DNA of 64,000 nucleotides from Chrysophaeum taylorii (lineage: Eukaryota > Sar > Pelagophyceae > Pelagomonadales > Pelagomonadaceae): contig JAQMWT010000677.1 in NCBI GenBank assembly GCA_029834535.1, positions 1 through 64,000 on the forward strand. Reading direction: 5' to 3'. Below, one piece after another: positions 1 to 64,000 of this stretch. How positions within the stretch are numbered: the stretch's first letter is position 1; the number at the start of each line of letters is the position of its first letter. The notes beneath the pieces are model-generated. The model had not been told where the DNA came from, did no database searches, and saw only the letters and a program-made list of their open reading frames with translations. The translations under genes and the position numbers were made by a program.

Positions 1-35
1 CAAAGTGAAAACAACAGAAGAAGACGAAGAAGAGC

Positions 36-1358
36 ATGTTCAGCCTCGTCGCTATCCTGTTCGCCGGCCGCGTCGCCGGCCACGGCTACCTGTTCGAGCC
101 CAAGTCACGACAGCGGCAAGCGCTCGACGCTAGGTCGGACTGGTGTCCCCACTGCGTGCTCGCGGCCCCCATGCTGGCCGATGTGCCGGGCTCCGAGACA
201 CGGTCGTGGCCCGGGAATCAAGCCTTCGCCGAGCCCGGTACCGCACCGTCCGTCGGGTACCTGATGAATGGCGTCACCCCGTTCGGCGTTTGCGGGACCC
301 AAAAGCAAGGCACCAACGACTACAACTACCCCGACCCCGACGGCAAGTGGGGCACTACGATCGTCGAGACCTACAAGGCGGGCGAGGCGTTCGAAGTTTC
401 GTGGTGTGCCAACGCTGACCACGGCGGCGTCTATAGCTACCGCTTGTGCAACGACCCGTCGATCATCGCCAAATTCCTCGCCGACGAGCCAATGTCCTCG
501 GAAGAACAGGAGGAGGCCGAGGAATGTTTCCAGCGCACCGTGCTGCGGTGCGACGACGCCGACGGCAACGACTGCTCGATCCAGCCCGACTGCCGTGCAG
601 ACTGGGGTTGCGCGGCAGATCCAGGCAAGTACTTCCACTGCGGCCTGGGGTCGGGCCACGCGTGCGCGGCACCGGACGCCGACACGTGCGAGAGCGGTCG
701 CCTCGTCAAGGACAAGGTCGTGATCCCGGTCGAGTGGCCCGAGGGGCCGACCGTTCTCACGTGGCGCTGGGACTCGCACAAAACCACGGAGGTCTTCGCG
801 GCCTGCGCGGACATCTACGTCGAGGAGGGTGAGTTCCAGCCGACGGCAACACCGGCGACTCCCCGGCCCACGACGTCGCCCAAGCCAACCGTCGCCGCCA
901 CGGCCGAGCCCACGAAGAAGCCGACCGAGCAATCCGGCGGTCGCTGCTGTTGGTGGTCGAGTGCGATCGACTGGTGCGCCGAGGGCGCGTGCCCCAACGC
1001 GAGCGAGGACGAGAACGGCTGCGCCGCGAGCGAGGAGGCCTGTCTTAGGTGCTCTTCGGCCGCGACCTTCTGCCCGCACGGCGGCGCGTCAAGCGGCACT
1101 CCCGCCCCGACGCCAAGACCCACGCCCGCGCCGACACCCAGACCCACCAGATCCCCGACGCCCGCTCCGACCCCCAGGCCCACGGGCTACCCGATCCCCG
1201 AGCCGACCAACGCCCGCGTCGTGGCGGGCCCCGACGCCGACCCACACTGCTGCTTTCTCGGCGAGTGTGGGGCCTGCGCGGCGCCGGTCTTCGCCGACTA
1301 CCATTGCGGGGAGTCCGCCTCCGAGTGCGCAGCGTGCGCCGGCATCTACTGCGACTGA
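36..1358 (+). CDS. Secreted LPMO-like protein (chitin-binding type-4 fold) with Cys-rich C-terminal modules
   Basis: The predicted product has 440 residues. A signal peptide of about 15 residues ends at VAG, so the mature protein would start with His-Gly-Tyr-Leu, the N-terminal histidine of a copper histidine brace. A second conserved histidine lies in CANADHGGVYSY (about residue 129), and WRWDSHKTTEVFAACADIYV (about 245-265) matches the C-terminal core of the LPMO/chitin-binding type-4 family, nearest in style to AA10/AA15. These enzymes oxidatively cleave polysaccharides such as chitin or cellulose outside the cell. A Thr/Pro/Lys-rich linker follows, then a Cys-rich module (about 305-350), a second Pro-rich linker and another Cys-rich module (about 405-440) with a CCxxxC...CxxC pattern, possibly carbohydrate-binding. 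Activity and substrate are inferred from the family. Confidence 0.82.
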   Translation: MFSLVAILFAGRVAGHGYLFEPKSRQRQALDARSDWCPHCVLAAPMLADVPGSETRSWPGNQAFAEPGTAPSVGYLMNGVTPFGVCGTQKQGTNDYNYPDPDGKWGTTIVETYKAGEAFEVSWCANADHGGVYSYRLCNDPSIIAKFLADEPMSSEEQEEAEECFQRTVLRCDDADGNDCSIQPDCRADWGCAADPGKYFHCGLGSGHACAAPDADTCESGRLVKDKVVIPVEWPEGPTVLTWRWDSHKTTEVFAACADIYVEEGEFQPTATPATPRPTTSPKPTVAATAEPTKKPTEQSGGRCCWWSSAIDWCAEGACPNASEDENGCAASEEACLRCSSAATFCPHGGASSGTPAPTPRPTPAPTPRPTRSPTPAPTPRPTGYPIPEPTNARVVAGPDADPHCCFLGECGACAAPVFADYHCGESASECAACAGIYCD

Positions 1359-1613
1359 GACGGCGTCATTTACATGACGAAGCAAGGACGAGAGCTTGCT
1401 CAAGCCCCCGCCAACTAATCTCGCACCAGGGCAGTCTTTGAGACGTCACCGGCCGGACTGGTCATGAGCACTCAGCCGGGCATATGCCCTATTCCAGGAA
1501 GCTAAAAGTTTTGGATCTACTGCTGGCTGGGAGCACGGTGGCACCCTCGTGGATTTGAGTTGTGTTTCTGGCGTGGACGCTGGCGTTTTGTTGCGATGTC
1601 GGGCAAAGCGATA
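1359..1613. other. Short intergenic stretch downstream of the LPMO-like gene
   Basis: I see no gene here. It separates the secreted-protein gene from the LINE remnant that starts near 1614. Confidence 0.4.
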
Positions 1614-2661
1614 TCAGATCAGCGAGACCCGTTTTAACTCATTAATTAGCCAGAGGCAAGCCCAATGCATGGGGCGTAGGCTAATCCCAGCTCTGTGGCG
1701 CGTGGGATCAGAGTTACTGGGCGATGATATCGGGGTAGAAAGGGGGATTACGGACGAGTCGAGTTTTCGTCGCAATTTTTTGTCACGGTTTTGAGCGAGG
1801 GAGTACGACGTGACTGTCAGAATGTTGATTTGCGGAGTGCCTTCTTGAGACCACGGCCGTACGTGAACTCTGGGGACCCGCAGGGACGCTTGGATGAGCA
1901 TCTTCCGATGGAGGCGATTCCATGGCATGCGAGCAGCGTGGCCTGCCCAGCGAAGTTGGCGGCCGGAGATGTAGATGTCGATAGCTTCCAGGGCGATGCG
2001 CTGAAGGAGGGTTCAAAATTCGATATGATTTTGCCAGGTCGGGCGACGTGTAACGCGGCACATCGCGCGTGCGCACTGTGCATGAAATTATCGTAGGCGA
2101 TTGTAGACAACCTCGGTTAGGCACCATGATTCCGCACCGCGAAGGAGGATGGCGAGGATGAGACCGACGTAGACAGTTCGTATGGCTCGGGCAGAGACAG
2201 TTTCTCGAGACGCATCTCGAGGCAAAAACGTAGTGACGGAGCGCACCGAAAACCGCTGCCGCCTTTTATAGGCGAGAGTCAACGTCCTCAGAGTAACTGC
2301 AGTTGCGAGAGAGTACCGAGCCCAGGTGTTTGAATTTTGCCACAACGGGGATGTGGCGGCCGTCACCTACGTCTAAGTCGGAGAGGTCGGCACCATCATA
2401 GGTTGTCGGGTCACTGTAGAGAATGCCTGGCTTGGCGACGAACGACAGTATCTCGGATTTCGACTCTTTCCCTGTTTGGCGGTCACCCGTGTGGACTTCC
2501 ATACCCCATCTGGCAAATTGCCGTATGAGACGGGTCGTCTCCTCATTCACAGACCTATTTTCATCCCTGCAGAATGCACCGATTCGGTTCGTGTCGCCTT
2601 TCGAATCAAGAGGGGGGGTGGCGTATTGAGAGCAGGTTGGTTCTCTATGGACCTGCTTCAA
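1614..2661 (-). mobile_element. Decayed 3' part of a non-LTR retrotransposon (LINE A)
   Basis: On the minus strand several overlapping frames encode the end of a LINE reverse transcriptase. They show the segment FKHLGSVLSRNCSYSEDVDS (about 2300), then YVGLILAILLRGAESWCLTE (about 2130), which is the typical region after the RT palm. Frame changes interrupt the reading frame, so it is dead. The same order of segments occurs at 58009-58900, clearly the same family. The 3' terminal part (about 1614-1800) also matches loose tails at 62930-63065 and near 30870-30915. Orientation and family type are well supported; the clade (RTE/CR1-like) is not resolved. Confidence 0.8.
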
Positions 2662-2699
2662 GGTCGGCGCTCCGGTGAAGGGCTCTGAATCAGATACCC

Positions 2700-3100
2700 C
2701 CCCTATTTGCCACTCAAGCCTACGCTCCTCTTCTTCAACTCATTTTCACTTTCCTGTCGTTGCTATCCCATCTCTTTGCCAGCTTTTCTGTGTCCTCATT
2801 CCCCTGTCCACAGGATTCTGAAGTGCAGTGGTAAAAGAACGGAAGAACCATCCCGCCTCACCGCGTGAGTCTAGCAAGTTAGGTTCAGAGAACAAGGTTT
2901 GTTCTCCTAGGCTCAGCACACGATAGACGACACGTAGGTGAACACCTAACTTTTCCAGCGGAAATTTAATAATTATTCCGGGTGAATGTGTTTCTGCCCT
3001 TATGTCATGTAGATTTACGGACTCAACCCAAGTGAATTCGAAAATGCTGTGAATGCAAATGCTATGAATTCAAACTCAGTAAACCGTTCCCGAACGTATT
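2700..3100. other. Unassigned sequence between two LINE fragments
   Basis: This is AT-richer than the gene-bearing parts of the window. I recognise no gene, RNA or clear repeat. Confidence 0.4.
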
Positions 3101-3123
3101 CCCCCGAGGGCAGTCGTCGCCAG

Positions 3124-4110
3124 GTGCGGATGGCGGGCGTGGTTTTTAGTTGCTCGTGCAAGGGAACAAGCCAGTCGCTCGATGGGTGCTTCAAGGCGCT
3201 CTATGCGAGGCTACCGAACTTGGACGTGTCGGTGCTCGAGAACATCGATCAGCTGCCAGCTCGACAGAAGCTCGGGACCCTGCCGACCAAAGAGAAAAAA
3301 GAGCAGATTCCGTCGATTCTTAACATCAAAGAAGCTGGCGCGCCGGGCGTGCTCGCAGATATGCCGACGGTGAACGCCAGCGACACCCACACTTCTACGA
3401 CGGGCTTCGTTAGAATGAGGTTCGACTGACTGATTGGAACGTGTGTCTTCTCGGTACCGGCTCGAAGTAGGGCGGCCTCTCGCTGCGCGAAACAGCGACG
3501 GCATCATGATACTCGATGTGCCACAGAATATCGTGCTGAACGTTTCGACTAGGCGTGGTCGGCGAGGCGCTCGCCCACGCTTCCCAAGTTCGGTAGTGTG
3601 CCGCTGCAACTCGTTCGGTTCACCAGCCGAATATGTCCTGCTGCGATGATTCATGCTTAAGTCCGCTTCTCCGTCGATTCCATCATTGGTGTCAAACAAG
3701 ACGACGTACTCGGCATGCTGCTCTTCTTGCAGGCTGAAAACGTTGATAATGTCATGACGGTGCCGCTATGACGGTCATGTCTTCGCGTGCCGAACAAGTA
3801 TGGACTTGTTTGAACTCGCTTGCCGACTGTGCATGCGGGACGAGACAAAGTCTGCGGGACAGGGCAGAGTCTGCCATATCACCATCTCGAGACGCATGCG
3901 GACGACGCGGCGCTGCTTTACGGTAGCAAGCAGGAAATCGTTACGCAGGCACCACCACGTCGCAAGGTGTGGAGCATGCAAGTGCACGCTGGCGCCCCCG
4001 CATTAGGAACGCGATGGCGGCGTCCGCGACGCCGATACTCTGGATCCGTTGCCGTAGAAAACGGCCGCTCCCCGCTCGACCGCATCTTCAGCATCGGACA
4101 TAGCAACGAC
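3124..4110 (+). mobile_element. Decayed reverse-transcriptase domain of a second LINE (LINE B)
   Basis: On the plus strand, in shifting frames, pieces of a LINE RT appear in the right order. First is the pre-palm segment with ENIDQLPARQKLGTLPT (about 3235-3290). Next is SDGIMILDVPQNIV (about 3495-3540), equivalent to the YRGI-LLDV-GKI block. Then comes IIGVKQDDVLGMLLF (about 3680-3725), equivalent to GVRQGDVLSPLLF. Last is THADDAALLYGSKQEI (about 3890-3940), the YADD catalytic box with Tyr replaced by His. The frames are broken and the catalytic Tyr is gone, so the element is inactive. It differs in sequence and orientation from the neighbouring LINE A and appears to be a separate lineage. 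Confidence 0.72.
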
Positions 4111-4719
4111 GGTTGTAGCAGTAAAAATATGGGTGGCTTCTCCGGATCTGCCTGATTGCCTATATACCATTTTCGCTACTTGAAGATCAGGCTGTCACGA
4201 CGGTGCCTGGTACGTGCCCTCATCCAATCCGCGAATCTCCTGCTGAGTGAGCGCTGCGCTACTGAAAGCGGTCACCGACAGTACCAAAAAGACGGAGGAT
4301 CAATGGTCGTCTCTAGCTAGCTGCAATCGAAAAAAAATTAGGCGACCAAGGCTAAAACCGAGCTCGCGCGCCACTATGATGCACCGCATCACTGGGTAGT
4401 AAGGTGGCTAACACCACAAACGCCGGAAGCACGAAGTCAACTATGCGGACGAGTTTCAAATGCACGGGTCGGACATGGGGTGGGACGCGACCAAGCTCGA
4501 ACCAACAAGAGTACAACAATATCCGCCAGGCGCACCGCCAAGAAGCAGAAGACCGCTCTCGACAGGCCTCACCAACGTTGGCATCAGGTCAACCTCCGAG
4601 CCTGCCCCTCCTATTCCAACGACGCACCCGGCGCCGGAATAGCCTCCGACCGCCGGAGTGCTCGACGCGGTCTAGGCGTCGCCGCCATCTCCTCCCCCAC
4701 TCGGTTGTAGGCCAAGGTG
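4111..4719. other. Unassigned repeat-island sequence
   Basis: Only short open frames with no recognisable domain lie here. It separates the LINE B relic from the Helitron helicase fragment and is probably transposon-derived. Confidence 0.35.
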
Positions 4720-4990
4720 GTCCTTACTACTTATCGACAGATGTTTGTCTGTCTGTTTGTCTGTTTGTTTGTCCCCCGATTTAGGGTAAGGATCAGGTAG
4801 GCGCGCGAGCCAGGCAGTGATCCTCCAAGCCGTCTACGGCGACCTCGCAGACTGTTTCCACGACCCGCGGCGGCTCTTTCAGCGCGCCATTCTCACGCCC
4901 CGTCGAAACGATGTTGTCGATGCTGACAACGCGCGCATGAATGACCGCGGCCTTTTTTTCCCGGAGACGAGGCGTCGGAGTTCTTTTCGG
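4720..4990 (+). mobile_element. Helitron/Pif1 helicase fragment, copy 1
   Basis: The translated stretch AVYGDLADCFHDPRRLFQRA followed by ILTPRRNDVVDADNA (about 4823-4935) matches the Pif1-type helicase block of Helitron transposons (pattern: Y-DL-x-Y-x-(D/N)P-x-x-L-x-x-RAIL-P-N-x-x-V-x-x-x-N). It is preceded at 4741-4775 by a TGTC/TTTG-rich simple tract. The same tract plus the same protein segment occur at 15300-15560 on the opposite strand. This copy is cut off shortly after the block, about 100 bp upstream of the cyclophilin gene. It is a fragment, not a functional helicase. Confidence 0.75.
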
Positions 4991-5127
4991 CCGACTATCG
5001 GCCGACTAGGTTGGGTCGGAAGCCGACGCCTCGCTCTTTACAGTAGAGTAAACACAAAGGTTAGATGATGAGCTGTTTAGACAAGGTGGTTAGCGTTGGG
5101 TCGCAATTTGAGTTGAAGGGCTTTGCA

Positions 5128-5724
5128 ATGTTTCTGTTAGTTTGTTCACTGTCGACCGCCCTGGATATGTCGCGCGCCTCGGTGCTGCGCGTGCCCGCCG
5201 CTTTCGCGACGGTGTCGTCGAACACGATAAAACTCGAGACGAGCGCGGGCGACATTGTGATCGAGCTGCGGCCAGATTGGGCGCCTCTTGGCGTTGAGCG
5301 GTTCTCGAGCCTCGTCGAGGAGGGTTTCTACGACGAGGCGCGGTTCTTCCGCGTCATTCCGGGCTTTATCGCCCAGTTTGGACTGTCGCGCGATCCTAAG
5401 TTGAACGCGAAGTATCGCTCAGCTAATCTCGTCGACGATCCGGTCAAAGTGTCCAACACGAAGGGCACGCTGGTGTTCGCGACCGCTGGACGGAACACGC
5501 GAACTTCGCAGATGTTCATCAACTTCGCAGACAACACGTTTTTGGACCGGCAGGGGTTTGCGCCCATCGGCCGCGTCCTCGAGGGTATGGACGTGGCGGA
5601 AAAATTGTCGGCGAAATATGGCGAAAAACCAGACCAGCGCCAGATCACGCAGCAGGGCAACGCCTACCTCGAAACGTACTTTCCCGACCTCGACTACATC
5701 AAGAAGGCATCCTTCCTTCCCTAG
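5128..5724 (+). CDS. Secreted/lumenal cyclophilin-type peptidyl-prolyl cis-trans isomerase
   Basis: From the methionine at 5128 the product has 198 residues and opens with a hydrophobic signal-like segment ([15 protein letters not shown]). The frame is open back to an ATG at 5065, but that start would bury the signal peptide, so I prefer 5128. The cyclophilin core follows: [13 protein letters not shown] (about 90-102), the [17 protein letters not shown] block (about 135-152) and [13 protein letters not shown] (about 156-168). These enzymes catalyse proline isomerisation during protein folding. The size is that of a single-domain cyclophilin with leader, and it would act in the ER or another signal-peptide-dependent compartment. 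Its 3' end lies 82 bp from the 3' end of the giant formin (tail to tail). Confidence 0.88.
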
Positions 5725-5806
5725 GATGTTTGTGATTACGATGATGAATATGAGGACACGCTATTTCTATTTCCTCCTAGATATCTATACGTGATGATGA
5801 TGATGA

Positions 5807-8800
5807 TTAGGCACCACCACCACCTTTTCTCATCTTCTGGGCGATCTCCTCGGGCGAGGCGTCGCGCTCCTTGGCAAAGTGGTCGAAGAGGTCGTCGGTC
5901 GGCGTCGTGGGCGGCGGGGCGCCGGGGGGCGGCTTGCGCGGCGTCGCGTCGGAGGAGGCGGCCTGGCCGGCGGCCTCCTTCTCGCGGCGGGCCTTCTCCT
6001 TTTCCTCCTTTTCCCGTTTTTTCTTGGCCTTCTTCTCGGCCGCGAGGCGTTTTTGCTCTTCCTTGGCGGCCTTGTCGGCGAGCTTCTTGTTGATGACCCT
6101 CGCCTTCTCGACGTCCTCGACGAAGTTCGACCATATCGCGAAGAACGCTTGGATCGGGCAACTGTCGCCGTCTTTGGCCTGGCCGCCGTACCTGCGCGTG
6201 CAGCCGCGTCGTCCGAAATGATGGTGGCGCCAAGGCGGCCGAAGAAAACACGCACTTTTCGGCGATGGTCTCGACGGACTTGCGGATTGTTGCGAGGTCG
6301 TCGCTGCAGATCTTGAGCCTGCGGCGAGCGTCTTCCGCAAACGGCTGGAGCTTGGCGACGAAAGGCTGCGCGAACTCGTCGGCGAGCTTGCCGGAGCCAG
6401 TCGCGAGCTCGTCCTCGACGTTTGTCTTGATGGCGTCGTCGAGATTCTTGAAGTCGCCGTCGATCTGCTCGAGGTTGACCGCTTGGGCATCCTTTATTTT
6501 GCTGAGTTCGGTTGTGACGAGCGCTTCCGCGCGATCGTTGCCGATCTGCTCGACGAAAAAGTTGACGAGCGTGCCCTTTTGGGGGTTGGACGAGTACTTG
6601 ACTGTCGCGAGTTTTGTCAGCGTGTCGGGCCGGAAGCCGGCCGCCTCACCGCGCGCCTTGTTTCCCAGATTCATGCGGTTGCCGGCTTTGAGCGCGAGGC
6701 GATAGATGTCCAGCAATACCGACCCGGGATCGCTCGCCTTGCGCAATTGTTCCTCGCCCAGCCGCACGGCGCGCGCCGACTTGAGGATGTCGCCCAGGAG
6801 CTCCTCGAACGTCCGCATCTCCAGGAGCGCCTTCAACCTTTCGACGAGACGCGGCACGGTGCCGATCGTCACGAAGAAACACTCCGCCGGGGCGAGCTTC
6901 TCCTGGACGCAAAACTCGACGCCGCCATTCGACTTGCAGTAGTCCGTCACCTTGTTGTACTCATCGGTCGTCGGCACGAGGTTAAGCCACTTCTGCACTC
7001 CGCCCGCGTCGCCGAGGTCCTCGAGCTTCTTCTCGTCGAGCGAGATTAAGCACCGACGCACCTCGTCGTGCGGCAGCTTAATGCGCCCGAGGCCGATCAT
7101 GATCGCCTGGTTTCGCTTCCCGTCGAGCAGCGACACCTTTTCGACCTTTTTCTTCTTCGCGACTTTCTTCTTCCCGCTCTTGGCCTTGAGCACCGACGGG
7201 TCGCAAAAACCAGCCTCGAGCGCCTTGATCATGGGATCCTCGTCGTCCTTCTTCGTTTCCTGGGCGGGGGCGGCCCCGCCCTTGGCCGCGATCGCCGCCA
7301 TGAGCGGGTTGGCAGGTGGCTTGGGCTTGGGCGCCGCTGCCGGCGACGCCTTCGCGAGCGCCTCCCAGACCGTTGCCGCTATCTCGTCAGGTTTCATCTT
7401 GGACCAGAAGAGGCCCTTCATTTTTACGAGCGTCGGACCGCTCGCCTTCTTTTTGGCGCTCTTCTTACCACCGACACCCGCCTTGAACTTCTTTGGGAGC
7501 GGTTTCTCGGGATCGCAGTCGAGGATCGCCGGATCGACACCCTCGGCTTTCATCTTGCACTCGACGGCCCCGCGCGGCAGGTGCATTTTCAGCATCTTGA
7601 AGTACTTGGCGTACTTGGGATCGTCCTTGAGCGGCGGACCGTCGCCGTCGTCGTCGTCGTCGCCGTCGGGATACGGCTGGTTTGGATCCATGTCGAGGAT
7701 CTTCGGATCGACGCCTTCGGCTCGCATCTTGCACTCGACGGCGCCGCGGGGAAGGTGCATGGCAAGCATTTTGAAGTATTTTTTAAATCGAGGGTCGTCC
7801 TTGAGCGGTGGACCCTTCTTCTTTTTCTTCTTGGGTTTCGGATACGGCTTGTTCGGGTCCATGTCGAGGATCTTGGGGTCTACGCCCTCCGCTTGCATCT
7901 TGATCTCGACGGCGCCGCGAGGCAAGTGCATGGCAAGCATCTTGAAGTACTTCTTGAAGCGCGGATCGTCTTTGAGCGGCGGCCCTTCGTCCTCGTCCGA
8001 CGAGTCCGACTCCTCGCCGGGTAGGGGCTTGTTGGGGTCGTAATCGAGGATCTTGGGGTCCACGCCCTCGGCATGCATCTTTATCTCGACGGCACCGCGC
8101 GGCAGGTGCATGGCAAGCATCTTGAAATATTTCTTGAACCGCGGGTCGTCCTTGAGCGGCGGACGTTGCTTCTTCACCTTCTTCTTCCCACCCGCCGACG
8201 GCGCTACCTCTTCGGGCGGAGGTGCGAGCTGGATCGTTGGCAGCGCCGGGGTTTTGTCGAGACCATAGTCGTGGAGCGTCTTGTTGTCCTCGAGCTGCGT
8301 GCCTTTGTATGACAGGCGCTGCTTGTCGGGCGTCAGCGATGGATCCTTCGCACAGATGAGATCCTTCAGTTTTTTGACAGTCTCCGACCGATCCTCTGCC
8401 TCGACGGTCAGCGACGCCCCCGTCATAACAATTTTCACCAAAACAACCACCGGCTCCTTCGCGCAGTCCTTGCCACACCTCTTGATGCGCTTTTCCAGCG
8501 CCTCGATGCGAGCGTCGCGTTCCGCGAGCCGCGCCGACAAGTTTCCACCGCTGCCACTTCCCGTCAGCGTACCGTCGTCGTCCCCACCGCCTATGCTCGC
8601 CTTCATTTCCAACAGCTTGTGTTTCATGTCGGCGAGCTTGCTCTGCAGTTCGAGAATCTCTGGGTCTTCGCCGCCGCCCTTGCGCTGCTCGGTCTTGGCA
8701 ATGAGCAACTCGATCTTGGCCTCGGCCTTGCTCGCGTCAGCGTGGGCGCCGTTGATGGCACGCCGAAGCGCGGCAATCTCGCCTTTGATGTGCTCTATCT

Positions 8801-11800
8801 CTGAGTCAGGGGCGCCCTGACGCCGCGCCTCGGCGAGGTCGCCCTCCTTGTGCGCCAGCTCCGTTTCGAGCATCTCGATGTACTCGGAGTGTTTGCCGCG
8901 AATCTCTTCCATCGCGCCATCGAGCTTCGCCCGCAAGTTTGTTGCAGCCGCGGTCGCGTCGAGACCGCTGCCGCCGCTTCCGCCCGCACCCCACGCATTC
9001 GCCAACGCGATCGCTTGCTCGCGTTGCTCCTTTGTCGCGTTGAGCTGTTGCGTCAATTCCAGCACGTCGACTGACGCGAGTGCCAGGCCGTCACCCGAGT
9101 TTGTAGCACCCTCGCGGGCGCTCGCAAGGTGCGGGTACTTGCTCAACGCTTCGATTTGATGTTGCTTAAGCATTTGGAGACTGCGTTGCGCGGCTGCGAT
9201 GTCTGCCTCGTTGTGCAGCCCGCCGGTCCCTATTCGATTCACGAGACGATGTTCGGCTTCTGCATGTTCCAGCTCGCCCTTACACCGCTTGATTTCCTCC
9301 TCGATGGCGGCTCGGTCGCTCGGTGTGAGAGTGGGGTCTTTGAGAAGCTCCTCGTTCTCGTGAATTGTGTGCCGGAGGTCTGCGATGTGCGCCTCGTAAT
9401 GCTCTTCGTCCGCTGCCGCCGCATCGAGTGCGAGCTTCGCCGCCGCCACCTTCTCTTTCGCTTTTTGCACCACCTCTGGAGGAGCGCCACTTTCGATTGC
9501 GCGTTGCAACTCTGCCTCGCATTCGGCGACGTGCGACTCGCACGCCTCGACGCGCGACTTGAACGTCCCTGTCTCGACTCCAGCCTGAACACTGGCCGCA
9601 CGCAGCGCGACCTTGGTGCGCGCGATCTCTTCCTTGATCTTGTTCTTCTCGGCCTCGGTCGATGCCGTTTTCAGGCTTGCCTCGAGCTTACTCAGCGTTG
9701 TTTCCAGCTGCTTCACGCGAGCCTCGCCGCCCCGCGTCACGTCGTCGCGATTGTAGCTTATCTCCCCCGTCAGGTCGTTCCGGTAAAACGTGTTGCCATC
9801 CGCGTCGATCGCAGTCGAGATGCTCGTGGCTGCCGTCAGCATTTCCTCCAGCTCCCATATCTTCTCCTTGGATCCATGTTCTTTGAGCACTTCCTCCTGC
9901 GCACGCGCGCCAGCACGCGAGCTCACAGCAGCAGAAAACCGGGACTCACCAGCGTCGAGCCCACAGCCCCAGTTTTTTCATTGACAAAATACTCATTATC
10001 CTCTTCGTCCCACTCGACGTAGATTCCAAGAGCCTCGTAGATCTGCCCCTCGAGATCCTCGATTGCGCCGTCGCCGACGCCCATAGCCGCCTCGTAGATC
10101 GTCCATCCCCACTGGCCCGTGTCGTTGTTGACGTAGTAAGTTTCGTCGGTATCCTCGTCATACTCTTCGGTAATATCGCCAAATTCCCAAAGCTGCGCTT
10201 CTAACTCGGCGACGTAATCGTCGTACTCGCCCATCGAGTTGCCAAACATCGAGACTTCCTCTCTCGTCCAGCCCATGGCACCTACGCAACACTTGAGAGA
10301 GAGACAAGTGTGATTTGGCGTACCGGTGTCGTGATTGATGAAGTATTCTTCGCCTTTGAGAGGACAGGTTGTCAGAAATGTGATCTGGTTTGACGGAGAA
10401 CTAAACGCACCATTCTCGTCGACCTCCCGGGTGATGTTCTCTTCGCCACTTTCGTATCGCGCGAGCTTGGCTTCTAATTCGGCAATTTTCTTCTCGTTCT
10501 CGCTCTGACCCGCGCCCGGAGTTGCAACCTCCTCACGCGTCCATCCAATTTTCCCGGTATCGTTGTTGACGAAGTACTGGTCACCATTCGCGTCGATGGC
10601 CGTGGTGATGTTCTCCGCTGGAGCTGGTGCTTCGATGTTTTTGCTACCCTGGCCTTTGACTGCAAGTCGCGCAAGCAACGTTGCCTCGCTGTCTGCAATC
10701 GCGCCCTCCAAGCTTGACAGCTGGTTGGTGGGCGCGCTGTGGTCGACGACCTCCTCGCGACTCCACCCCGACACTCCCGTGTTCGAGTTGTACCAGTACA
10801 AATGACCTTCCTCGTTCAGCCCGCTCACAATGCCGTCATCCATCACCGCCGATGCGGCCGCCGCCGCTGTCTCGGCCGCCTGCGCCGAGCTCGCAGCCTT
10901 CGACTCCGCAGCGGCGACAGCCTCGCGAAGCTCCTCGATTTCGAGATCCTTCGCTCGAGCCTTGTTCCTTAGTAATTCCAATTCGTCGCGTAGTTCCCTG
11001 CAAGACGTGAAATCAACTCGCAATAGTTCATCTAAGGACGCTGGAGACCATGCTGGAGTTCTTGTTCCTTGGCGCTCATCGACAACACGGTCTCGTCGTA
11101 GCACTTGGCCTTCTTTTCAACTTCGATCTGCGACTTTCGCAGCTCTGCCAAATGCATGCCGGAATTGCTCCACAGCAAGCCAATGTCGTTGTCCATCAGC
11201 GTCGCCTCCAGCTCTTCGCCTGAGAGTCGCCACGCGTAAGAACCACATGATCAGGCATGAGACTCAGAATGTCACGAGTCCAGGCACTTTGCCCGGTCAC
11301 TTCGTTCAAAAAAAACTCGTTGCCTTCGTCGTCATACTCCACAACGATGTTGTCGTGGTCGACTGTGGTGGGGTGTTTTTGCGGCCGTATTCCAGCAGCC
11401 CGCCGAATGTGTTCAACAGCCTCGCGCGCGACGCGCCACGTCTTCCCAGCGTCGTGAACCGGACACAGAAGTAGTTCGTGCAGTACCGCGACAAGATCGG
11501 GGATCGTGCCGGCTTGAGTCGCGCTCGTGATGACAAACCGGGTCAGAGCGAGGGGATTCGACGCGTCAAGTTTGTGCATTGCCTCGTTCTTCGACCACGA
11601 GTTTTTAGACTGAGCGTGCGCGTCAACGACGTCTTTGCGCGTCCAACCAGTCGCGCCCGTCGTTCTATTTAGAAAGTACGTGCTGCCACTGTCGGGATCC
11701 ACCTCTTCGGTAATGTCATCATCACCTTCCCCGTGGCCGTCGAGGAGCTCTTCTCGATGCCACGCGACAGCGCCTGCGTCACCCGACGTCTGAACAAACA

Positions 11801-14631
11801 CTCAACAGTCGCGCACACCCGAGTTCTCGTCTCGAAAGTATGTGTTCCCTTGCTCGTCCTGAACCTCGACTATGTTGGGGATCTTCTCCGACGAAGAAAC
11901 GTCCTCGTCCATCGAATCGAGCTCTTGCACTGTGAGTTCTCTGTCGGCGTTCTGAACGGCACGGAATATTTCGAGTTGTTTTTTCAAGTGCTCGGCATGA
12001 TCGCGAAGCTCGTCGGGATCCAAAAGACTTGGATCTCCTTTGTCGTTATATTTGTGGTGTGCGGAATTCTTTGCAGTAACGGCGCGAACGTCTCGTCTTG
12101 ACGTTCTGAGGGCGACACACCATGCGAGGTGGTCTTCTTCGGTCTCGACGCCAAGCTGCAGCGGGTGATGAGGAGGCGCCAGCGCGAGTTCGATGCCATG
12201 GGATAGCGAGGAATTGAGCATGGCGTCGGAGGTTGCCGTTCGAACAGCCAGCACCTCCTGCATTGAGAGCGAATTCTTGTCACGTGCGTGTGCCCCCCCG
12301 TTCGCTGCTGTCCCGTGGCTTGCTGCCACGCGACTGGCCCTGTCCAAGAAATGGTCGTCATCCGTTTCCAGCCACGCACTCTCGCTCCCAGCCGCCTCGA
12401 GCTTTGTCGGTTTTGTCCAAGCCAAAACTCCATCGTGGAGAATGAATTTCCAGAGTTTCGTCGTTTCGTGCCCGATCGTGGCATGCTTGGCCATAACAAG
12501 GACTCCGATCATTCGACCAGCCCGGGGATCGATTCCGCGCTCTGGTGCGTACGGGAGGCCCGATTCGGCATCTGCCGCAGACCCACGACCGTCGCTGTGG
12601 CCGAGTTTTGTTCCCTGTAGCTCTCGCAGCTTCTCGAAAGGCACCCAGGAGTTCGCTGCTGTATCGTGTGCTTCGTCTTCGCTACAGAATGCAAAAAGGT
12701 CCGCGTTCCTATCATCCGCCGTCTTTTCCCCGCCTCGACTCAAGCTTTCTATCGCGTGACTCGCCAGCGCTTCGATGCCGACCTGCGCGAGTTCCCGCGG
12801 TGTGACGAGCATTCGCGGATGGATGGTCATTTCTCACAGCCAAGAGGGTATTCCGTAGTGCGACGCGCCTGACGCCACACTCTCTTCAAAAATTTATACG
12901 CCAACACGCACTGTTCTAGAGTCTTGGTGCCGATGATCATCTGGTTGCACAGCGAGAAAGTTTGCGGCTTGGCGTCCACAGCTCCAACCTGTGAGATTCA
13001 ATTTGTGCCCGCGGCAGATTCTTGCGTCTAGACGCTGCCGCCAAGAGACGCGAAGCAAAGCCGCAACCCACGCAAACGGTGCTTCGAGGCGGCGCAATCG
13101 AAGCCGCTCGAAGGCACGCAACACCTTCTGCCGTCCCACTTCGGAATAATAAACTGGGATGCACAGCATTTCGAGCGCCTCTGCCTGGATGCTCCGACCG
13201 TCGTCGCCTGCGGAGCGGATGGAGTTGGCGTGCCATGCAGAGCGCTGACCAGCGTCGAGTCTCAGATGGGGAACGGGCTCGGTGCACATCGCAATGATAT
13301 CGAGGGCGCTGTTGGCCATATTGACCTAAATCGGCGCTGTCTCAGGACGACTCGCAAAAACACGCAACCTTTTCGAGCCCGGTAGCGTTGTTCATCAGCG
13401 CGCGGAAGCACCCCATCCTGAGGGTCCGTTGGCAACACAGCCGCGTGCGATGAGACTTGCCCCGCGGCCACAACGTTCGCGTCGCAGGACAAGAAGGGAT
13501 CGGCAGCGAGATGTCTTCTGACGACGGACGCGACGCTCTCGATGCCGTCGCGCACGCAGAATCCCGAGATCCAGTCGCGGCCCGCAGCCTTCATGACGAC
13601 GCGAAGCTGTCTGAGTAGCACGGCAACGTAATCGCTCTCGCGATGGACGGTGCCCAGCGAGGACTCGAAGGAGCCGACGCCGGATGAGGCGCGCACGAAA
13701 GTGGCCGCGTCGGCGTCGCGCACGGCGCGGAGCGCTGCCGCGCCGTAGTCCTCCTGAATGGTCTGTCGCCGCGACTTTTTCTTTTCTTGTGGTTGCTCGT
13801 GTTTCATGCTCGCTTGAGCCTCAATCATCTGCTTCTTCTTGTCGACGCTGAGCTCTTTTGCTAATTTCTCGCGCACGTGCGATGGCACCATCTGCTCCGC
13901 GAGCATTTTCTCAAACTCTGCCGAGATGCGCTCCTCGGGCGATGCGTTTGGATTTGCCGGCATGGCCGATGGCTCCGGCTCCGGCATCACCTCCACCTCG
14001 GGAGCCGGGGTCCTCGCGGCTTCGATGGCCGCGATCCAGGCGTCGCGCGTCTCGGCCTACAGGTGGGGACTTCGTTCGATAGCGAGTTGTTGCACGTCGC
14101 GCCTCGCGCGCGGCGAACACGACGTCGCCGTTTTTGGTGTGTGTGAGCGTGAAGGCGAATCGACCGTGCGCGTCCTGCGCCTTGGATTGTACGCCATCCG
14201 TCGTCGTCACGTCGACCTGTGGTGAAAATGTGATGCGGCAAGCACGAGCGACGACGCGCCGAGCCGAGAGGCGTCGCGCGCTCTGCGCTTGCCCAGAAGA
14301 GCCAGTGCCCGTGAAGCACGCAGAACCGCTCTTTCCAGGTGAGCGTGAACTTGGCACGCTTTTCGAGCCACCCGCGCATCGCATCATGGTGGACCTCCTC
14401 GGCGGCGGCGGCGGCGGCGGGAGCGGGTGCCTCGACGTTTTCGGGAGGGTTGGATGCCGAAGCGTCGGGAAGTGCCGGAGGAACGAGCTCTTCCCGCGAC
14501 CACGCAACTTGCCCGGTGCGGGGATTCGTGTAGTACGTGCGGCCACTCGCGGGGTCGACGTCCTCCACGATCTCGTCGTCGCTTGGGCGCGACGCGTCTC
14601 CCGGACACTCCTCGTGGAAAGAAGAAGCCAT
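5807..14631 (-). CDS. Giant multidomain formin (WW-PH-GBD/FH3-PH-WW array-coiled coil-Ub-like-CCDC53-like repeats-FH2)
   Basis: I joined 15 exons: 14631-14260, 14216-14103, 14056-13461, 13417-13369, 13325-13068, 12988-12912, 12868-12838, 12782-11819, 11773-11276, 11219-11054, 10997-10411, 10353-10324, 10281-9950, 9896-6256 and 6191-5807. They sum to 8,100 nt in one frame (2,699 residues). Domains in order: WW-like (about 18-50), PH (85-175), GBD/FH3 (190-510), second PH (590-735), nine WW-like repeats (800-1390), coiled coil (1400-1830), ubiquitin-like (1840-1920), four CCDC53-like repeats (1938-2160) and FH2 (2180-2630), ending in a basic Lys/Arg/Glu-rich tail. FH2 domains nucleate and elongate actin filaments; PH domains bind phosphoinositides or proteins. 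There is no obvious polyproline FH1. Four introns fit only as GC-AG. The start is the ATG at 14631, before the first WW-like repeat. Exon ends are my own reading and are not confirmed by RNA. Confidence 0.82.
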
Positions 14632-14651
14632 CTCCGGGTTAGGGAGTAACA

Positions 14652-15000
14652 AGTGCAGGCCAGTAAGTTCACCTATCTCTAACCCCAGTAAGTTCACCTG
14701 GTCCCAGTAAGTTCACCTGGTCAGTAAGTTCACCTAGTCCCAATCTCTAACCCCAGTAAGTTCGACGTAAACCCACTCGTGCTCACCTCACACCCACTCA
14801 CCCCACTCTCCTTCGAGCTCGTCGCTCTCACCTCCGCCAATCTAAGCCGCTTTTATCCGTACACGCCGCTAGCCTTTGCGTTCACTCTAAAAACCCCTGT
14901 AAGTTCACTTGGTCCCAGTAAGTTCACCTGGTCACTTAGTTCACCTTGTCCCAATCTCTAACCCTAGTAAGTTCACCTGGTCCCAGTAAGTTCACCTACC
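14652..15000. repeat. Degenerate 19-nt tandem repeat field (CAGTAAGTTCACCTGGTCC)
   Basis: Two blocks (about 14659-14765 and 14897-15000) contain repeated copies of a 19-nt unit close to CAGTAAGTTCACCTGGTCC, separated in places by CCAATCTCTAACCC. Between them lies about 130 bp without clear repeats. The field lies between the start of the giant formin (14631) and the Helitron helicase fragment, so it would sit in the formin promoter. It could be the 3' region of the Helitron or an independent minisatellite. Confidence 0.8.
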
Positions 15001-15089
15001 GTGCGCGTGTAGACGCCGGGAGGGGGCTTATCGGTATTGCGCAGCACGTGTGGGGTAGGGTGGAGTCGTCGACTCAGAAGAGGATATCC

Positions 15090-15560
15090 TCGGGGTTGCC
15101 GATCGACAGAGAGCCACGTAGAGCTGGACGTGGCAGAAGACGGGCTTTGCCAAGAGGACGCCGACCTCGCGGGCGTCTGGCCCTGGCTCTTGTTGATCGT
15201 TTGGCGTCGGTGGGGCTTAAGGGATACAGGTTGGAGGAGCCTCGGTGACACGACACGATCGATCATGTATCTGGTACCGTTGCAGTGGCCTCGTCTTCGG
15301 GAAAAAAAGGCCGCGGTCATGCGCGTTGTCAGCATCGACAACATCGTTTCGACGGGGCGTGAGAATGGCGCGCTGAAAGAGCCGCCGCGGCTCGTGGAAA
15401 TAGTCTGCGAGGTCGCCGTAGACGGCTTGGAGGATCACTGTCTGGCTCTCGCGCCTACCTGATCCTTACTCTCGCGCCTACCTGATCCTTACCCTAAATC
15501 GAGGGACAGACAGACAAACAAACAGACAGACAGACAAACATCTGTCAATTAGTAGTTAGG
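15090..15560 (-). mobile_element. Helitron/Pif1 helicase C-terminal fragment, copy 2
   Basis: Read on the minus strand, this holds AVYGDLADYFHEPRRLFQRA then ILTPRRNDVVDADNA, then NGTRYMIDRVV. Next come the helicase motif TINKSQGQT and, after a one-base frame change, REVGVLLAKPVFCHVQLYVA followed by LCRSATPRI. That order is diagnostic of the Pif1 helicase end of Helitrons (QLYVALSR-type motif, here with Cys for Ser). The upstream side carries a TTTG/TGTC simple tract (15500-15540 on the plus strand as GACAGACAAACA) and a 23-bp tandem duplication at about 15450-15495. It is the more complete of two copies facing each other across 5.0-15.1 kb. Frameshifts make it a pseudogene. Confidence 0.82.
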
Positions 15561-15692
15561 ACCTCAAAGGATCTGCGGGTTATTTATTTAATTAATATTA
15601 GGGATGTGCCTGACGAGCGGAGATAAGAGTCACAACTAAAGGGCAGGGTTGAAATATAAGGACGACAGAATGAGAGGGTTAGTTAAAAGTTG

Positions 15693-16682
15693 ATGTTCTT
15701 CTTCTTGTTGCTTTTCGGGCCGTGGTGCCGCCGAGTCGTCGCGCGGCATGTCAACGGGACGCGACGGCTGAGCGCGCGCGGGCTTCCCGAGGACACGGAG
15801 TCGATCGATCCGCGGAAGACCGGCGAGACCGTCGCGATCCTGATTCCAATCCGATCGACGAACGAACGACGGCAGAAGCGGCTGTGCTCGCTGCTGCTGT
15901 CGTTCGAGGGATGGCCGCGCGCGCAGATGCAGGTGGCGATGCTGGTGTCCCACGACAGCATTGTTCTCGTGCGCGAGGTGAGCCAGTCGCTGCGGAGCGC
16001 GGGCTTGGGCGCCGTGCGCATCATCCACGAGCCGGAGCTGGGTTCTCGCGACGCGACGACCGAAGGCGCGCGGCACCGTTTCGGGGCCCAAAGGGACCGC
16101 CGGGCCGTGATCGCGCGCGCGCGCAACTACCTCGCGTCGCACGCGCTCTGCCACCAAAAAGTCGACTGGGTCTGTTGGCTCGACAGCGATTTGCTGGAAG
16201 TTCCGAGCACGCTCCTCGTCGATCTCAGGAAGTCTGACGTTTCCCTCGTCGTGCCCGCGTGCTACTGCAGCGGCAGGGACGCCTGCGGGCGGCAGATCTA
16301 CGATCGCAACAGCTGGCAGGACACGCCCGAGGCGCGGGAGGAAGTCCGGCGTCTCGAGCGCTCGGGCCGCGTCGACGACGACACGATCATCGTCCGCGGT
16401 TACGGACATTATAGGCACGACGGCCACGTCCTCGCCATCCAGGCGGCGCCGCTCTTCCTCGACGACCTCAAGCGGAATACGCCGCTCGAGACGCCCCTCG
16501 TGCCGCTGGATGGTGTCGGCGCCACCGCCATTTTCCTCCGCGCCTCCCTCCACTACCAGGGCCTCATCTTCCCGCCTTTTGCGGTCAACCACGCCATCGA
16601 GTCCGAAGGTCTCGCGCAAATCGCCCTCAAAATGGGGGTCCAGCCCTACGGCCGGATCGACATAGCCATCAAGCACGCGTAG
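15693..16682 (+). CDS. Anp1-family (GT62-like) glycosyltransferase
   Basis: The 329-residue product starts at the ATG at 15693 with a short hydrophobic segment (MFFFLLLFG) that could be a signal anchor. The Anp1/GT62 pattern is clear: RARNYLASHAL (about 150), DWVCWLDSDLLEVP (about 165-178) with the DSD metal-binding motif, a DVSLVVPACYC block, YDRNSWQDT (about 210-218), VPLDGVGATAIF (about 275) and FPPFAVNHAIESEGLAQIA (about 293-311). In yeast, relatives of this family are Golgi alpha-mannosyltransferases of the mannan polymerase complexes. A Golgi mannosyltransferase role is likely, but the linkage cannot be told. It is single-exon and converges on the DMT transporter gene (90 bp between stop codons). 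Confidence 0.85.
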   Translation: MFFFLLLFGPWCRRVVARHVNGTRRLSARGLPEDTESIDPRKTGETVAILIPIRSTNERRQKRLCSLLLSFEGWPRAQMQVAMLVSHDSIVLVREVSQSLRSAGLGAVRIIHEPELGSRDATTEGARHRFGAQRDRRAVIARARNYLASHALCHQKVDWVCWLDSDLLEVPSTLLVDLRKSDVSLVVPACYCSGRDACGRQIYDRNSWQDTPEAREEVRRLERSGRVDDDTIIVRGYGHYRHDGHVLAIQAAPLFLDDLKRNTPLETPLVPLDGVGATAIFLRASLHYQGLIFPPFAVNHAIESEGLAQIALKMGVQPYGRIDIAIKHA

Positions 16683-16772
16683 CGACGACGACGACGGAGG
16701 TTAGGTGGTCGGTCTGTCGACAAGGAGGAGGAGGAGGAGGAAAAGCTGCGGAAAAAAAAAGTAGGAGAAGTG

Positions 16773-17810
16773 CTAGTTCGTGGTGGTCGTCTCCACGGCG
16801 TGGAGGAGGCTGGCCGTCGAGGCCGAATCTGGTCTTAGTTGCTGGGGGGGGTCCGCTACACAAGTCGGCGGCTTGGGGGCCTGGTTGTGTGTGTCCGAGG
16901 CCGCGATGGCGACGGCGGCGACGACGAGGAGAGTCGAAATGACCTCGGGGAGGCCGTAGGAGGCGCGTCTGGGCGCGAGGAAAAAGGAAAAGAGGGCGGT
17001 GAGAGGGGGCTGGACGGCGTTGTAGAGGACGAGGGTCGCGGCGTCGAGGTGCTTGTTTGCCCTCGCGCGGAGCGTGTATCCGAGGACCGACGCGAGGAGG
17101 GCGGCGTAGGCGACGGCCAAGAGGGCCTTGGGCTCGACGAGTTGGGCGACGCCGGGCCTCGAGAAGGGCGCGGGCGATTCGAGGCCGGCGAGGGAGCTCG
17201 TCGTCGCGGCCGCCGTCATGATCCCGAGGGACACGACGTAGGCGTAGGCCGTGACGGTGACGGGGCCGTGGCGACCGCGGACGAGCGATTTTTGGACGAG
17301 GCAGTAGGCCGCGATCCCGAGGCCCTGGGACCACAAGAGCGCGCATCCAAAGAGGCGCGATGTCGTGGTCGCGACGGCGCCACTCTTGAAGTTGAACTGG
17401 AGCACGGCGACCCCCGCCCCAGCGAGCGCGGCGGAGGTGACCTTGTGCACGGAGCAAGGTTCGGACCCGGCGAGCGCGCCGACGATCGCGGCGGTCGTCG
17501 GCTCGACACACTGGAAAATCGCCGCCGTTGCCGCGTCTGTCAGGGCGACCCCGACGGCGAAGCACAGCTGGAACGCGCCCAGGATGGTTCCGAGAATGAC
17601 GAACCTTCGCCAGTCGTTGTCCGGCCACTTCTTTTCGTATTCGGCATGCCATGCCCACGCGAGCAACGCGGGGACGGCGACAATCTCGCGGAACAGCGAG
17701 AGACCGGTCGCGCTCACCGAGCTCAGGGTATCCGCGAGCAAGACGTTGTACCCGCTGTAGATGGCCGCGGCGGCGAGCAGCATCAAGTGCGCCCGCCAGG
17801 GTACGTCCAT
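16773..17810 (-). CDS. EamA/DMT-superfamily membrane transporter
   Basis: From the ATG at 17810 the product has 345 residues and about ten hydrophobic segments in two similar halves, typical of drug/metabolite transporters. The first EamA half includes GYNVLLADTLSSVSATGLSL and an FREIVAVPALLAWAW helix. The AAIFQCVEPTTAAIVGAL motif ends the first half, and LYNAVQPPLTALFSFFLAPR is the matching motif of the second half. The tail is polar. Substrate is unknown; relatives include plant WAT1-like and sugar-phosphate or nucleotide-sugar exporters. The start lies only 38 bp after the stop codon of the second formin on the same strand, so its promoter must overlap that gene's 3' end or the two share a transcript. 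The reading frame extends upstream to 17864 without another ATG. Confidence 0.88.
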   Translation of the reverse strand: MDVPWRAHLMLLAAAAIYSGYNVLLADTLSSVSATGLSLFREIVAVPALLAWAWHAEYEKKWPDNDWRRFVILGTILGAFQLCFAVGVALTDAATAAIFQCVEPTTAAIVGALAGSEPCSVHKVTSAALAGAGVAVLQFNFKSGAVATTTSRLFGCALLWSQGLGIAAYCLVQKSLVRGRHGPVTVTAYAYVVSLGIMTAAATTSSLAGLESPAPFSRPGVAQLVEPKALLAVAYAALLASVLGYTLRARANKHLDAATLVLYNAVQPPLTALFSFFLAPRRASYGLPEVISTLLVVAAVAIAASDTHNQAPKPPTCVADPPQQLRPDSASTASLLHAVETTTTN

Positions 17811-17848
17811 AATTCTTTGCAACCCTAAGGCAGGCAGGCTACTGCTGC

Positions 17849-20800
17849 TTAAGACGTCGTCCACTCGTCATCAGAGTCACCGAGGAGGTCGTCGATGAGA
17901 CCGGCGTCATCGTGGGCGGCAGGGCGGGTCGAGGCGCGGCGCACGATGCGAAATGTCGCCGTCGCGACCTCGGAAAGTACCGAGAGGCCCGGCTCGATGG
18001 CGTCGTCCTGCTGCTTGGTAGTCGTCGATTGTTTTTGACGCCGCCGTTTCGCCGCCTCGAGGTCGCGCGCGATGGTGTCGACAACGTGCACTCGGTCCCT
18101 GAGGTTTTCGAACCACGCCGCAGCCTGGACGTCGTCGTCCTCGCCGTAGTACAAGAGTAAGCGTTTCGCTCTCGAATCGATTTCGTCGCGATCTCGCTCG
18201 AGGTCGTCCGCGCGTCGTCGGAGCGATTGGGCCCAGGGCTTGAGGTGGTCCTCCGAGGAGGCGAGGTCGGCGTCAGCGCGAAGGGTTTGGAGGACGTCGT
18301 CGATGGGCTCGTCGCGGCGGATAGCGTCGAGGGGACCCGCGAGCTCGTCGGCGAGGCGTAAGGGATCGGGACAGTCGGGGGTCTCGCTCGCCACCTGGAC
18401 GACAAAGTCGAGCGCGCTCGAGAAGGACGGGACCGACGGTTTCGCCGCCGATAACTTGTCGAGGGCCTCGAGCTTGACGCCCGCGGCCTGCCGCGACGCG
18501 GCGGCGTGGTTGAGCGCGTTGCCCGCGAAGAGCGCGAGCCGGAGAATAGCCTTGAAGGTCTCCGAGGCCTGCACGGCGTCGACCGCGCATTTCATCCGGA
18601 GCGTGCGCCCGGCGGCGTCGGCGACGCGCTCGTCGCAGGTGACGCGGGCTTTGGCGAGGCCGAGGTGCGCGCGGAGTCGCGGGCAGAGCGTCCTCGCGCC
18701 GAGCACGAACGCCTCTTCGTCCCCGCGGTGGTTCGGCGCTTGGCGAATCGCCTCGAGCTCCTCGTCGTCCGCCTCGGGGGACGGCGGCAGCACGCTCCGC
18801 AGCACGAGGTTGATCGTCTCCTCGTCCATCTCGTCGCCCGACAAGCTCGCGGAAACGGCCGACGCCAACGCCTCGGGCTCGCCGAGATTCGCTTCCTTGA
18901 GCTTGCGCAGCGCGACGGCGACCGCCTGCACCCTTTTCGGGTCCAGCGCCGAGGCGCTCGGCGGTGCTTTTTCCTTGGGCGCGGCCACGACCACTTTGGC
19001 CGGCGCCTTGGCGAAGCTTTTTTCCAGGCGGTCTAGCCGAGCGACGACGGCCGCGCGGGCTGTTTCGAGCTTGGAGGGATCGTCGTCCTTGGCCCACCAC
19101 GACGCCTTCCAGTGCTCCTTGTCGAGGGGCGTCCACCACACGGGCCGCAGCGCGACCGACGGAGACGCGCCGAGCGCCGCCGGCTTGAGGGCCTCTTCCT
19201 TTTCTTTTGCTGCTGGAGTCGCCTCGAACAGTTGCGCCGGGTCGAGGCCCTCGGCCTGCATTTTCAAGCGGAGGTTGGCCTCCGGAAGGCCCATCTTCTT
19301 GAGACGTCGGTACTTCTCCAGTCTCGGATCCTCCTTTTGCTCGAAGCTTTTTTCCTGGCTGTCGCCGCCGCCAAACACCTTGGCTGGGTCGAGGCCCTCC
19401 GCCTGTATCTTGAGCCGGAGCAAAGGTTCGGGCATGCCCATCAATTTCAACTTGCGATACTTCGAGTACACATCATCCTTTTTTTCTTCTTCTTCTTCTT
19501 CTTCTGGCGGCGGCGGCGGCGCTTCCGGCGCCTCCTTTTTCTGGGGAGGTCGAATCTCGTCGGCGCGTTTGGCGGCGAAGAGCTGCGCGAGCGCGGCCGG
19601 CGCCTCCTTTTTCTGGGGAGGTCGAATCTCGTCGGCGCGTTTGGCGGCGAAGAGCTGCGCGAGCGCGGCCGGGTGCTTTGCGTCGACGCGAGCGGTATCG
19701 GGGCAAGCCTCCTTCTTCGCCTCCTCCTCTTCTGCGGGTCGCCGCCGCTGCTCTTTCTTCACCTCCTCAGCAACTGGCGCCGCAGCGGCGGCAGCTTCTT
19801 TGGCCGCTCGTCGGGAGAGGAGGCTGGTCGCGGAGAGGAGGGCCTTGAGGGCGTTGGGATTCGGTTCGGCGAGGAGCGCGGCCTCGAGGTGCGCGGTAAG
19901 AGCGGCGACGCGTGCCGGGAGGGGGTCGGCGATGACGAGGCGCGCGGCGTCGCGGACGCGGGCCGTTGCTTCTCGCTCGTCGCTCTTTTCTCTCGCGTCG
20001 ACCCGAGCGACCATCGCTCTGACGGCCGCGGCGGCCCTCGCGCGCGAGAGACCGCGGAGGCTCTCGCGCATCATTCCGTCGTCGTCGTCGTCGTCGTCGT
20101 CGTTCTCCGCATCCTCGAGGTGCGGCGCCGCGTCGCGGAGTTTGCGGAGGGCGCCGAGGACGCCCGCGCGCCCGAGCTCGGCGAGGAGCTTGAGGCGGTC
20201 GGCTACGTCGCGCGGCCGGGAGCCCGGCGGCTTGGTCGCTACGGTGCAGACGAGGTCGACGAGGGCCGCGACGAAGGGGAGCGGGGCGTCGTCGGCGAGC
20301 TGGAAGACCATTTCGGCCTCGGCGAGGCGCGCGGCGAGGGGGTCCCAGAGCGAGCGGAGGGCCTCGACGACCGCGGCGTGACCGTCTCTGGACCTCGCGC
20401 AGAGCTCGGCCAGCCGGAGACAGGTCGCGGCCGCGTGGGCGATCTCCCGGGGCTCGGAGAGCGCGGGGGCGAAGGAGCGGAGCGCGTAGTCGGCCAGCAA
20501 CTCGAGGGGGCTCTGGTGGCCGTGGTCGAAGACGCGCGCGCAGAGCTTGAGCGCGCACTCGGAGTCGGCGAGGAGCGGAAGAAAGCAGTCGACGCAGGCG
20601 ACCGCGTGGGCCCGCGCGTCGGCCGCCTCGAGGGAGTGCTGGGAGGTGAGGCGCCGCAGGGTGTCGCCGACCCGTCGCGAGACTACCCCCTCCGAACGCC
20701 GGATTGTCTGGGGGTCGGCGAAGCTCAGGCGCTGCGCGAGCGCGGCGAGGCGCGACCGGCCGCCGAGCGGTTCGGTCGCTATTTCGAGGGGCGGCAGCTT

Positions 20801-21997
20801 TTCGGCGCGCTCGCGGAGCGCGGGCGCGTTGGTTTCGTGCTGGATGCGCCACTGGAGCGCCTGTCGCGCCCACCGCTGCGCCTCGAGGAGCGCCGCGAGC
20901 CACGCCTCGCGGGCTTGGCGAGACTCGGCGCGCGCGACGAGCTTGCGGCGGGCGGTCGCGACGCCAAAGAGGTGCGGATCGTCCTCGTCGCGCGCGAGCA
21001 CCGCGTCGAGGTCCACCACGTCCCGCGCCTCGGGCTCCCGGACGGCCTCCGAATGAAACCACCGGAGCTCGGACCCGGCGAGACGCGCGTAGTGTCTCCT
21101 CGACCCGACCCGCAGCCAGCCCTCGCGGAACGCGCGGCACGGCTCGGGGGGCGTCCAGTGACTCGCGCGCGGGACGCCGCATCGCGCGCATCGCAGGAAC
21201 CCAAAGCTCGCGTGCTCGACGAAGATCTCGCACGAGGCCTCCTCCTCCTCCTCCTCCTCGGTCGTCGCGAGGCTTCGCTCGCCCTTCTCCTGGATGTGCG
21301 AGAGCCACCGGTCGCGCTCCTCCTCGGTCCCGCACGCGAACTCGACCGACGTCTCGCCGAACCGCGCCGTGAACCGCACCAGCTCCTTGTCCGAGGCAAA
21401 ACGCCCCGACGCGGCCGTCCGCTCGACCCGCGCGCTTCGCAGCGGACCGTACTCGGCCACGCAGGGTCCGCCGCGTGTTTTGTAGACTCTTAACGAGTCG
21501 CCTTCGCTCGTCACGAGCCGTTGTTTCCACCCTAGCTCGCGGACGGCCTTGCGCATCCAGAGCCACGCCGATAATTCCCCCGCCTCCAAAATCGGCGCCC
21601 CAGAGGCAGCGGAAAGGGCCTCGACCCACTCGCGCTTCGCGTCCATCGCGTCGGGCGCGACCGCGAGACACCAGTCGCGCTCGCGCGTCCGCACCTCGAA
21701 CCGGCACTCGGCCGGCGGAAACTTCTCGTCGCTGCGGCACGACCACACCACCTCCACGATCTCCTGGAGCAGGATCTCGCCCTTGCACCCGCTTTTCTTC
21801 GACTCGTCCTTCCAGTACCGCAGCCGTCCGACCTCCATTACGAAGTGCCGCCGGTCGAAATGCTTCTTCCACCGCCCGCCGCTCGCCTTGTAGAGCCACC
21901 CCCGCATCTCGCGCCGGTTCGTATACAGCGGACACGCACCCTCCACGACACTCCCCCGATTTTCCCCGAACACGCCATCGTACCCATCACCACTCAT
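17849..21997 (-). CDS. Second formin: triple PH, helical region, CCDC53-like repeats, FH2
   Basis: A single 1,382-residue reading frame. PH domain 1 starts at MRGWLYKASGGRWKKHFDRR (about 30-130), PH 2 follows (about 138-240) and a third PH-like domain covers about 290-375 (FREGWLRVGSRRHYARL). Residues about 400-760 form an alpha-helical, armadillo-like region in the position of FH3. An exact 24-residue duplication (AALAQLFAAKRADE...) occurs at about 778-825. Two CCDC53-like repeats (KYRKLKLMGMPEPLLRLKIQ, KYRRLKKMGLPEANLRLKMQ; each followed by AEGLDPA) lie at about 845-925. A divergent FH2 domain fills about 945-1330. The only proline run is a short PPPPP before the repeats. The product should act on actin at membranes. 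The start codon is 62 bp from the divergent gene at 22060. Confidence 0.85.
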   Translation of the reverse strand: MSGDGYDGVFGENRGSVVEGACPLYTNRREMRGWLYKASGGRWKKHFDRRHFVMEVGRLRYWKDESKKSGCKGEILLQEIVEVVWSCRSDEKFPPAECRFEVRTRERDWCLAVAPDAMDAKREWVEALSAASGAPILEAGELSAWLWMRKAVRELGWKQRLVTSEGDSLRVYKTRGGPCVAEYGPLRSARVERTAASGRFASDKELVRFTARFGETSVEFACGTEEERDRWLSHIQEKGERSLATTEEEEEEEASCEIFVEHASFGFLRCARCGVPRASHWTPPEPCRAFREGWLRVGSRRHYARLAGSELRWFHSEAVREPEARDVVDLDAVLARDEDDPHLFGVATARRKLVARAESRQAREAWLAALLEAQRWARQALQWRIQHETNAPALRERAEKLPPLEIATEPLGGRSRLAALAQRLSFADPQTIRRSEGVVSRRVGDTLRRLTSQHSLEAADARAHAVACVDCFLPLLADSECALKLCARVFDHGHQSPLELLADYALRSFAPALSEPREIAHAAATCLRLAELCARSRDGHAAVVEALRSLWDPLAARLAEAEMVFQLADDAPLPFVAALVDLVCTVATKPPGSRPRDVADRLKLLAELGRAGVLGALRKLRDAAPHLEDAENDDDDDDDDGMMRESLRGLSRARAAAAVRAMVARVDAREKSDEREATARVRDAARLVIADPLPARVAALTAHLEAALLAEPNPNALKALLSATSLLSRRAAKEAAAAAAPVAEEVKKEQRRRPAEEEEAKKEACPDTARVDAKHPAALAQLFAAKRADEIRPPQKKEAPAALAQLFAAKRADEIRPPQKKEAPEAPPPPPEEEEEEEKKDDVYSKYRKLKLMGMPEPLLRLKIQAEGLDPAKVFGGGDSQEKSFEQKEDPRLEKYRRLKKMGLPEANLRLKMQAEGLDPAQLFEATPAAKEKEEALKPAALGASPSVALRPVWWTPLDKEHWKASWWAKDDDPSKLETARAAVVARLDRLEKSFAKAPAKVVVAAPKEKAPPSASALDPKRVQAVAVALRKLKEANLGEPEALASAVSASLSGDEMDEETINLVLRSVLPPSPEADDEELEAIRQAPNHRGDEEAFVLGARTLCPRLRAHLGLAKARVTCDERVADAAGRTLRMKCAVDAVQASETFKAILRLALFAGNALNHAAASRQAAGVKLEALDKLSAAKPSVPSFSSALDFVVQVASETPDCPDPLRLADELAGPLDAIRRDEPIDDVLQTLRADADLASSEDHLKPWAQSLRRRADDLERDRDEIDSRAKRLLLYYGEDDDVQAAAWFENLRDRVHVVDTIARDLEAAKRRRQKQSTTTKQQDDAIEPGLSVLSEVATATFRIVRRASTRPAAHDDAGLIDDLLGDSDDEWTTS
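19525..19668 (-). repeat. Exact 72-bp tandem duplication inside the second formin
   Basis: Positions 19525-19596 and 19597-19668 appear identical on reading. The duplication adds 24 residues in frame, in the linker before the CCDC53-like repeats. Complete identity points to a recent event or an assembly artefact. Confidence 0.85.
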
Positions 21998-22059
21998 CGT
22001 GTGGCGAAAACTCCACTCATCTTTCCTTTACGACTAACTAACCCGCAGCTTGTTGAAAC

Positions 22060-22650
22060 ATGTTGTGGTGCCTCGTCGTCATTCTTCCTGCCGCGCACGG
22101 TCTCCTCCTCCCGACGAAGAATCTTCCGCGCGCTTTGTCGCGGTGCGCCGAGTCGTCCGACGAGGCGGAGTACCTCAAGGGCATGGTGACGAGCGAGGTG
22201 CAGGCCGCCGACACCTCCGACCGGGACATGTTGGGGCCATCCCTCCGGCTCGCGGGCGGCGGTGCGGCGGTGATTGCCGTGCTGCTGGGACTCTTCTTCG
22301 CGGCGAACCTCGACGTCCCACCCGCGAGCGCTGCAGCACCAACAACCTTCGAGCCGCGCGGCGTCACGTCTCTCGACGCGTCCGTCTTTGTCGTCGGTAC
22401 TGTGCCCTTCGTTTGGGCGGCAGTCGAGTTCTGGCGGCGCATCGCCGTCGGCGAGCCATTCGGTACGGGGCGGGACTCGGTCGTCATCGACCCTGACGAG
22501 GACCAGGTCCGACGCTTCGGGGGGCGCCGCGTTTTGGGGAAGGATGCTATCCTCGCGGCCTACGTCCTCATGACTGCCGCTGGAGCCTCCGTCGCGCTCG
22601 CCCTCGTCGCCGCGCTCCAGCTCCCCATGGACGTGCCAACACGGGTTTAA
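22060..22650 (+). CDS. Small membrane protein with plastid-type leader (unknown function)
   Basis: The 196-residue product has a signal-like N-terminus (MLWCLVVILPAAHG) followed by a basic, Ser-containing stretch (LLLPTKNLPRALSRC), compatible with a bipartite leader for a secondary plastid. The mature part has three hydrophobic helices at about 62-84, 107-124 and 165-190, with a soluble loop holding PFGTGRDSVVIDPDED. I do not recognise the family. Its start codon is 62 bp from that of the divergent formin. A decayed copy of its C-terminal half lies 0.9 kb downstream (23559-23897). Plastid location is an inference from the leader. Confidence 0.65.
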   Translation: MLWCLVVILPAAHGLLLPTKNLPRALSRCAESSDEAEYLKGMVTSEVQAADTSDRDMLGPSLRLAGGGAAVIAVLLGLFFAANLDVPPASAAAPTTFEPRGVTSLDASVFVVGTVPFVWAAVEFWRRIAVGEPFGTGRDSVVIDPDEDQVRRFGGRRVLGKDAILAAYVLMTAAGASVALALVAALQLPMDVPTRV

Positions 22651-22785
22651 TAAGGCACCCAACTGCCCTTGTCCATGATGATTCTAATCCGTATTGTGCA
22701 TGTAGACTAGACGACGATTTTTTCCCCGGAGTTTTTGCCGTTGGCTTTTTGATTGTCGACTGGTGCTTATCGTAGTAGTAGTAGT

Positions 22786-22823
<38 letters not shown>

Positions 22824-23558
22824 AGGGTGCGAAGTTGATAGCTAATCAACGCGCGCCTACAGACTTATCGCGTCGTCGACAAGAATGCGTGGACAGGATT
22901 TAAATAGGATTGCGGTTTGTCGTCTATGCGTCAATTCTGCTGCTGCTGCGCAAAAAAAAGCCTATGCGTCAAGAAGCTAATTAATTTTGACTGCACCAAG
23001 AGAAACGAACGGCCTGGCGAGCCCTAGCGGTTTATTATTCCAAGAAGTGGAACGCAAGCACACACCCCGTTGGAGTGTGCGAAGTTACTTGTTTTATTCC
23101 AAGAAACTCTCATGATTCATGTCGCGCCAACGTGGCGAGGTTAAAGAAACGCAGTCCTATTTTCAGCAGCAGCCGTTGATGCATTTGGAGGAACAGGGGG
23201 GAGAGCGCCCGCCTGATTTTCGCGTGGGCATTTGTTTCACCTGCGTGGCCAGGTATTCGGATACCGATCCTTTGCGATCACCGCTGTCGACAAACACGGG
23301 TGGTTTAGCGACGGGACACTCCTCTACGAAGTGTCGCTAGACAGTTTGGCGAAGAGACACCACCAAGGAGCGGACCTGTGGGTCTGGAGTCTCTCTGTCT
23401 TTACTTCTTCGCCTAGTCCTTCGGTTCGCTTTGTCTATTATGTTTTCGTAGACAGACATTTATTTATTTATTTATTTATTTGTTGGGGATCCCCACCCAC
23501 CCCCGGGAACAGTGACGACCACTGTCCCATCGTTGACAAATGTCTGGTTTCTGTTTAA
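22651..23558. other. Intergenic region with simple repeats
   Basis: It contains a TAG trinucleotide array at about 22770-22823, a pair of TTATTCCAAGAA repeats near 23035 and 23095, and a TTTA array at about 23458-23481. I see no gene; the open frames at 23119-23558 have no recognisable features. Confidence 0.6.
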
Positions 23559-23897
23559 AAGGCGGCGTCCTCGTTCGACGTGGTGTTGGCGAGCGCACCT
23601 AACCTGCCAAGCTTCGGGCCGCGCTGCGCCACGTCGGTTGAAGCGGGAGACATTGAGACCGTACTCGTCGTTGGCAGTCGAGTTCTTTTTCGAAGCATCG
23701 CTGGCGGTAGGCAATTCGGCACGGGGCGAGACTCGGTCATCTTCGGCGAGGACGCCGGCGCTTCGGGGGCGCGTTTTTGGGGAAGACACATCCTCGCCGC
23801 CCACGTCCTCGGAGCTGCCTCGGGAGCAGCCTACGAGGTCTTCGCCCTCGCCGCCGCGGTGCTCCGAACCCCCCTGCTAAAAGAACCCAGGGTTTAA
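23559..23897 (+). pseudogene. Decayed partial copy of the 22060 membrane-protein gene
   Basis: The open frame from about 23580 encodes QFGTGRDSVIFGEDAG and GRHILAAHVLGAASGAAYEV, which align with PFGTGRDSVVIDPDED and GKDAILAAYVLMTAAGASVA of the upstream gene. Nucleotide similarity extends from about 23585 to 23860. The leader and first membrane helix are missing and no good start exists. It is best read as a truncated tandem duplicate. Its end overlaps the 3' end of the Pro-rich gene on the other strand. Confidence 0.72.
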
Positions 23898-24563
23898 ACA
23901 AAACGCGGGTCGGCTTCCGGCGACGCGCTGCTGGACTCGTCGACGGTAGAGGGTGGTGAGGTTCGTCAAGGTCGGCGACACCGGCATGGGCGCCCAGGCG
24001 ACGGCAATCGGGACGTCGTAGCACGAGCGCGGCGGCGGCGGCGGCGGCGGCGGAAACGGTGCCGACCACGACGAGGAAGCGGCGGCGGAAGGGTAGTAGG
24101 TGTCGTCTTCGAGGACGAAGGAGCGCGGGAGCTTGGGAGCGGGCGCGGGCTTTTTATCCGCGGCGAGGGGGGAGAGGGTGTGGAGGGTCGAAGCGGAGAA
24201 CGGGGGTGTCGGGAGCTTGGGGGTTTTCTTGGCGGGCTCTGGTGGTGGTGCTGTTGCTGCGAGAGGGGAGAGCGTGTGGAGCGTCGATGCCGAGATGGGC
24301 GGCTCGGTGGTTGGAGGCCTCGCCTGCTTTGGGGTCGTGAAGCCCTCGGAGGGGATGGGCGAGAGCGCCCCGATTGGCACGAACGGGGACTTCGGAAGGG
24401 AGGGCGGCGCATCCCCCGCCTTGAGGACGTCGGCCTCGCTGTTCTTGACGGGCGTCGACAGCACGGGCTCGCTCCCGCCGACAAATGTCACGAGCGCCGA
24501 CGGCTCGAAGCTCACGGCCGTTTGCGTGCTCGCATCGACGATCATGCTTTTTGAATGAAACAT
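23877..24563 (-). CDS. Low-complexity Pro/Ser/Thr-rich protein, unknown
   Basis: The 228-residue frame starts at an ATG at 24563. It is rich in Pro, Ser and Thr and contains a duplicated block, PPISASTLHTLSPLAA and PPFSASTLHTLSPLAA (about 90 and 124), plus polyproline (PPPPPPPP) near residue 172. Many Ser-Pro and Thr-Pro sites suggest phosphorylation. No domain is recognised. Support comes from the repeat conservation and the divergent pairing with the AlkB gene (28 bp between start codons); it could still be spurious. Confidence 0.5.
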   Translation of the reverse strand: MFHSKSMIVDASTQTAVSFEPSALVTFVGGSEPVLSTPVKNSEADVLKAGDAPPSLPKSPFVPIGALSPIPSEGFTTPKQARPPTTEPPISASTLHTLSPLAATAPPPEPAKKTPKLPTPPFSASTLHTLSPLAADKKPAPAPKLPRSFVLEDDTYYPSAAASSSWSAPFPPPPPPPPRSCYDVPIAVAWAPMPVSPTLTNLTTLYRRRVQQRVAGSRPAFCLNPGFF

Positions 24564-24591
24564 AGGGTTAGTGTTAGGGTGTAAGAAGCGA

Positions 24592-25596
24592 ATGTGGCGG
24601 TGCGAGGCCTGTACCTACAAAAACGAGGAGGCCTCGTTTCTCGCGTGCGGAATGTGTGGGACCGAGCGCGGACGGCCCCTCAAGCTGCGCCGGCTCTCGG
24701 CCTCGCCAGTGCTCGTGAAGCGCGACACCAGCACGACGGAGATGGCAGTCCAGGACGACGAGATTCCTGCGCCCGTCAAGATCGTGCGCGGGATTTTGCC
24801 GCCGGCGCTCGCCGACCGGCTCCTCGATACGCTCCTGAAGGATGGCGAATGGCATCGCGGGACGTGGTCGGTGCACGGAAGAACTCACTACAATTCGAGG
24901 ACCACCCGGACGTTCGCGCTCTGCTCGGCGAACGACGCGCCTCTGGAAGAAGAAGAAGAAGAAGACACCACACGGGTCGCCGCGCCCCCCGAAGTCCGAG
25001 AGGCCACCGAATACGTCCGGGCCTACGTCGAGGCCAACGTGCAACGCGATTGGCGACCGACGTTCGCTTTCGGAAACCGATACGCGAACGGAAACGAGGC
25101 GGTCGCCTTCCACAGCGACTTTTTGATGGCTCTCGGCCCGCGACCCGTCATTGCGGGCCTCTCGCTTGGGGCCCAGCGCACTTTTCGCCTCAAAAAGAAC
25201 GACCACACCGTGACCGTCTCCCTCCCGACCCCCCACAACTCGCTCGTCGTGATGACGCACGACGCTCAGGAGCGCTGGCAGCACTCGATCGTCAAGTGCG
25301 CAGACACCAGCGTCAGGCCGCATCCGCGCGCCGGTCTCGTCCGCTTCTCGCTCACCTTCCGCATGGAACGTCCAGAGATTGCGGAAAAACTCAGCGTTAA
25401 GTGCCGCTGCGACCGCGCCGCGACCTTGAAGTGCGCGAAAGATTCTCGAATGTACTACCTCTGCTGCAACCCGGCCTCCAACGATATCCGACACAAACCA
25501 TGCGGCTTTTGGAAAAAGTGCCCCTGGGCGCAACAAGAGGCCGACAGACTCATTGCTCTCGAAAAAATGATGCGACCGCCGCCCTCCTCCTCGTGA
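24592..25596 (+). CDS. AlkB-type 2OG-Fe(II) dioxygenase with RanBP2-type and GRF-type zinc fingers
   Basis: The first ATG of the frame is at 24592 (334 residues). The N-terminus MWRCEACTYKNEEASFLACG matches a RanBP2-type zinc finger (W-x-C-x2-C ... C-x2-C). The central part is an ALKBH2/3-like dioxygenase: YNSRTTRTFALC, FGNRYANGNEAVAFHSDFL with the His-x-Asp iron ligands, LSLGAQRTFRLKK, the distal His in WQHSIVK and the 2-oxoglutarate-binding Arg in RFSLTFRM. The C-terminus has a GRF-type zinc finger (CRCDRAATLKC ... YYLCC ... CGFWKKCPW). These enzymes remove alkyl groups from DNA or RNA bases, and both fingers suggest nucleic-acid targeting. It is a likely nuclear repair enzyme. Confidence 0.9.
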   Translation: MWRCEACTYKNEEASFLACGMCGTERGRPLKLRRLSASPVLVKRDTSTTEMAVQDDEIPAPVKIVRGILPPALADRLLDTLLKDGEWHRGTWSVHGRTHYNSRTTRTFALCSANDAPLEEEEEEDTTRVAAPPEVREATEYVRAYVEANVQRDWRPTFAFGNRYANGNEAVAFHSDFLMALGPRPVIAGLSLGAQRTFRLKKNDHTVTVSLPTPHNSLVVMTHDAQERWQHSIVKCADTSVRPHPRAGLVRFSLTFRMERPEIAEKLSVKCRCDRAATLKCAKDSRMYYLCCNPASNDIRHKPCGFWKKCPWAQQEADRLIALEKMMRPPPSSS

Positions 25597-25897
25597 TATA
25601 TTACACACACGCCTACTACAACGATACTTTTGTCGTTAGTGTTCTCTGGAGAGTGTGGATATGGAAGTCGCGCGCGGCAGGATAATTAATTTAGGTGGGA
25701 CGAGGATTCGCGCGATGTCATTTAGATTTTGACGGCGGCGTTCGTTTCGTTCGTTCGTTCGTTCGTTCTCCACCGCGCGGCGACCGAACGACCGACGCGA
25801 GGATGAATGAATGACCGCGCAACGAGTCGCAGTTCTCCAAAGAATGCAACCTCAACCACCACCTAACGAAAACCACCCGCGGCATGGTGCACCAAGT
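25597..25897. other. Intergenic spacer with GTTC/CGTT repeat
   Basis: About 300 bp between the convergent AlkB and PPR genes. It contains a short TTCG tetranucleotide tract at about 25742-25770. No gene is seen. Confidence 0.6.
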
Positions 25898-27361
25898 TCA
25901 GCAGCTCGACGCTGCGTTTCGTTCTTGCATCTCGTCTCGCAGCGCGAGCGCCCGCTCCCGCCGACCCCCCTTCTCGCACGCCGAGATCGCCACACTGTAC
26001 GTGATTTGATCCGGCTCGACGCCACGTTGTTGACGCATCTCGTCGAGCAGACCGAGCGCTTCGTCGACGCGGTCGCTCCTCGCGCACGCCGAGAGAGCGG
26101 CGTTATACGTGATCAGGTCTGGCGCGATCCCTTCTCGCCGCATCTCGTCGAGCAGCGAAAGCGCCTTCTGCCACTGCCCTCCCTTTCCGCAGGCCGAGAT
26201 CGCCGCGTTGTACGCGATCACGTCGGGCTCGAGGCGGCGGCGGCCACCATGTTGTCCTCCTCGCAGTTCGTCGAGCAGCGAAACCGCCTTCTCCCACTGA
26301 CCCCCCTTCCCGCACGCCGAGATCGCCGCGCCGTACGCGATCACGTCCGGCTCCAGACGGTATCGTCGCATCTCGCCGAGCAGCACAAGTGCCTTTTCCC
26401 ACTGGCCGCCCTTCTCGCACGCCGATATCGCGGCTCCAAACGTGATCACGTCCGGCTTGACGTGGTACGCGTCTTCGCGCATTTCGTCGAGAAGAGCGAG
26501 CGCTTTCTCCCACTGGCCGCCCTTTCCGCACGCCGAGATCGCCGCGTTGTACACGACCACGTTCGGTTTGAGGTGCTTGTGGGGTCTCATTTCGTCGAGC
26601 AGCGCGAGCGCCTTCTCCCACTGGCCGCCGCCCTTGTCGCAAGCCGCGATCAGCGCGCCGTAGGTCACCACGTCTGGCTGGAGACGGTCGCGTCGTCGCA
26701 TCTCGTCGAACAGCGCCAGCGCCTGCTTCCACTTTCCAGCCTTCCCGCACGCCGAGATCGCACCATTGTATGTGATCACATCGGGTCCGAGACGCGCGTT
26801 CCGCATTTCCTCCAGCAGCTCGACGACCTTTTCCCACGCGCGGGCCTCGACGCACGCCGCGATCGCGACGTTGTAAACGATCGCGTCTGGCTCGAGGCCA
26901 TCATCTTCTCGCATCTCGTCGATAAGAGCGAGTGCCTTCTCCCACTGCCCGGCCTTCTCGCAGGCCGATATCACGGCGCCGTACGTGATCACGTCCGGCT
27001 CGAGCTGGTCGCGTCGTCGCATCTCGTCGAGCAGCGCGATCGCGCGCTTCCACCTGCCGCCTCTGCCGCACGCCGAGATCAACGCATTGTACGTGATCAC
27101 GCTTGGTTCCACGTCGCCTCGTCGCATCTCTTCGAGGAGCGCGAGAGCCTTGTTTGGCTTGCGAATCCTCCCGAAGGCATTGATGAAGCTCGTGTACAAC
27201 TGCGGCGACCTGAGCGGCCGCATTTCGCGCAGCGCTCTGTCGATCTCGGCGGGGCTTTTAAGCGTTTTCAGCCGCCGGACCGCGTCTTGCGTCGTCGACA
27301 AGCTCAGGGCGTCGCACACGACGACGACGACGACCATGGTGGGGAGCACCAATCCAGCCAT
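25898..27361 (-). CDS. P-class pentatricopeptide repeat (PPR) protein
   Basis: From the ATG at 27361 the product has 487 residues. After a hydrophobic leader (MAGLVLPTMVVVVVVCDALS) there are about twelve PPR units of about 35 residues with the recurrent pattern DVITYNAxISACGKGGQWEK and ALALLDEMR. PPR proteins bind organellar RNA sequence-specifically and act in its processing, stability or translation. The leader suggests import through the secretory route into a plastid, or into mitochondria. Repeats are very similar to each other, which suggests recent expansion. The frame is open further upstream through an Ser-rich stretch to 27466, but 27361 is the best start. Confidence 0.88.
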   Translation of the reverse strand: MAGLVLPTMVVVVVVCDALSLSTTQDAVRRLKTLKSPAEIDRALREMRPLRSPQLYTSFINAFGRIRKPNKALALLEEMRRGDVEPSVITYNALISACGRGGRWKRAIALLDEMRRRDQLEPDVITYGAVISACEKAGQWEKALALIDEMREDDGLEPDAIVYNVAIAACVEARAWEKVVELLEEMRNARLGPDVITYNGAISACGKAGKWKQALALFDEMRRRDRLQPDVVTYGALIAACDKGGGQWEKALALLDEMRPHKHLKPNVVVYNAAISACGKGGQWEKALALLDEMREDAYHVKPDVITFGAAISACEKGGQWEKALVLLGEMRRYRLEPDVIAYGAAISACGKGGQWEKAVSLLDELRGGQHGGRRRLEPDVIAYNAAISACGKGGQWQKALSLLDEMRREGIAPDLITYNAALSACARSDRVDEALGLLDEMRQQRGVEPDQITYSVAISACEKGGRRERALALRDEMQERNAASSC

Positions 27362-27481
27362 CGACAACAACAAGCGAAGAAGAAGAAGAAGAAGAGGGTT
27401 TGAATGAATGAAGTTGCTCCTAACAAAAAAAAAATACGACGACGACGACGACGACGACGACGACAATGACCTCCTTCTTCT

Positions 27482-29051
27482 TCATTTTGATGAGTCGCGG
27501 CGGCCGATGGCCGCGCGTTTAATATTATCGAGGAGTTCGTCGGCTCGTTTGTCGCCTGGTGGCGCGAAGGTTCGGGCGTGCGACGCGGGGGCAATCGCGG
27601 CGTCGAGGGCCCCTTTTTTTGGCCCGGAGAGAGGCCAGGTTGTAGTTAGGGCCTGGACGTGCGAGGGGTCGGCGGCGCAGGCCTGCTCGAAGAGTGCTTC
27701 GGCGTTCAGGAGCGTCCCGAGGTCGGAGAGGACGCCCGCGTCGTCGGGGCGTCGGGCGTCGCGCGAAAGATCGAGGTAGGCTCGGACGTAAAGCGCGGAG
27801 TAGACATCCTCGAGCTCGAGGAGGAGAGCGTCGGTTTCCTGGGAAAGGCCCGACATCGTGGGCTCGGCGGCCCAGGCGGTCCGGAGTGCCGTCGCGGCCG
27901 CGAGGAGGTCGGTCTCGAAGCGCGCGAGGTTGAGAAGGAGATTGGGCGCGGGGACCACGACTAGCGCTGAGGATGTCGAGGCGGGCGCGGGGGTCGGCGG
28001 CCGCGAGGGCGGCGTGGACGACCGGGACGGGGTCGGCAAAAGTCCGAGGCGATTGACATGTCGTCGCAGAGGAATTTGTTGGAGCGCCACCGGGCGAGCT
28101 GGGCGCGGGACCGGCAAAAAATTGGCCGCGACGAGCGCGACGAGAACGAGGGCTCGCGTCGGGCGTCGCGCCCTTCGCCCCCCCCAGGCCAGCGCGGCCG
28201 CGAGGGTGGGAACGAAGACGATGGCGTCGGGGACGTACGAATAGCGGTCGGCGCCGAGAGTGCCGACGTGGTCCGAGAGCAGACCGAGCGCGGGGGCGGC
28301 GGCGATGGCGAAACAAAACGCCATCGACGGCTCGAGCCGAGCGCCGCGGAAGCCACGAGGACGGCCGCGGCCGCCGCGGCGTGGGGTGCGTACCGCGGAA
28401 AAACGGTGGGAACAAAGTACCTCACAGCGCGGTGACGGAAGGCAAAGAAGCGTGCTCCCAACAACCGGCGAGGGCCCGAGCGAAAACCGAGGGAGGCTCG
28501 AGGCGCCGTAGTCTCGGCCGCGTAGTACGCGCAGGCTGCGGCAGCGAGACTCGGAAGAGCCGTCGCGGGACGGCGAAGCAGGAGGAACGCGAAGAGCGAG
28601 AGGGTTGCCGCCTTGGAGAAGACGCTCAGGGTGAAGCACGCGACGGCCGTCCTTTGGTCGAGGAAACCCGGCGCGCGCGAAGATCGCGGCGAGAAGGTAT
28701 CCGTTGGCCGAGGGCCAGGCGACGACCTCGACGCGGTCTGGGTGGAGGCCGAGGATAAGAGCGGAAGCGCACGCGGGTTCCGTGTCGCCCACCCATCGCC
28801 TCTCCCACGCGTTCGCGACCGCGACGTTGGCTGTGCGAAGGACGACCGACCAGACCCCCCCCCCATCCCGAGGCGCGCGAGCATCGTGACGGGCTCGTAG
28901 ACCCCCAGGACACCCCTCAAGTTCGTGAGGATATCGAGGGGCTTCTCCAGTTTTCGACGACGTCGTCGCGGAGAAAGTAGACGCGTCCTCAATACAGAAA
29001 CTGGCCGTCCCAGAGAGCCACCGCGACCTCGCAAAGGACGAATGCCCTCAT
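27482..29051 (-). pseudogene. TMTC-like multi-membrane O-mannosyltransferase gene with many frameshifts
   Basis: Pieces of one protein lie in three frames on the minus strand. They are: an N-terminal MRAFVLCEVAVALWDGQFLY, NLRGVLGVYEPVTMLARLG, GYLLAAIFARAGF, FLDQRTAVACFTLSVFSKAA, then LSDHVGTLGADRYSYVPDAI and the loop LARWRSNKFLCDDMSIAS. A TPR-like C-terminus follows (27482-27960). The order and the ADRYSYVPD motif fit the TMTC family (ER membrane protein O-mannosylation; several membrane helices then TPRs). At least five one-base changes are needed, most at homopolymers (C9 near 28855, TTT near 28670, TTTT near 28050, A7 near 27615). Either it is a decaying gene or this stretch has sequence errors. 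Confidence 0.62.
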
Positions 29052-29962
29052 CAGCAGTGCCGGTGGGGCGCCTCGCCCACGAGGACCGGGTGTGGCACGT
29101 CACCTGGAGCCGGGACGGCCTTCTCCTCGCGACCTGCAGCGAGAGGTGCGTCCGGATCTGGCAGCAGCAGCAGCAGGGTGGTGCGTGGGTCGAGGCGTGC
29201 CAGCTCGAGGAGGTCCACGATCGCACGGTCCGGTGCGTGTCGTGGTCGCCCTGCGGCCGTTTCCTCGCCGCCGTCAGCTTCGACGCGACCTGCACGGTGT
29301 GGCGGACGATAGACTTCGACCTCGTCGCGACCCTCGAGGGCCACGAGAACGAGGTCAAGGCCTGCGCGTGGAACGCCAACGCCACCCTGATCGCGACCTG
29401 CGGCCGCGACAAGACCGTCTGGCTCTGGGAGGTCGAGGACTTCGAGTTGCTGACGGTTCTGCACGGCCATTCCGCCGACGTCAAGGCGCTCGCCTTCGAA
29501 CCCGAGACCGACGCCCTCGCCTCGGCCTCCTACGACGCCACCATCAAGATCTGGGAGGACGACGGCGACGACTGGGCCTGTCGAGGAACCCTCGAGGGCC
29601 ACACCTCCACCGTCTGGGACTGCCGATTCCTCGATTCGAACCGTCTCGCGAGCTGCGGCGCCGATCGCCGCGTCCTCGTCTGGCACAACAATGATGGGGC
29701 ATGGACGGTCGTCTCGCGCTTCGACGACCTCCACGCCCGACCCATATATTCCATCGACGCCACCTCGGCCGGCCTCGTCGCGACCGCCGGGGGCGACAAC
29801 GCCCTCGCCTTCCTGGACGCCGAAACCCGCCTTCTTCTCTTCCGCGTCCCGAGAGCCCACGACGGCGACCTCAACTGCGTCCGCTTCCACCCCAAGGACC
29901 CCACTCTTCTCGCCACCGCCTCCGACGATGCGACGGTCCTCGTCTGGCGTCTGGTCTCCTAG
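29042..29962 (+). CDS. CIAO1: CIAO1/Cia1 WD40 protein of cytosolic iron-sulfur assembly
   Basis: From the ATG at 29042 the product has 306 residues and forms seven WD40 repeats, the usual CIAO1 length. Blocks typical of CIAO1 are RVWHVTWSRDGLLLATCSE, the TVRCVSWSPCGRFLAAVSFD stretch, ATLEGHENEVKACAWN, GRDKTVWLWEVEDFE, SASYDATIKIWEDDGDDW and GTLEGHTSTVWDC. CIAO1 is part of the cytosolic targeting complex that delivers Fe-S clusters to nuclear and cytosolic proteins. The frame is open upstream to 28925, but that region overlaps the TMTC-like gene antisense and lacks WD40 similarity. Single exon. It ends 91 bp from the 3' end of the PABPN1-like gene. Confidence 0.92.
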   Translation: MPSSAVPVGRLAHEDRVWHVTWSRDGLLLATCSERCVRIWQQQQQGGAWVEACQLEEVHDRTVRCVSWSPCGRFLAAVSFDATCTVWRTIDFDLVATLEGHENEVKACAWNANATLIATCGRDKTVWLWEVEDFELLTVLHGHSADVKALAFEPETDALASASYDATIKIWEDDGDDWACRGTLEGHTSTVWDCRFLDSNRLASCGADRRVLVWHNNDGAWTVVSRFDDLHARPIYSIDATSAGLVATAGGDNALAFLDAETRLLLFRVPRAHDGDLNCVRFHPKDPTLLATASDDATVLVWRLVS

Positions 29963-30053
29963 ATGATAATATAAAAAAGCCGAAGAAGAAGAAGAAAAAA
30001 AAAAGAACGTAAGGGTCGTCGCGTGATGATTGAAGAATTCGCTCGTCTTGGGT

Positions 30054-30668
30054 TTAGTAGGGTCGGTATCCGCGGCGACCGCGATAGTAGCCCCGACCGT
30101 AGCCGCGAAAGCCTCCCCTCCCGCGGCCGCGATACCCACCAAAGCGGCCTCTGCCCCGGCCTCTCCCGGGAACGTTGGTCCGCTTGGCCGAGACCTTGAG
30201 CTGGCGGCCCTTGAATATAGAGTTGTCCAAGAGGACCGCATTGGCGACGGAATCCTTGTCCTCGAACTCGACGTAGGCGTAGCCCTTTGATTTTCCGGTG
30301 AATTTGTCGCACAGAATCGTGACGCGGTTTATAGTCCCGCAGCTCGAAAAGTGAGATTGAAGTTCTTCTGGCGTTGCGTCGTAGTCAACCTGCCCCACAT
30401 AAATCGACGTCTCGTCCGCGCTCTTCTCCTGGGACTCGTCCTGGAGCTGCTGCTGCATCGCTTTCAACTTTGCGGCCTCGTCCTCCATCTCCTGGACCTT
30501 CCGCTTCATCTCCTCCAACTCGGGGTCCACCGTCGCCGGCACCTCCTCCTCCACGTACTCACCTCCCTCGTCCTCGCCCACCTCCTCCCCCACGCCCTCC
30601 GCCTCCTCCTCCACGGCCGCCGGGCCCTGCTGCTGTTCCTCGCTCTGCTCCTCCACACCCTCCAACAT
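30054..30668 (-). CDS. PABPN1: Nuclear poly(A)-binding protein 2-like (PABPN1) RRM protein
   Basis: The 204-residue product has an acidic Glu/Gln-rich N-terminus, a coiled coil (about 48-78; [20 protein letters not shown]), one RRM (about 88-165) and a Gly/Arg-rich tail ([19 protein letters not shown]). The RRM has RNP2 as SIYVGQVDY and RNP1 as SKGYAYVEF. This order and size are those of PABPN1, which binds growing poly(A) tails in the nucleus and stimulates poly(A) polymerase. Arginines in the tail are probable methylation sites. Single exon, minus strand, tail to tail with CIAO1. Confidence 0.9.
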
Positions 30669-31057
30669 AATAATAATACCAGCGAACGGCGGTTAGTTTT
30701 GCTCAGAAAAGACTGGTCCGTTCTATTTTCGGCGACGCGAGACGTCATGTCTCCTAACGGACGACCGTCCGTGCCCCTGCGATCTCAGACAAACTATACG
30801 AGGCAACCCAGCCTGTCCGAGGATGCAACCACCGACAATCATTACCGCCGGGATGCCCACCATCTCAGCCTACGTACGCCCCATGCGCTCGGCTGGCCTA
30901 TAGTCAGTTCGGTTCGTTAGTTAGATGCCCACCATCTCTATCTTCGACGACGTCGTCGTCGTCGAAAAGAACACTGACGACGACAACAACAACAACAACA
31001 ACACCACGCCGTTCTCCGCGCATCATACGCATGCGCTTCACGGCCTCGACGCGCAAA

Positions 31058-31089
<32 letters not shown>

Positions 31090-31961
31090 ATAGGGCGGGG
31101 CACAGCTTTTTTTTGAAAACTTAACACACACTTTTCGGCTCGAGAGTCCACTGAAAGCCAAACGAACAGCAGCAGAAGGCCTGGATCCGGGTAGACGGTC
31201 AAGATCTCGAGGCCCGGAAAATAGGAGGACGCGACCAAGCAGCCAGCGCGCGCGGCGAGAGCCCGTTGCGAGCCGACGAGAGGGGCGGCTTGGGGTCAAT
31301 ACCATTTAATACACTCCCGTCCAAGGACGGTATTACGAAGTCGCCGCTCTTAGGACCTTTATGAGCGCATCGTAAATAATGAGCGCGCGAATTCGCTGTG
31401 GTATATGGCGAAGACGAACCGTCTCGATTGATGGAACACACTGCTTCTTCGACTACGTGTCGCGTTCGCAGGCTACCCCAAGCGCCGCAGGAACATCGCC
31501 CGCTCCGAGCTCACCGAAGAACGGGCGGAAGCGCCGCCATACGTCGCGCCGACCTTGAACGATATCTCCGAGTTTCTCGAGCCCATCACCGAAGGCCTGA
31601 TCCCCCGACTTCTTCGAACGACTCTGGTGCTGCGACTGTGCACCCCAAAAGCGTGCGTGCGCGCGTGCGCGAAACCAAGAACAAGAAGCTGGTTGCCTTC
31701 TTCCTTATATAATGACTACTTCTCTGGATATGTGTTTGCTGCTGCAGGACGCCTCGTCACTCACAACAATCATGGATCTCGCCCACACCTCTTTTCATCG
31801 AAGGGCGCCGCCTGCCCTTCTCGCCACCCTCCTCGATATGCCTCCCCACGCGTGACGTGCTCGGCGCGCAAACACTTCCTGCAAACCCCGATACTTTCTT
31901 TCTTGACTCCGTCTGACGGGCTCCGTCGCAAAGATGAGCCACTATACACTAAAAGAGCGAC
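30669..31961. other. Gene-poor spacer with simple repeats and a LINE-tail match
   Basis: About 1.3 kb without a gene I can support. Trinucleotide tracts of CGT/ACA type lie at 30945-31000 and 31058-31090. A stretch at about 30870-30915 matches the end of the LINE A family. The frame around 31470-31730 (with ELTEERAEAPPYVAPTLNDI) is open but has no recognisable domain. Confidence 0.5.
30865..30918 (+). repeat. Short LINE 3' tail-like sequence
   Basis: The sequence around GCCTACGTACGCCCCATGC and GGCTGGCCTATAGTCAGTT matches the plus-oriented tail at 63020-63062 and, reversed, the end of the LINE copies at 1646-1690 and 58015. No RT coding sequence accompanies it. Confidence 0.55.
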
Positions 31962-32699
31962 TCAACGATTGCTCTTGGTGGCGTGGAGGATGTAGTTGGG
32001 GGTGAGACCGGGCACGAAGGGCCCGAGCCAGGCGCGGTGAAGGCCGAGAGGGCCCCAGACGAAGTGGAGGGCGGCGACATCCTTGACAGCGAGGCCCGCG
32101 CGGCCAAGCATCACGGCGACCTCGTCGGGGGGCAGGAACTTGGTCCAATCGTGCGTCCCGCGCGGCAAGATCCCGAAGATCTTCTCGGCCGCCACGACGC
32201 CGACAGCCCACGACAGCCACGTCCGATCGAGCGTCGACAAAAAGACGTCGCGCTTCGCGAGCCGACCCAGCGTCCGCACGAACAGTGCGGCGTCGGCAAC
32301 ATGCTCGATGACCTCGAGGGCGCACACCACGTCGAATTCGCGACCTTCCAGATGCTCCGCTTCGCCTACGATGAGCTCGACGTCATCGTTGGACGACGCC
32401 GCCGCCGCCGCCGCAATCGCGCTGGAAGACGCGTCGATCCCCGTCACGTGCGCGCCGCGCTTCGCGAGGGCCCTCGACAGCAGCCCGCCTCCGCAACCCA
32501 CGTCCAGCACGCTCGCACCGTCAACCGACGTCCGATCTGCAATGAATGCGACGCGGTGGGGGTTGAGCGCGTGCAACGGCGCAGCGCCGCCGCCACCCTT
32601 TGTGTCGCCCCAGCGAAACCTATCGAACTTGGCGACCTCGGCATCGTCCCGCGTGCTCAGCAGTCGACGCCGCACGCGCCTCAATAAAGGACCGGACAT
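31962..32699 (-). CDS. COQ3: COQ3/UbiG-type ubiquinone O-methyltransferase
   Basis: The 245-residue product has a short Arg-rich, presumably mitochondrial N-terminus (MSGPLLRRVRRRLLST). It then follows UbiG/COQ3: AEVAKFDRFRWGDTKGG, LHALNPHRVAFI, the SAM-binding motif SVLDVGCGGGLLSRALA, GAHVTGIDASSSAI, FDVVCALEVIEHV and FLSTLDRTWLSW. The C-terminal HDWTKFLPPDEVAVML is also characteristic. The enzyme catalyses the two O-methylation steps of coenzyme Q synthesis at the mitochondrial inner membrane. The length matches bacterial UbiG plus a short presequence. Single exon with an ATG at 32699. Confidence 0.92.
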   Translation of the reverse strand: MSGPLLRRVRRRLLSTRDDAEVAKFDRFRWGDTKGGGGAAPLHALNPHRVAFIADRTSVDGASVLDVGCGGGLLSRALAKRGAHVTGIDASSSAIAAAAAASSNDDVELIVGEAEHLEGREFDVVCALEVIEHVADAALFVRTLGRLAKRDVFLSTLDRTWLSWAVGVVAAEKIFGILPRGTHDWTKFLPPDEVAVMLGRAGLAVKDVAALHFVWGPLGLHRAWLGPFVPGLTPNYILHATKSNR

Positions 32700-33024
32700 G
32701 GTGCCCTTTCTTAATTAGGAAAACCCTCCCTCTGTCTTTAAATGTCGACTGCTAAGAGGGGGGGGTGTGTGTGGGTGTGTGTGGCTCCCTCTGTCTCTGA
32801 AACACAAAGTCTCGCCTATAGGGAAGAAGAAAAGTTCGCGAACAACAAGGTGACGCAGGGGGGGGTCTTTTTTCGTGTCTCGTCAAGCACAGAGGCGTGA
32901 GTCCCCCGGCAGGCGCCGCTCCCCGAGGAAAGTGGAAGCGGGGGTCCAAAAGTAGAGCCATTGGGGCGCGGTGACGACAACCCCCCCCCCCGAGAACTTC
33001 TTAATTCAGAAGAGGGCGATGATG
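32700..33024. other. Spacer with GT/G-rich low complexity
   Basis: It lies upstream of COQ3 and downstream of the PDZ-like gene. A G-run and GT tract are at about 32755-32785. The 25-nt neighbourhood of GTCGACTGCTAAGAGG at 32745 also occurs near 62480 with a similar G-run. No gene is seen. Confidence 0.5.
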
Positions 33025-33942
33025 TCAGGCGAGGACGCAGTCGTGGTTGTAGGCGGCCTTGATGTCGGCGCTGGTCTGCTCGCGGAGGCGCGCGATGGCG
33101 GCGCGGACGGAAGGTCTCGCGTTGGCGGGCGCGAGTCTGTTGAACCAGACTCGGACGAGCTTGTAGACGAGGGTGTTCTCGCCGCCGGTGCGATGGCGAG
33201 TGTGGTCGAGGTGCTTGATGGAGCCGTCGCAGGTGATGGTCTCGACGTTGATATACTCGAGTTGCGAGGTGACGAGGAAGTGGTTAGCGCGGTCGACGAG
33301 GTGCTGGACTTTCTCGTAGGTGCCGGTCTTCTTGCAGAGGCGGGGGCAAAACTGGACGTAGGAGAGATCGACGCCGCGGACGACGGGAGTGTCGAAGGTG
33401 AGGGTGTAAAAGGGCTGCCGCCGAGCCCGGTCGTACACGTAGCGGGCTTCCTCCCAAGTCATGCCGGAGACGTCGACGTCCTCGACGGCGAGAAGCTCGG
33501 CGCCGACGGCGACCTCGCCGAGGAGCGTGGAGCTCGGACGGATGTCGGAGATGCGGGGGGGTCGGCTCGAGACCAAAAAACTTACGTTGAGGAGCTGGGC
33601 GCCCGCAACGAAGAGAGACTTCTTGACAGTCTGTTCGCTCCCTGGTCTCGAGACGCGGAACTTGAGGCGACGCGGCCTGTCTGCGCGCGCGCGCAGCACG
33701 GCCTCAATCTCGGCGTTGCTCAGCACGGTCACGCGCGCCCCGTCGATCTCGAGCAAGACCATGCCTGCGTAGCACACGTCGCCAAGCGGCGAATCGCGTG
33801 CAACGTCGCGTATGAGACCGGATTCCTCGTCCTCGAATTCCAGTCCGAGCGACCCCCGCGGCACCGCAATCTCCATCAGTTCCACGTCGACGGCCGACGC
33901 TTCCACTGCCTCGGAGATCACCTCGACGAGGCCGTCGGCCAT
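33025..33942 (-). CDS. Protein with two PDZ-like domains, unknown function
   Basis: From the ATG at 33942 the product has 305 residues; an in-frame ATG at 34032 would add 30 basic residues. Residues about 15-100 look like a PDZ domain (VPRGSLGLEFEDEESGLIRD, then GMVLLEIDGARVTVLSNAEI). A second PDZ-like segment covers about 105-185 (ISDIRPSSTLLGEVAVGAEL, then LLAVEDVDVSGMTWEEA). The remaining 110 residues contain no domain I recognise. PDZ domains bind C-terminal tails or lipids, so a scaffold or membrane-adaptor role is possible. Single exon. The reading frame is well supported by its length and composition. Confidence 0.7.
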   Translation of the reverse strand: MADGLVEVISEAVEASAVDVELMEIAVPRGSLGLEFEDEESGLIRDVARDSPLGDVCYAGMVLLEIDGARVTVLSNAEIEAVLRARADRPRRLKFRVSRPGSEQTVKKSLFVAGAQLLNVSFLVSSRPPRISDIRPSSTLLGEVAVGAELLAVEDVDVSGMTWEEARYVYDRARRQPFYTLTFDTPVVRGVDLSYVQFCPRLCKKTGTYEKVQHLVDRANHFLVTSQLEYINVETITCDGSIKHLDHTRHRTGGENTLVYKLVRVWFNRLAPANARPSVRAAIARLREQTSADIKAAYNHDCVLA

Positions 33943-34032
33943 AGGGCCACCAAAAGTCGAGATACCCCCGAGATACACGCAAGTTGCCTTTTTCCTGCGG
34001 TGCGCCGCCTGCGACTCTCGTCGGCGAGTCAT

Positions 34033-34596
34033 TAATATCCTGATCAAATGATCTCTCGTGCTGCTGCGACGACGACGGCTCTCGCCCCCGCCCCAAAGAG
34101 GCGTCGTCCGTGGTCGTTGATGATATTTTTTGGCCGGACCCGCGGGCACACACACCTCGCGCGCGAGCATCTCATCATGCTGCTCGCTCTGGCCTGGTTA
34201 TGGCCGACAGGTGACAACACCAGGTCGGTCATAACTTGTTGTTGTTGAAATACAACCAAGAAAATAGCAACTCATCGGGAGCGCCGGCGGCGGCACATCA
34301 TCCGCGCTCTCGTATTTCTTGCTTTTTTCACGAATCTCTCGAGCGCCGGCGAAGCGGAGGCGCTAAAACCTACGTACCACGACCATCCAGGCTGAATGAT
34401 AGCAACAATTATAACTGATCGCGGCGAAACCGGCCGGAGCCGCGCGAAAAATACGGGCGCCGTAGGACAGAGGCAACGAAGCGACTCGCTCGTAGCACCG
34501 CGTTCACTCGTACAACAAACGACGGCCGGGCTTTTCGCGTACGCGCGCGCACGCGCACACACGGAGGGGAAAACACAACGAACACATACTAGGTGC
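34033..34596. other. Intergenic spacer upstream of the PDZ-like gene
   Basis: About 560 bp between two minus-strand genes. It should hold the PDZ-like gene promoter and the channel gene 3' UTR. I see no additional gene or repeat. Confidence 0.5.
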
Positions 34597-35976
34597 CTAC
34601 GTTTCTACCGAACCGCATTTTCCCGCGAGGGCAGCAATGATACCAGCCATATCGTCGAGTTGCTTTTGCATGGCGTCGAGCTTGGCGTGGACGGCGCTCC
34701 TAGCCGAGCTTTCTCGGTCGTTCATTTGGCTGAGAGACGTGAGGAGCCGGTCCTGGACCGCTGCTTGCTGGCGCAAGAGCGTCCTCGTGGAACCGAGACG
34801 CGAGACCCCGTCGCGTTCGAGGGGTGGCGGAACGAAGGCGTCGTCGCGGGTCGTGATCCCGCGGTTGTTGGTCGCGGGGTCCTCGAGAACCACGTGGTCG
34901 TCGTCGTCTTCGGGCTCATCCTCGACCATCTTTTCGAGGAGGACGGCGACAACGACGTTGATGAGGACGATCGCGCAGATGAGGACGAAGGAGATGAAAT
35001 ATAGCGCGGAGACGGGGCTGAGTTCGAGGAGCGGCCTGCCGATCGCTTCGGACCACGAGTCACCGGTGAGGACCTGAAAGAGCGTGTAGAGTGACTTGAG
35101 AAAATTGCCAAAATATTCGTGGCCAAAGGTGTAGGTCGCGCGGCACTCCTGGAGCATGCCGTACCCTGGTTTGACTTGCTTCGTACAGAGTCGCGGCGGA
35201 GGGACCTCAGTATGGATGTCGAACTGCGACTTGTCGAGCGCGTTGCAGGCGTAGGGCCCGCCCTGGGCGGCGCAGGGCATCTGGGCGAAGAACTGGTACC
35301 CCAGAATAGCGTAGATACACATGACGAGGAGCAAGATGAAGAACGCGTTGACGACGCCCGGCATCGCCTTGCCGAGGCTCACGACGATCTTGTTGAGCGA
35401 CTTGACGCGCTTGAAGAGGCGAAAGACCCGGAACGCTCGCATCATGCGCAGGAGCCCCAGAGGGCTGTTGGGATCGAGGAGCCCGACGACGTCGACGGTC
35501 GTCACCAATACGACGACAAAGTCAAACACGTTCCACCCCGAGCTCCAGAACCTGTAAAACCAGCTCGAGTACATGTTGAGCAGCAACTCTGCCCAAAAGA
35601 CCCAAAAAAAGAATTGCTCGAGCCTGCGGAAAACTCTGACTTCGGTCCTAGCCGTCTTTGGGTTGACGGCGACCTGTGCTTCGACGATGTTCGCGAGAAA
35701 GTTGGACGCAATCAGAACAGCCACGAAAACCTGTGAATACAGGTGCGTGTAGAGCCAATTGGCTTCCTTCTGGTACTTCCAGAAGCAAACCGGCTCCTCG
35801 GTCGGCGCCGTCTCGACGTTGAGCTTTTCTGGAGAGTCAACGAGGGGCGCGATGGCGGCAGCCTTAAGGCTGCGACTCGACATCCGTTCCAGCAGCCCGT
35901 GCAGGCCGAATCGCGCATCCTCCTTGGGCCTGCATTGCGACTTGCGTCGGTTCATCGCCACTGCCGCCGACGCCAT
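34597..35976 (-). CDS. Single-domain voltage-gated cation channel
   Basis: The product has 459 residues from the ATG at 35976. It has one set of six membrane helices (about 95-365). The S4 voltage sensor is LLRMMRAFRVFRLFKRVKSL, with five regularly spaced basic residues. A long Cys-containing turret follows S5. The pore helix and filter read SLYTLFQVLTGDSWSEAIGR, so the filter core is T-G-D-S-W, and S6 ends in ICAIVLINVVVAVLLEKMV. After S6 come an acidic stretch and a coiled coil (about 415-450) suited to tetramer assembly. One-domain channels of this kind are known as BacNav in bacteria and EukCat in algae. The acidic filter residue suggests Na+ and/or Ca2+ conduction at the plasma membrane; selectivity is inferred. 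Its start is 98 bp from the divergent GAF gene. Confidence 0.9.
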   Translation of the reverse strand: MASAAVAMNRRKSQCRPKEDARFGLHGLLERMSSRSLKAAAIAPLVDSPEKLNVETAPTEEPVCFWKYQKEANWLYTHLYSQVFVAVLIASNFLANIVEAQVAVNPKTARTEVRVFRRLEQFFFWVFWAELLLNMYSSWFYRFWSSGWNVFDFVVVLVTTVDVVGLLDPNSPLGLLRMMRAFRVFRLFKRVKSLNKIVVSLGKAMPGVVNAFFILLLVMCIYAILGYQFFAQMPCAAQGGPYACNALDKSQFDIHTEVPPPRLCTKQVKPGYGMLQECRATYTFGHEYFGNFLKSLYTLFQVLTGDSWSEAIGRPLLELSPVSALYFISFVLICAIVLINVVVAVLLEKMVEDEPEDDDDHVVLEDPATNNRGITTRDDAFVPPPLERDGVSRLGSTRTLLRQQAAVQDRLLTSLSQMNDRESSARSAVHAKLDAMQKQLDDMAGIIAALAGKCGSVET

Positions 35977-36074
35977 CGTCGTCGTTAACGCATGCAAACC
36001 ACTATCTAAAAGTAGGTGACGTCATTGGGAAACTACTAACTAAAAAAAAAAAAATCCTAGGGTCTTCTCGTAGG

Positions 36075-38034
36075 ATGTCTCACACCTTTCAGCAGCAGCA
36101 GCAGCAGCAGCGCGAGTCGTTGTCGCGGAAAGTGGGCGGGGCGACGCTCGATCAGATGTATCCGCTCGACGTCCAAAAGTTGGCACAGCGCAAGGCACCT
36201 AAGAGCTCTCTCGACGTCGACGCCGTGGCACGGTTTGCATTGCGAAGCCTGCGCTTCGCTGTGGGTGCCGACGTTGCGACCGTCTATTGCTGGCACGCCG
36301 GTTTCAATAGGCTTCTCCCTCGCTGGAGTACCGACAACCCTCGGTGGGCGCGGTGCGGGATTGAGTGCCGCGACGCAGCCGTCGTCGAGTGTTTTTTCGG
36401 GGGTGCTCCCATCAACCTCGCCAACGTCAGGTACTGGTGAGTGCTCTACTTCCGTCTCGCCTTGGCAAATCGGCGCCGCCTTTCCTTTCGTCGTCGTTTG
36501 TTTGGGGGGACTCCCAATCTACCTCACCAATTCTTCAGGTGTCGCAATCAACACTTCGATTTCCCGGAGATCGACGACCGCGCCGAGTACTTCTCCAAGA
36601 CCACGGTGTGCGTGCCCCTCCTGCTCGCGGAGCCAACGACCGCTCGGGGCAAGCAAAAAAAAGGCCGCGCCTCGCTCGGCGTGCTCCAGCTGACCAATCG
36701 CCTCGAAGCCAAGATACTCGTTTCCGCGATAAACCAGGCCGGCCTCGTCCGCGACGAGTCGTTCGCGAAAAAGAAAATCCGCTCCTTCAGCAGCCAAGAC
36801 ACGATGCTCGCACACGCCGTCGCCGCCGAGCTCGCAGTACTCATCCAAGTCAACCCACATTGCGGTGATTCCAGCATCTGGCATTCCGACGACGAGTCTC
36901 TCTCGGCCGCAACGACGCGCACCTTTTCTTCGTCTTCTAGGGTCAAGAAGAAGACGAAGAAGATGGACGAAAACTACGACAAGGCTATTGTATGCATTCT
37001 GCGTCGCTCTTGGGACCCTTCCTTCGCGAAGCAATCGGAGGCCGCCCGCCTCGACGCCGAAGACCTGCGAGCCTACCGCCTCGAAGTCCTTCACCATCGC
37101 CTCGCGATTCTTGCGGGTATCACCCGCGCGCTCGTCGCCTTCCACCGCGCACTCCCGAAACGAGCCCCGCACGCGCTCTGGAGATACTTGCCCGTCATGA
37201 GCGTCGAGCAGCCCGTCGGGAGCGTCGAGCCCGTCGCGAGCGTAGTAACGCCCGTAACGAGCGTTGAAGTCGACCTTGTCCTCGGAGAAAATATGACCCG
37301 GCAAAGGCCCGCGGTCGTCGTCGACAGGGAGCGACAACGGCGGGTTGTCGGCGATATCCACGCATTTGCCTCGAAGCGGAAAAAATCCGCTCCGTGGTAC
37401 GAAGCTTACGCGACGACGGGCGGCGACGCGCGCGTTCAGGGCTCGATGGTCAGTATCGCACCACTCGCGGGATATCGACGATGTCTACAGGTGCGAGCCG
37501 TGCAGCCCGACGCCATCGAGTTCGTCGCACCCATGATCACGTCGAGTGCGTCCAAAACAAAACAAAACAAAACAAAACAAAAAACGACGCTCGTCGTAAT
37601 ATCCGGTCTGTTCTTTAGGCTTCCATAGCGCGCCGGCGCTTAAAGGAGCATCGACAATCAGCGCACCTTCGGATACTTCGTCAGCGTGGTCGCTCGAAGA
37701 GAGAAACACTCCACGCATATTTTCGCCTGCGTTGCCGTCTTCGTCGCCGCGAAGTGACCTCAACCGGAGAAGCCGTCACCGTTCTCTTATCTCACCACAT
37801 TCTAGGGACGACAATCATCACCTCAACGACGACAACAAGGAAGTGTTGGGCCTCGCTCATTCTGCCGTCATTTTCCCCTCCTTCGTGGCGTTGGACAAAC
37901 CCGCGAGCGGTGCCTGGAAGAGCAGAATATCGCGCTCCGCGAATCACACGGACCACAAACACTGGGTCTTCGACATTCCTACGGCGGCGAGTGTTTTAAA
38001 CGATACGCGCGTCACGAGCTCCTCCTACGCATAA
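36075..38034 (+). CDS. GAF-domain protein (three exons)
   Basis: Exons 36075-36436, 36539-37545 and 37619-38034 join in one frame to 594 residues. Intron 1 (102 nt) starts GTGAGT and ends TTCAG; intron 2 (73 nt) starts GTGCGT and ends TTTAG and contains an AAAAC pentamer tract. The N-terminal part (about 45-265) is a GAF domain, split by intron 1: VARFALRSLRFAVGADVATV, then YFSKTTVCVPLLLAE, SLGVLQLTNR and AHAVAAELAVLIQ. Such domains bind cyclic nucleotides or other small ligands in signalling proteins. A second folded region is likely around 280-450 and the C-terminus is Ser-rich. No catalytic domain is recognised. A CAG tract codes for Gln7 near the start. Confidence 0.75.
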
Positions 38035-38374
38035 TAAAGAGAGATGGCGTCGTATGAGTAGCCCGAAAATGAAATGAAATGAAAGGAAATGAAATGAAAT
38101 AAAATGAGGGTCCAATACTTCTTCAACTGTCGACAAGCGATGCCCGATCGCTCAAAGCGAGTTCGCTCGCGTTCTCAACGGCCCCGACCTCGGACGTCGA
38201 CGAGTCGGTCGCTGGAATATTTGAACGCCACCCGTTGGTTGGCACGCGCCAATGAAGTGAGTGGCATTCGAACGCTTTTTGAGCGCTCAAAAGAAAACCG
38301 TAGTAACCCTACCTGAAATTCGGCTCCTTGCTGCAAGTTGACGAACGTCGGCGCGTCGAGCAATCAGTCAAAAA

Positions 38375-39181
38375 ATGCGGTGGCTAGCGCCGAGTCGCGT
38401 GGCAATGATAATCTTGACGGTGGGCTCGAGTCGAGCGCTCGTGGTGACGACGCGGCCGCGCCTCAAGCGACGGCGGTGCACGCAGTTCGCCGCGGCCAAG
38501 GGCGGGAGCACGCGATGGCGCGCGTTGCGGTGGTACGATGATTGTCTCGCTCGCGCGCCGATCCGCACCAAGATGGCGAGTAGCGGCTTGGTGTCGGCTG
38601 TCGGCGACGGCCTCGCGCAACTCATCTCGTCGACGCCGCCCGACCTCAAGCGCACCGCCGCGTGGACCTTGTGCGGGGCGTTGTATTTCGCGCCCTTCTT
38701 GCACTTCTGGTACAACATGCTCGCGCGATTGGAGCGGCACGTGCAAGAGAGGTACGGCGCCTCGAAGACCGTGACGGTCCTGGGGCAACTCGTGCTCAAT
38801 CAAACGGTTGGTGCCGCGACTATAAACTTTTTCTTCTGTTTTGTCTTCCAGTTCGTGTTTTTGGCGCTCGACTTCGACCACACCTTGGCGCCGGGGGTTG
38901 CGGTCGCGAGAGCTGTCGACACCGTCCGACGCACCTTTCTCTCGATCATGCTCGCAAACTGGCTCGTCTGGCCCCTCCCGTCGCTCGTCAATCTCGTGTG
39001 CGTCGTCGAAAAATAAAATTTGCCGTCCCTCACGCTCGCAGCGCGCAGGTTTGTGCCGCTGCAGTACCGCGTCCTCTTCAACAACGGCGTCGCCCTCGTC
39101 TGGAAGTGCATCCTCTCCCTCATCACCGCGAGGCACCACCACCACCACCACGTGGGTATTTCGTCGCCGTCATCATCATAA
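38375..39181 (+). CDS. Mpv17/PMP22-family membrane protein (two exons)
   Basis: Exons 38375-38997 and 39049-39181 give 251 residues. The intron (51 nt, GTGCGT...GCGCAG) restores the Mpv17 C-terminal motif, read across the junction as SLVNLVFVPLQYRVLFNNGV then ALVWKCILSLI. Earlier family features are WYDDCLARAPIRTKMASSG, GDGLAQLI, RTAAWTLCGALYFAPFLHFW and WLVWPLPSLVN. Mpv17 proteins have four membrane helices and sit in the inner mitochondrial membrane, peroxisomes or plastids, where they influence metabolite flux. The N-terminus (MRWLAPSRVAMIILTVGSSR then RPRLKRRR) could be an organelle leader. The last residues include His6 encoded by a CAC tract. Confidence 0.88.
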
Positions 39182-39303
39182 TACGCATTCTTCTTCGAGT
39201 CTTTTTTTTTTTGCCGGCGTAATATAATATTGTCATAATACGGCGGGCGCGGGAAGCACGCGGGCGTAATAATAATAATAATAATACTATGATCGGCGGT
39301 ATA

Positions 39304-40398
39304 CTAGGACGACGACGACGACGACGACGACGACAAAGGCGGAAGGATGCGGTCGAAGCGGGCGGAGGTCTGGTAGTCTCCAGGTTCGATCGCAAAGTCT
39401 GCCATGTGGTGGTGTTCCGCTGAGAAGAGGTCGCAGGCTCGGGGCGAGGTCCGGAGGACGCAGGAAAAAAAAACGGCACTCAAGTAGGGGGCCGACGGCG
39501 AGAAGCTGAGGTCGTCGTGAGCGTAACCGTCGAGCTCGGCGATGGCGGCGAGGCGGGGTTGCGAGCGGATAGAGTTGTAGAGGTGGTAGGCGACCGAGGG
39601 CGGACACTTAGCGTCGAGGGTTCCGGCAATGATAAAAGACGGGACCTTAACCCGAGCGAGGAGGTCGAGCGGAGCTCCAAAGAAATCGCGCCTGCCGTCG
39701 TCCCAATAAGGGGCAATCGAGACGGCGGCCGAGGCGTTGTGGATCGCGGCGTTGACGAGCGTCGCCTTACCTCCCATAGACATTCCGAGGATCCCGAGGC
39801 CTTTCGTCGCATCGACGGGGGTCCACGCGCGCGCGATCGCGGCCAAGCGGCGCTGGTCATCGGGTGCCTCCCGGCACCACCCCCCGACAGCCAGAGGTGA
39901 AACGACGACAAATCCCGAGGCGGCGAGGCCCTCGAGGAGCTTAGAGTTTCTGGTTTGGACGGACCAGCCAGGCCTGTGTTCGAAGTCGCCCGGGGAGAAC
40001 ACGACGAGCGGGTGGCGGCCCTCGAGCGGGTGGAACACGATGGCCTGTGTCGTGTTGAAGCACTTGAGCCCGTCGACCGTCACGGTGTGATTTATGGTTT
40101 CCAGCCGACGCAGCCCGAGCCGCCGCGAGGCCGTGGTGAGGAGTACCGTTGTCTCCATTGCCTCCATCGTCGTCGGCGCTGCCCACGTCCGCTTCTGCCA
40201 CCCGAGCCGCAGCACATAGCCACTCCACATGACGAAGCACAGCACTCCCGCCCGAAGCGTCAGCTTGCTGCCGCGAAAGAGTCCGCGCTGAGGAGGCGCG
40301 TAGTCGACCGGCATCGGGCCCACGGGTCCCACGGACCCATACTGTGGTTGTCGCACCTCATCCTCCTCCCCGGGGAGGATGTGCAAGGCGGTGTACAT
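39304..40398 (-). CDS. Membrane-anchored alpha/beta hydrolase
   Basis: The 364-residue product has a short cytosolic N-terminus, a hydrophobic anchor at about 47-66 (LRAGVLCFVMWSGYVLRLGW) and a lumenal hydrolase domain (about 105-300). The fold features are HPLVVFSPGDFEHRPGW, ASGFVVVSPLAVGG, the nucleophile elbow GILGMSMGGKATL (Ser of GMSMGG), the acid in IIAGTLDAKCPP and the probable catalytic His in LDGYAHDD. The layout resembles the chlorophyllase/dienelactone and PET-hydrolase-like branch. Substrate is unknown. Potential N-glycosylation sites (NHT, NTT, NAS) fit a lumenal domain. The C-terminal Ser run is encoded by a TCG-type tract at 39308-39335. Confidence 0.8.
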   Translation of the reverse strand: MYTALHILPGEEDEVRQPQYGSVGPVGPMPVDYAPPQRGLFRGSKLTLRAGVLCFVMWSGYVLRLGWQKRTWAAPTTMEAMETTVLLTTASRRLGLRRLETINHTVTVDGLKCFNTTQAIVFHPLEGRHPLVVFSPGDFEHRPGWSVQTRNSKLLEGLAASGFVVVSPLAVGGWCREAPDDQRRLAAIARAWTPVDATKGLGILGMSMGGKATLVNAAIHNASAAVSIAPYWDDGRRDFFGAPLDLLARVKVPSFIIAGTLDAKCPPSVAYHLYNSIRSQPRLAAIAELDGYAHDDLSFSPSAPYLSAVFFSCVLRTSPRACDLFSAEHHHMADFAIEPGDYQTSARFDRILPPLSSSSSSSSS

Positions 40399-41264
40399 CA
40401 GTCGCGTGTGGCTGGCTCAGAGATGCGCAACCGTAACGCACTCCCACGGACCGCATACGTAAACCCAACGGACATATTCGCTCTTACCACAATTCGTCCG
40501 TTAATATTGCGCCACCGTCGTCATTGTCCCCCTCATTGCTCAGGGCTTGACGCTGCTCATGCATGCGCGATTGGCGACAGATGGGTGCTCGCAACGTCAC
40601 CCGTGATAACAAGACACGCCTCTTCAGCACGCGGCTCAGTACCACCATCCATTACGGCCGTCCCGCGCACTCCTCGTGCCATGCGCGTATGCGTTGTCTA
40701 GTCGTTTTAACCCTCAATAAAACCTAGTACCCTACGAGGGCTGCCTGTCAGACTCTGTCAACGTCTGTGCACACGATGGGTACTACTACTTGTCGAGCAG
40801 CGCGCGGTCGTGAGAGCCGGTGCTTCTCCAATGGGAAAAACTTGCTCTATGGTCAGAGGTCGAGCGATGGGCTCTGAGCCCTCGGCCCCCTCCCAGATCC
40901 TCTCCCGTTTCCATCACCCACCCTTCACGATCCTCGCTATACCTCTCCTATTTTCCGTGTCGCGCATCTTGCAATTTCGCCTACGACGTCGCCTTTTTAT
41001 TACTACTCTGCTGGCCACATCGGTCATATCCTTTTTTGATCGATCGATCGATCGACGTAGGTTTCTCTCTCTCTCTTCTTCTTCTTCTTCTTCGTCGCAT
41101 CCCTAGAAAGCTACCTACAAACGCACGAAGGAATTGGATGTCGGGGGTCGTCGGGATAATCATCATGCGGCTCCTCTTGCTCAACCCAACCTCCTTCTCC
41201 ACGAATGAAATCTACGCGGGACTATGATGTTGTCTACTATATGAAAGGAAGGCGCGCTCGGCGA
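40399..41264. other. Intergenic region, no gene recognised
   Basis: About 870 bp between two minus-strand genes. It has a GATC tetranucleotide tract at about 41037-41057 and a CTT tract near 41080. Open frames here lack recognisable features. It should contain the hydrolase promoter and the nucleoporin 3' UTR. Confidence 0.55.
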
Positions 41265-44200
41265 CTAGCCCCGCATTTGCGTGAACGCGGGGTTGCCGGC
41301 AAAGCTGTTCTGGAAGGGACTCTGCTGTTGTGGCTGGACGGCACCGAAGGAGCCGAAGCCGCCCGCGTTTGGCGGCTGCTGCTGCACCCCAAACCCAACA
41401 GTCGGTTGTTGCGCGCCGAACTGCGAAGCTCCGAAGGACGGAGACTGGCCACTTTGGCCGCCGCCGCCGCCGCCGCCGCCAAAGGGCGCTTGCTGCTGCC
41501 CACCGATGAATGGCGACTGTTGCTGGCCGAAGGGAGTCGCGGGCGCCGCGGACGCGCCGAAAGCGCCCTGGGACGAGGACGGCGCGCCCGAGCCAAAGAC
41601 AGAGGTCGGTTGCTGCGCGGCGACGGCGCCAAAGGACGCCCCGGCTTGCGGTGCTCCGCGGCCAAAGCTCCCGAAAGGCTGTTGTTGCTGCTGGTTTGGA
41701 GCGTTGAAGCCACCACCGAGGTTGCTGGTGGCGCCAAAGGACGCTCCAAGGCCGCCGTACGAGGCGAAGGACGATCCCGCGGGCTGCTGCGACGCGGCAA
41801 AGGACGGCATGCCGTCGCCGAGACGCGCGGGCGTGCCAAACGAGGGAGCCGCGTTGGGCGCGAAGGATCCGCCGAGTTGCTTTCCCTGGAGCTTGTCGCC
41901 GTACTTTCGGCGCAGTTGGCCCAGGAGGATCGACTCTCGGCCTTTGTATTTTTCCAAGAATTGGTCGACTTTCGAGAGCTTCGAAGGCTCGACCTGTTGG
42001 TAAATTGCGACGACTTGGGCCCGGATGTCGCTGGTCTGCTGTTGCATCCCAAATCCGGGCGTGCTCGTCGCCGCTTGCATGCCGCCAAAGGGCGATGCCC
42101 GAGGAGGCGGCGCCGACGCCGTCGCGAAGCTGCTCCCACCGCCGAACGGCGCGGTCGTGCTGCTGCTGCTGCTGCTGCCGAAGATACCGCCTGTCGTCGA
42201 CGTCGTCGTCGTCGTCGTCGTCGTAGTCGGGGCAGCAGCGCCGCCACCGCCGAAAAGAGACTGCTGTTGGAGGCCGTCGTCTCGCATGTCGGCGTTCGTC
42301 GGGTCGGAGACTTGAGGAGCGAACAACGACGCGGGCTTTGACGCGTCGCCTTTGGCGGGCGTCATGGCCATCGACGTTGCCGAGGCATCGCCGCCGCCGC
42401 CGCCAAAGAGATTTGTGGTCTGCTGCGTCGATGCCGCCGCCGCCGCCGGCGGCGGCGGCAATCCCGCGTTGTTGTTTGATGCGAACGGGGCCAGCGGAGC
42501 CCGCCTCGGCTGTTGTGGTGCGCCAAACGCAGGCGACGGCTGCGCCGCGGTACCGAGGTACTTTTTGTGGAGAGTGGCGAGCATCTCCTCTTCGCGTCCC
42601 TCGTACTTGTCGAGGTATTGATCGACCTTGGACACTTTGTCGGGCGCGTGCTTCTGGTAGAACTCGATCAAATAGGTGCGATAGTCCTTGCCAGGGGGCA
42701 AGCTGCTGCCCGCGATCGAGGCTGAAGGCGCTGGCGCCGCCGGCGCGGGAGGGTGCATGACCGAGTCCTGTCGTGAGAGACCCTCGCCGTCGCCGGCAGG
42801 AGTCGCAAACGCGGGGGCTGGAGCTCCGGTTGCTTGGTCGTTGGTTTTTGCCTCTTGTTGGGGCCCGCCCGGTGTCGCCGCGACCGAAGGCGCGCTGAAG
42901 AGAGGGACGCTCGGCGCTGCCTTGATGAAGGAGAATTCCGGGGGCTTCTCATCCTCCTCTTCTTTGGTGGGGAGGGCGTCGGGCGCCGCCGGAGCTGCCG
43001 CGGCCGGTTTGGGCTCGAGGCTCAGCGAGAAGCTGCTGAACGTCGGCGTCGCGGGCGTCTTGGCGGCTGCGGTGGTGGTGGTGGTCTCGGCGGGCTTGGT
43101 GGTGAAGAACTGGAATTCGCCGGGGGTCTTTGGCGGCGCGTCGCTCGCCGCGGGGGAGGAGCCCGCGAGCGCCGAGGCAAAGGCCGAGCCGAAGAGCTTG
43201 CTCCTCCCGTCGTCCGAGGCGAACGACGAAAATCCTTTCTCTTCGTACCGGGGAGTCGTCGACGCGTCCTGTTTCTCGCCTGCTGCGTCGCGGTCGTCGT
43301 CGTCGTTGGATGGTTCCTTGAACAGCGCGACTGCGGGTTTGTTGGCGTCTTTTTCCGCCGCCGCCGCGGATCGGGTTTGCCGTAGTACGGGCGTCGCGCC
43401 GGCGCCAAAGAAGGGCGAGTCGTCGGCGACGACCGAGGGGGTTGGCTCGAAGGCGAGGCGGGTTTTGGGCGTCTCTTTGAGCGAGGACGACGAAAACTCT
43501 TGGGCCGGCTTGGGCTTGGCGGGCGTCGATACGGACGGCTCTGCGGCGGCTGTTTCGGGCTTGGCGTCGAGCAACCTCGAGAACGGGACGGCCGCCGCGC
43601 CCCGGAGAGTATCGTCGCACAACGCGATTGGCGAGGGCCTGACGGTCGGCGACCGACGAAGGCGAAGGGCCGACGACGCGGGCGCCCTCGGGGAGCACGA
43701 GGCGCGCTCGTCTCGCGGCGCGAGCTTGGTTGCCGACGCCAATAGCCGGGAGAGCTGCTGCTCGTACTTTTGTTGCTCCGCGTCGTCGTCGCGCGGCGTA
43801 CGAGCCAGCGCGGGGAGGAGCACGGGCTCCTCTTTCGCATCCCGGGAGCGGCGCTCAAAGGCTTCGACTTTGCGCTCGAGCGCGGGGACGACGCGGTCGC
43901 GGAGGCCCTTGGCGGCCTCGTAGGTCGACCGCAGTCGGCGAAAAAAAACGCCGAGGTCGGCCTTCTTCTTTTTAACAACCGCCGCCGCCGCCGTATTGCG
44001 CGGGCTCGCCACGATCAGCGCCGCCGGCGAGGGCTTGCAGAGGTCGTCGTCGAGGGCTTTGCGATGGCGCAGGATGAGCGCGAGCTCGTTTAGGCTGCCC
44101 TCGACGTCTCGGAACATGCTGCGGAGCTTGTCGAGCCGCGCCCTGGAGGAGGCGTCGAGCTCGCGGGTCTCGAGCACCTCGCGCCATCGCGCCGCCGCCT

Positions 44201-47200
44201 GCTTGGCGCGCTCGTCTTCGGCCGACAAACTCTTTTTTTCCGACAAGAGCTCGACGCCGCGCGATATCTCGAGAGCCCACTGCGCGTCGTAGATTTGCCG
44301 CCGGACGTCCTCGCAGTTCCCGAGGAGGGCCGCGCGCGCGCGCGTCAGATCGCGCCAGCCCGCTTCTCCGGCGTCGAGCGCCGCCGTGATGCTCCTGAGT
44401 TCTCCGCGGATCGCCTCGCGCTGCTTGTCCATCGCGACCGCCATGCGGTCCGCTTCGCTCTTGGCCTCGCGCACGGCCTCGCGCGCCGCCGACCGCGACG
44501 CGTCGAACTCGGACAGAATCTTCAACGTCTCGCGTTCCCACTCGTCGCGCGGCGCTTCCTCCTCTTCTTCCGGGACGACGCTTGTCGTCTTCGGCGCCCC
44601 GAAGGGCGCGGGCGCCGTCCTCGACATTGGCGGGATCGGCGCGTGCCCCAGGGACGCGCGACTCGACCCCGAAGAAGGAGAAGAGCTTCCCTCGAGCACC
44701 TTGGCTTTGTTGGGTGCTTCCGTCGATGGCTTTGCCGGATACGACACTTTCGACGGCGCCGACGATCCGAACGACGACGCTCTGGGGGCCGTCGTGGAGC
44801 TCCCCGTCGGCTTTGGTGACTCTTGATACGACGGCGTCGAGATCTCGGCCATCGCTCCGATCGGTTTTGGCGCCTCCTTCGCCACGCCGGCGAACCCGCC
44901 CGAGCCTTTATTTGGGGTCGCCGTCGAGCTCGGCGCCGAAGACGCACCACTAAAAAACGGCTTTGGTGCGCCCGTCGCCATCGGGGGGTACCCACCAGAG
45001 CTCTTCTTTGCTTCGGCTGCTGGGGCAAATCCAAACAACGGCTGGGCCGCGCTCGTCGGCGTGATACCGCCCGAGTCCGTTGACGGGGCTGGCGCTGTTG
45101 CTGTTGCTGCTGCTCCTCCAAAGGGCTTGGGCGCCGTCTTCGACATGGGCGGGATACCGGCAAATCCGGTTGACGGGGATAGAGCTGTTGCTGCTCCTCC
45201 TCCTCCTCCTCCTCCGAAGGGCTTTGGACCTGTCTTCGACATGGGCGGGATGCCGGCGAAGCCAGTCGACGGGGCTGGAGCTGTTGCTGCTCCTGCTCCA
45301 AAGGGCTTGGGCGCGGTCTTCGACATGGGCGGGATGCCGGCGAAGCCAGTCGACGGGGCTGGAGCTGTTGCTGCTCCTGCTCCAAAGGGCTTGGGCGCGG
45401 TCTTCGACATGGGCGGGATGCCGGCGAAGCCAGTCGACGGGGCTGGAGCTGTTGCTGCTCCTGCTCCAAAGGGCTTGGGCGCGGTCTTCGACATGGGCGG
45501 GATGCCGGCGAAGCCAGTCGACGGGGCTGGAGCTGTTGCTGCTCCTGCTCCAAAGGGCTTGGGCGCGGTCTTCGACATGGGCGGGATGCCGGCGAAGCCA
45601 GTCGACGGGGCTGGAGCTGTTGCTGCTCCTGCTCCAAAGGGCTTGGGCGCGGTCTGCGACATGGGCGGGATGCCGGCAAATCCAGTCGACGGGGCTGGAG
45701 CTGTTGCTGCTCCTGCTCCAAAGGGCTTGGGCGCATTCTTGGACATGGGCGGGATGCCGGCGAAGCCAGTCGACGGGGCTGGAGCTGCTGCTGCTCCTGC
45801 TCCAAAGGGCTTGGGCGCGGTCTTCGACATGGGCGGGATGCCGGCGAAGCCAGTCGACGGGGCTGGAGCTGCTGCTGCTCCTGCTCCAAAGGGCTTGGGC
45901 GCGGTCTTTGACATGGGCGGGATGCCGGCGAAGCCAGTCGACGGGGCTGGAGCTGCTGCTGCTCCTGCTCCAAAGGGCTTGGGCGCGGTCTTCGACATGG
46001 GCGGGATGCCGGCAAATCCGGTCGACGCGGCTGGAGCAGCAGCCGCTCCTCCTCCTCCAAAGGGCTTGGGCGCAGTCTTCGACATCGGCGGAATGCCGGC
46101 GAAGCCAGTCGAGGGAAATTCTGGCTTGGGTGGGGCCGCGATGGCTGGTGGCGCGGATTGCGCCCCCGAAGGCAGGGCCTCTAAGGGGGTCGGATTGACG
46201 TCGTCGGCGGCATCGTTGGTGAATTTGTAGACGGAGAGGACCGAGGCCGTGCTGAGGAGAAGCACGAGCGAGGTGGGCTTGGGATGGTCGGTGCGAGTGG
46301 AAGCGATCGCAAGACCGGCGATGAAGACCGTAAATTCCTCGCCGTCGCGCGCGATTGTCGGAGCCCTCGCCGCGAGGAGCGTCTCGTCCTCGGGCGCGTG
46401 GACGTGCCAGTCGTAGTCTGCCCGAGACCTCAGCAGCTTGACGTCGGGAGCGAGATTCGTGCAGGCGAGGCAGCACCCCCAAGCGGGGTGGGCCGCCACG
46501 AAAAGGTCGTGGGGACCGTCGCCGTCGAAAGCGACGAGGCAGTCGTCGAGGTCTGCGGGCTGCGAGACGACGCGACCCTCCGCGTCGAAGACGGCGCAAG
46601 CGACGTTCTCGACGCCCGGGCCGCGCGCGTACCATACCAGAAGCTTGGCATCGTCGAGCCACGCGAGACCGGTGACGCGCCAGCCATCCTCCCGTTCGAA
46701 CTCGACGGCCGTCGCGAGGAGCCGCGTCTCCCCGACCTCGACGGTCGCGTCGGTCGCGACAGCTAGAATCGACGACGTCGGATTGAACGCGCACGCCGAC
46801 GCGCCAGGTGTCTCCCGGACAACCTCGAGCGCGGTCGAGAGAACCACGACGCCGGTAGATGTGGTGACGGCGACGCGCCCGTCGCCGGCGACATCGAGCC
46901 GCCGCACGATATCGGGGACGCGCCGCGCGCCGTCGCGACGCCAAGAAAGGTCCGAAGATAATCGCAGCGCGCACACCTCTCCTGCCTCTGTCGCCACCAC
47001 GACGCGCGGCCCGGAGGGCGCGGTCGCGAGGCATGCGACCGGGCTCTCCATCCGAAGACTGCTCGAGGGCGCCGCGAACGGCCTTGCCTCCCGTCGCCGT
47101 CCCTCGCGTCGCGCCGCCCCTTCGACATCGGTCACGCGCCAAGCCATGACGCGCGTTCCCGCACCCAACACGACGACCCCGTACCGATCAAGCACGCCCA

Positions 47201-47291
47201 GCCGCGGGCCCGTTGCGGGGCTCCGCACCTCTTCGCCGAGGGGGCCGAGGTCGCCGCACAGCTCGAGCCGCAGATCGTTGTCCGCGTCCAT
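41265..47291 (-). CDS. NUP214/NUP159-like FG nucleoporin
   Basis: A single 2,008-residue frame. Residues about 1-360 fit a beta-propeller as in NUP214/NUP159 (for example VACLATAPSGPRVVVATEAG and SACAFNPTSSILAVATDATV). About 395-760 is an array of roughly twelve 28-residue units, each with one FG (STGFAGIPPMSKTAPKPFG). A coiled-coil region follows (about 915-1110), where NUP214 binds NUP88/NUP62 partners. More FG, PFG and GFG motifs fill the rest. Two copies of a 45-residue motif, with DKVSKVDQYLDKYEGRE and SKLSKVDQFLEKYKGRE, lie at about 1535-1580 and 1755-1800. The last 200 residues are Gln/Gly/Phe-rich. It would sit on the cytoplasmic face of the nuclear pore and work in mRNA export. NUP214 identity is by architecture. 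Confidence 0.82.
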   Translation of the reverse strand: MDADNDLRLELCGDLGPLGEEVRSPATGPRLGVLDRYGVVVLGAGTRVMAWRVTDVEGAARREGRRREARPFAAPSSSLRMESPVACLATAPSGPRVVVATEAGEVCALRLSSDLSWRRDGARRVPDIVRRLDVAGDGRVAVTTSTGVVVLSTALEVVRETPGASACAFNPTSSILAVATDATVEVGETRLLATAVEFEREDGWRVTGLAWLDDAKLLVWYARGPGVENVACAVFDAEGRVVSQPADLDDCLVAFDGDGPHDLFVAAHPAWGCCLACTNLAPDVKLLRSRADYDWHVHAPEDETLLAARAPTIARDGEEFTVFIAGLAIASTRTDHPKPTSLVLLLSTASVLSVYKFTNDAADDVNPTPLEALPSGAQSAPPAIAAPPKPEFPSTGFAGIPPMSKTAPKPFGGGGAAAAPAASTGFAGIPPMSKTAPKPFGAGAAAAPAPSTGFAGIPPMSKTAPKPFGAGAAAAPAPSTGFAGIPPMSKTAPKPFGAGAAAAPAPSTGFAGIPPMSKNAPKPFGAGAATAPAPSTGFAGIPPMSQTAPKPFGAGAATAPAPSTGFAGIPPMSKTAPKPFGAGAATAPAPSTGFAGIPPMSKTAPKPFGAGAATAPAPSTGFAGIPPMSKTAPKPFGAGAATAPAPSTGFAGIPPMSKTAPKPFGAGAATAPAPSTGFAGIPPMSKTGPKPFGGGGGGGAATALSPSTGFAGIPPMSKTAPKPFGGAAATATAPAPSTDSGGITPTSAAQPLFGFAPAAEAKKSSGGYPPMATGAPKPFFSGASSAPSSTATPNKGSGGFAGVAKEAPKPIGAMAEISTPSYQESPKPTGSSTTAPRASSFGSSAPSKVSYPAKPSTEAPNKAKVLEGSSSPSSGSSRASLGHAPIPPMSRTAPAPFGAPKTTSVVPEEEEEAPRDEWERETLKILSEFDASRSAAREAVREAKSEADRMAVAMDKQREAIRGELRSITAALDAGEAGWRDLTRARAALLGNCEDVRRQIYDAQWALEISRGVELLSEKKSLSAEDERAKQAAARWREVLETRELDASSRARLDKLRSMFRDVEGSLNELALILRHRKALDDDLCKPSPAALIVASPRNTAAAAVVKKKKADLGVFFRRLRSTYEAAKGLRDRVVPALERKVEAFERRSRDAKEEPVLLPALARTPRDDDAEQQKYEQQLSRLLASATKLAPRDERASCSPRAPASSALRLRRSPTVRPSPIALCDDTLRGAAAVPFSRLLDAKPETAAAEPSVSTPAKPKPAQEFSSSSLKETPKTRLAFEPTPSVVADDSPFFGAGATPVLRQTRSAAAAEKDANKPAVALFKEPSNDDDDRDAAGEKQDASTTPRYEEKGFSSFASDDGRSKLFGSAFASALAGSSPAASDAPPKTPGEFQFFTTKPAETTTTTAAAKTPATPTFSSFSLSLEPKPAAAAPAAPDALPTKEEEDEKPPEFSFIKAAPSVPLFSAPSVAATPGGPQQEAKTNDQATGAPAPAFATPAGDGEGLSRQDSVMHPPAPAAPAPSASIAGSSLPPGKDYRTYLIEFYQKHAPDKVSKVDQYLDKYEGREEEMLATLHKKYLGTAAQPSPAFGAPQQPRRAPLAPFASNNNAGLPPPPAAAAASTQQTTNLFGGGGGDASATSMAMTPAKGDASKPASLFAPQVSDPTNADMRDDGLQQQSLFGGGGAAAPTTTTTTTTTSTTGGIFGSSSSSSTTAPFGGGSSFATASAPPPRASPFGGMQAATSTPGFGMQQQTSDIRAQVVAIYQQVEPSKLSKVDQFLEKYKGRESILLGQLRRKYGDKLQGKQLGGSFAPNAAPSFGTPARLGDGMPSFAASQQPAGSSFASYGGLGASFGATSNLGGGFNAPNQQQQQPFGSFGRGAPQAGASFGAVAAQQPTSVFGSGAPSSSQGAFGASAAPATPFGQQQSPFIGGQQQAPFGGGGGGGGQSGQSPSFGASQFGAQQPTVGFGVQQQPPNAGGFGSFGAVQPQQQSPFQNSFAGNPAFTQMRG
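45070..46115 (-). repeat. 84-bp coding minisatellite of the FG nucleoporin
   Basis: About twelve near-identical copies with an 84-bp period (for example unit starts at 45256, 45340 and 45424) encode the 28-residue FG unit. Copies vary mainly by single bases (Lys to Asn or Gln, Ala to Thr) and by glycine-run length at both ends. Near identity implies ongoing unequal exchange or gene conversion. Confidence 0.92.
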
Positions 47292-49973
47292 GATGCCGAG
47301 AAAGAGGGTTTATTACTATTTCCTTGCTGCGTTGAAACGCAAAAAACCCTACTTCAGCTTGAACATTACCCCTCGAACGAGGCCACAGCGCCGTTTTGTT
47401 GCACGCGATGCTCGAAACCAATTCTGGCGTTTGTGGCGGGCCCACCAAAGACGACCGTCGCGGGTTGGGCAGGGTCACGCGACACTTCTTCTTATATGGC
47501 CTCTAATAAAGTGGCGCTTGCTACCCTTATCATCACCGACAAGCTGTACACACCAGCGTGTTACCGAGAGCACTGCGCCATCTATGGCAGGCACACCGTG
47601 GCTGTGACCGAGCATCGGCAAGAGCGCCACAATACGAAATCGCATGGGTGGGCGCGTTCTACGGTCACTCGCTCCACGTTGAGAGGGAGGAGCTCGTCTG
47701 GTGCTGATTCCTTCATAGTATTTTCCCCAAATGCCAGCGTGCACGTGCGTGATCAGCGCGCTAGATGCCTCGAACCGTGTCTGCAGATGGGCGAGCGGAA
47801 CAAAGAAGAGAAATTGATTTCGGTGATCGCGGACGAACAGGAGCCTGCGGTTGTCACCCACGTCCACCTCTTACTGTTTTCGCTCCGTGGTTTCATCTTC
47901 GTCCAACCTGGCGGGCTGAGCGAGTGGAACAAGCGCGTCCGCCTGGCGCAAGTTTTCTCAGAGGCATATATTGGGAGGAGACTTTCGAATCTGGCGATTG
48001 ACTTATTTTGGCATTTGCAGAATCTCTGCTGGTGATGAAACTTTTCTTGTGCTGCTGCAGCTTGGGTCGCCCTCCATAGCTTGGCGGATTACGCGCTTCG
48101 CGCGGAACTCCTAATTTCTGTCATCGATTCGCGCGACAAGTAACCAAAACTACACGCAACAATCGGTATGGTGACTCGCGAGGTTCTTTCTGAAGGCTCT
48201 GCCGACATGAGACTGAGTGTAATCGGAGCCGAGGTATGTCGCTGAAATATTACTCGCACTGTACTCGCGGATTCAAGGGCGGGCCTTCCGAGAGCACTTG
48301 TTGCGACTACCTCGCTGAGTCCATGTCTATCTACCCGAGAATTTACCTGACAGGTGAAGTTGGGTGAAATGCGATGCCAGGACTTCGCGGTGTGCGTCTC
48401 TCACCACCGCGAGCGACAAACTTGGCAACGCGAACGCCAGTGACCCCGGGTGATTGTGGCTTCCATTTTTCGGCTTTTAATCGCGACACATCGTCTAATT
48501 GAACATGCGTCGACCTAGGCCGACGCCCAGTTTGGCGTGTGCAGGTTTCCGTGTCTCGAACGCTGGTTGTGACTGGTTCATCGAGTTTCAGTACCGTGGC
48601 TACATCTGCCGTTCACTGTCAGAATCGCGCGGCATCATCGTATCTGGCCTAAGGCATATCTTCGAGGTGCACAGACGGTAAGGAAAAAGGACGCTCCGTC
48701 CTCGTTGCAGACCGTGCTCATCACATACCTTATTGTGCGCTGCCGAAGAGCTGTGTGCTGAAACAATGTACCTCAGTGTTGAAGTTCACGTCGGGTCTCA
48801 GCCAGCTCGTTTGAAATCGCGTTCACCAGTCGAAGTGTGCGCACGGTGATATGTTGGCACGAACACAGTATGTACACTCCGTGCTGGTCGCTCCGAGGGA
48901 GAAAGCACAGCGAGAGTCTCGCCACCGGTGGCCGCAAAAGGTGTCGCGAGCAGCGAATCGACAGCCGATGCGGCGAGCGACGAAGGTATCGGTAGTGGTA
49001 TTGGCGTGCAAGTGGCCGCAAGCTTCACACCGACGGCCACAGCTAAATAGCGCTTGGTGACACACGAGGGAGCAATGCGCGTTGTGATCAGAAATTGAAT
49101 GATCAGAAGCCCGCATATAAAATGGGCACCAGGGCGCCGGACAAGCCCCCCGGTGGCGCCGAGCGACGCCGTCCGCGAAAGCACAACCTCAGGAAGTGCC
49201 CTGCACGCAAAGTCCACAATGCCCGCGTAGTTGTTGACGTCGCGCACGAGTGGAGACGCCGAGGTCATCGCAACAAGCTGGACATGCCGAGTGCCAAAGC
49301 GAAAATGGGTCTCCAGCAATGCGCGTGCGAGCGGAGCCCCACGCGGCCCGAGAGCAGTCGAACTCAGCTCGAGGGGCCGGCGCAGGAATTTTCCGGTCCC
49401 TCCCCCCGTGACGATATGGGCGCGAGACAGCGCAACACGCGAGCGCTCATCACAGCGTTGGCACATACACCGAGCGCGGCTCGATGGTCCCGCCCCTTTC
49501 TAGCTTCGCCGTACGGCGAGCTCGAGGCTTGCGGGCGTTGTCGACTAGCTCTGCGGCAGCGAAAAGATCGTCTGCCGCTCGAGAGAAAGAAAAGAAAGAA
49601 TGAGACGAGCTTTGACAACATGTCGGCGGAAACGCCAACGGCGCTGTGCACGGGATGATAGCAGTGCCGGGCAACATCAATTGATTATCCGTAGGAGATA
49701 AGTAAGCAAGCAAATTTTTTGGACGTCACGCCACCGGTAATAATAAAAAGCAATCTGGCGGCGGCGCGCGAGCGACAGAGGGCTGGCGACAGCGCTTGAA
49801 GAAAGAAGGCGGAACGACTAGCTTTCTGACCGCCGACCGCGTGGGGGGGTTCGACACTGGATTGATGACACACGGTCGCGGTGCGATCGCTTTGACGAAT
49901 GAATGATATGATTAAAAAAAATGGATTACGGTAAAGATTGGCGGTTAGGAGGGTTAGTATCGATCGAATTATT
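47292..49973. other. Gene-poor 2.7-kb region
   Basis: Open frames exist at 47433-48035 (plus, 200 codons), 48798-49466 (minus, 222 codons) and 49095-49658 (plus, 187 codons), but none shows a domain, leader or convincing composition. The last two overlap antisense. The base composition is more AT-rich than the neighbours. It may be old transposon sequence. The promoters of the nucleoporin (minus) and the OCRL-like gene (plus) must lie at its ends. Confidence 0.5.
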
Positions 49974-52445
49974 ATGGACGAAGATGGTCGCGGTTTGTCG
50001 TCGTCGTCGTCGTCGTCGTCGTCGTTTGCCGAGAGTGAGGCGTTAATTCGGGGTCGGTGGATCGCCGCTGAGCTCGACGCGCGCGTGCGGAGCTTTGGGG
50101 ACGTGGTGCCCGTCCGCGTCGCGTGCTTGACATGGAACGTGAACGGAAAGAACGTGCCGGCACAGGAGGTGGAGCTCGGGGAGTGGGTGGGAGGTGGGTT
50201 TGAGATATACGCTATCGGCGTCCAGGAGATGGTGGATTTGACGGCCGTGAATGTGGTCGCCGACGGAAAGACGGCGAAGAAGCGGGCCGAGCTGTGGAAA
50301 GAGATGCTGGACGAGGTGCTGGGCGAGCAGTACTCTTTGGTCGCGCAGCGACACATGGTTGGCGTGCTGTTGTGCGTGTACGCTGTGGCGTGGTCGCCCG
50401 CGGCGAAATTCGGGGCCGCACAGTGCGTGGAAGTGTCGACCGCGAGCGCGACGTGCGGGGTGATGGGCGTCCTGGGGAACAAAGGGGGGGTGTCTATCCG
50501 ACTTCGAGCGCTCGATACGACGTTGTGCTTCGTGTGTGCTCACCTCGCCGCGCACCGCGAGAACGTCGAGGGGCGGAACTCGGACGTGGCCGCCATCCTC
50601 GCGAAGACGGAGTTTCGCCGGGAGGACGGGTTATTATTTGGTCGCGCGACGGACGCGGCGTTGATGCGCGACAGGACGTATCTCGTGTACGGCGAAAAAG
50701 ACGCCGAGGCCGAGGCCGAGGAGCGCGAGGCGCTGCGGATCGAGGATCACGACGTGGTGTTTTGGCTGGGGGATCTGAATTACCGCGTCCACTCGAATGT
50801 GGAGACGGCGGAGTGTTTCGCGCGGGCCGAGCTGAACGATTGGCACTTTTTGAGAGCGAACGACCAGCTCAACGTCGAGCGCGCGGCGGGGCGGGTGTTC
50901 CGGGGGTTCCGGGAGGCGTCCCTCGACTTTCCGGTGACCTACAAGTACCAGGTGGGGACATCGATCCTGGACCGGCGGCCGGAAAAGAAGGTGCGAGCGC
51001 CGGCGTGGTGCGACCGAGTGCTGTGGCGGTGTCGAGACTCGCGGCGCGCGCGCTCGATAGAGTACTCGAGCGCGCACCGCGTCGTCGCGTCGGACCACAA
51101 GCCCGTGCGTGGTGTGTTCGAGACTTGGCTGGTTCGCATCGACGCGGCCAAGCGACGGGCGGCCAAGGTAGACGTCGTGCGGCGATTGTTCGGCTCGGGC
51201 GGCGCGGGCGGCCTCGAGGTGTCGGGACCTAACGGACGAGAAGAAAACGATGACGTCGTCAGGGTCAACCTCGGGCGCGTGCGGTACGGCGTTCCGACGA
51301 CGCGGCGGCTGCGCGCCTTGAACCCGTCGTCCTCAAAGGTCGCGCACTGGCGGTTCGTTCCCCCCGACGATAACGGCAGCTTGGACGCGTCGCCGTCGCG
51401 CAAGCCGTGGCTTCGGGTCGAGCCCCGGTACGGCACCTTGTTTCCGGGCGAGGCCTGCGTCATCTCGATCACGGCGACCATCGAGGCGCGGGCCGCGCGG
51501 GACTTGAACTCGAGGGCCGACGTCCTGTCCGACGCGCTTTCGCTGCGCGCGAGCGACGGCGGCGAGACTTTCGTCTGCGTCGCGGGCGACTGGCTCCCGT
51601 CGTCGTGGGGCATGTCCCTGGACGAACTCTGCGTCCGCAAGGCGGCGCAGCCAGCCCCCGGCATGACCACCACGCTCCCCGTCCCCAAGGAACTCTGGCG
51701 GCTCGTCGACGCTCTCCACCGGAACAAGCGCGCGCCTCACCTCTTCTTCGCGCCCGGAAACGCCGCGCAGCTCTCTGCGATCCGCCTCGCGCTCGACGCC
51801 GACGCCCCCCTCCCCGAAGACCTCTCCCCCTACTCGCTCGCCGACGCCCTCGCGAGCTTCCTCGCAGCCCTGGCTACCCCGCTCGTCCCGCGACACCTCC
51901 TCCCGACTACCGACCTCGTCGACGCGTCCGACCTCCGAGAATGGGCCCGCGATTTTCTCCGCCGCCTCGCCCCAGCGGCCTACAACACCTTCGTCTACTG
52001 CCTCGCATTCTTCAGGGACCTCCTCTTGAGCACGACCACCAACTTGCTCACGCCCTCCAAGCTCGCCGCGGTAGCCTGCAACTGCATGCTCCCGCAGGAC
52101 GACGCGTTTTTGTTTTCTTCTGAGGCCCCCGCCGACCCGGCCCTTTTCCGAGGCTCCCTCGTCGCCTCGGGTACCGCCTTCGAGCCCCTCCTCTTCCACC
52201 ACCGATCCGTCGCGCGACGAGGCCTCGTCGTCGTCGAGGACCCCGACCTTCGCACCGACCCTGCTGCCAGTCCTTGCGGCGGCGAGGCCTCCTCCTCGGG
52301 GGCCTCCTCCTCGGGGGCGGCGACCACCCCCATCACGCCCATCTCGGGGGAACCAACCGCCGCGGCGGCCGGCCTCAATTTCGCCCAGCAGCGCCGCTAT
52401 ATGAGCACAGCCCTCCAATACCTTCTCACGACCCCCGCACTCTAA
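49974..52445 (+). CDS. OCRL/INPP5B-like inositol polyphosphate 5-phosphatase with RhoGAP-like domain
   Basis: From the ATG at 49974 the product has 823 residues. The 5-phosphatase domain (about 50-390) has VACLTWNVNGK, IYAIGVQEMVDL, GVMGVLGNKGGVSIR, FVCAHLAAHREN, WLGDLNYRVHS, FPVTYKYQVGTS, PAWCDRVLW and SDHKPVRGVF, which include the family catalytic signatures. An ASH-type beta domain follows (about 430-545; RYGTLFPGEACVISITATI), then a RhoGAP-like domain (about 565-800; PVPKELWRLVDAL, YSLADALASFLAALATPLVP) without an evident arginine finger. This is the OCRL order. Such enzymes remove the 5-phosphate of PI(4,5)P2 on endosomes and the Golgi. No N-terminal PH domain is present. The next gene starts 35 bp after the stop. 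Confidence 0.9.
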   Translation: MDEDGRGLSSSSSSSSSFAESEALIRGRWIAAELDARVRSFGDVVPVRVACLTWNVNGKNVPAQEVELGEWVGGGFEIYAIGVQEMVDLTAVNVVADGKTAKKRAELWKEMLDEVLGEQYSLVAQRHMVGVLLCVYAVAWSPAAKFGAAQCVEVSTASATCGVMGVLGNKGGVSIRLRALDTTLCFVCAHLAAHRENVEGRNSDVAAILAKTEFRREDGLLFGRATDAALMRDRTYLVYGEKDAEAEAEEREALRIEDHDVVFWLGDLNYRVHSNVETAECFARAELNDWHFLRANDQLNVERAAGRVFRGFREASLDFPVTYKYQVGTSILDRRPEKKVRAPAWCDRVLWRCRDSRRARSIEYSSAHRVVASDHKPVRGVFETWLVRIDAAKRRAAKVDVVRRLFGSGGAGGLEVSGPNGREENDDVVRVNLGRVRYGVPTTRRLRALNPSSSKVAHWRFVPPDDNGSLDASPSRKPWLRVEPRYGTLFPGEACVISITATIEARAARDLNSRADVLSDALSLRASDGGETFVCVAGDWLPSSWGMSLDELCVRKAAQPAPGMTTTLPVPKELWRLVDALHRNKRAPHLFFAPGNAAQLSAIRLALDADAPLPEDLSPYSLADALASFLAALATPLVPRHLLPTTDLVDASDLREWARDFLRRLAPAAYNTFVYCLAFFRDLLLSTTTNLLTPSKLAAVACNCMLPQDDAFLFSSEAPADPALFRGSLVASGTAFEPLLFHHRSVARRGLVVVEDPDLRTDPAASPCGGEASSSGASSSGAATTPITPISGEPTAAAAGLNFAQQRRYMSTALQYLLTTPAL

Positions 52446-52480
52446 AATACAATACTTTTGGAGTACACATTATATTTGTG

Positions 52481-53179
52481 ATGTTGATTTGGTGGATGCT
52501 CATCATCATCATCCCTAGAAACGACGCCTTTCGGGTGTTGTTGTTTAGACCCGGGCCGAGAGTTGTGGCCGCGCGCGCGACCGAGAAAGAGGGGGAGTGG
52601 CCGCCTCTTGTTTCTTCGACTAGTTCCGAACCGACGGCCGCCGAGCTCGCGAACGAGAATCTCGTTCGCATCGTCCGCGAACAGTGCAGCGATGAGGAGG
52701 TAAATGTTTTGGTTTGGAAGTGCTTGGGGTACCGGCGGACCGAGGAGGGCTGGTCGAACGAGGACGTGTTCCCCAAGTGGCGCGACAAGTATGCCGAGCC
52801 GCCGGACCTCGTGGGCACGAAGCGCGTCTACTCGAAGCAAATCGACGAACCGGTTCTTAGGGCGAACCAGGCCCTCGTCAACTCCATCCCGATGAAGTAC
52901 AAGGGAGGAATCAAGGAGCACCTCGCCAAGGTCGGCTGGACCGGCTACGTGCTCGAGGGCCTCACGCCCAACAAAACGCGCCGCGCCCAGTGCACCAACT
53001 GGCTCCTCTTCTACAGGGAGGCCCTCTTCGGGAAGTCCCTCGACGAGCTCCGCGCCGCGAAAGCTCGCGATGTCGCGGCCGAGAACGACCGCCTCCGCGA
53101 GGAGGGCAAGTCCCTGCGTGTCGCCGGTTCCCCCAACTCTTCTTCTTCTTCTTCTTCTTCTTCTTCTTCTTCAAGTTGA
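52481..53179 (+). CDS. DUF1823-family protein, plastid-type
   Basis: The 232-residue product begins with a hydrophobic segment (MLIWWMLIIIIP) and FRVLLFRPG, consistent with a signal plus transit peptide for a secondary plastid. From about residue 50 it follows the DUF1823 family of cyanobacteria and plastids: VWKCLGYRRTEEGW, VFPKWRDKYAEPPDLVGTKR, VYSKQIDEPVLRANQALVNS and LEGLTPNKTRRAQCTNWLLF. The molecular function of that family is unknown. The C-terminus is a Ser run from a TCT tract. It sits in a tight same-strand row: 35 bp after the OCRL-like gene and 20 bp before the rhomboid gene. Confidence 0.85.
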   Translation: MLIWWMLIIIIPRNDAFRVLLFRPGPRVVAARATEKEGEWPPLVSSTSSEPTAAELANENLVRIVREQCSDEEVNVLVWKCLGYRRTEEGWSNEDVFPKWRDKYAEPPDLVGTKRVYSKQIDEPVLRANQALVNSIPMKYKGGIKEHLAKVGWTGYVLEGLTPNKTRRAQCTNWLLFYREALFGKSLDELRAAKARDVAAENDRLREEGKSLRVAGSPNSSSSSSSSSSSSS

Positions 53180-53199
53180 AATAGGGGGAAAAAAACAAC

Positions 53200-54063
53200 A
53201 TGTTTCCGATGATGATAATGATGATGATGATGATGGCCGTTGGGAGCGGCGGCCTCGCACCCGCGACGCCCCAACCACAGAACAAGGACGGCCTGCGGAG
53301 GCTCGTCAACACGACGACCTCGACGTTGGTGACGCTGAATTCGGCCGTGTTCGCGGCGCAGTGTCGGTGGCCGTCGATCCGCATAGGGTACGCGAGTCAC
53401 ATCCCCTCGATCCTCGCGGGCGAGTACTGGCGGTGCGTGACGTCTTCGTTTCTACATTCGAACATTTTCCACCTCGTCTGCAATCTGAGCGGCCTCGATA
53501 AGTACGGAACCGAGGTCGAGCGGTGGTACGGTCGGGGTCGCGTTTTCGCGACGTATCTCGCGGGCGCCGTTGGCGGCGACCTCGCGTCGCTTTGGTTCAA
53601 CGCGGGCAGGAGAAGCAATTTGGCCCTGGGACTGGGGGCCTCCGACGCGATCTTCGGGTTAGTTGGCGCCAAAGTCGTCCACGTCGTCAGGCACCGGCAC
53701 CTCGTGGAACGCTGGACCTCGAGTTTCCGGGAGAACCGGATCTCGCTGCTGATAGAGTTCGCCTTTCCGCTCGTTTTGCCCTTCGTCGACGGCGCCGCGC
53801 ATCTCGGCGGTTTTGTTGGGGGCGTGGCGGCGGCATACTTTTTTGGCTGTCGCTTTCGCCCTTTGCTCGACAACCGAGGCCGCCTTGTCGGCTATGTCGA
53901 TCGCCCTCTCCTTTCCCTCGGGGGGGGCACTCTCCTCCTTCCTCGCCCCGCGCCCTTCGACTTCTATGCGCCCCCTTTATTACGTATCGCCGACGGCCCC
54001 CTCGACGACGCGACGCTCGCCTCGCGGCAAGCACTCTGTGTAGCCCCGCAAAAGTATAAATAA
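53200..54063 (+). CDS. Rhomboid-family intramembrane serine protease
   Basis: The 287-residue product starts with a Met-rich segment (MFPMMIMMMMMMAVGSG). Rhomboid features follow: GEYWRCVTSSFLHSNIFHLV (about 69-88, with the oxyanion HxxxxHxxxN-type helix), LSGLDKYGTEVERWYGRGRV, the serine helix LALGLGASDAIFGLVGA (catalytic Ser of GASD, where GASG is usual) and the catalytic His in DGAAHLGGFVGGVAAAYF. These proteases cleave membrane helices, and plastid, mitochondrial and Golgi members exist. The leader could target an organelle. Both catalytic residues are present, so activity is plausible. The start is 20 bp after the preceding stop codon. Confidence 0.88.
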   Translation: MFPMMIMMMMMMAVGSGGLAPATPQPQNKDGLRRLVNTTTSTLVTLNSAVFAAQCRWPSIRIGYASHIPSILAGEYWRCVTSSFLHSNIFHLVCNLSGLDKYGTEVERWYGRGRVFATYLAGAVGGDLASLWFNAGRRSNLALGLGASDAIFGLVGAKVVHVVRHRHLVERWTSSFRENRISLLIEFAFPLVLPFVDGAAHLGGFVGGVAAAYFFGCRFRPLLDNRGRLVGYVDRPLLSLGGGTLLLPRPAPFDFYAPPLLRIADGPLDDATLASRQALCVAPQKYK

Positions 54064-54186
54064 ATAAGGGGCTACTGGTACCAATGTGACAATGGGGCGT
54101 TACTCTAGCCATAAGGGAGAATGACGTAGGGATACAGTGGTGCAGGGGTAAGTGTCATAGCTTCCTCACAACTACTTCCTAGAGCG

Positions 54187-55389
54187 ATGGGTCTTAAGCC
54201 AAAACCATTCGGGACGGCCAAGAAGAAAAAGAGCTCGCGGCGACCGCCGGTGCTGGGGCATCGGTTAGGGAGTCGCGACGACGACTCGCAGAAGATGAAG
54301 AAGAGGACCGTTGTCGGAGCTTGGCGCCGCGAAAACGAGTTCAAGGACCGGCGCATCGACGGCGACGATGCCGGCCTGCTACGGTTCCAGGCCGAGAGGC
54401 ACAAGCAGCTCAAGAGGGGAACGCGTCGAGCCAAGACGCGCGACGACGAGGAGGAGGAGGTTCTGACGACGACGCCGCCGCCGATGATGCCAGCGGAGGC
54501 GGAGTCGACGCGCGAAGACGTCGAGGCGCTCGACTCTAACTTCTCCGAGGTAATGAAGATGCTGGAGCTTCAGTCTCGCAGGAAGCAGAGACCGTTGGAT
54601 GACTACGACAAGTTTTTCCACGAGCTCAGTTTCGAGAGGCGCGTTCAGGCGTCGGAACCGTCGTCGTCTCGGGTCGAGTCGGTATTGACGGGGCCGCTCT
54701 TCGAGAAGATCACGGGGTCGTCGTCGCCGCAGACTGCGACGCTGTCAGAGTTCGCGGAAGTCGTGGTCAGCAAACTCTCGAAGAATCCAACCGAAGAGCT
54801 GGCGGTTGCGTTGCGCAAATGCGCGTTCCATCACCCGCCCAAAGGCCTCGCGACGGTGTCTCGGCTCGTAAAAAATATCGTATTGGACGCGATCGACGAC
54901 CAGCCTTCTTTTGGCGACCTCCAGTGCATGCGCGTGTTGGCTCGGCTCCCGCGCAGCGATTTTGTGTGGCCTGTTCTGCGGCGCGCGAAGATCGTCTGCG
55001 CGAAAGCTCTGACGAGACGCGCGTCCGACCTGGTCGGAATAATGATCCTGGAGCTCGACGTCGCCCTCGGCGAATGGACGCCTGAGCTGCGAGCTCTCTG
55101 CCCCGATCTTCCGTCACAACAACCGGAGGAAAGAAAGTACGTTTTTGCCTCGACGGAGGCTGAGGTGCCCGTGCCGAAGCTCGAGAAACGCGAGTACAGC
55201 CCTCGCAAAAAGCTCGAACGCGAACTCAAGTCGATGCGCCGCCGCACCTTACGAGAGGCTCGTAGTGCTACGGAGGTCGCCAATGCCACCGCACTCGCCC
55301 GAGAAGTCGAAAGCGTCCAGTCGAGGCGAGCCCGCCGGCAGAAGAATTTGGCGTGGCTCGAGCAGCGCCACGCGGTCGGTTGGCAGTAG
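54187..55389 (+). CDS. NOP14-like small-subunit processome protein (short form)
   Basis: The 400-residue product matches both ends of NOP14. The N-terminus is MGLKPKPFGTAKKKK, with TVVGAWRRENEFKDRRIDGD and LLRFQAERHKQ. The C-terminus is REYSPRKKLERELKSMRRRT and LREARSATEVANATALAREV, ending RARRQKNLAWLEQR. NOP14 is a nucleolar factor of the SSU processome needed for 18S rRNA maturation and 40S assembly. The usual length is about 800-900 residues, so the helical middle part is strongly reduced or diverged. The frame has no stop and no sign of an internal intron. Identification rests on these terminal patterns. Confidence 0.75.
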   Translation: MGLKPKPFGTAKKKKSSRRPPVLGHRLGSRDDDSQKMKKRTVVGAWRRENEFKDRRIDGDDAGLLRFQAERHKQLKRGTRRAKTRDDEEEEVLTTTPPPMMPAEAESTREDVEALDSNFSEVMKMLELQSRRKQRPLDDYDKFFHELSFERRVQASEPSSSRVESVLTGPLFEKITGSSSPQTATLSEFAEVVVSKLSKNPTEELAVALRKCAFHHPPKGLATVSRLVKNIVLDAIDDQPSFGDLQCMRVLARLPRSDFVWPVLRRAKIVCAKALTRRASDLVGIMILELDVALGEWTPELRALCPDLPSQQPEERKYVFASTEAEVPVPKLEKREYSPRKKLERELKSMRRRTLREARSATEVANATALAREVESVQSRRARRQKNLAWLEQRHAVGWQ

Positions 55390-55471
55390 GCGATAGATCT
55401 CCCGAGATATATACGCCGCCGCCGTCGTCGTCTCTCAATAATACGCCAGACAACAAAAGAAAAATCCTATC

Positions 55472-56700
55472 CTATCGGCGGCGGCGGCGGCGGCGGCGGG
55501 ATAGGAAGCGGTCGATGAGAGTCCCCGAGTTTTGGATTGAGGAGCGCAGGCAAGCCGTGAGGCGGTGGGAGGCGAGGTAGGCCGGGAAGTCCTGGAGGGC
55601 AATGTCGCAGGAGAAGCGTTTATGTTTTCGTTGAGGTTTCGGGTTTGGGGTTTGGGGCTTGCAGGGCGAGATGACGTCGTGGGCGCAGGATCCTATTTGG
55701 AAGGCCTCGGTCTGGATTTCGAGCCAGTCGAAGAGGAGCTCGTAGCAGGCGGTGTTCCACCGGGCGCCCGAATTTCCGATGGAGGACTGGGTGCCGACGT
55801 GGACGAAGGCGTTGTGGCGAAAGGTGACGAGGGTGCCGGTTTGTTGGGCCCACCGGGTGAGGGCGTGGTCGGGGGGTATTCGAGGGCTGCTTTCGAGGGC
55901 AAACGCGGCAAAAGCGTCGCAGCCGTCGCGGGGGACGAGGACGCCGTTGAGGCCGTAGGATACCCTGACGGCGGAGACGGCATCCCCAAAGGTGCGGGTG
56001 GCGGCCTCGAGCGCGAGGACGATCGAAGATAAAAGGCCGCGGCAGGCCAGCCAGTCGTCCTCGAGTAGGAGGAGGTAACTAAAGTCGTAGCGACGCGTCG
56101 TCGCGCGGATGGCGCGCGCGACGTCGCGGGACTGCTTCGCCGCGCTGGAGCGTTGCAGCACGGCGTCGGGCGGTCGTACGAAGTCGAAAAGTCGCGAACC
56201 GGCGAAGGCTCGCCGCGCCGCGACGATTTGGCGGGAGGGCGAAGGCGACGCGTCGAAGACGACGATTCGCGCGCGCGACCCCACGATCGCTTCGCTCAGC
56301 GAAAGCTCCGAGGTCGCGAGGGACTCGAGGGTTGCCGACAGGTAATCGTGCGACCGCTCGACGTGCATCACGAGGCCAACCACGAAGAACTCGGACGCCG
56401 ATAGCTGCCGGCTACGGTTCGTAGCGCTCGCGACGACAGGGGCGGCGGCGGCGACCTTGGTGGAGTTCACCGCCACCTCCAGCCGCGACCTCGCCTCGTC
56501 GAGCTGAGATTTTGTCTCTTCGAGCAACACCCGAACCTCGGGTTTTTCGCGCTGCCGGACGCCTGCGCACGCCTCGCATTGCCCGCGGACGACCGCGCAC
56601 GCGTTCAATGCGCACACCACGCCGAGGACAGTCCCGGCGACAAACCACCCCACCCTCTCCAACCGCCGCGGGGGGAACCGCGAACTCCCGGGCGGCGACA

Positions 56701-56738
<38 letters not shown>

Positions 56739-56758
56739 CTTGCCTTTGCAGCCGCCAT
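55472..56758 (-). CDS. Type II membrane protein, probable glycosyltransferase
   Basis: The 428-residue product has a Ser-rich cytosolic tail, one hydrophobic anchor (about 36-56; VGWFVAGTVLGVVCALNACA), a stem with a short coiled coil (about 72-100) and a lumenal domain (about 120-400). YLLLLEDDWLACRG (about 238) looks like the acidic metal-binding motif of a GT-A glycosyltransferase, and FFVVGLVMHVERSHDYLSAT (about 128) could be the nucleotide-sugar fold start. This arrangement is similar to MGAT4-type or related Golgi enzymes, but I cannot assign a family firmly. A Lys/Arg/Pro stretch at about 350-365 may be a spacer or a missed intron. The Arg8 C-terminus comes from a GGC-type tract. Confidence 0.6.
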
Positions 56759-56803
56759 CCCTGAATTAACGCGGCGCGCGGGTTATGGTTTCTTAGGTCC
56801 GAC

Positions 56804-57826
56804 CTAAACGGACGAGGCGACGCAGGAGGTGGTGGCGTCGGTGCAGGAATTGATCTTCTCGGTGTAGGTGAGGTCGTACATGACGATGGGGCACGAGTCT
56901 TCGGTGCCGCAGTAGAGGGAGAACAGGTTGCAGTGGTTGGTGCCATAGTCGTAGAGGGAGGTGACCTGGCTCTCGGAGCAGGCCGAGACGACGCAGCTCG
57001 CGGAACCGTCGTCAAAGACGAAGTTCATGTGGTCCGTGTACTCGCCGTTTCCCGTGGTGCGAGAGAGCTGAATGGTGGAGTCGGTCTGGGTGGTGATCGC
57101 GTAGGTGCCGTTGTTGTGGGGGTCAGACCACGTCTCGTACTGGCCTCCAACCCGAGCGACAATCTCGGCCATCACGTCAGAGCACGAGTTCTCGAAGGTA
57201 ACAGTCTCGTCGCACCCAGCATGAAACATGACCGGCGAGGTGGGACAATAGGAGGAGGCCTGCACGAGCGTGGGAGCGTAGGTGCAATCATCCTGAACGG
57301 TCGCGATGGGCGCGAAGAAGTCCGCGTAGCCGTTGTCCGCCAGGAACGCGTCGACCGTCGACGCGTAGTTCTCAGCGTAGTCGGCCACGTCGCGCGCGAG
57401 CACAAAGAGCGAGAGGCCCGTCGAGTCGGACACTACCGAGTACTGGTACTGGTTGTTCACGACCGGGCCCAGCAGGATGACCCAGTAACTACCCGTCGCA
57501 AACGACGGCACGTACTCGTCGAACTTGACCGAAAGCTCCGCCGGCTCGCTCTCGTTCGCAATGTAGGCGTACCCGGTGATGTTGAACAACTTGCCGTTAA
57601 TCGTCTCGCTGTTCACAAGCTTGATGATCGTCCCGTAGGTTGGGTCTGACGCGAGCGCGTAGTCCGCCGTCACGCACTCGGCCTTGAGCTCGAAGGTGTC
57701 CGCAACGAGCGCGTCCGCACTAATTTGGTACCATCGCCCCACGTACAGGCTCGGGTCCAGCTCGGACACGGCGGGAACCACCGCACCTGCGCCTTGGAGG
57801 AGAAACAACAGCACCACGGCGAACAT
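56804..57826 (-). CDS. Secreted lipocalin-domain protein
   Basis: From the ATG at 57826 the product has 340 residues and a signal peptide (MFAVVLLFLLQGAGAVVPA). Residues about 20-165 form a lipocalin: DPSLYVGRWYQISADALVAD (the GxW motif), ECVTADYALA, INGKLFNITGYAYI, ELSVKF, YWVILLGPV, YSVVSD and LSLFVLARD. The order resembles Blc/apolipoprotein D. A Cys-rich C-terminal half (about 185-340) with at least eight cysteines has no recognised family. Lipocalins bind small hydrophobic ligands. The first 190 codons and the leader are duplicated almost exactly at 63271-63882. Tandem CTAA-rich repeats lie upstream at 57935-58000. Confidence 0.85.
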   Translation of the reverse strand: MFAVVLLFLLQGAGAVVPAVSELDPSLYVGRWYQISADALVADTFELKAECVTADYALASDPTYGTIIKLVNSETINGKLFNITGYAYIANESEPAELSVKFDEYVPSFATGSYWVILLGPVVNNQYQYSVVSDSTGLSLFVLARDVADYAENYASTVDAFLADNGYADFFAPIATVQDDCTYAPTLVQASSYCPTSPVMFHAGCDETVTFENSCSDVMAEIVARVGGQYETWSDPHNNGTYAITTQTDSTIQLSRTTGNGEYTDHMNFVFDDGSASCVVSACSESQVTSLYDYGTNHCNLFSLYCGTEDSCPIVMYDLTYTEKINSCTDATTSCVASSV

Positions 57827-58008
57827 TCTGATTGGATGCGAGAGAGACTTGTTGTTGACCTGAAGTGCGATTATGTACTGACATTGCAAAGTTTATGCAT
57901 GTATGTGCAAAGTTTATGTATGTGCTGACACTGCTAATAAGTCTAAGGCCCTAAGCACTGACACTGCTAATATGTCTAAGGCTCTAAACTAACTAACTAA
58001 TTAATGAA

Positions 58009-60951
58009 CTAACTTGAGGCCAGCCCAATGCATGGGGCGTTCGAGGGCGCAGGGCTAATCCCAGCACCAAGTAGGGTCACTGGGCGATGAGAGGGGGGGG
58101 GTAGAAAGGGTGATTGAGGACGAGCTGATTTGTTGTCGCCAGTTGCCACGGTTTCGAGCAAGGGATCACCAGTGTATGGAAATTGGGGAGTGCCTTGTTG
58201 AGACCACGGTCGTACGTGAACTGTGGGGACCCGCAGGGACGTTGGAGGCGCACCAGGAGGTGAGCATTTTCCGAGGGAGCCGATGCTAGGGCATGCGGGC
58301 AACGTGGCCCGCCCAGCGAAGTTGTCGGCGCGAGATGTAGATGTCGATAGTCTCCAGGCCAAGGCGCCGGAGGAGGGTTGAAGTTTTGATATGACGCTGT
58401 TCCCAGGCTTTCTGGCAACGTGTAACGCGGAACATCGAGCGTGTGCATTCTGCGTGAAAGCATCGTTGACGATTGTAGACAACCTCGGTTAGGCACCAGG
58501 ATCCCGCACCGTGAAGGAGGATGGCGAGGACAAGACCGACGTCGACAGTTCGTTTGGCTCGCGCAGAGACGTAATTTCGAGGCAAAAACGTAGTGACCGA
58601 GCGCGCCGAAAGCCGCTGCCGCCTTTTATAGGCGAGAGTCAACGCCCTCAGAGTCAGCGCAGTTGCGAGAGAGTATAGAGCCCAGGTATTTGAATGTCGC
58701 CACCACGGGGATATGACGGCCGTCACCTACGTCTAAGTCGGAGAGGCCGGCACCGTCGTAGTTTGTCGGGTCATTGTAGAGAATGCCTGGCTTGGCGTCG
58801 AGCAGTATCTAGGATTTCGACTCTTCCCCTGCTTGTCGGTCACCCCTGTGGACTTCCATACACCATCTGGCAAAATGCCTGATGAGGCGGTGCGTTGCCT
58901 CATTCACAGCACGACCATCGGGAAACGGGAACGACACATCATCTGCGTATGCTGACTCTTCGAGTGCGATTTCCTCAGTGCTGCGTTTTGCGTTGTAGCG
59001 ACGTCCAGTGAGTACATCATCATGCTTCGTCTTGAAAACGCATGCTGATGGCGAGCTACAATGAGGCGTAGGAGTTTCGCTGGAACGCCGAATTTCGATA
59101 GCTCTAGCCAAAGTAGTTCCCGCGGGAGACTGTCGAAAGCCTTGAAAAAATCAATGAAAAGTACCCATGTTTCCATGCCGTGCTCACGGCGCTTCTTCAA
59201 TGCCATATTCAAGCTGAAGGATGCGTCGGCAATCCCCCGTTCCGGCCGAAAACCACTCTGCGACTCGTGTTCGAGATCTGCTGAGATGACACCGAGACGC
59301 GCGCGTATGATGTTGGAAGCAGTCTTTTGCGCGAACTCGAGCATCATCACGCCGCGATAGGAACCTGGGAACGAAAGGCCTCCTTTCTTCGGCAAAATCC
59401 CAAGAAGGCTGATATCCCTTGCTTTAGGTTGTTTCTCGGACGACCAGAAATCATGCACTACTTTACTGAGGATCCTAAACGTTCTCTGACGACCAGCGAG
59501 CGTCTGCCATACCTCCGCTCGAACGCCCGATGCTCCAGCAGCTGAAAGATTGAGCTGCCGCACAGCACGACGAATCTCGTCATCTGACGGTACAGCACCA
59601 AGTTCACCACGGACAGATCGCTGATCTAGATCCTCGATGACTTCTGTGTCAAAACAAGGCTGGCGGTGATAAAGCTCCGCAAAATGTGAACGGAAATCTT
59701 CGGCATTTTCCTGAGGTGTTGAACAGCGCGTACCATCCGGCTTGCGCATGAGTGTCTGAAGTTACGATCTATCCTTGAACAAGCCGCGCTTGAGACGGCC
59801 GACAAGCGCCCAATATCGCTTCATGCCACCACGCGACTCGCAGCCGGCATTCAGCCCGTCACACATCGAGCAGATCCCGTGTTCCTTTGCCTGTACCACG
59901 GCCTTAGAGACCTCACGACGAGCAACTCTTAGAGGAATGAGGAGCAAGCGCCGCGCCGCGGCCGCGGATGCTGCCGTGAGCGCTGCGAAAGCCGAGTTGC
60001 GCGATTGAATTAGGGGTGATATGATTGCAGGTGCAGCTGCGAACCAACCCGGTTCGTTGTGTCGGGTACGGTTCAGCGTGGTAGAAGCCGTTGTTTGCGC
60101 CGGTGCTTCCAACTTGGAGTACACACAACCCGCGTTCGTGTCTGACGGTGTCGTTGCTAACTTGTGGTAGGTCGCGTGCACGGCGCGACAAGAACTGATC
60201 GCACCATGGTGAGTTTGCAGCGGAGAGTAGTCTTGGCGGGGTGGGTTCTCTGTCCATTGTTAGGCCAGGTGAGTCCATCTGGATTCGGACGATGAACTAG
60301 AGCGCTCGGTGATCAGAGTCGGTAATGCTCTCAGTGACACCTACCTACATCCAAAAAACGACCCAACTTGTGACGGGCCACGACGACATGTTTGAGTTGG
60401 TGGGGTAAACACGAACGAGGATGCACCCATGTCCCGTGGTTGGGTTTGGCAAAGGAGGTGCGAGCTGCTGCCAGTTCCCTCGTGGCGTGAAATGTATACA
60501 TCCGCCGACCCGCGTCGTTCACGAGCCGTACCCAATGTGGGCCACACACGTGTCTGTCATCCAAACCGGCCAGAACCCCAATGCTGGCGTTCCCATCCAT
60601 CCCCACGATAAGAGTGTCGTGACGCCGTTGAAGTTGGAGCGCGGTATCTAAATCATCATAGAAAGAGGCCCACGCCTAAGCAGAGGCACTACCCATCGGT
60701 GCATAGGCACTGACGAGGACGAGTCCGACATCACGACCTTTCGCGTCTTTCGCAACAAGACGCAACGCCAGGACGCGAGCCGAGGCCCGAATCAGTTCAT
60801 CGCCGTTGTCTCGCCATGCCCTCGCCGCCGAGGAGCTGAGAGCTACGGCCACTCCTTGTTGGCCTCGGTGGCTTTGTTCGTCAGCAGGAAGACACGAGCA
60901 GCATGCGTACGACCTACGGGCGGGGGCCCGTCCTCTCTTCGCCTGCCCCAC
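58009..60951 (-). mobile_element. Degenerate full-length LINE (AP-endonuclease plus reverse transcriptase)
   Basis: Read on the minus strand in shifting frames. An endonuclease comes first: GVAVALSSSAARAW and VGLVLVSAYAPMGSAS (about 60865-60680), then MDGNASIGVLAGLDDRH and GTWVHPRSCLPHQLKHVVVA (60606-60350). The RT domain spans 59749-58904: PKKGGLSFPGSYRGVMML, QSGFRPERGIADASFSLNMA and VLFIDFFKAFDSLP. The catalytic SAYADDVSFPF appears after a frame change (about 58960). The C-terminal region VGLVLAILLHGAGSWCLTEV, LRRLGLETIDIYISRRQLRW and AGHVARMP is at 58560-58300. Stops and frame changes show it is inactive, but the YADD box survives. LINE A at 1614-2661 is a 5'-truncated relative. Confidence 0.85.
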
Positions 60952-61472
60952 GACTCGGCGATGACTCGGAGATGACCCCGACTAGGTCCCGCATACCTAT
61001 CTGTGGCTGGGTCGTCTAGAATCCGGACATTTTGGCCACCTGGGCAGATCGGGGTTATTGATACAGCCGTTTAGATCTCACAGCGTTAGCTCTCAATCCG
61101 TCCAAGCGCGATGTCGATCCGTGACGATGGCGCTGAGTTACGAGCCGTCGAAGGTCCCATCGTCCAGGTGGGTCGCTTAGCCAGAACGAAAAAAGTTCGC
61201 TAACTCCGCTGACGTTGCCAGGTCCGTTGCAGGTAGTGCGATGCCGGTTCAGCTGGAACCAATCGATGCGGATTCGGAGCGTGAGCGCCAGGAGAAGGAA
61301 AAATTCAGCATGTTGCCGCACCCCATCGTGCGAGTGGTGCATCAGTTCATGACAACTGCTCGGGGACGAACAAATCCCATTATTGCTTCGGCGGGCTGGC
61401 TCTGACAAAACAACACCACAACCACCAGGAACAACATAACCAAAAAAAAAGATGATGATGATTATGGCGGCC
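60952..61472. other. Spacer between the LINE and a small two-exon gene
   Basis: No gene can be supported. It may include the 5' end of the LINE on the minus strand and the 3' UTR of the following minus-strand gene. Confidence 0.4.
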
Positions 61473-62209
61473 TCACCTTTTCCTACGAAACGAAGAAAAA
61501 GTCCCTTCCTCAATGAAGAGGGGCGACGAGGAGTTCGGATTTAAAGGCGGAGAGGTCGGACTCGGCCTGGTAGGCGACACGGGCGCGGTAGGCGCGGAGC
61601 GAGGTGGCGATGTGGGCGGGGTCGACGAGGTGGCGATGTGCGCGGGGTCGACGAGGTAGCCTCCCGGGATATGGGTCGGAGGTTTGGAGAGGAAGAGAGC
61701 CTCGAGGGCCGGCTTGCATTGATTCGAAAGCACCTCGAGGCGCGCACGGCAGTGCTCGCAGTCGTTGTAGGCAGCGTCACTGTCTGTCAACGAGGACACA
61801 GTCGAGGCCAGTTCGTCGCTCCTGCTGCTGGTGCTCCGCTCGCGGCTGCGTCCCTGTCCTCGAGCTAGTGCCACTGCGTCCTGCTCTCGGTCCGCCGCGC
61901 GCCCGGCAAAAGCTGTCCCACGCGCCTCCGACAGTGCAGCCCGCGCAGCAGCGTCTCGAGAGACCGCCGCCGGCGTCGTTTACCTCCCTCCCTACTAACG
62001 AAGGACAGCGAGTTTTCGCGCTCATCGGGGCCCTCCAGTTCAAACTCGTCGTCTTCGTCACCGCCACCACCATCCTCGCCGCGACGGCACCGGCGCGCCG
62101 CCGCAGCTTTGAGCTGAAAGGCGAAGGACGCGAGACGGGCCTGTCCATGCTCATCCAGCTCGTCGAAGACGCTGTTGAGGTCTACCACGCAGAACGGCGC
62201 CCGAGCCAT
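61473..62209 (-). CDS. Unknown small protein, probably spliced
   Basis: Two open frames belong together: 62209-61984 and 61954-61473. Removing 61955-61983 (29 nt, GTAAAC...CTCGAG) gives one frame of 235 residues with continuous helical sequence across the junction (SFVSREG|DAAARAALSEARG). The N-terminus is MARAPFCVVDLNSVFDELDE; the middle is acidic and basic; NDCEHCRARLEVLSNQCKPA has a Cys-rich helix; and the tail is Pro/Ser/Thr-rich with a duplicated VDPAHIATS. I do not recognise the family. An intron of 29 nt is shorter than any other in this window, so a frameshift is the alternative. Confidence 0.5.
61593..61655 (-). repeat. 27-bp tandem repeat in the tail of the unknown gene
   Basis: Two to three copies of a unit close to GAGGTGGCGATGTGCGCGGG plus GTCGAC encode the repeated VDPAHIATS motif. 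Confidence 0.75.
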
Positions 62210-62929
62210 GGCTAACGGCCACTCGTCCTGCGACCCGACCCTGTGGGTCGCTTAGAAATCGGACGTTAGTCCTTCAAGCCGATTTTCTCGAAACGACGAT
62301 TTTTGATAAGGTCCGATTTCTAAAACGACCCAGCCACATCTACGCCCGTCAGGCACATCCCTCCTACCCCACGAGGTCTCAAAAACGAGCAACGCATTTA
62401 TGCGGGAATGTACCAGGAAACTTGGCTTTTGGGGAATCAATCGTTAGAGGAAACGCGGGTTTGCTCGGGTCTTTAAAGTTCGACTGCTAAGAGGGGGGGG
62501 AGGGGGTGCGGCGCATGAAGGATGTGTGTAGTTTTGTGGACATTTTGACTAACGATCAATTACGTCGTCAACTTCCTTCTGCACCCCCCTGCCATATCCC
62601 GTCCCGCTGCGAACGTCCCAACCGGCCCGTTCGAGAGGCGAACAGGTGCCAACCTGCGCCGGGAGGACCGATGCCCTAGCATGACGCTGGTTCAGAAGGC
62701 ACCGTCCTCCATCGCGGCCATAACGGTGCGACCAGGTTTTGTGCACGGCACCATTCATTTTCGACTTTTACCTTTACGGCGCACGTTGGCACCTCTTCGC
62801 CTCCCAGGCGGGCCGGTTAGCAGCCGGAGCGTTTGCAGCGGGGCGGGTTATGATGGCCTTGGGGCGCAGAAGGAAATTTTAACGACGAGATGGATGCCAG
62901 TCCAATCGCGATCTCCGCGCCGCTTGACG
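62210..62929. other. Spacer without recognised gene
   Basis: About 720 bp. It includes a G-run near 62490 preceded by GACTGCTAAGAGG, as at 32745. The rest shows no gene. Confidence 0.45.
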
Positions 62930-63065
62930 ACAGTCGTAAAATCCCCCTCGTCGCTACTTGCGGCGCCCCTCGTTTCTTTTCCCAGTGATTCTGATCCTGC
63001 GCGCCACGGCGGTGTGGGATCAGCCTACGCCCCATTCACTGAGCTGGCCTATAGTCAGTTAGCCT
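62930..63065 (+). repeat. Solo 3' tail of the LINE A family, plus orientation
   Basis: The stretch from about 62940 matches, in reverse complement, the 3' end of LINE A (1646-1770). It has ATCCCCCT, then CAGTGATTCTGATCCTGCGC, GATCAGCCTACGCCCCATTC and GGCCTATAGTCAGTTAG. No RT coding sequence lies next to it. It is oriented opposite to the LINE at 58009-60951. Confidence 0.65.
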
Positions 63066-63270
63066 TTACTTTGTATGGCCTCGGGCTGTGATGCCTGGCC
63101 TTTACTTTTACGATGGCGCTACTATTGACTTAAGTGTTTTGAGCAAATTCACAACAATGCATATCTTTGCCTTAGTGAGCGGCACCGCGGCACGTGAATT
63201 TTTATGTGTCACGTGGGCGGCGGTATTTGGGGGCTGTCCGAATTGAGACCGCGCTGTGCTGGACGCGCAA

Positions 63271-63882
63271 TTACTCCGACGAGAAAGCGCTGGCCCGTGG
63301 GGTGAAGGCCTGCACGAGCGTGGGAGCGTAGGTGCAATCATCCTGAACGGTCGCGATGGGCGCGAAGAAGTCCGCGTAGCCGTTGTCTGCCAGGAACGCG
63401 TCGACCGTCGACGCGTAGTTCTCAGCGTAGTCGGCCACGTCGCGCGCGAGCACAAAGAGCGAGAGGCCCGTCGAGTCGGACACCACCGAGTACTGGTACT
63501 GGTTGTTCACGACCGGGCCCAGCAGGATGACCCAGTAACTACCCGTCGCAAACGACGGCACGTACTCGTCGAACTTGACCGAAAGCTCCGCCGGCTCGCT
63601 CTCGTTCGCAATGTAGGCGTACCCGGTGATGTTGAACAACTTGCCGTTAATCGTCTCGCTGTTCACAAGCTTGATGATCGTCCCGTAGGTTGGGTCTGAC
63701 GCGAGCGCGTAGTCCGCCGTCACACACTCGGCCTTGAGCTCGAAGGTGTCCGCAACGAGCGCGTCCGCACTAATTTGGTACCATCGCCCCACGTACAGGC
63801 TCGGATCCAGCTCGGACACGGCGGGAACCACCGCACCTGCGCCTTGGAGAAACAACAGCACCATGGCGAACATGGCGAACAT
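63271..63882 (-). pseudogene. Truncated near-identical copy of the lipocalin gene
   Basis: The frame encodes 203 residues: a signal peptide with a duplicated MFAMFAM start, the whole lipocalin domain, and then a break. Identity with 57256-57830 runs from 63306 to about 63880 with only a handful of single-base differences, a 3-bp deletion in the leader region and a small change around the ATG. After VQ the sequence switches to an unrelated short tail (AFTPRASAFSSE), so the Cys-rich second half is missing. The upstream flank is also partly shared (GAACCTGAAGTGCG against GACCTGAAGTGCG). It could yield a secreted lipocalin-only protein, but truncation points to a recent partial duplication. Confidence 0.8.
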
Positions 63883-64000
63883 ATTGGATACGAGAGAGGG
63901 ATGGACACTGTTGAACCTGAAGTGCGTTTTTTACTGACACAGCTAATTAGTCTAACTCGAGCGCTGATTGGTCCTCGGAAGAATCTTCTAATTTCTGAAA

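What the first reader, a model, noticed from the sequence alone, without database searches (positions are those of the whole stretch)
5807..14631. A 2.7-kresidue formin with an unfamiliar domain order
My hand-spliced model stays in one frame through 15 exons. It reads WW-like, PH, GBD/FH3, PH, nine WW-like repeats, coiled coil, ubiquitin-like domain, four CCDC53-like repeats, FH2. Formins are normally GBD-FH3-FH1-FH2(-DAD). I know of no described formin with a ubiquitin-like domain and a WW array. It may be a scaffold that couples phosphoinositides and proline-rich partners to actin assembly.
Basis: partly seen in the sequence, partly recalled or inferred. Interest (0 to 1): 0.78.

Follow-up and report, generated by a model that had tools for sequence, protein, structure and literature searches.

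The report
Algal formin with WASH-type motif array
This algal gene encodes a very large actin-building protein (a formin) in which the usual proline-rich feeder segment is replaced by four copies of a small motif known from the WASH complex; most formins found in the same genome share this replacement, which hints at a different way of feeding actin to a growing filament.

Summary
A minus-strand gene (14631-5807) reads as one open frame once short introns are removed. My model has 14 exons and 2,724 residues: WW-like, PH, GBD/FH3, probable second PH, nine WW-like repeats, coiled coil, ubiquitin-like domain, four CCDC53-type motifs, FH2. Ubiquitin, CCDC53 and FH2 matches lie in one uninterrupted 1,413-codon frame. 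Paralogue L022 carries the GBD/FH3-PH-FH3-CCDC53-FH2 backbone in one open frame and in the same order, so two fused genes are unlikely.

The emphasis should shift. WW, PH and GBD/FH3 were already reported among stramenopile formins. The ubiquitin-like domain and the WW array were found only in this gene among 18 formin loci of its genome. The unexpected part is shared: the C-terminal motif of CCDC53 (WASHC3) precedes FH2 in 16 of 18 loci over Pfam's cut-off (17 of 18 with my profile). It also occurs in two WAVE-like proteins and in the genome's own WASHC3. Proline runs of four or more precede FH2 in only 4 of 18. No profilin was detected, whereas cofilin, Arp2/3 and WASH were.

I propose that the motif stands in for FH1-profilin in supplying actin. 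That step is inferred, not shown.

The parts
5807..14631 (-). Whole coding span of the formin model (14 exons, 2,724 aa). Exons: 14631-14260, 14216-14103, 14056-13461, 13417-13369, 13325-13050, 12988-12874, 12832-11819, 11773-11276, 11219-11054, 10997-10411, 10353-10324, 10281-9950, 9896-6256, 6191-5807
   Evidence: alternative automatic chains
14485..14574 (-). WW-like repeat 1 (aa 20-49)
14015..14379 (-). PH domain 1 (aa 85-176), split by two GC-AG introns (14259-14217, 14102-14057)
   Evidence: Pfam PH 1.8e-11 after splicing, 7.7e-4 before
12905..13939 (-). GBD / first part of FH3 (aa 202-497), with introns incl. GC-AG 13460-13418
   Evidence: Drf_GBD 5.6e-13; blastp to L022 over aa 210-497, 3.9e-12
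12090..12510 (-). Probable PH domain 2, between two FH3-like stretches
   Evidence: hhalign 91%, E 1e-6; colinear with L022 aa 302-415; Pfam itself silent
11379..11579 (-). Second part of FH3-like stretch (aa 911-977), after WW-like repeats 2 and 3
   Evidence: blastp to L022 aa 399-468, 1.4e-4
9738..11876 (-). Nine WW-like repeats (aa 827-1436): about 11745-11876, 11628-11717, 11209-11351, 10748-10834, 10526-10612, 10253-10438, 10088-10177, 9888-10027, 9738-9824; four of the nine are interrupted by introns
8466..9737 (-). Long Ala/Glu-rich, Pro-poor stretch (aa 1437-1860), read as coiled coil
   Evidence: composition; no coiled-coil program was run
8208..8450 (-). Ubiquitin-like domain; position 44 of ubiquitin (Ile) is Ser here, no terminal Gly-Gly
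   Evidence: Pfam ubiquitin 7.5e-12, 1.2e-13; PDB ubiquitins; own-genome search
7521..8150 (-). Four CCDC53-type motifs: 8046-8150, 7866-7970, 7695-7799, 7521-7625
   Evidence: Pfam, own profile, direct repeat 169 nt x4
6100..7439 (-). FH2 domain, including intron 6255-6192; the lower end is approximate
   Evidence: Pfam FH2 2.4e-54 over 7439-6258; mDia1 5.4e-23
5807..5890 (-). C-terminal tail with a possible DAD-like stretch
   Evidence: by eye against L022 and L024 tails; no Pfam DAD hit

Best explanation
The gene encodes a GTPase-gated, membrane-recruited formin in which an array of CCDC53 (WASHC3) C-terminal motifs takes the place of the proline-rich FH1 domain. SHOWN by sequence: one open gene with GBD/FH3, PH, WW-like repeats, a ubiquitin-like domain, four CCDC53-type motifs and FH2; the motif lies 13-71 residues before FH2 in 17 of 18 formins of the genome, and lies between proline runs and WH2 in two WAVE-like proteins. 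INFERRED: (1) GBD/FH3 holds FH2 shut until a Rho-family GTPase binds; (2) PH and WW-like modules, the coiled coil and the ubiquitin-like domain place and cluster the protein; (3) each CCDC53-type motif, modelled as a three-helix mini-domain, captures an actin monomer (or a small actin-carrying protein) and hands it to the FH2 dimer at the filament end. This would do the work of FH1-profilin in an alga in which no profilin was detected. In the WASH complex the same motif would be supplied by the separate subunit WASHC3, in WAVE and formins by the nucleation factor itself.
For: One open frame from ATG to stop, with PH and WW-like domains spanning exon junctions. Colinearity with L022 in four blocks and an FH2 tree joining the window gene, L022 and L034 (support 99/97). 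CCDC53 over Pfam's cut-off in 16 of 18 FH2 loci; 17 of 18 with my profile. Of 23 loci with a CCDC53 match in the genome (40 matches), 16 are formins, 2 are WAVE-like with WH2 and 1 is WASHC3 itself, which alone has the N-terminal half of the family; L039 has a sub-cut-off WH2. No proline run of 4 or more within 250 aa before FH2 in 14 of 18, the window gene included. Profilin 0 matches at E<=10, while the similar-sized cofilin family gives 9 matches, P34-Arc 3 and WASH 1. AlphaFold model of the motif: three helices, mean pLDDT 88.6.
Against: No binding or activity data exist. 'FH2-adjacent' can reflect one ancestral fusion kept by duplication rather than 17 independent cases. Two CCDC53-bearing loci (C685, C119) have no recognised actin domain. 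L030 lacks the motif. L024 has both proline runs and the motif, so replacement is not complete. WASHC3's C-terminal half has no known actin-binding role that I know of. Profilin was searched in unspliced frames and its control genomes rang nowhere, so a split or divergent profilin could be missed. The motif has no fold match in the PDB and no sequence match (best E 0.13).
Confidence: 0.45

Rival explanations
1. The CCDC53-type motif is a docking or regulatory module, not an actin feeder. It binds a shared partner (a WASH or WAVE complex subunit, capping protein, or the FH2/WH2 region itself) and so links formins, WAVE and WASH in a common assembly or in autoinhibition.
For: The motif is at home in a structural subunit of the WASH complex (L037). 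It folds as a compact helical unit in the model. It occurs in two proteins without a recognised actin domain.
Against: Its place next to FH2 or WH2, in tandem copies with variable linkers, is where monomer-recruiting segments lie in other actin assembly factors (general knowledge). A docking site need not be adjacent or repeated.
Confidence: 0.35
2. Ordinary domain shuffling. A stramenopile formin picked up WW-like, PH and ubiquitin-like modules without a change in how it assembles actin; the CCDC53 motif is an inherited spacer of little function.
For: Stramenopile formins are known for the widest range of attached domains, incl. WW, PH, C2, PTEN and ANK (PMC2386819 section 7). The ubiquitin-like domain and WW array were found in 1 of 18 loci.
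Against: The motif keeps invariant Pro and Lys and near-invariant Met, Gly, Asp, Pro across 33 aligned copies from formins, WAVE-like, WH2 and WASHC3 proteins whose pairwise identity to the first row falls to 26%. Spacers do not do that.
Confidence: 0.15
3. Gene-model artefact: two or more neighbouring genes (for example a WW/PH protein and an FH2 protein) joined by hand splicing.
For: No transcript was available. Four of 13 introns need GC donors, and automatic chains differ in exon count.
Against: PH 1, WW-like repeats 2, 4, 7 and 9 and FH2 each span an exon junction, and domain scores rise on splicing. L022 has GBD/FH3-PH-FH3-CCDC53-FH2 in one uninterrupted frame in the same order. Ubiquitin, CCDC53 and FH2 share one frame.
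Confidence: 0.05

Closest known systems
Diaphanous-related formins (mDia1; GBD/FH3-FH1-FH2-DAD)
   Same: GBD/FH3 and FH2 by Pfam; FH2 aligns with mDia1 at 5.4e-23.
   Different: No proline-rich FH1 (longest proline run in the model is PPP). CCDC53-type motifs stand there instead. Extra WW-like, PH and ubiquitin-like modules. DAD not detected by Pfam.
Stramenopile formins with WW, PH, C2, PTEN or ANK (Grunt et al. 2008, PMC2386819)
   Same: WW, PH and GBD/FH3 are listed for stramenopile formins (Table 1).
   Different: Ubiquitin-like and CCDC53 are not in that table; 'ubiquitin' does not occur in its main text. The paper notes FH1 in stramenopile formins, which is missing here.
CCDC53/WASHC3, subunit of the WASH complex (PF10152)
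   Same: The C-terminal motif (profile positions about 62-147) is shared, four copies, 1.2e-51.
   Different: The N-terminal coiled-coil half (positions 1-57), present in the genome's own WASHC3 (L037), is not matched in the formins.
WAVE/SCAR proteins
   Same: Two WAVE-like proteins of this genome (L038) carry the same motif between proline runs and WH2; the first matches WAVE1 at 5.4e-14.
   Different: WAVE has no FH2 and works through Arp2/3.
L039 protein of the same genome (WW-like x3, PH, proline runs, CCDC53 motif, WH2)
   Same: Shares WW-like, PH and CCDC53 modules with the window gene.
   Different: WH2 (below Pfam's cut-off) in place of FH2; two frames joined by eye only.

Membership tests
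Formin (FH2 protein) | FH2 domain | tested here: met
   Pfam FH2 2.4e-54; mDia1 5.4e-23, Daam1 3.7e-19, Bni1 5e-5
Canonical FH1-FH2 formin | Proline-rich FH1 before FH2 | tested here: not met
   No proline run of 4 or more in the 2,724-aa model; PPP at 1942, 2684 and 2689 only
Diaphanous-related formin | GBD/FH3 domain | tested here: met
   Drf_GBD 5.6e-13 after splicing; homology to L022, whose ORF has a sub-cut-off Drf_FH3 hit, 7.5e-6
Diaphanous-related formin | C-terminal DAD | tested here: inconclusive
   No Pfam DAD hit in the C-terminal frame (protein 8). A D-L-F-x-x-F/L stretch is shared by eye with L022 and L024 tails
CCDC53/WASHC3 | C-terminal conserved motif | tested here: met
   Four stretches, 1.2e-51
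CCDC53/WASHC3 | N-terminal coiled-coil half (profile 1-57) | tested here: not met
   Best stretch in the window frame is profile 84-147; profile 1-57 is matched only in L037 among the own-genome matches
WW domain | Pfam WW match | tested here: met
   2.9e-19, four stretches passing on their own
WW domain | Two signature Trp and closing Pro (recalled) | tested here: not met
   By eye on the ten repeats: first Trp 0 of 10, closing Pro 0 of 10, second Trp 8 of 10
Ubiquitin | Ubiquitin-fold sequence match | tested here: met
   7.5e-12; 42% identity to the genome's ubiquitins
Ubiquitin | C-terminal Gly-Gly for conjugation | tested here: not met
   The domain is internal and runs on into TIQLAPPPEE
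PH domain (second copy) | Pfam PH match | tested here: inconclusive
   Pfam silent; hhalign 91%, E 1e-6; AlphaFold model of the L022 region too poor to decide, mean pLDDT 51.9
Formin | Actin nucleation or elongation activity | not testable with these tools
   Needs biochemistry

The most novel reading that the evidence does not exclude
The C-terminal motif of WASHC3 is an unrecognised actin-supply domain. In this alga it has replaced FH1-profilin across the actin assembly machinery: in cis in 17 of 18 formins and two WAVE-like proteins, in trans through WASHC3 in the WASH complex, in a cell that may lack profilin. It would give the conserved but unexplained tail of WASHC3 a function in other eukaryotes too.
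Probability: 0.25. Interest if true: 0.88.

Novelty: new variant of a known kind. Interest (0 to 1): 0.6.

Why it matters
Formins are taught as FH1-FH2 machines that take actin from profilin. A genome in which most detected formins carry a WASHC3-type motif where FH1 should be, and in which no profilin was detected, suggests a second solution to the same supply problem. The shared motif links formins, WAVE and the WASH complex, and makes a testable prediction about the conserved tail of WASHC3. The window gene adds a ubiquitin-like domain and a WW-like array. My paper searches for CCDC53/PF10152 together with formin or FH2 found no paper joining them, and one for formin with ubiquitin-like or WW domains listed none whose title or abstract start describes such a formin (20 of 42 shown).

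Tried and rejected
Rejected readings: (a) two fused genes: split domains across junctions and colinearity with L022 speak against it. (b) CCDC53 motifs as a curiosity of this gene: they are genome-wide in formins. (c) The ubiquitin-like domain as a conjugable ubiquitin: no Gly-Gly, and Ile44 replaced by Ser in the alignment.

Led nowhere: relatives outside this genome. Viral contigs with the window motif array gave 3 pattern matches and no relative, with alignment A4 176 and none; genome contigs with A4 177 and none. Those collections hold viruses and prokaryotes, so the distribution among eukaryotes is untested. Solved structures: best sequence match to the motif profile E 0.13; fold search 8 matches, best E 2.7, none at 0.001. 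AlphaFold of the L022 GBD-FH3-PH region: mean pLDDT 51.9, not used as evidence. No paper was found on WASHC3's C-terminal motif binding actin (10 of 20 listed titles and abstract starts seen).

Weak points: and one search used codon scores trained on nine paralogue frames. In one search the FH2 start was set by eye for 7 of 18 loci (window model, L026, L027, L032, L034, L035, L036). L035 has 3,753 withheld bases. L036's FH2 scored 32.2 bits, under the 34.8 cut-off, (34.9 with neighbours). FH2 and CCDC53 counts in the genome are lower bounds. The second WAVE-like protein (L038:1772-3394) was recognised by similarity to the first by eye; only the first was searched against the PDB. WH2 in L040 is by eye; Pfam did not report it.

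Full report
WHAT IS THERE. The window lies in a 70.8-Mb, 697-contig eukaryotic assembly (G000:C677) with 84 light-harvesting-protein matches, so a photosynthetic alga; I did not identify the species. On the minus strand, from the ATG at 14631 to the stop ending at 5807, one frame can be followed through 14 exons to a protein of 2,724 residues. The introns are 41-64 nt long; nine are GT-AG and four GC-AG (donors at 14259, 14102, 13460 and 11053). I chose junctions by domain continuity and by the paralogue L022, not by transcripts. Codon-usage models without that knowledge also run open from the same start: 15 exons and 2,526 aa, with the stop at 5809-5807 scoring best by a small margin, or 12 exons and 2,691-2,720 aa with the stop fixed by me.

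DOMAINS. The last long exon lies in a 1,413-codon open frame that alone holds ubiquitin (7.5e-12), four CCDC53 stretches (1.2e-51) and FH2 (2.4e-54). In the unspliced frames PH (7.7e-4) and Drf_GBD (7.4e-7) lay under Pfam's cut-offs; in the spliced model they rise to 1.8e-11 and 5.6e-13, and WW reaches 2.9e-19. This independent gain supports the junctions, GC donors included, in the first third of the gene. The second PH is not seen by Pfam in this gene. Aligned with the same stretch of L022 and L024, it matches PH domains of this genome by profile (probability 91%, E 1e-6), and L024 has a weak PH hit there (7.6e-4). Ten WW-like repeats lie at aa 20-49 and between aa 827 and 1436; by eye they keep the aromatic pair and, in 8 of 10, the second Trp, but none has the first Trp or the closing Pro. 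None of 200 shuffles of the region matched the repeat profile. The ubiquitin-like domain is 42% identical to the genome's ubiquitins. It lacks Gly-Gly, and the alignment puts Ser at Ile44, so it looks like a fixed interaction module rather than a conjugated ubiquitin (inference).

ONE GENE. L022 is a paralogue whose backbone is a single 1,166-codon open frame. It aligns with the window protein in four ordered blocks: window aa 210-497, 696-825, 911-977 and 1961-2719 against L022 aa 24-220, 302-415, 399-468 and 516-1155 (the second and third overlap by 17 residues in L022). What lies between the blocks in the window gene is WW-like repeats 2-3, then WW-like repeats 4-10, the coiled coil and the ubiquitin-like domain. 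The window gene is therefore an L022-type formin enlarged by insertions. An FH2 tree of the 18 loci joins the window gene with L022 and L034 (99/97); the program flagged the window row for unusual composition.

THE SHARED FEATURE. The own genome has FH2 matches at 18 loci (20 matches, a lower bound), one of them a second formin in this window (17852-22027). CCDC53 is over Pfam's cut-off in 16 of 18, under it in L029 (16.3 bits) and absent from L030's report. My profile, built from the window's four repeats and iterated, finds the motif in 17 of 18, ending 13-71 residues before FH2 (seven FH2 starts set by eye). Proline runs of four or more occur within 250 residues before FH2 in 4 of 18: the second window formin, L024, L025 and L027. 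L024 has both a proline-rich stretch and the motif, so the two are not exclusive.

WHERE ELSE THE MOTIF OCCURS. All 40 own-genome CCDC53 matches fall in 23 loci. Sixteen are the formins. Two are proteins at L038 with WH2 over Pfam's cut-off; the first matches human WAVE1 from the SCAR region on (5.4e-14), the second resembles the first by eye. In both the motif lies between proline runs and WH2. L037 is the real WASHC3, the one with the N-terminal half of the family as well. L039 has proline runs, the motif and a WH2 below the cut-off, behind frames with three WW-like repeats and a PH domain. L040 has the motif and, by eye, WH2. The last two, on C685 and C119, have no recognised actin domain and count against a strict actin-only rule. 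Pro at motif position 23 and Lys at 30 are invariant in 33 aligned copies, and Met 31, Gly 35, Asp 37 and Pro 38 nearly so. AlphaFold gives three short helices (mean pLDDT 88.6) with no solved neighbour.

PROFILIN. Pfam profilin gave no match in this genome at 0.001 or at E<=10. The tool warns that its control genomes rang nowhere, so this is not proof. As a yardstick in the same genome, cofilin/ADF, a family of similar length, gave 9 matches, P34-Arc 3 and WASH 1.

MECHANISM. By established knowledge GBD/FH3 formins are opened by Rho-family GTPases and FH2 dimers ride the barbed end. The part that feeds them, FH1, is missing here. I infer that the CCDC53-type array captures actin, directly or through an unknown carrier, and passes it to FH2. 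Reasons: position, repetition with variable linkers, the same motif next to WH2 in WAVE-like proteins, its presence as a separate subunit in the WASH complex, and the undetected profilin. The docking rival is nearly as likely, because the motif's one known home is a structural subunit. PH 1 has a basic K-x-R pattern as in phosphoinositide-binding PH domains (recalled), which would suit membrane recruitment; the WW-like and ubiquitin-like parts are most simply partner-binding modules.

PRIOR KNOWLEDGE. Grunt et al. 2008 (PMC2386819; abstract, section 7 and passages seen) list FH1, GBD/FH3, PH, C2, PTEN, ANK and WW for stramenopile formins, and warn that such models need cDNA. 'Ubiquitin' does not occur in its main text. 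Searches for CCDC53/DUF2360/PF10152 with formin or FH2 gave no paper that joins them (listings only, 20 of 885 shown). One passage of a downy-mildew genome paper (PMC7217449) lists PF10152 together with PH and Diaphanous FH3 among Pfam domains whose numbers differ between oomycetes; this fits CCDC53 being multi-copy in stramenopiles but does not show it in formins. Passages of PMC3298513 and PMC12050087 gave background only.

VERDICT. As a kind this is a formin by its FH2 domain, but not a canonical FH1-FH2 formin: a new variant of a known kind. The gene's own oddities (ubiquitin-like domain, WW-like array) matter less than the genome-wide swap of FH1 for a WASHC3-type motif.

Noticed in passing
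window 17852-22027 (-): A second formin in the same window: two PH matches passing on their own (3.1e-20), two CCDC53-type motifs and FH2 (1.4e-27) in one open frame. Its FH2 groups with L030 (100/99), not with the first gene.
   Followed up: partly
window 4719-4934 and 15321-15536: The formin gene and the neighbouring ORF 5065-5724 lie between inverted copies of a repeat (152-nt arms, 97% complementary, plus two shorter pairs). The repeat is dispersed: 40 copies scored of 2,097 candidates in the genome.
   Followed up: partly
window 14684-14997: Tandem and direct repeats of CCCAGTAAGTTCACCTGGT just upstream of the start codon; possibly a promoter-side repeat or mobile-element remnant.
   Followed up: no
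window 5065-5724 (+): An ORF that reads like a cyclophilin-type isomerase (by eye) ends 83 nt from the formin's stop, convergent.
   Followed up: no
window 14259, 13460, 14102, 11053 (-): Four of 13 introns in my model use GC donors, one of them the classical GCAAGT. GC-AG introns may be common in this alga.
   Followed up: no
L038:5292-6761 (+) and L038:1772-3394 (-): Two divergent, neighbouring WAVE-like genes (0.34 Mb into contig C670) each carry the CCDC53-type motif between proline runs and WH2.
   Followed up: yes
L039:3421-5141 (-): Overlapping frames with three WW-like repeats, PH, proline runs, CCDC53 motif and a weak WH2: probably one actin-regulating protein that shares modules with the window formin.
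   Followed up: partly
L036:6928-9900 (+): A CAP-Gly domain (2.6e-17) in front of a CCDC53 motif and a weak FH2: a possible microtubule-actin link.
   Followed up: no
L031:1-4443 (-) and L033:5796-9899 (+): Formins whose C-terminal tails carry a similar Cys-rich stretch (CAEC...WYCADCW) that looks like a small zinc-binding element (by eye).
   Followed up: no
window 45206-46112: An 84-bp (28-codon) minisatellite of 10.8 copies at 95% match, possibly coding.
   Followed up: no
own genome (G000): No Pfam profilin match at E<=10, although cofilin, P34-Arc and WASH were found. Worth a proper test on a proteome.
   Followed up: partly
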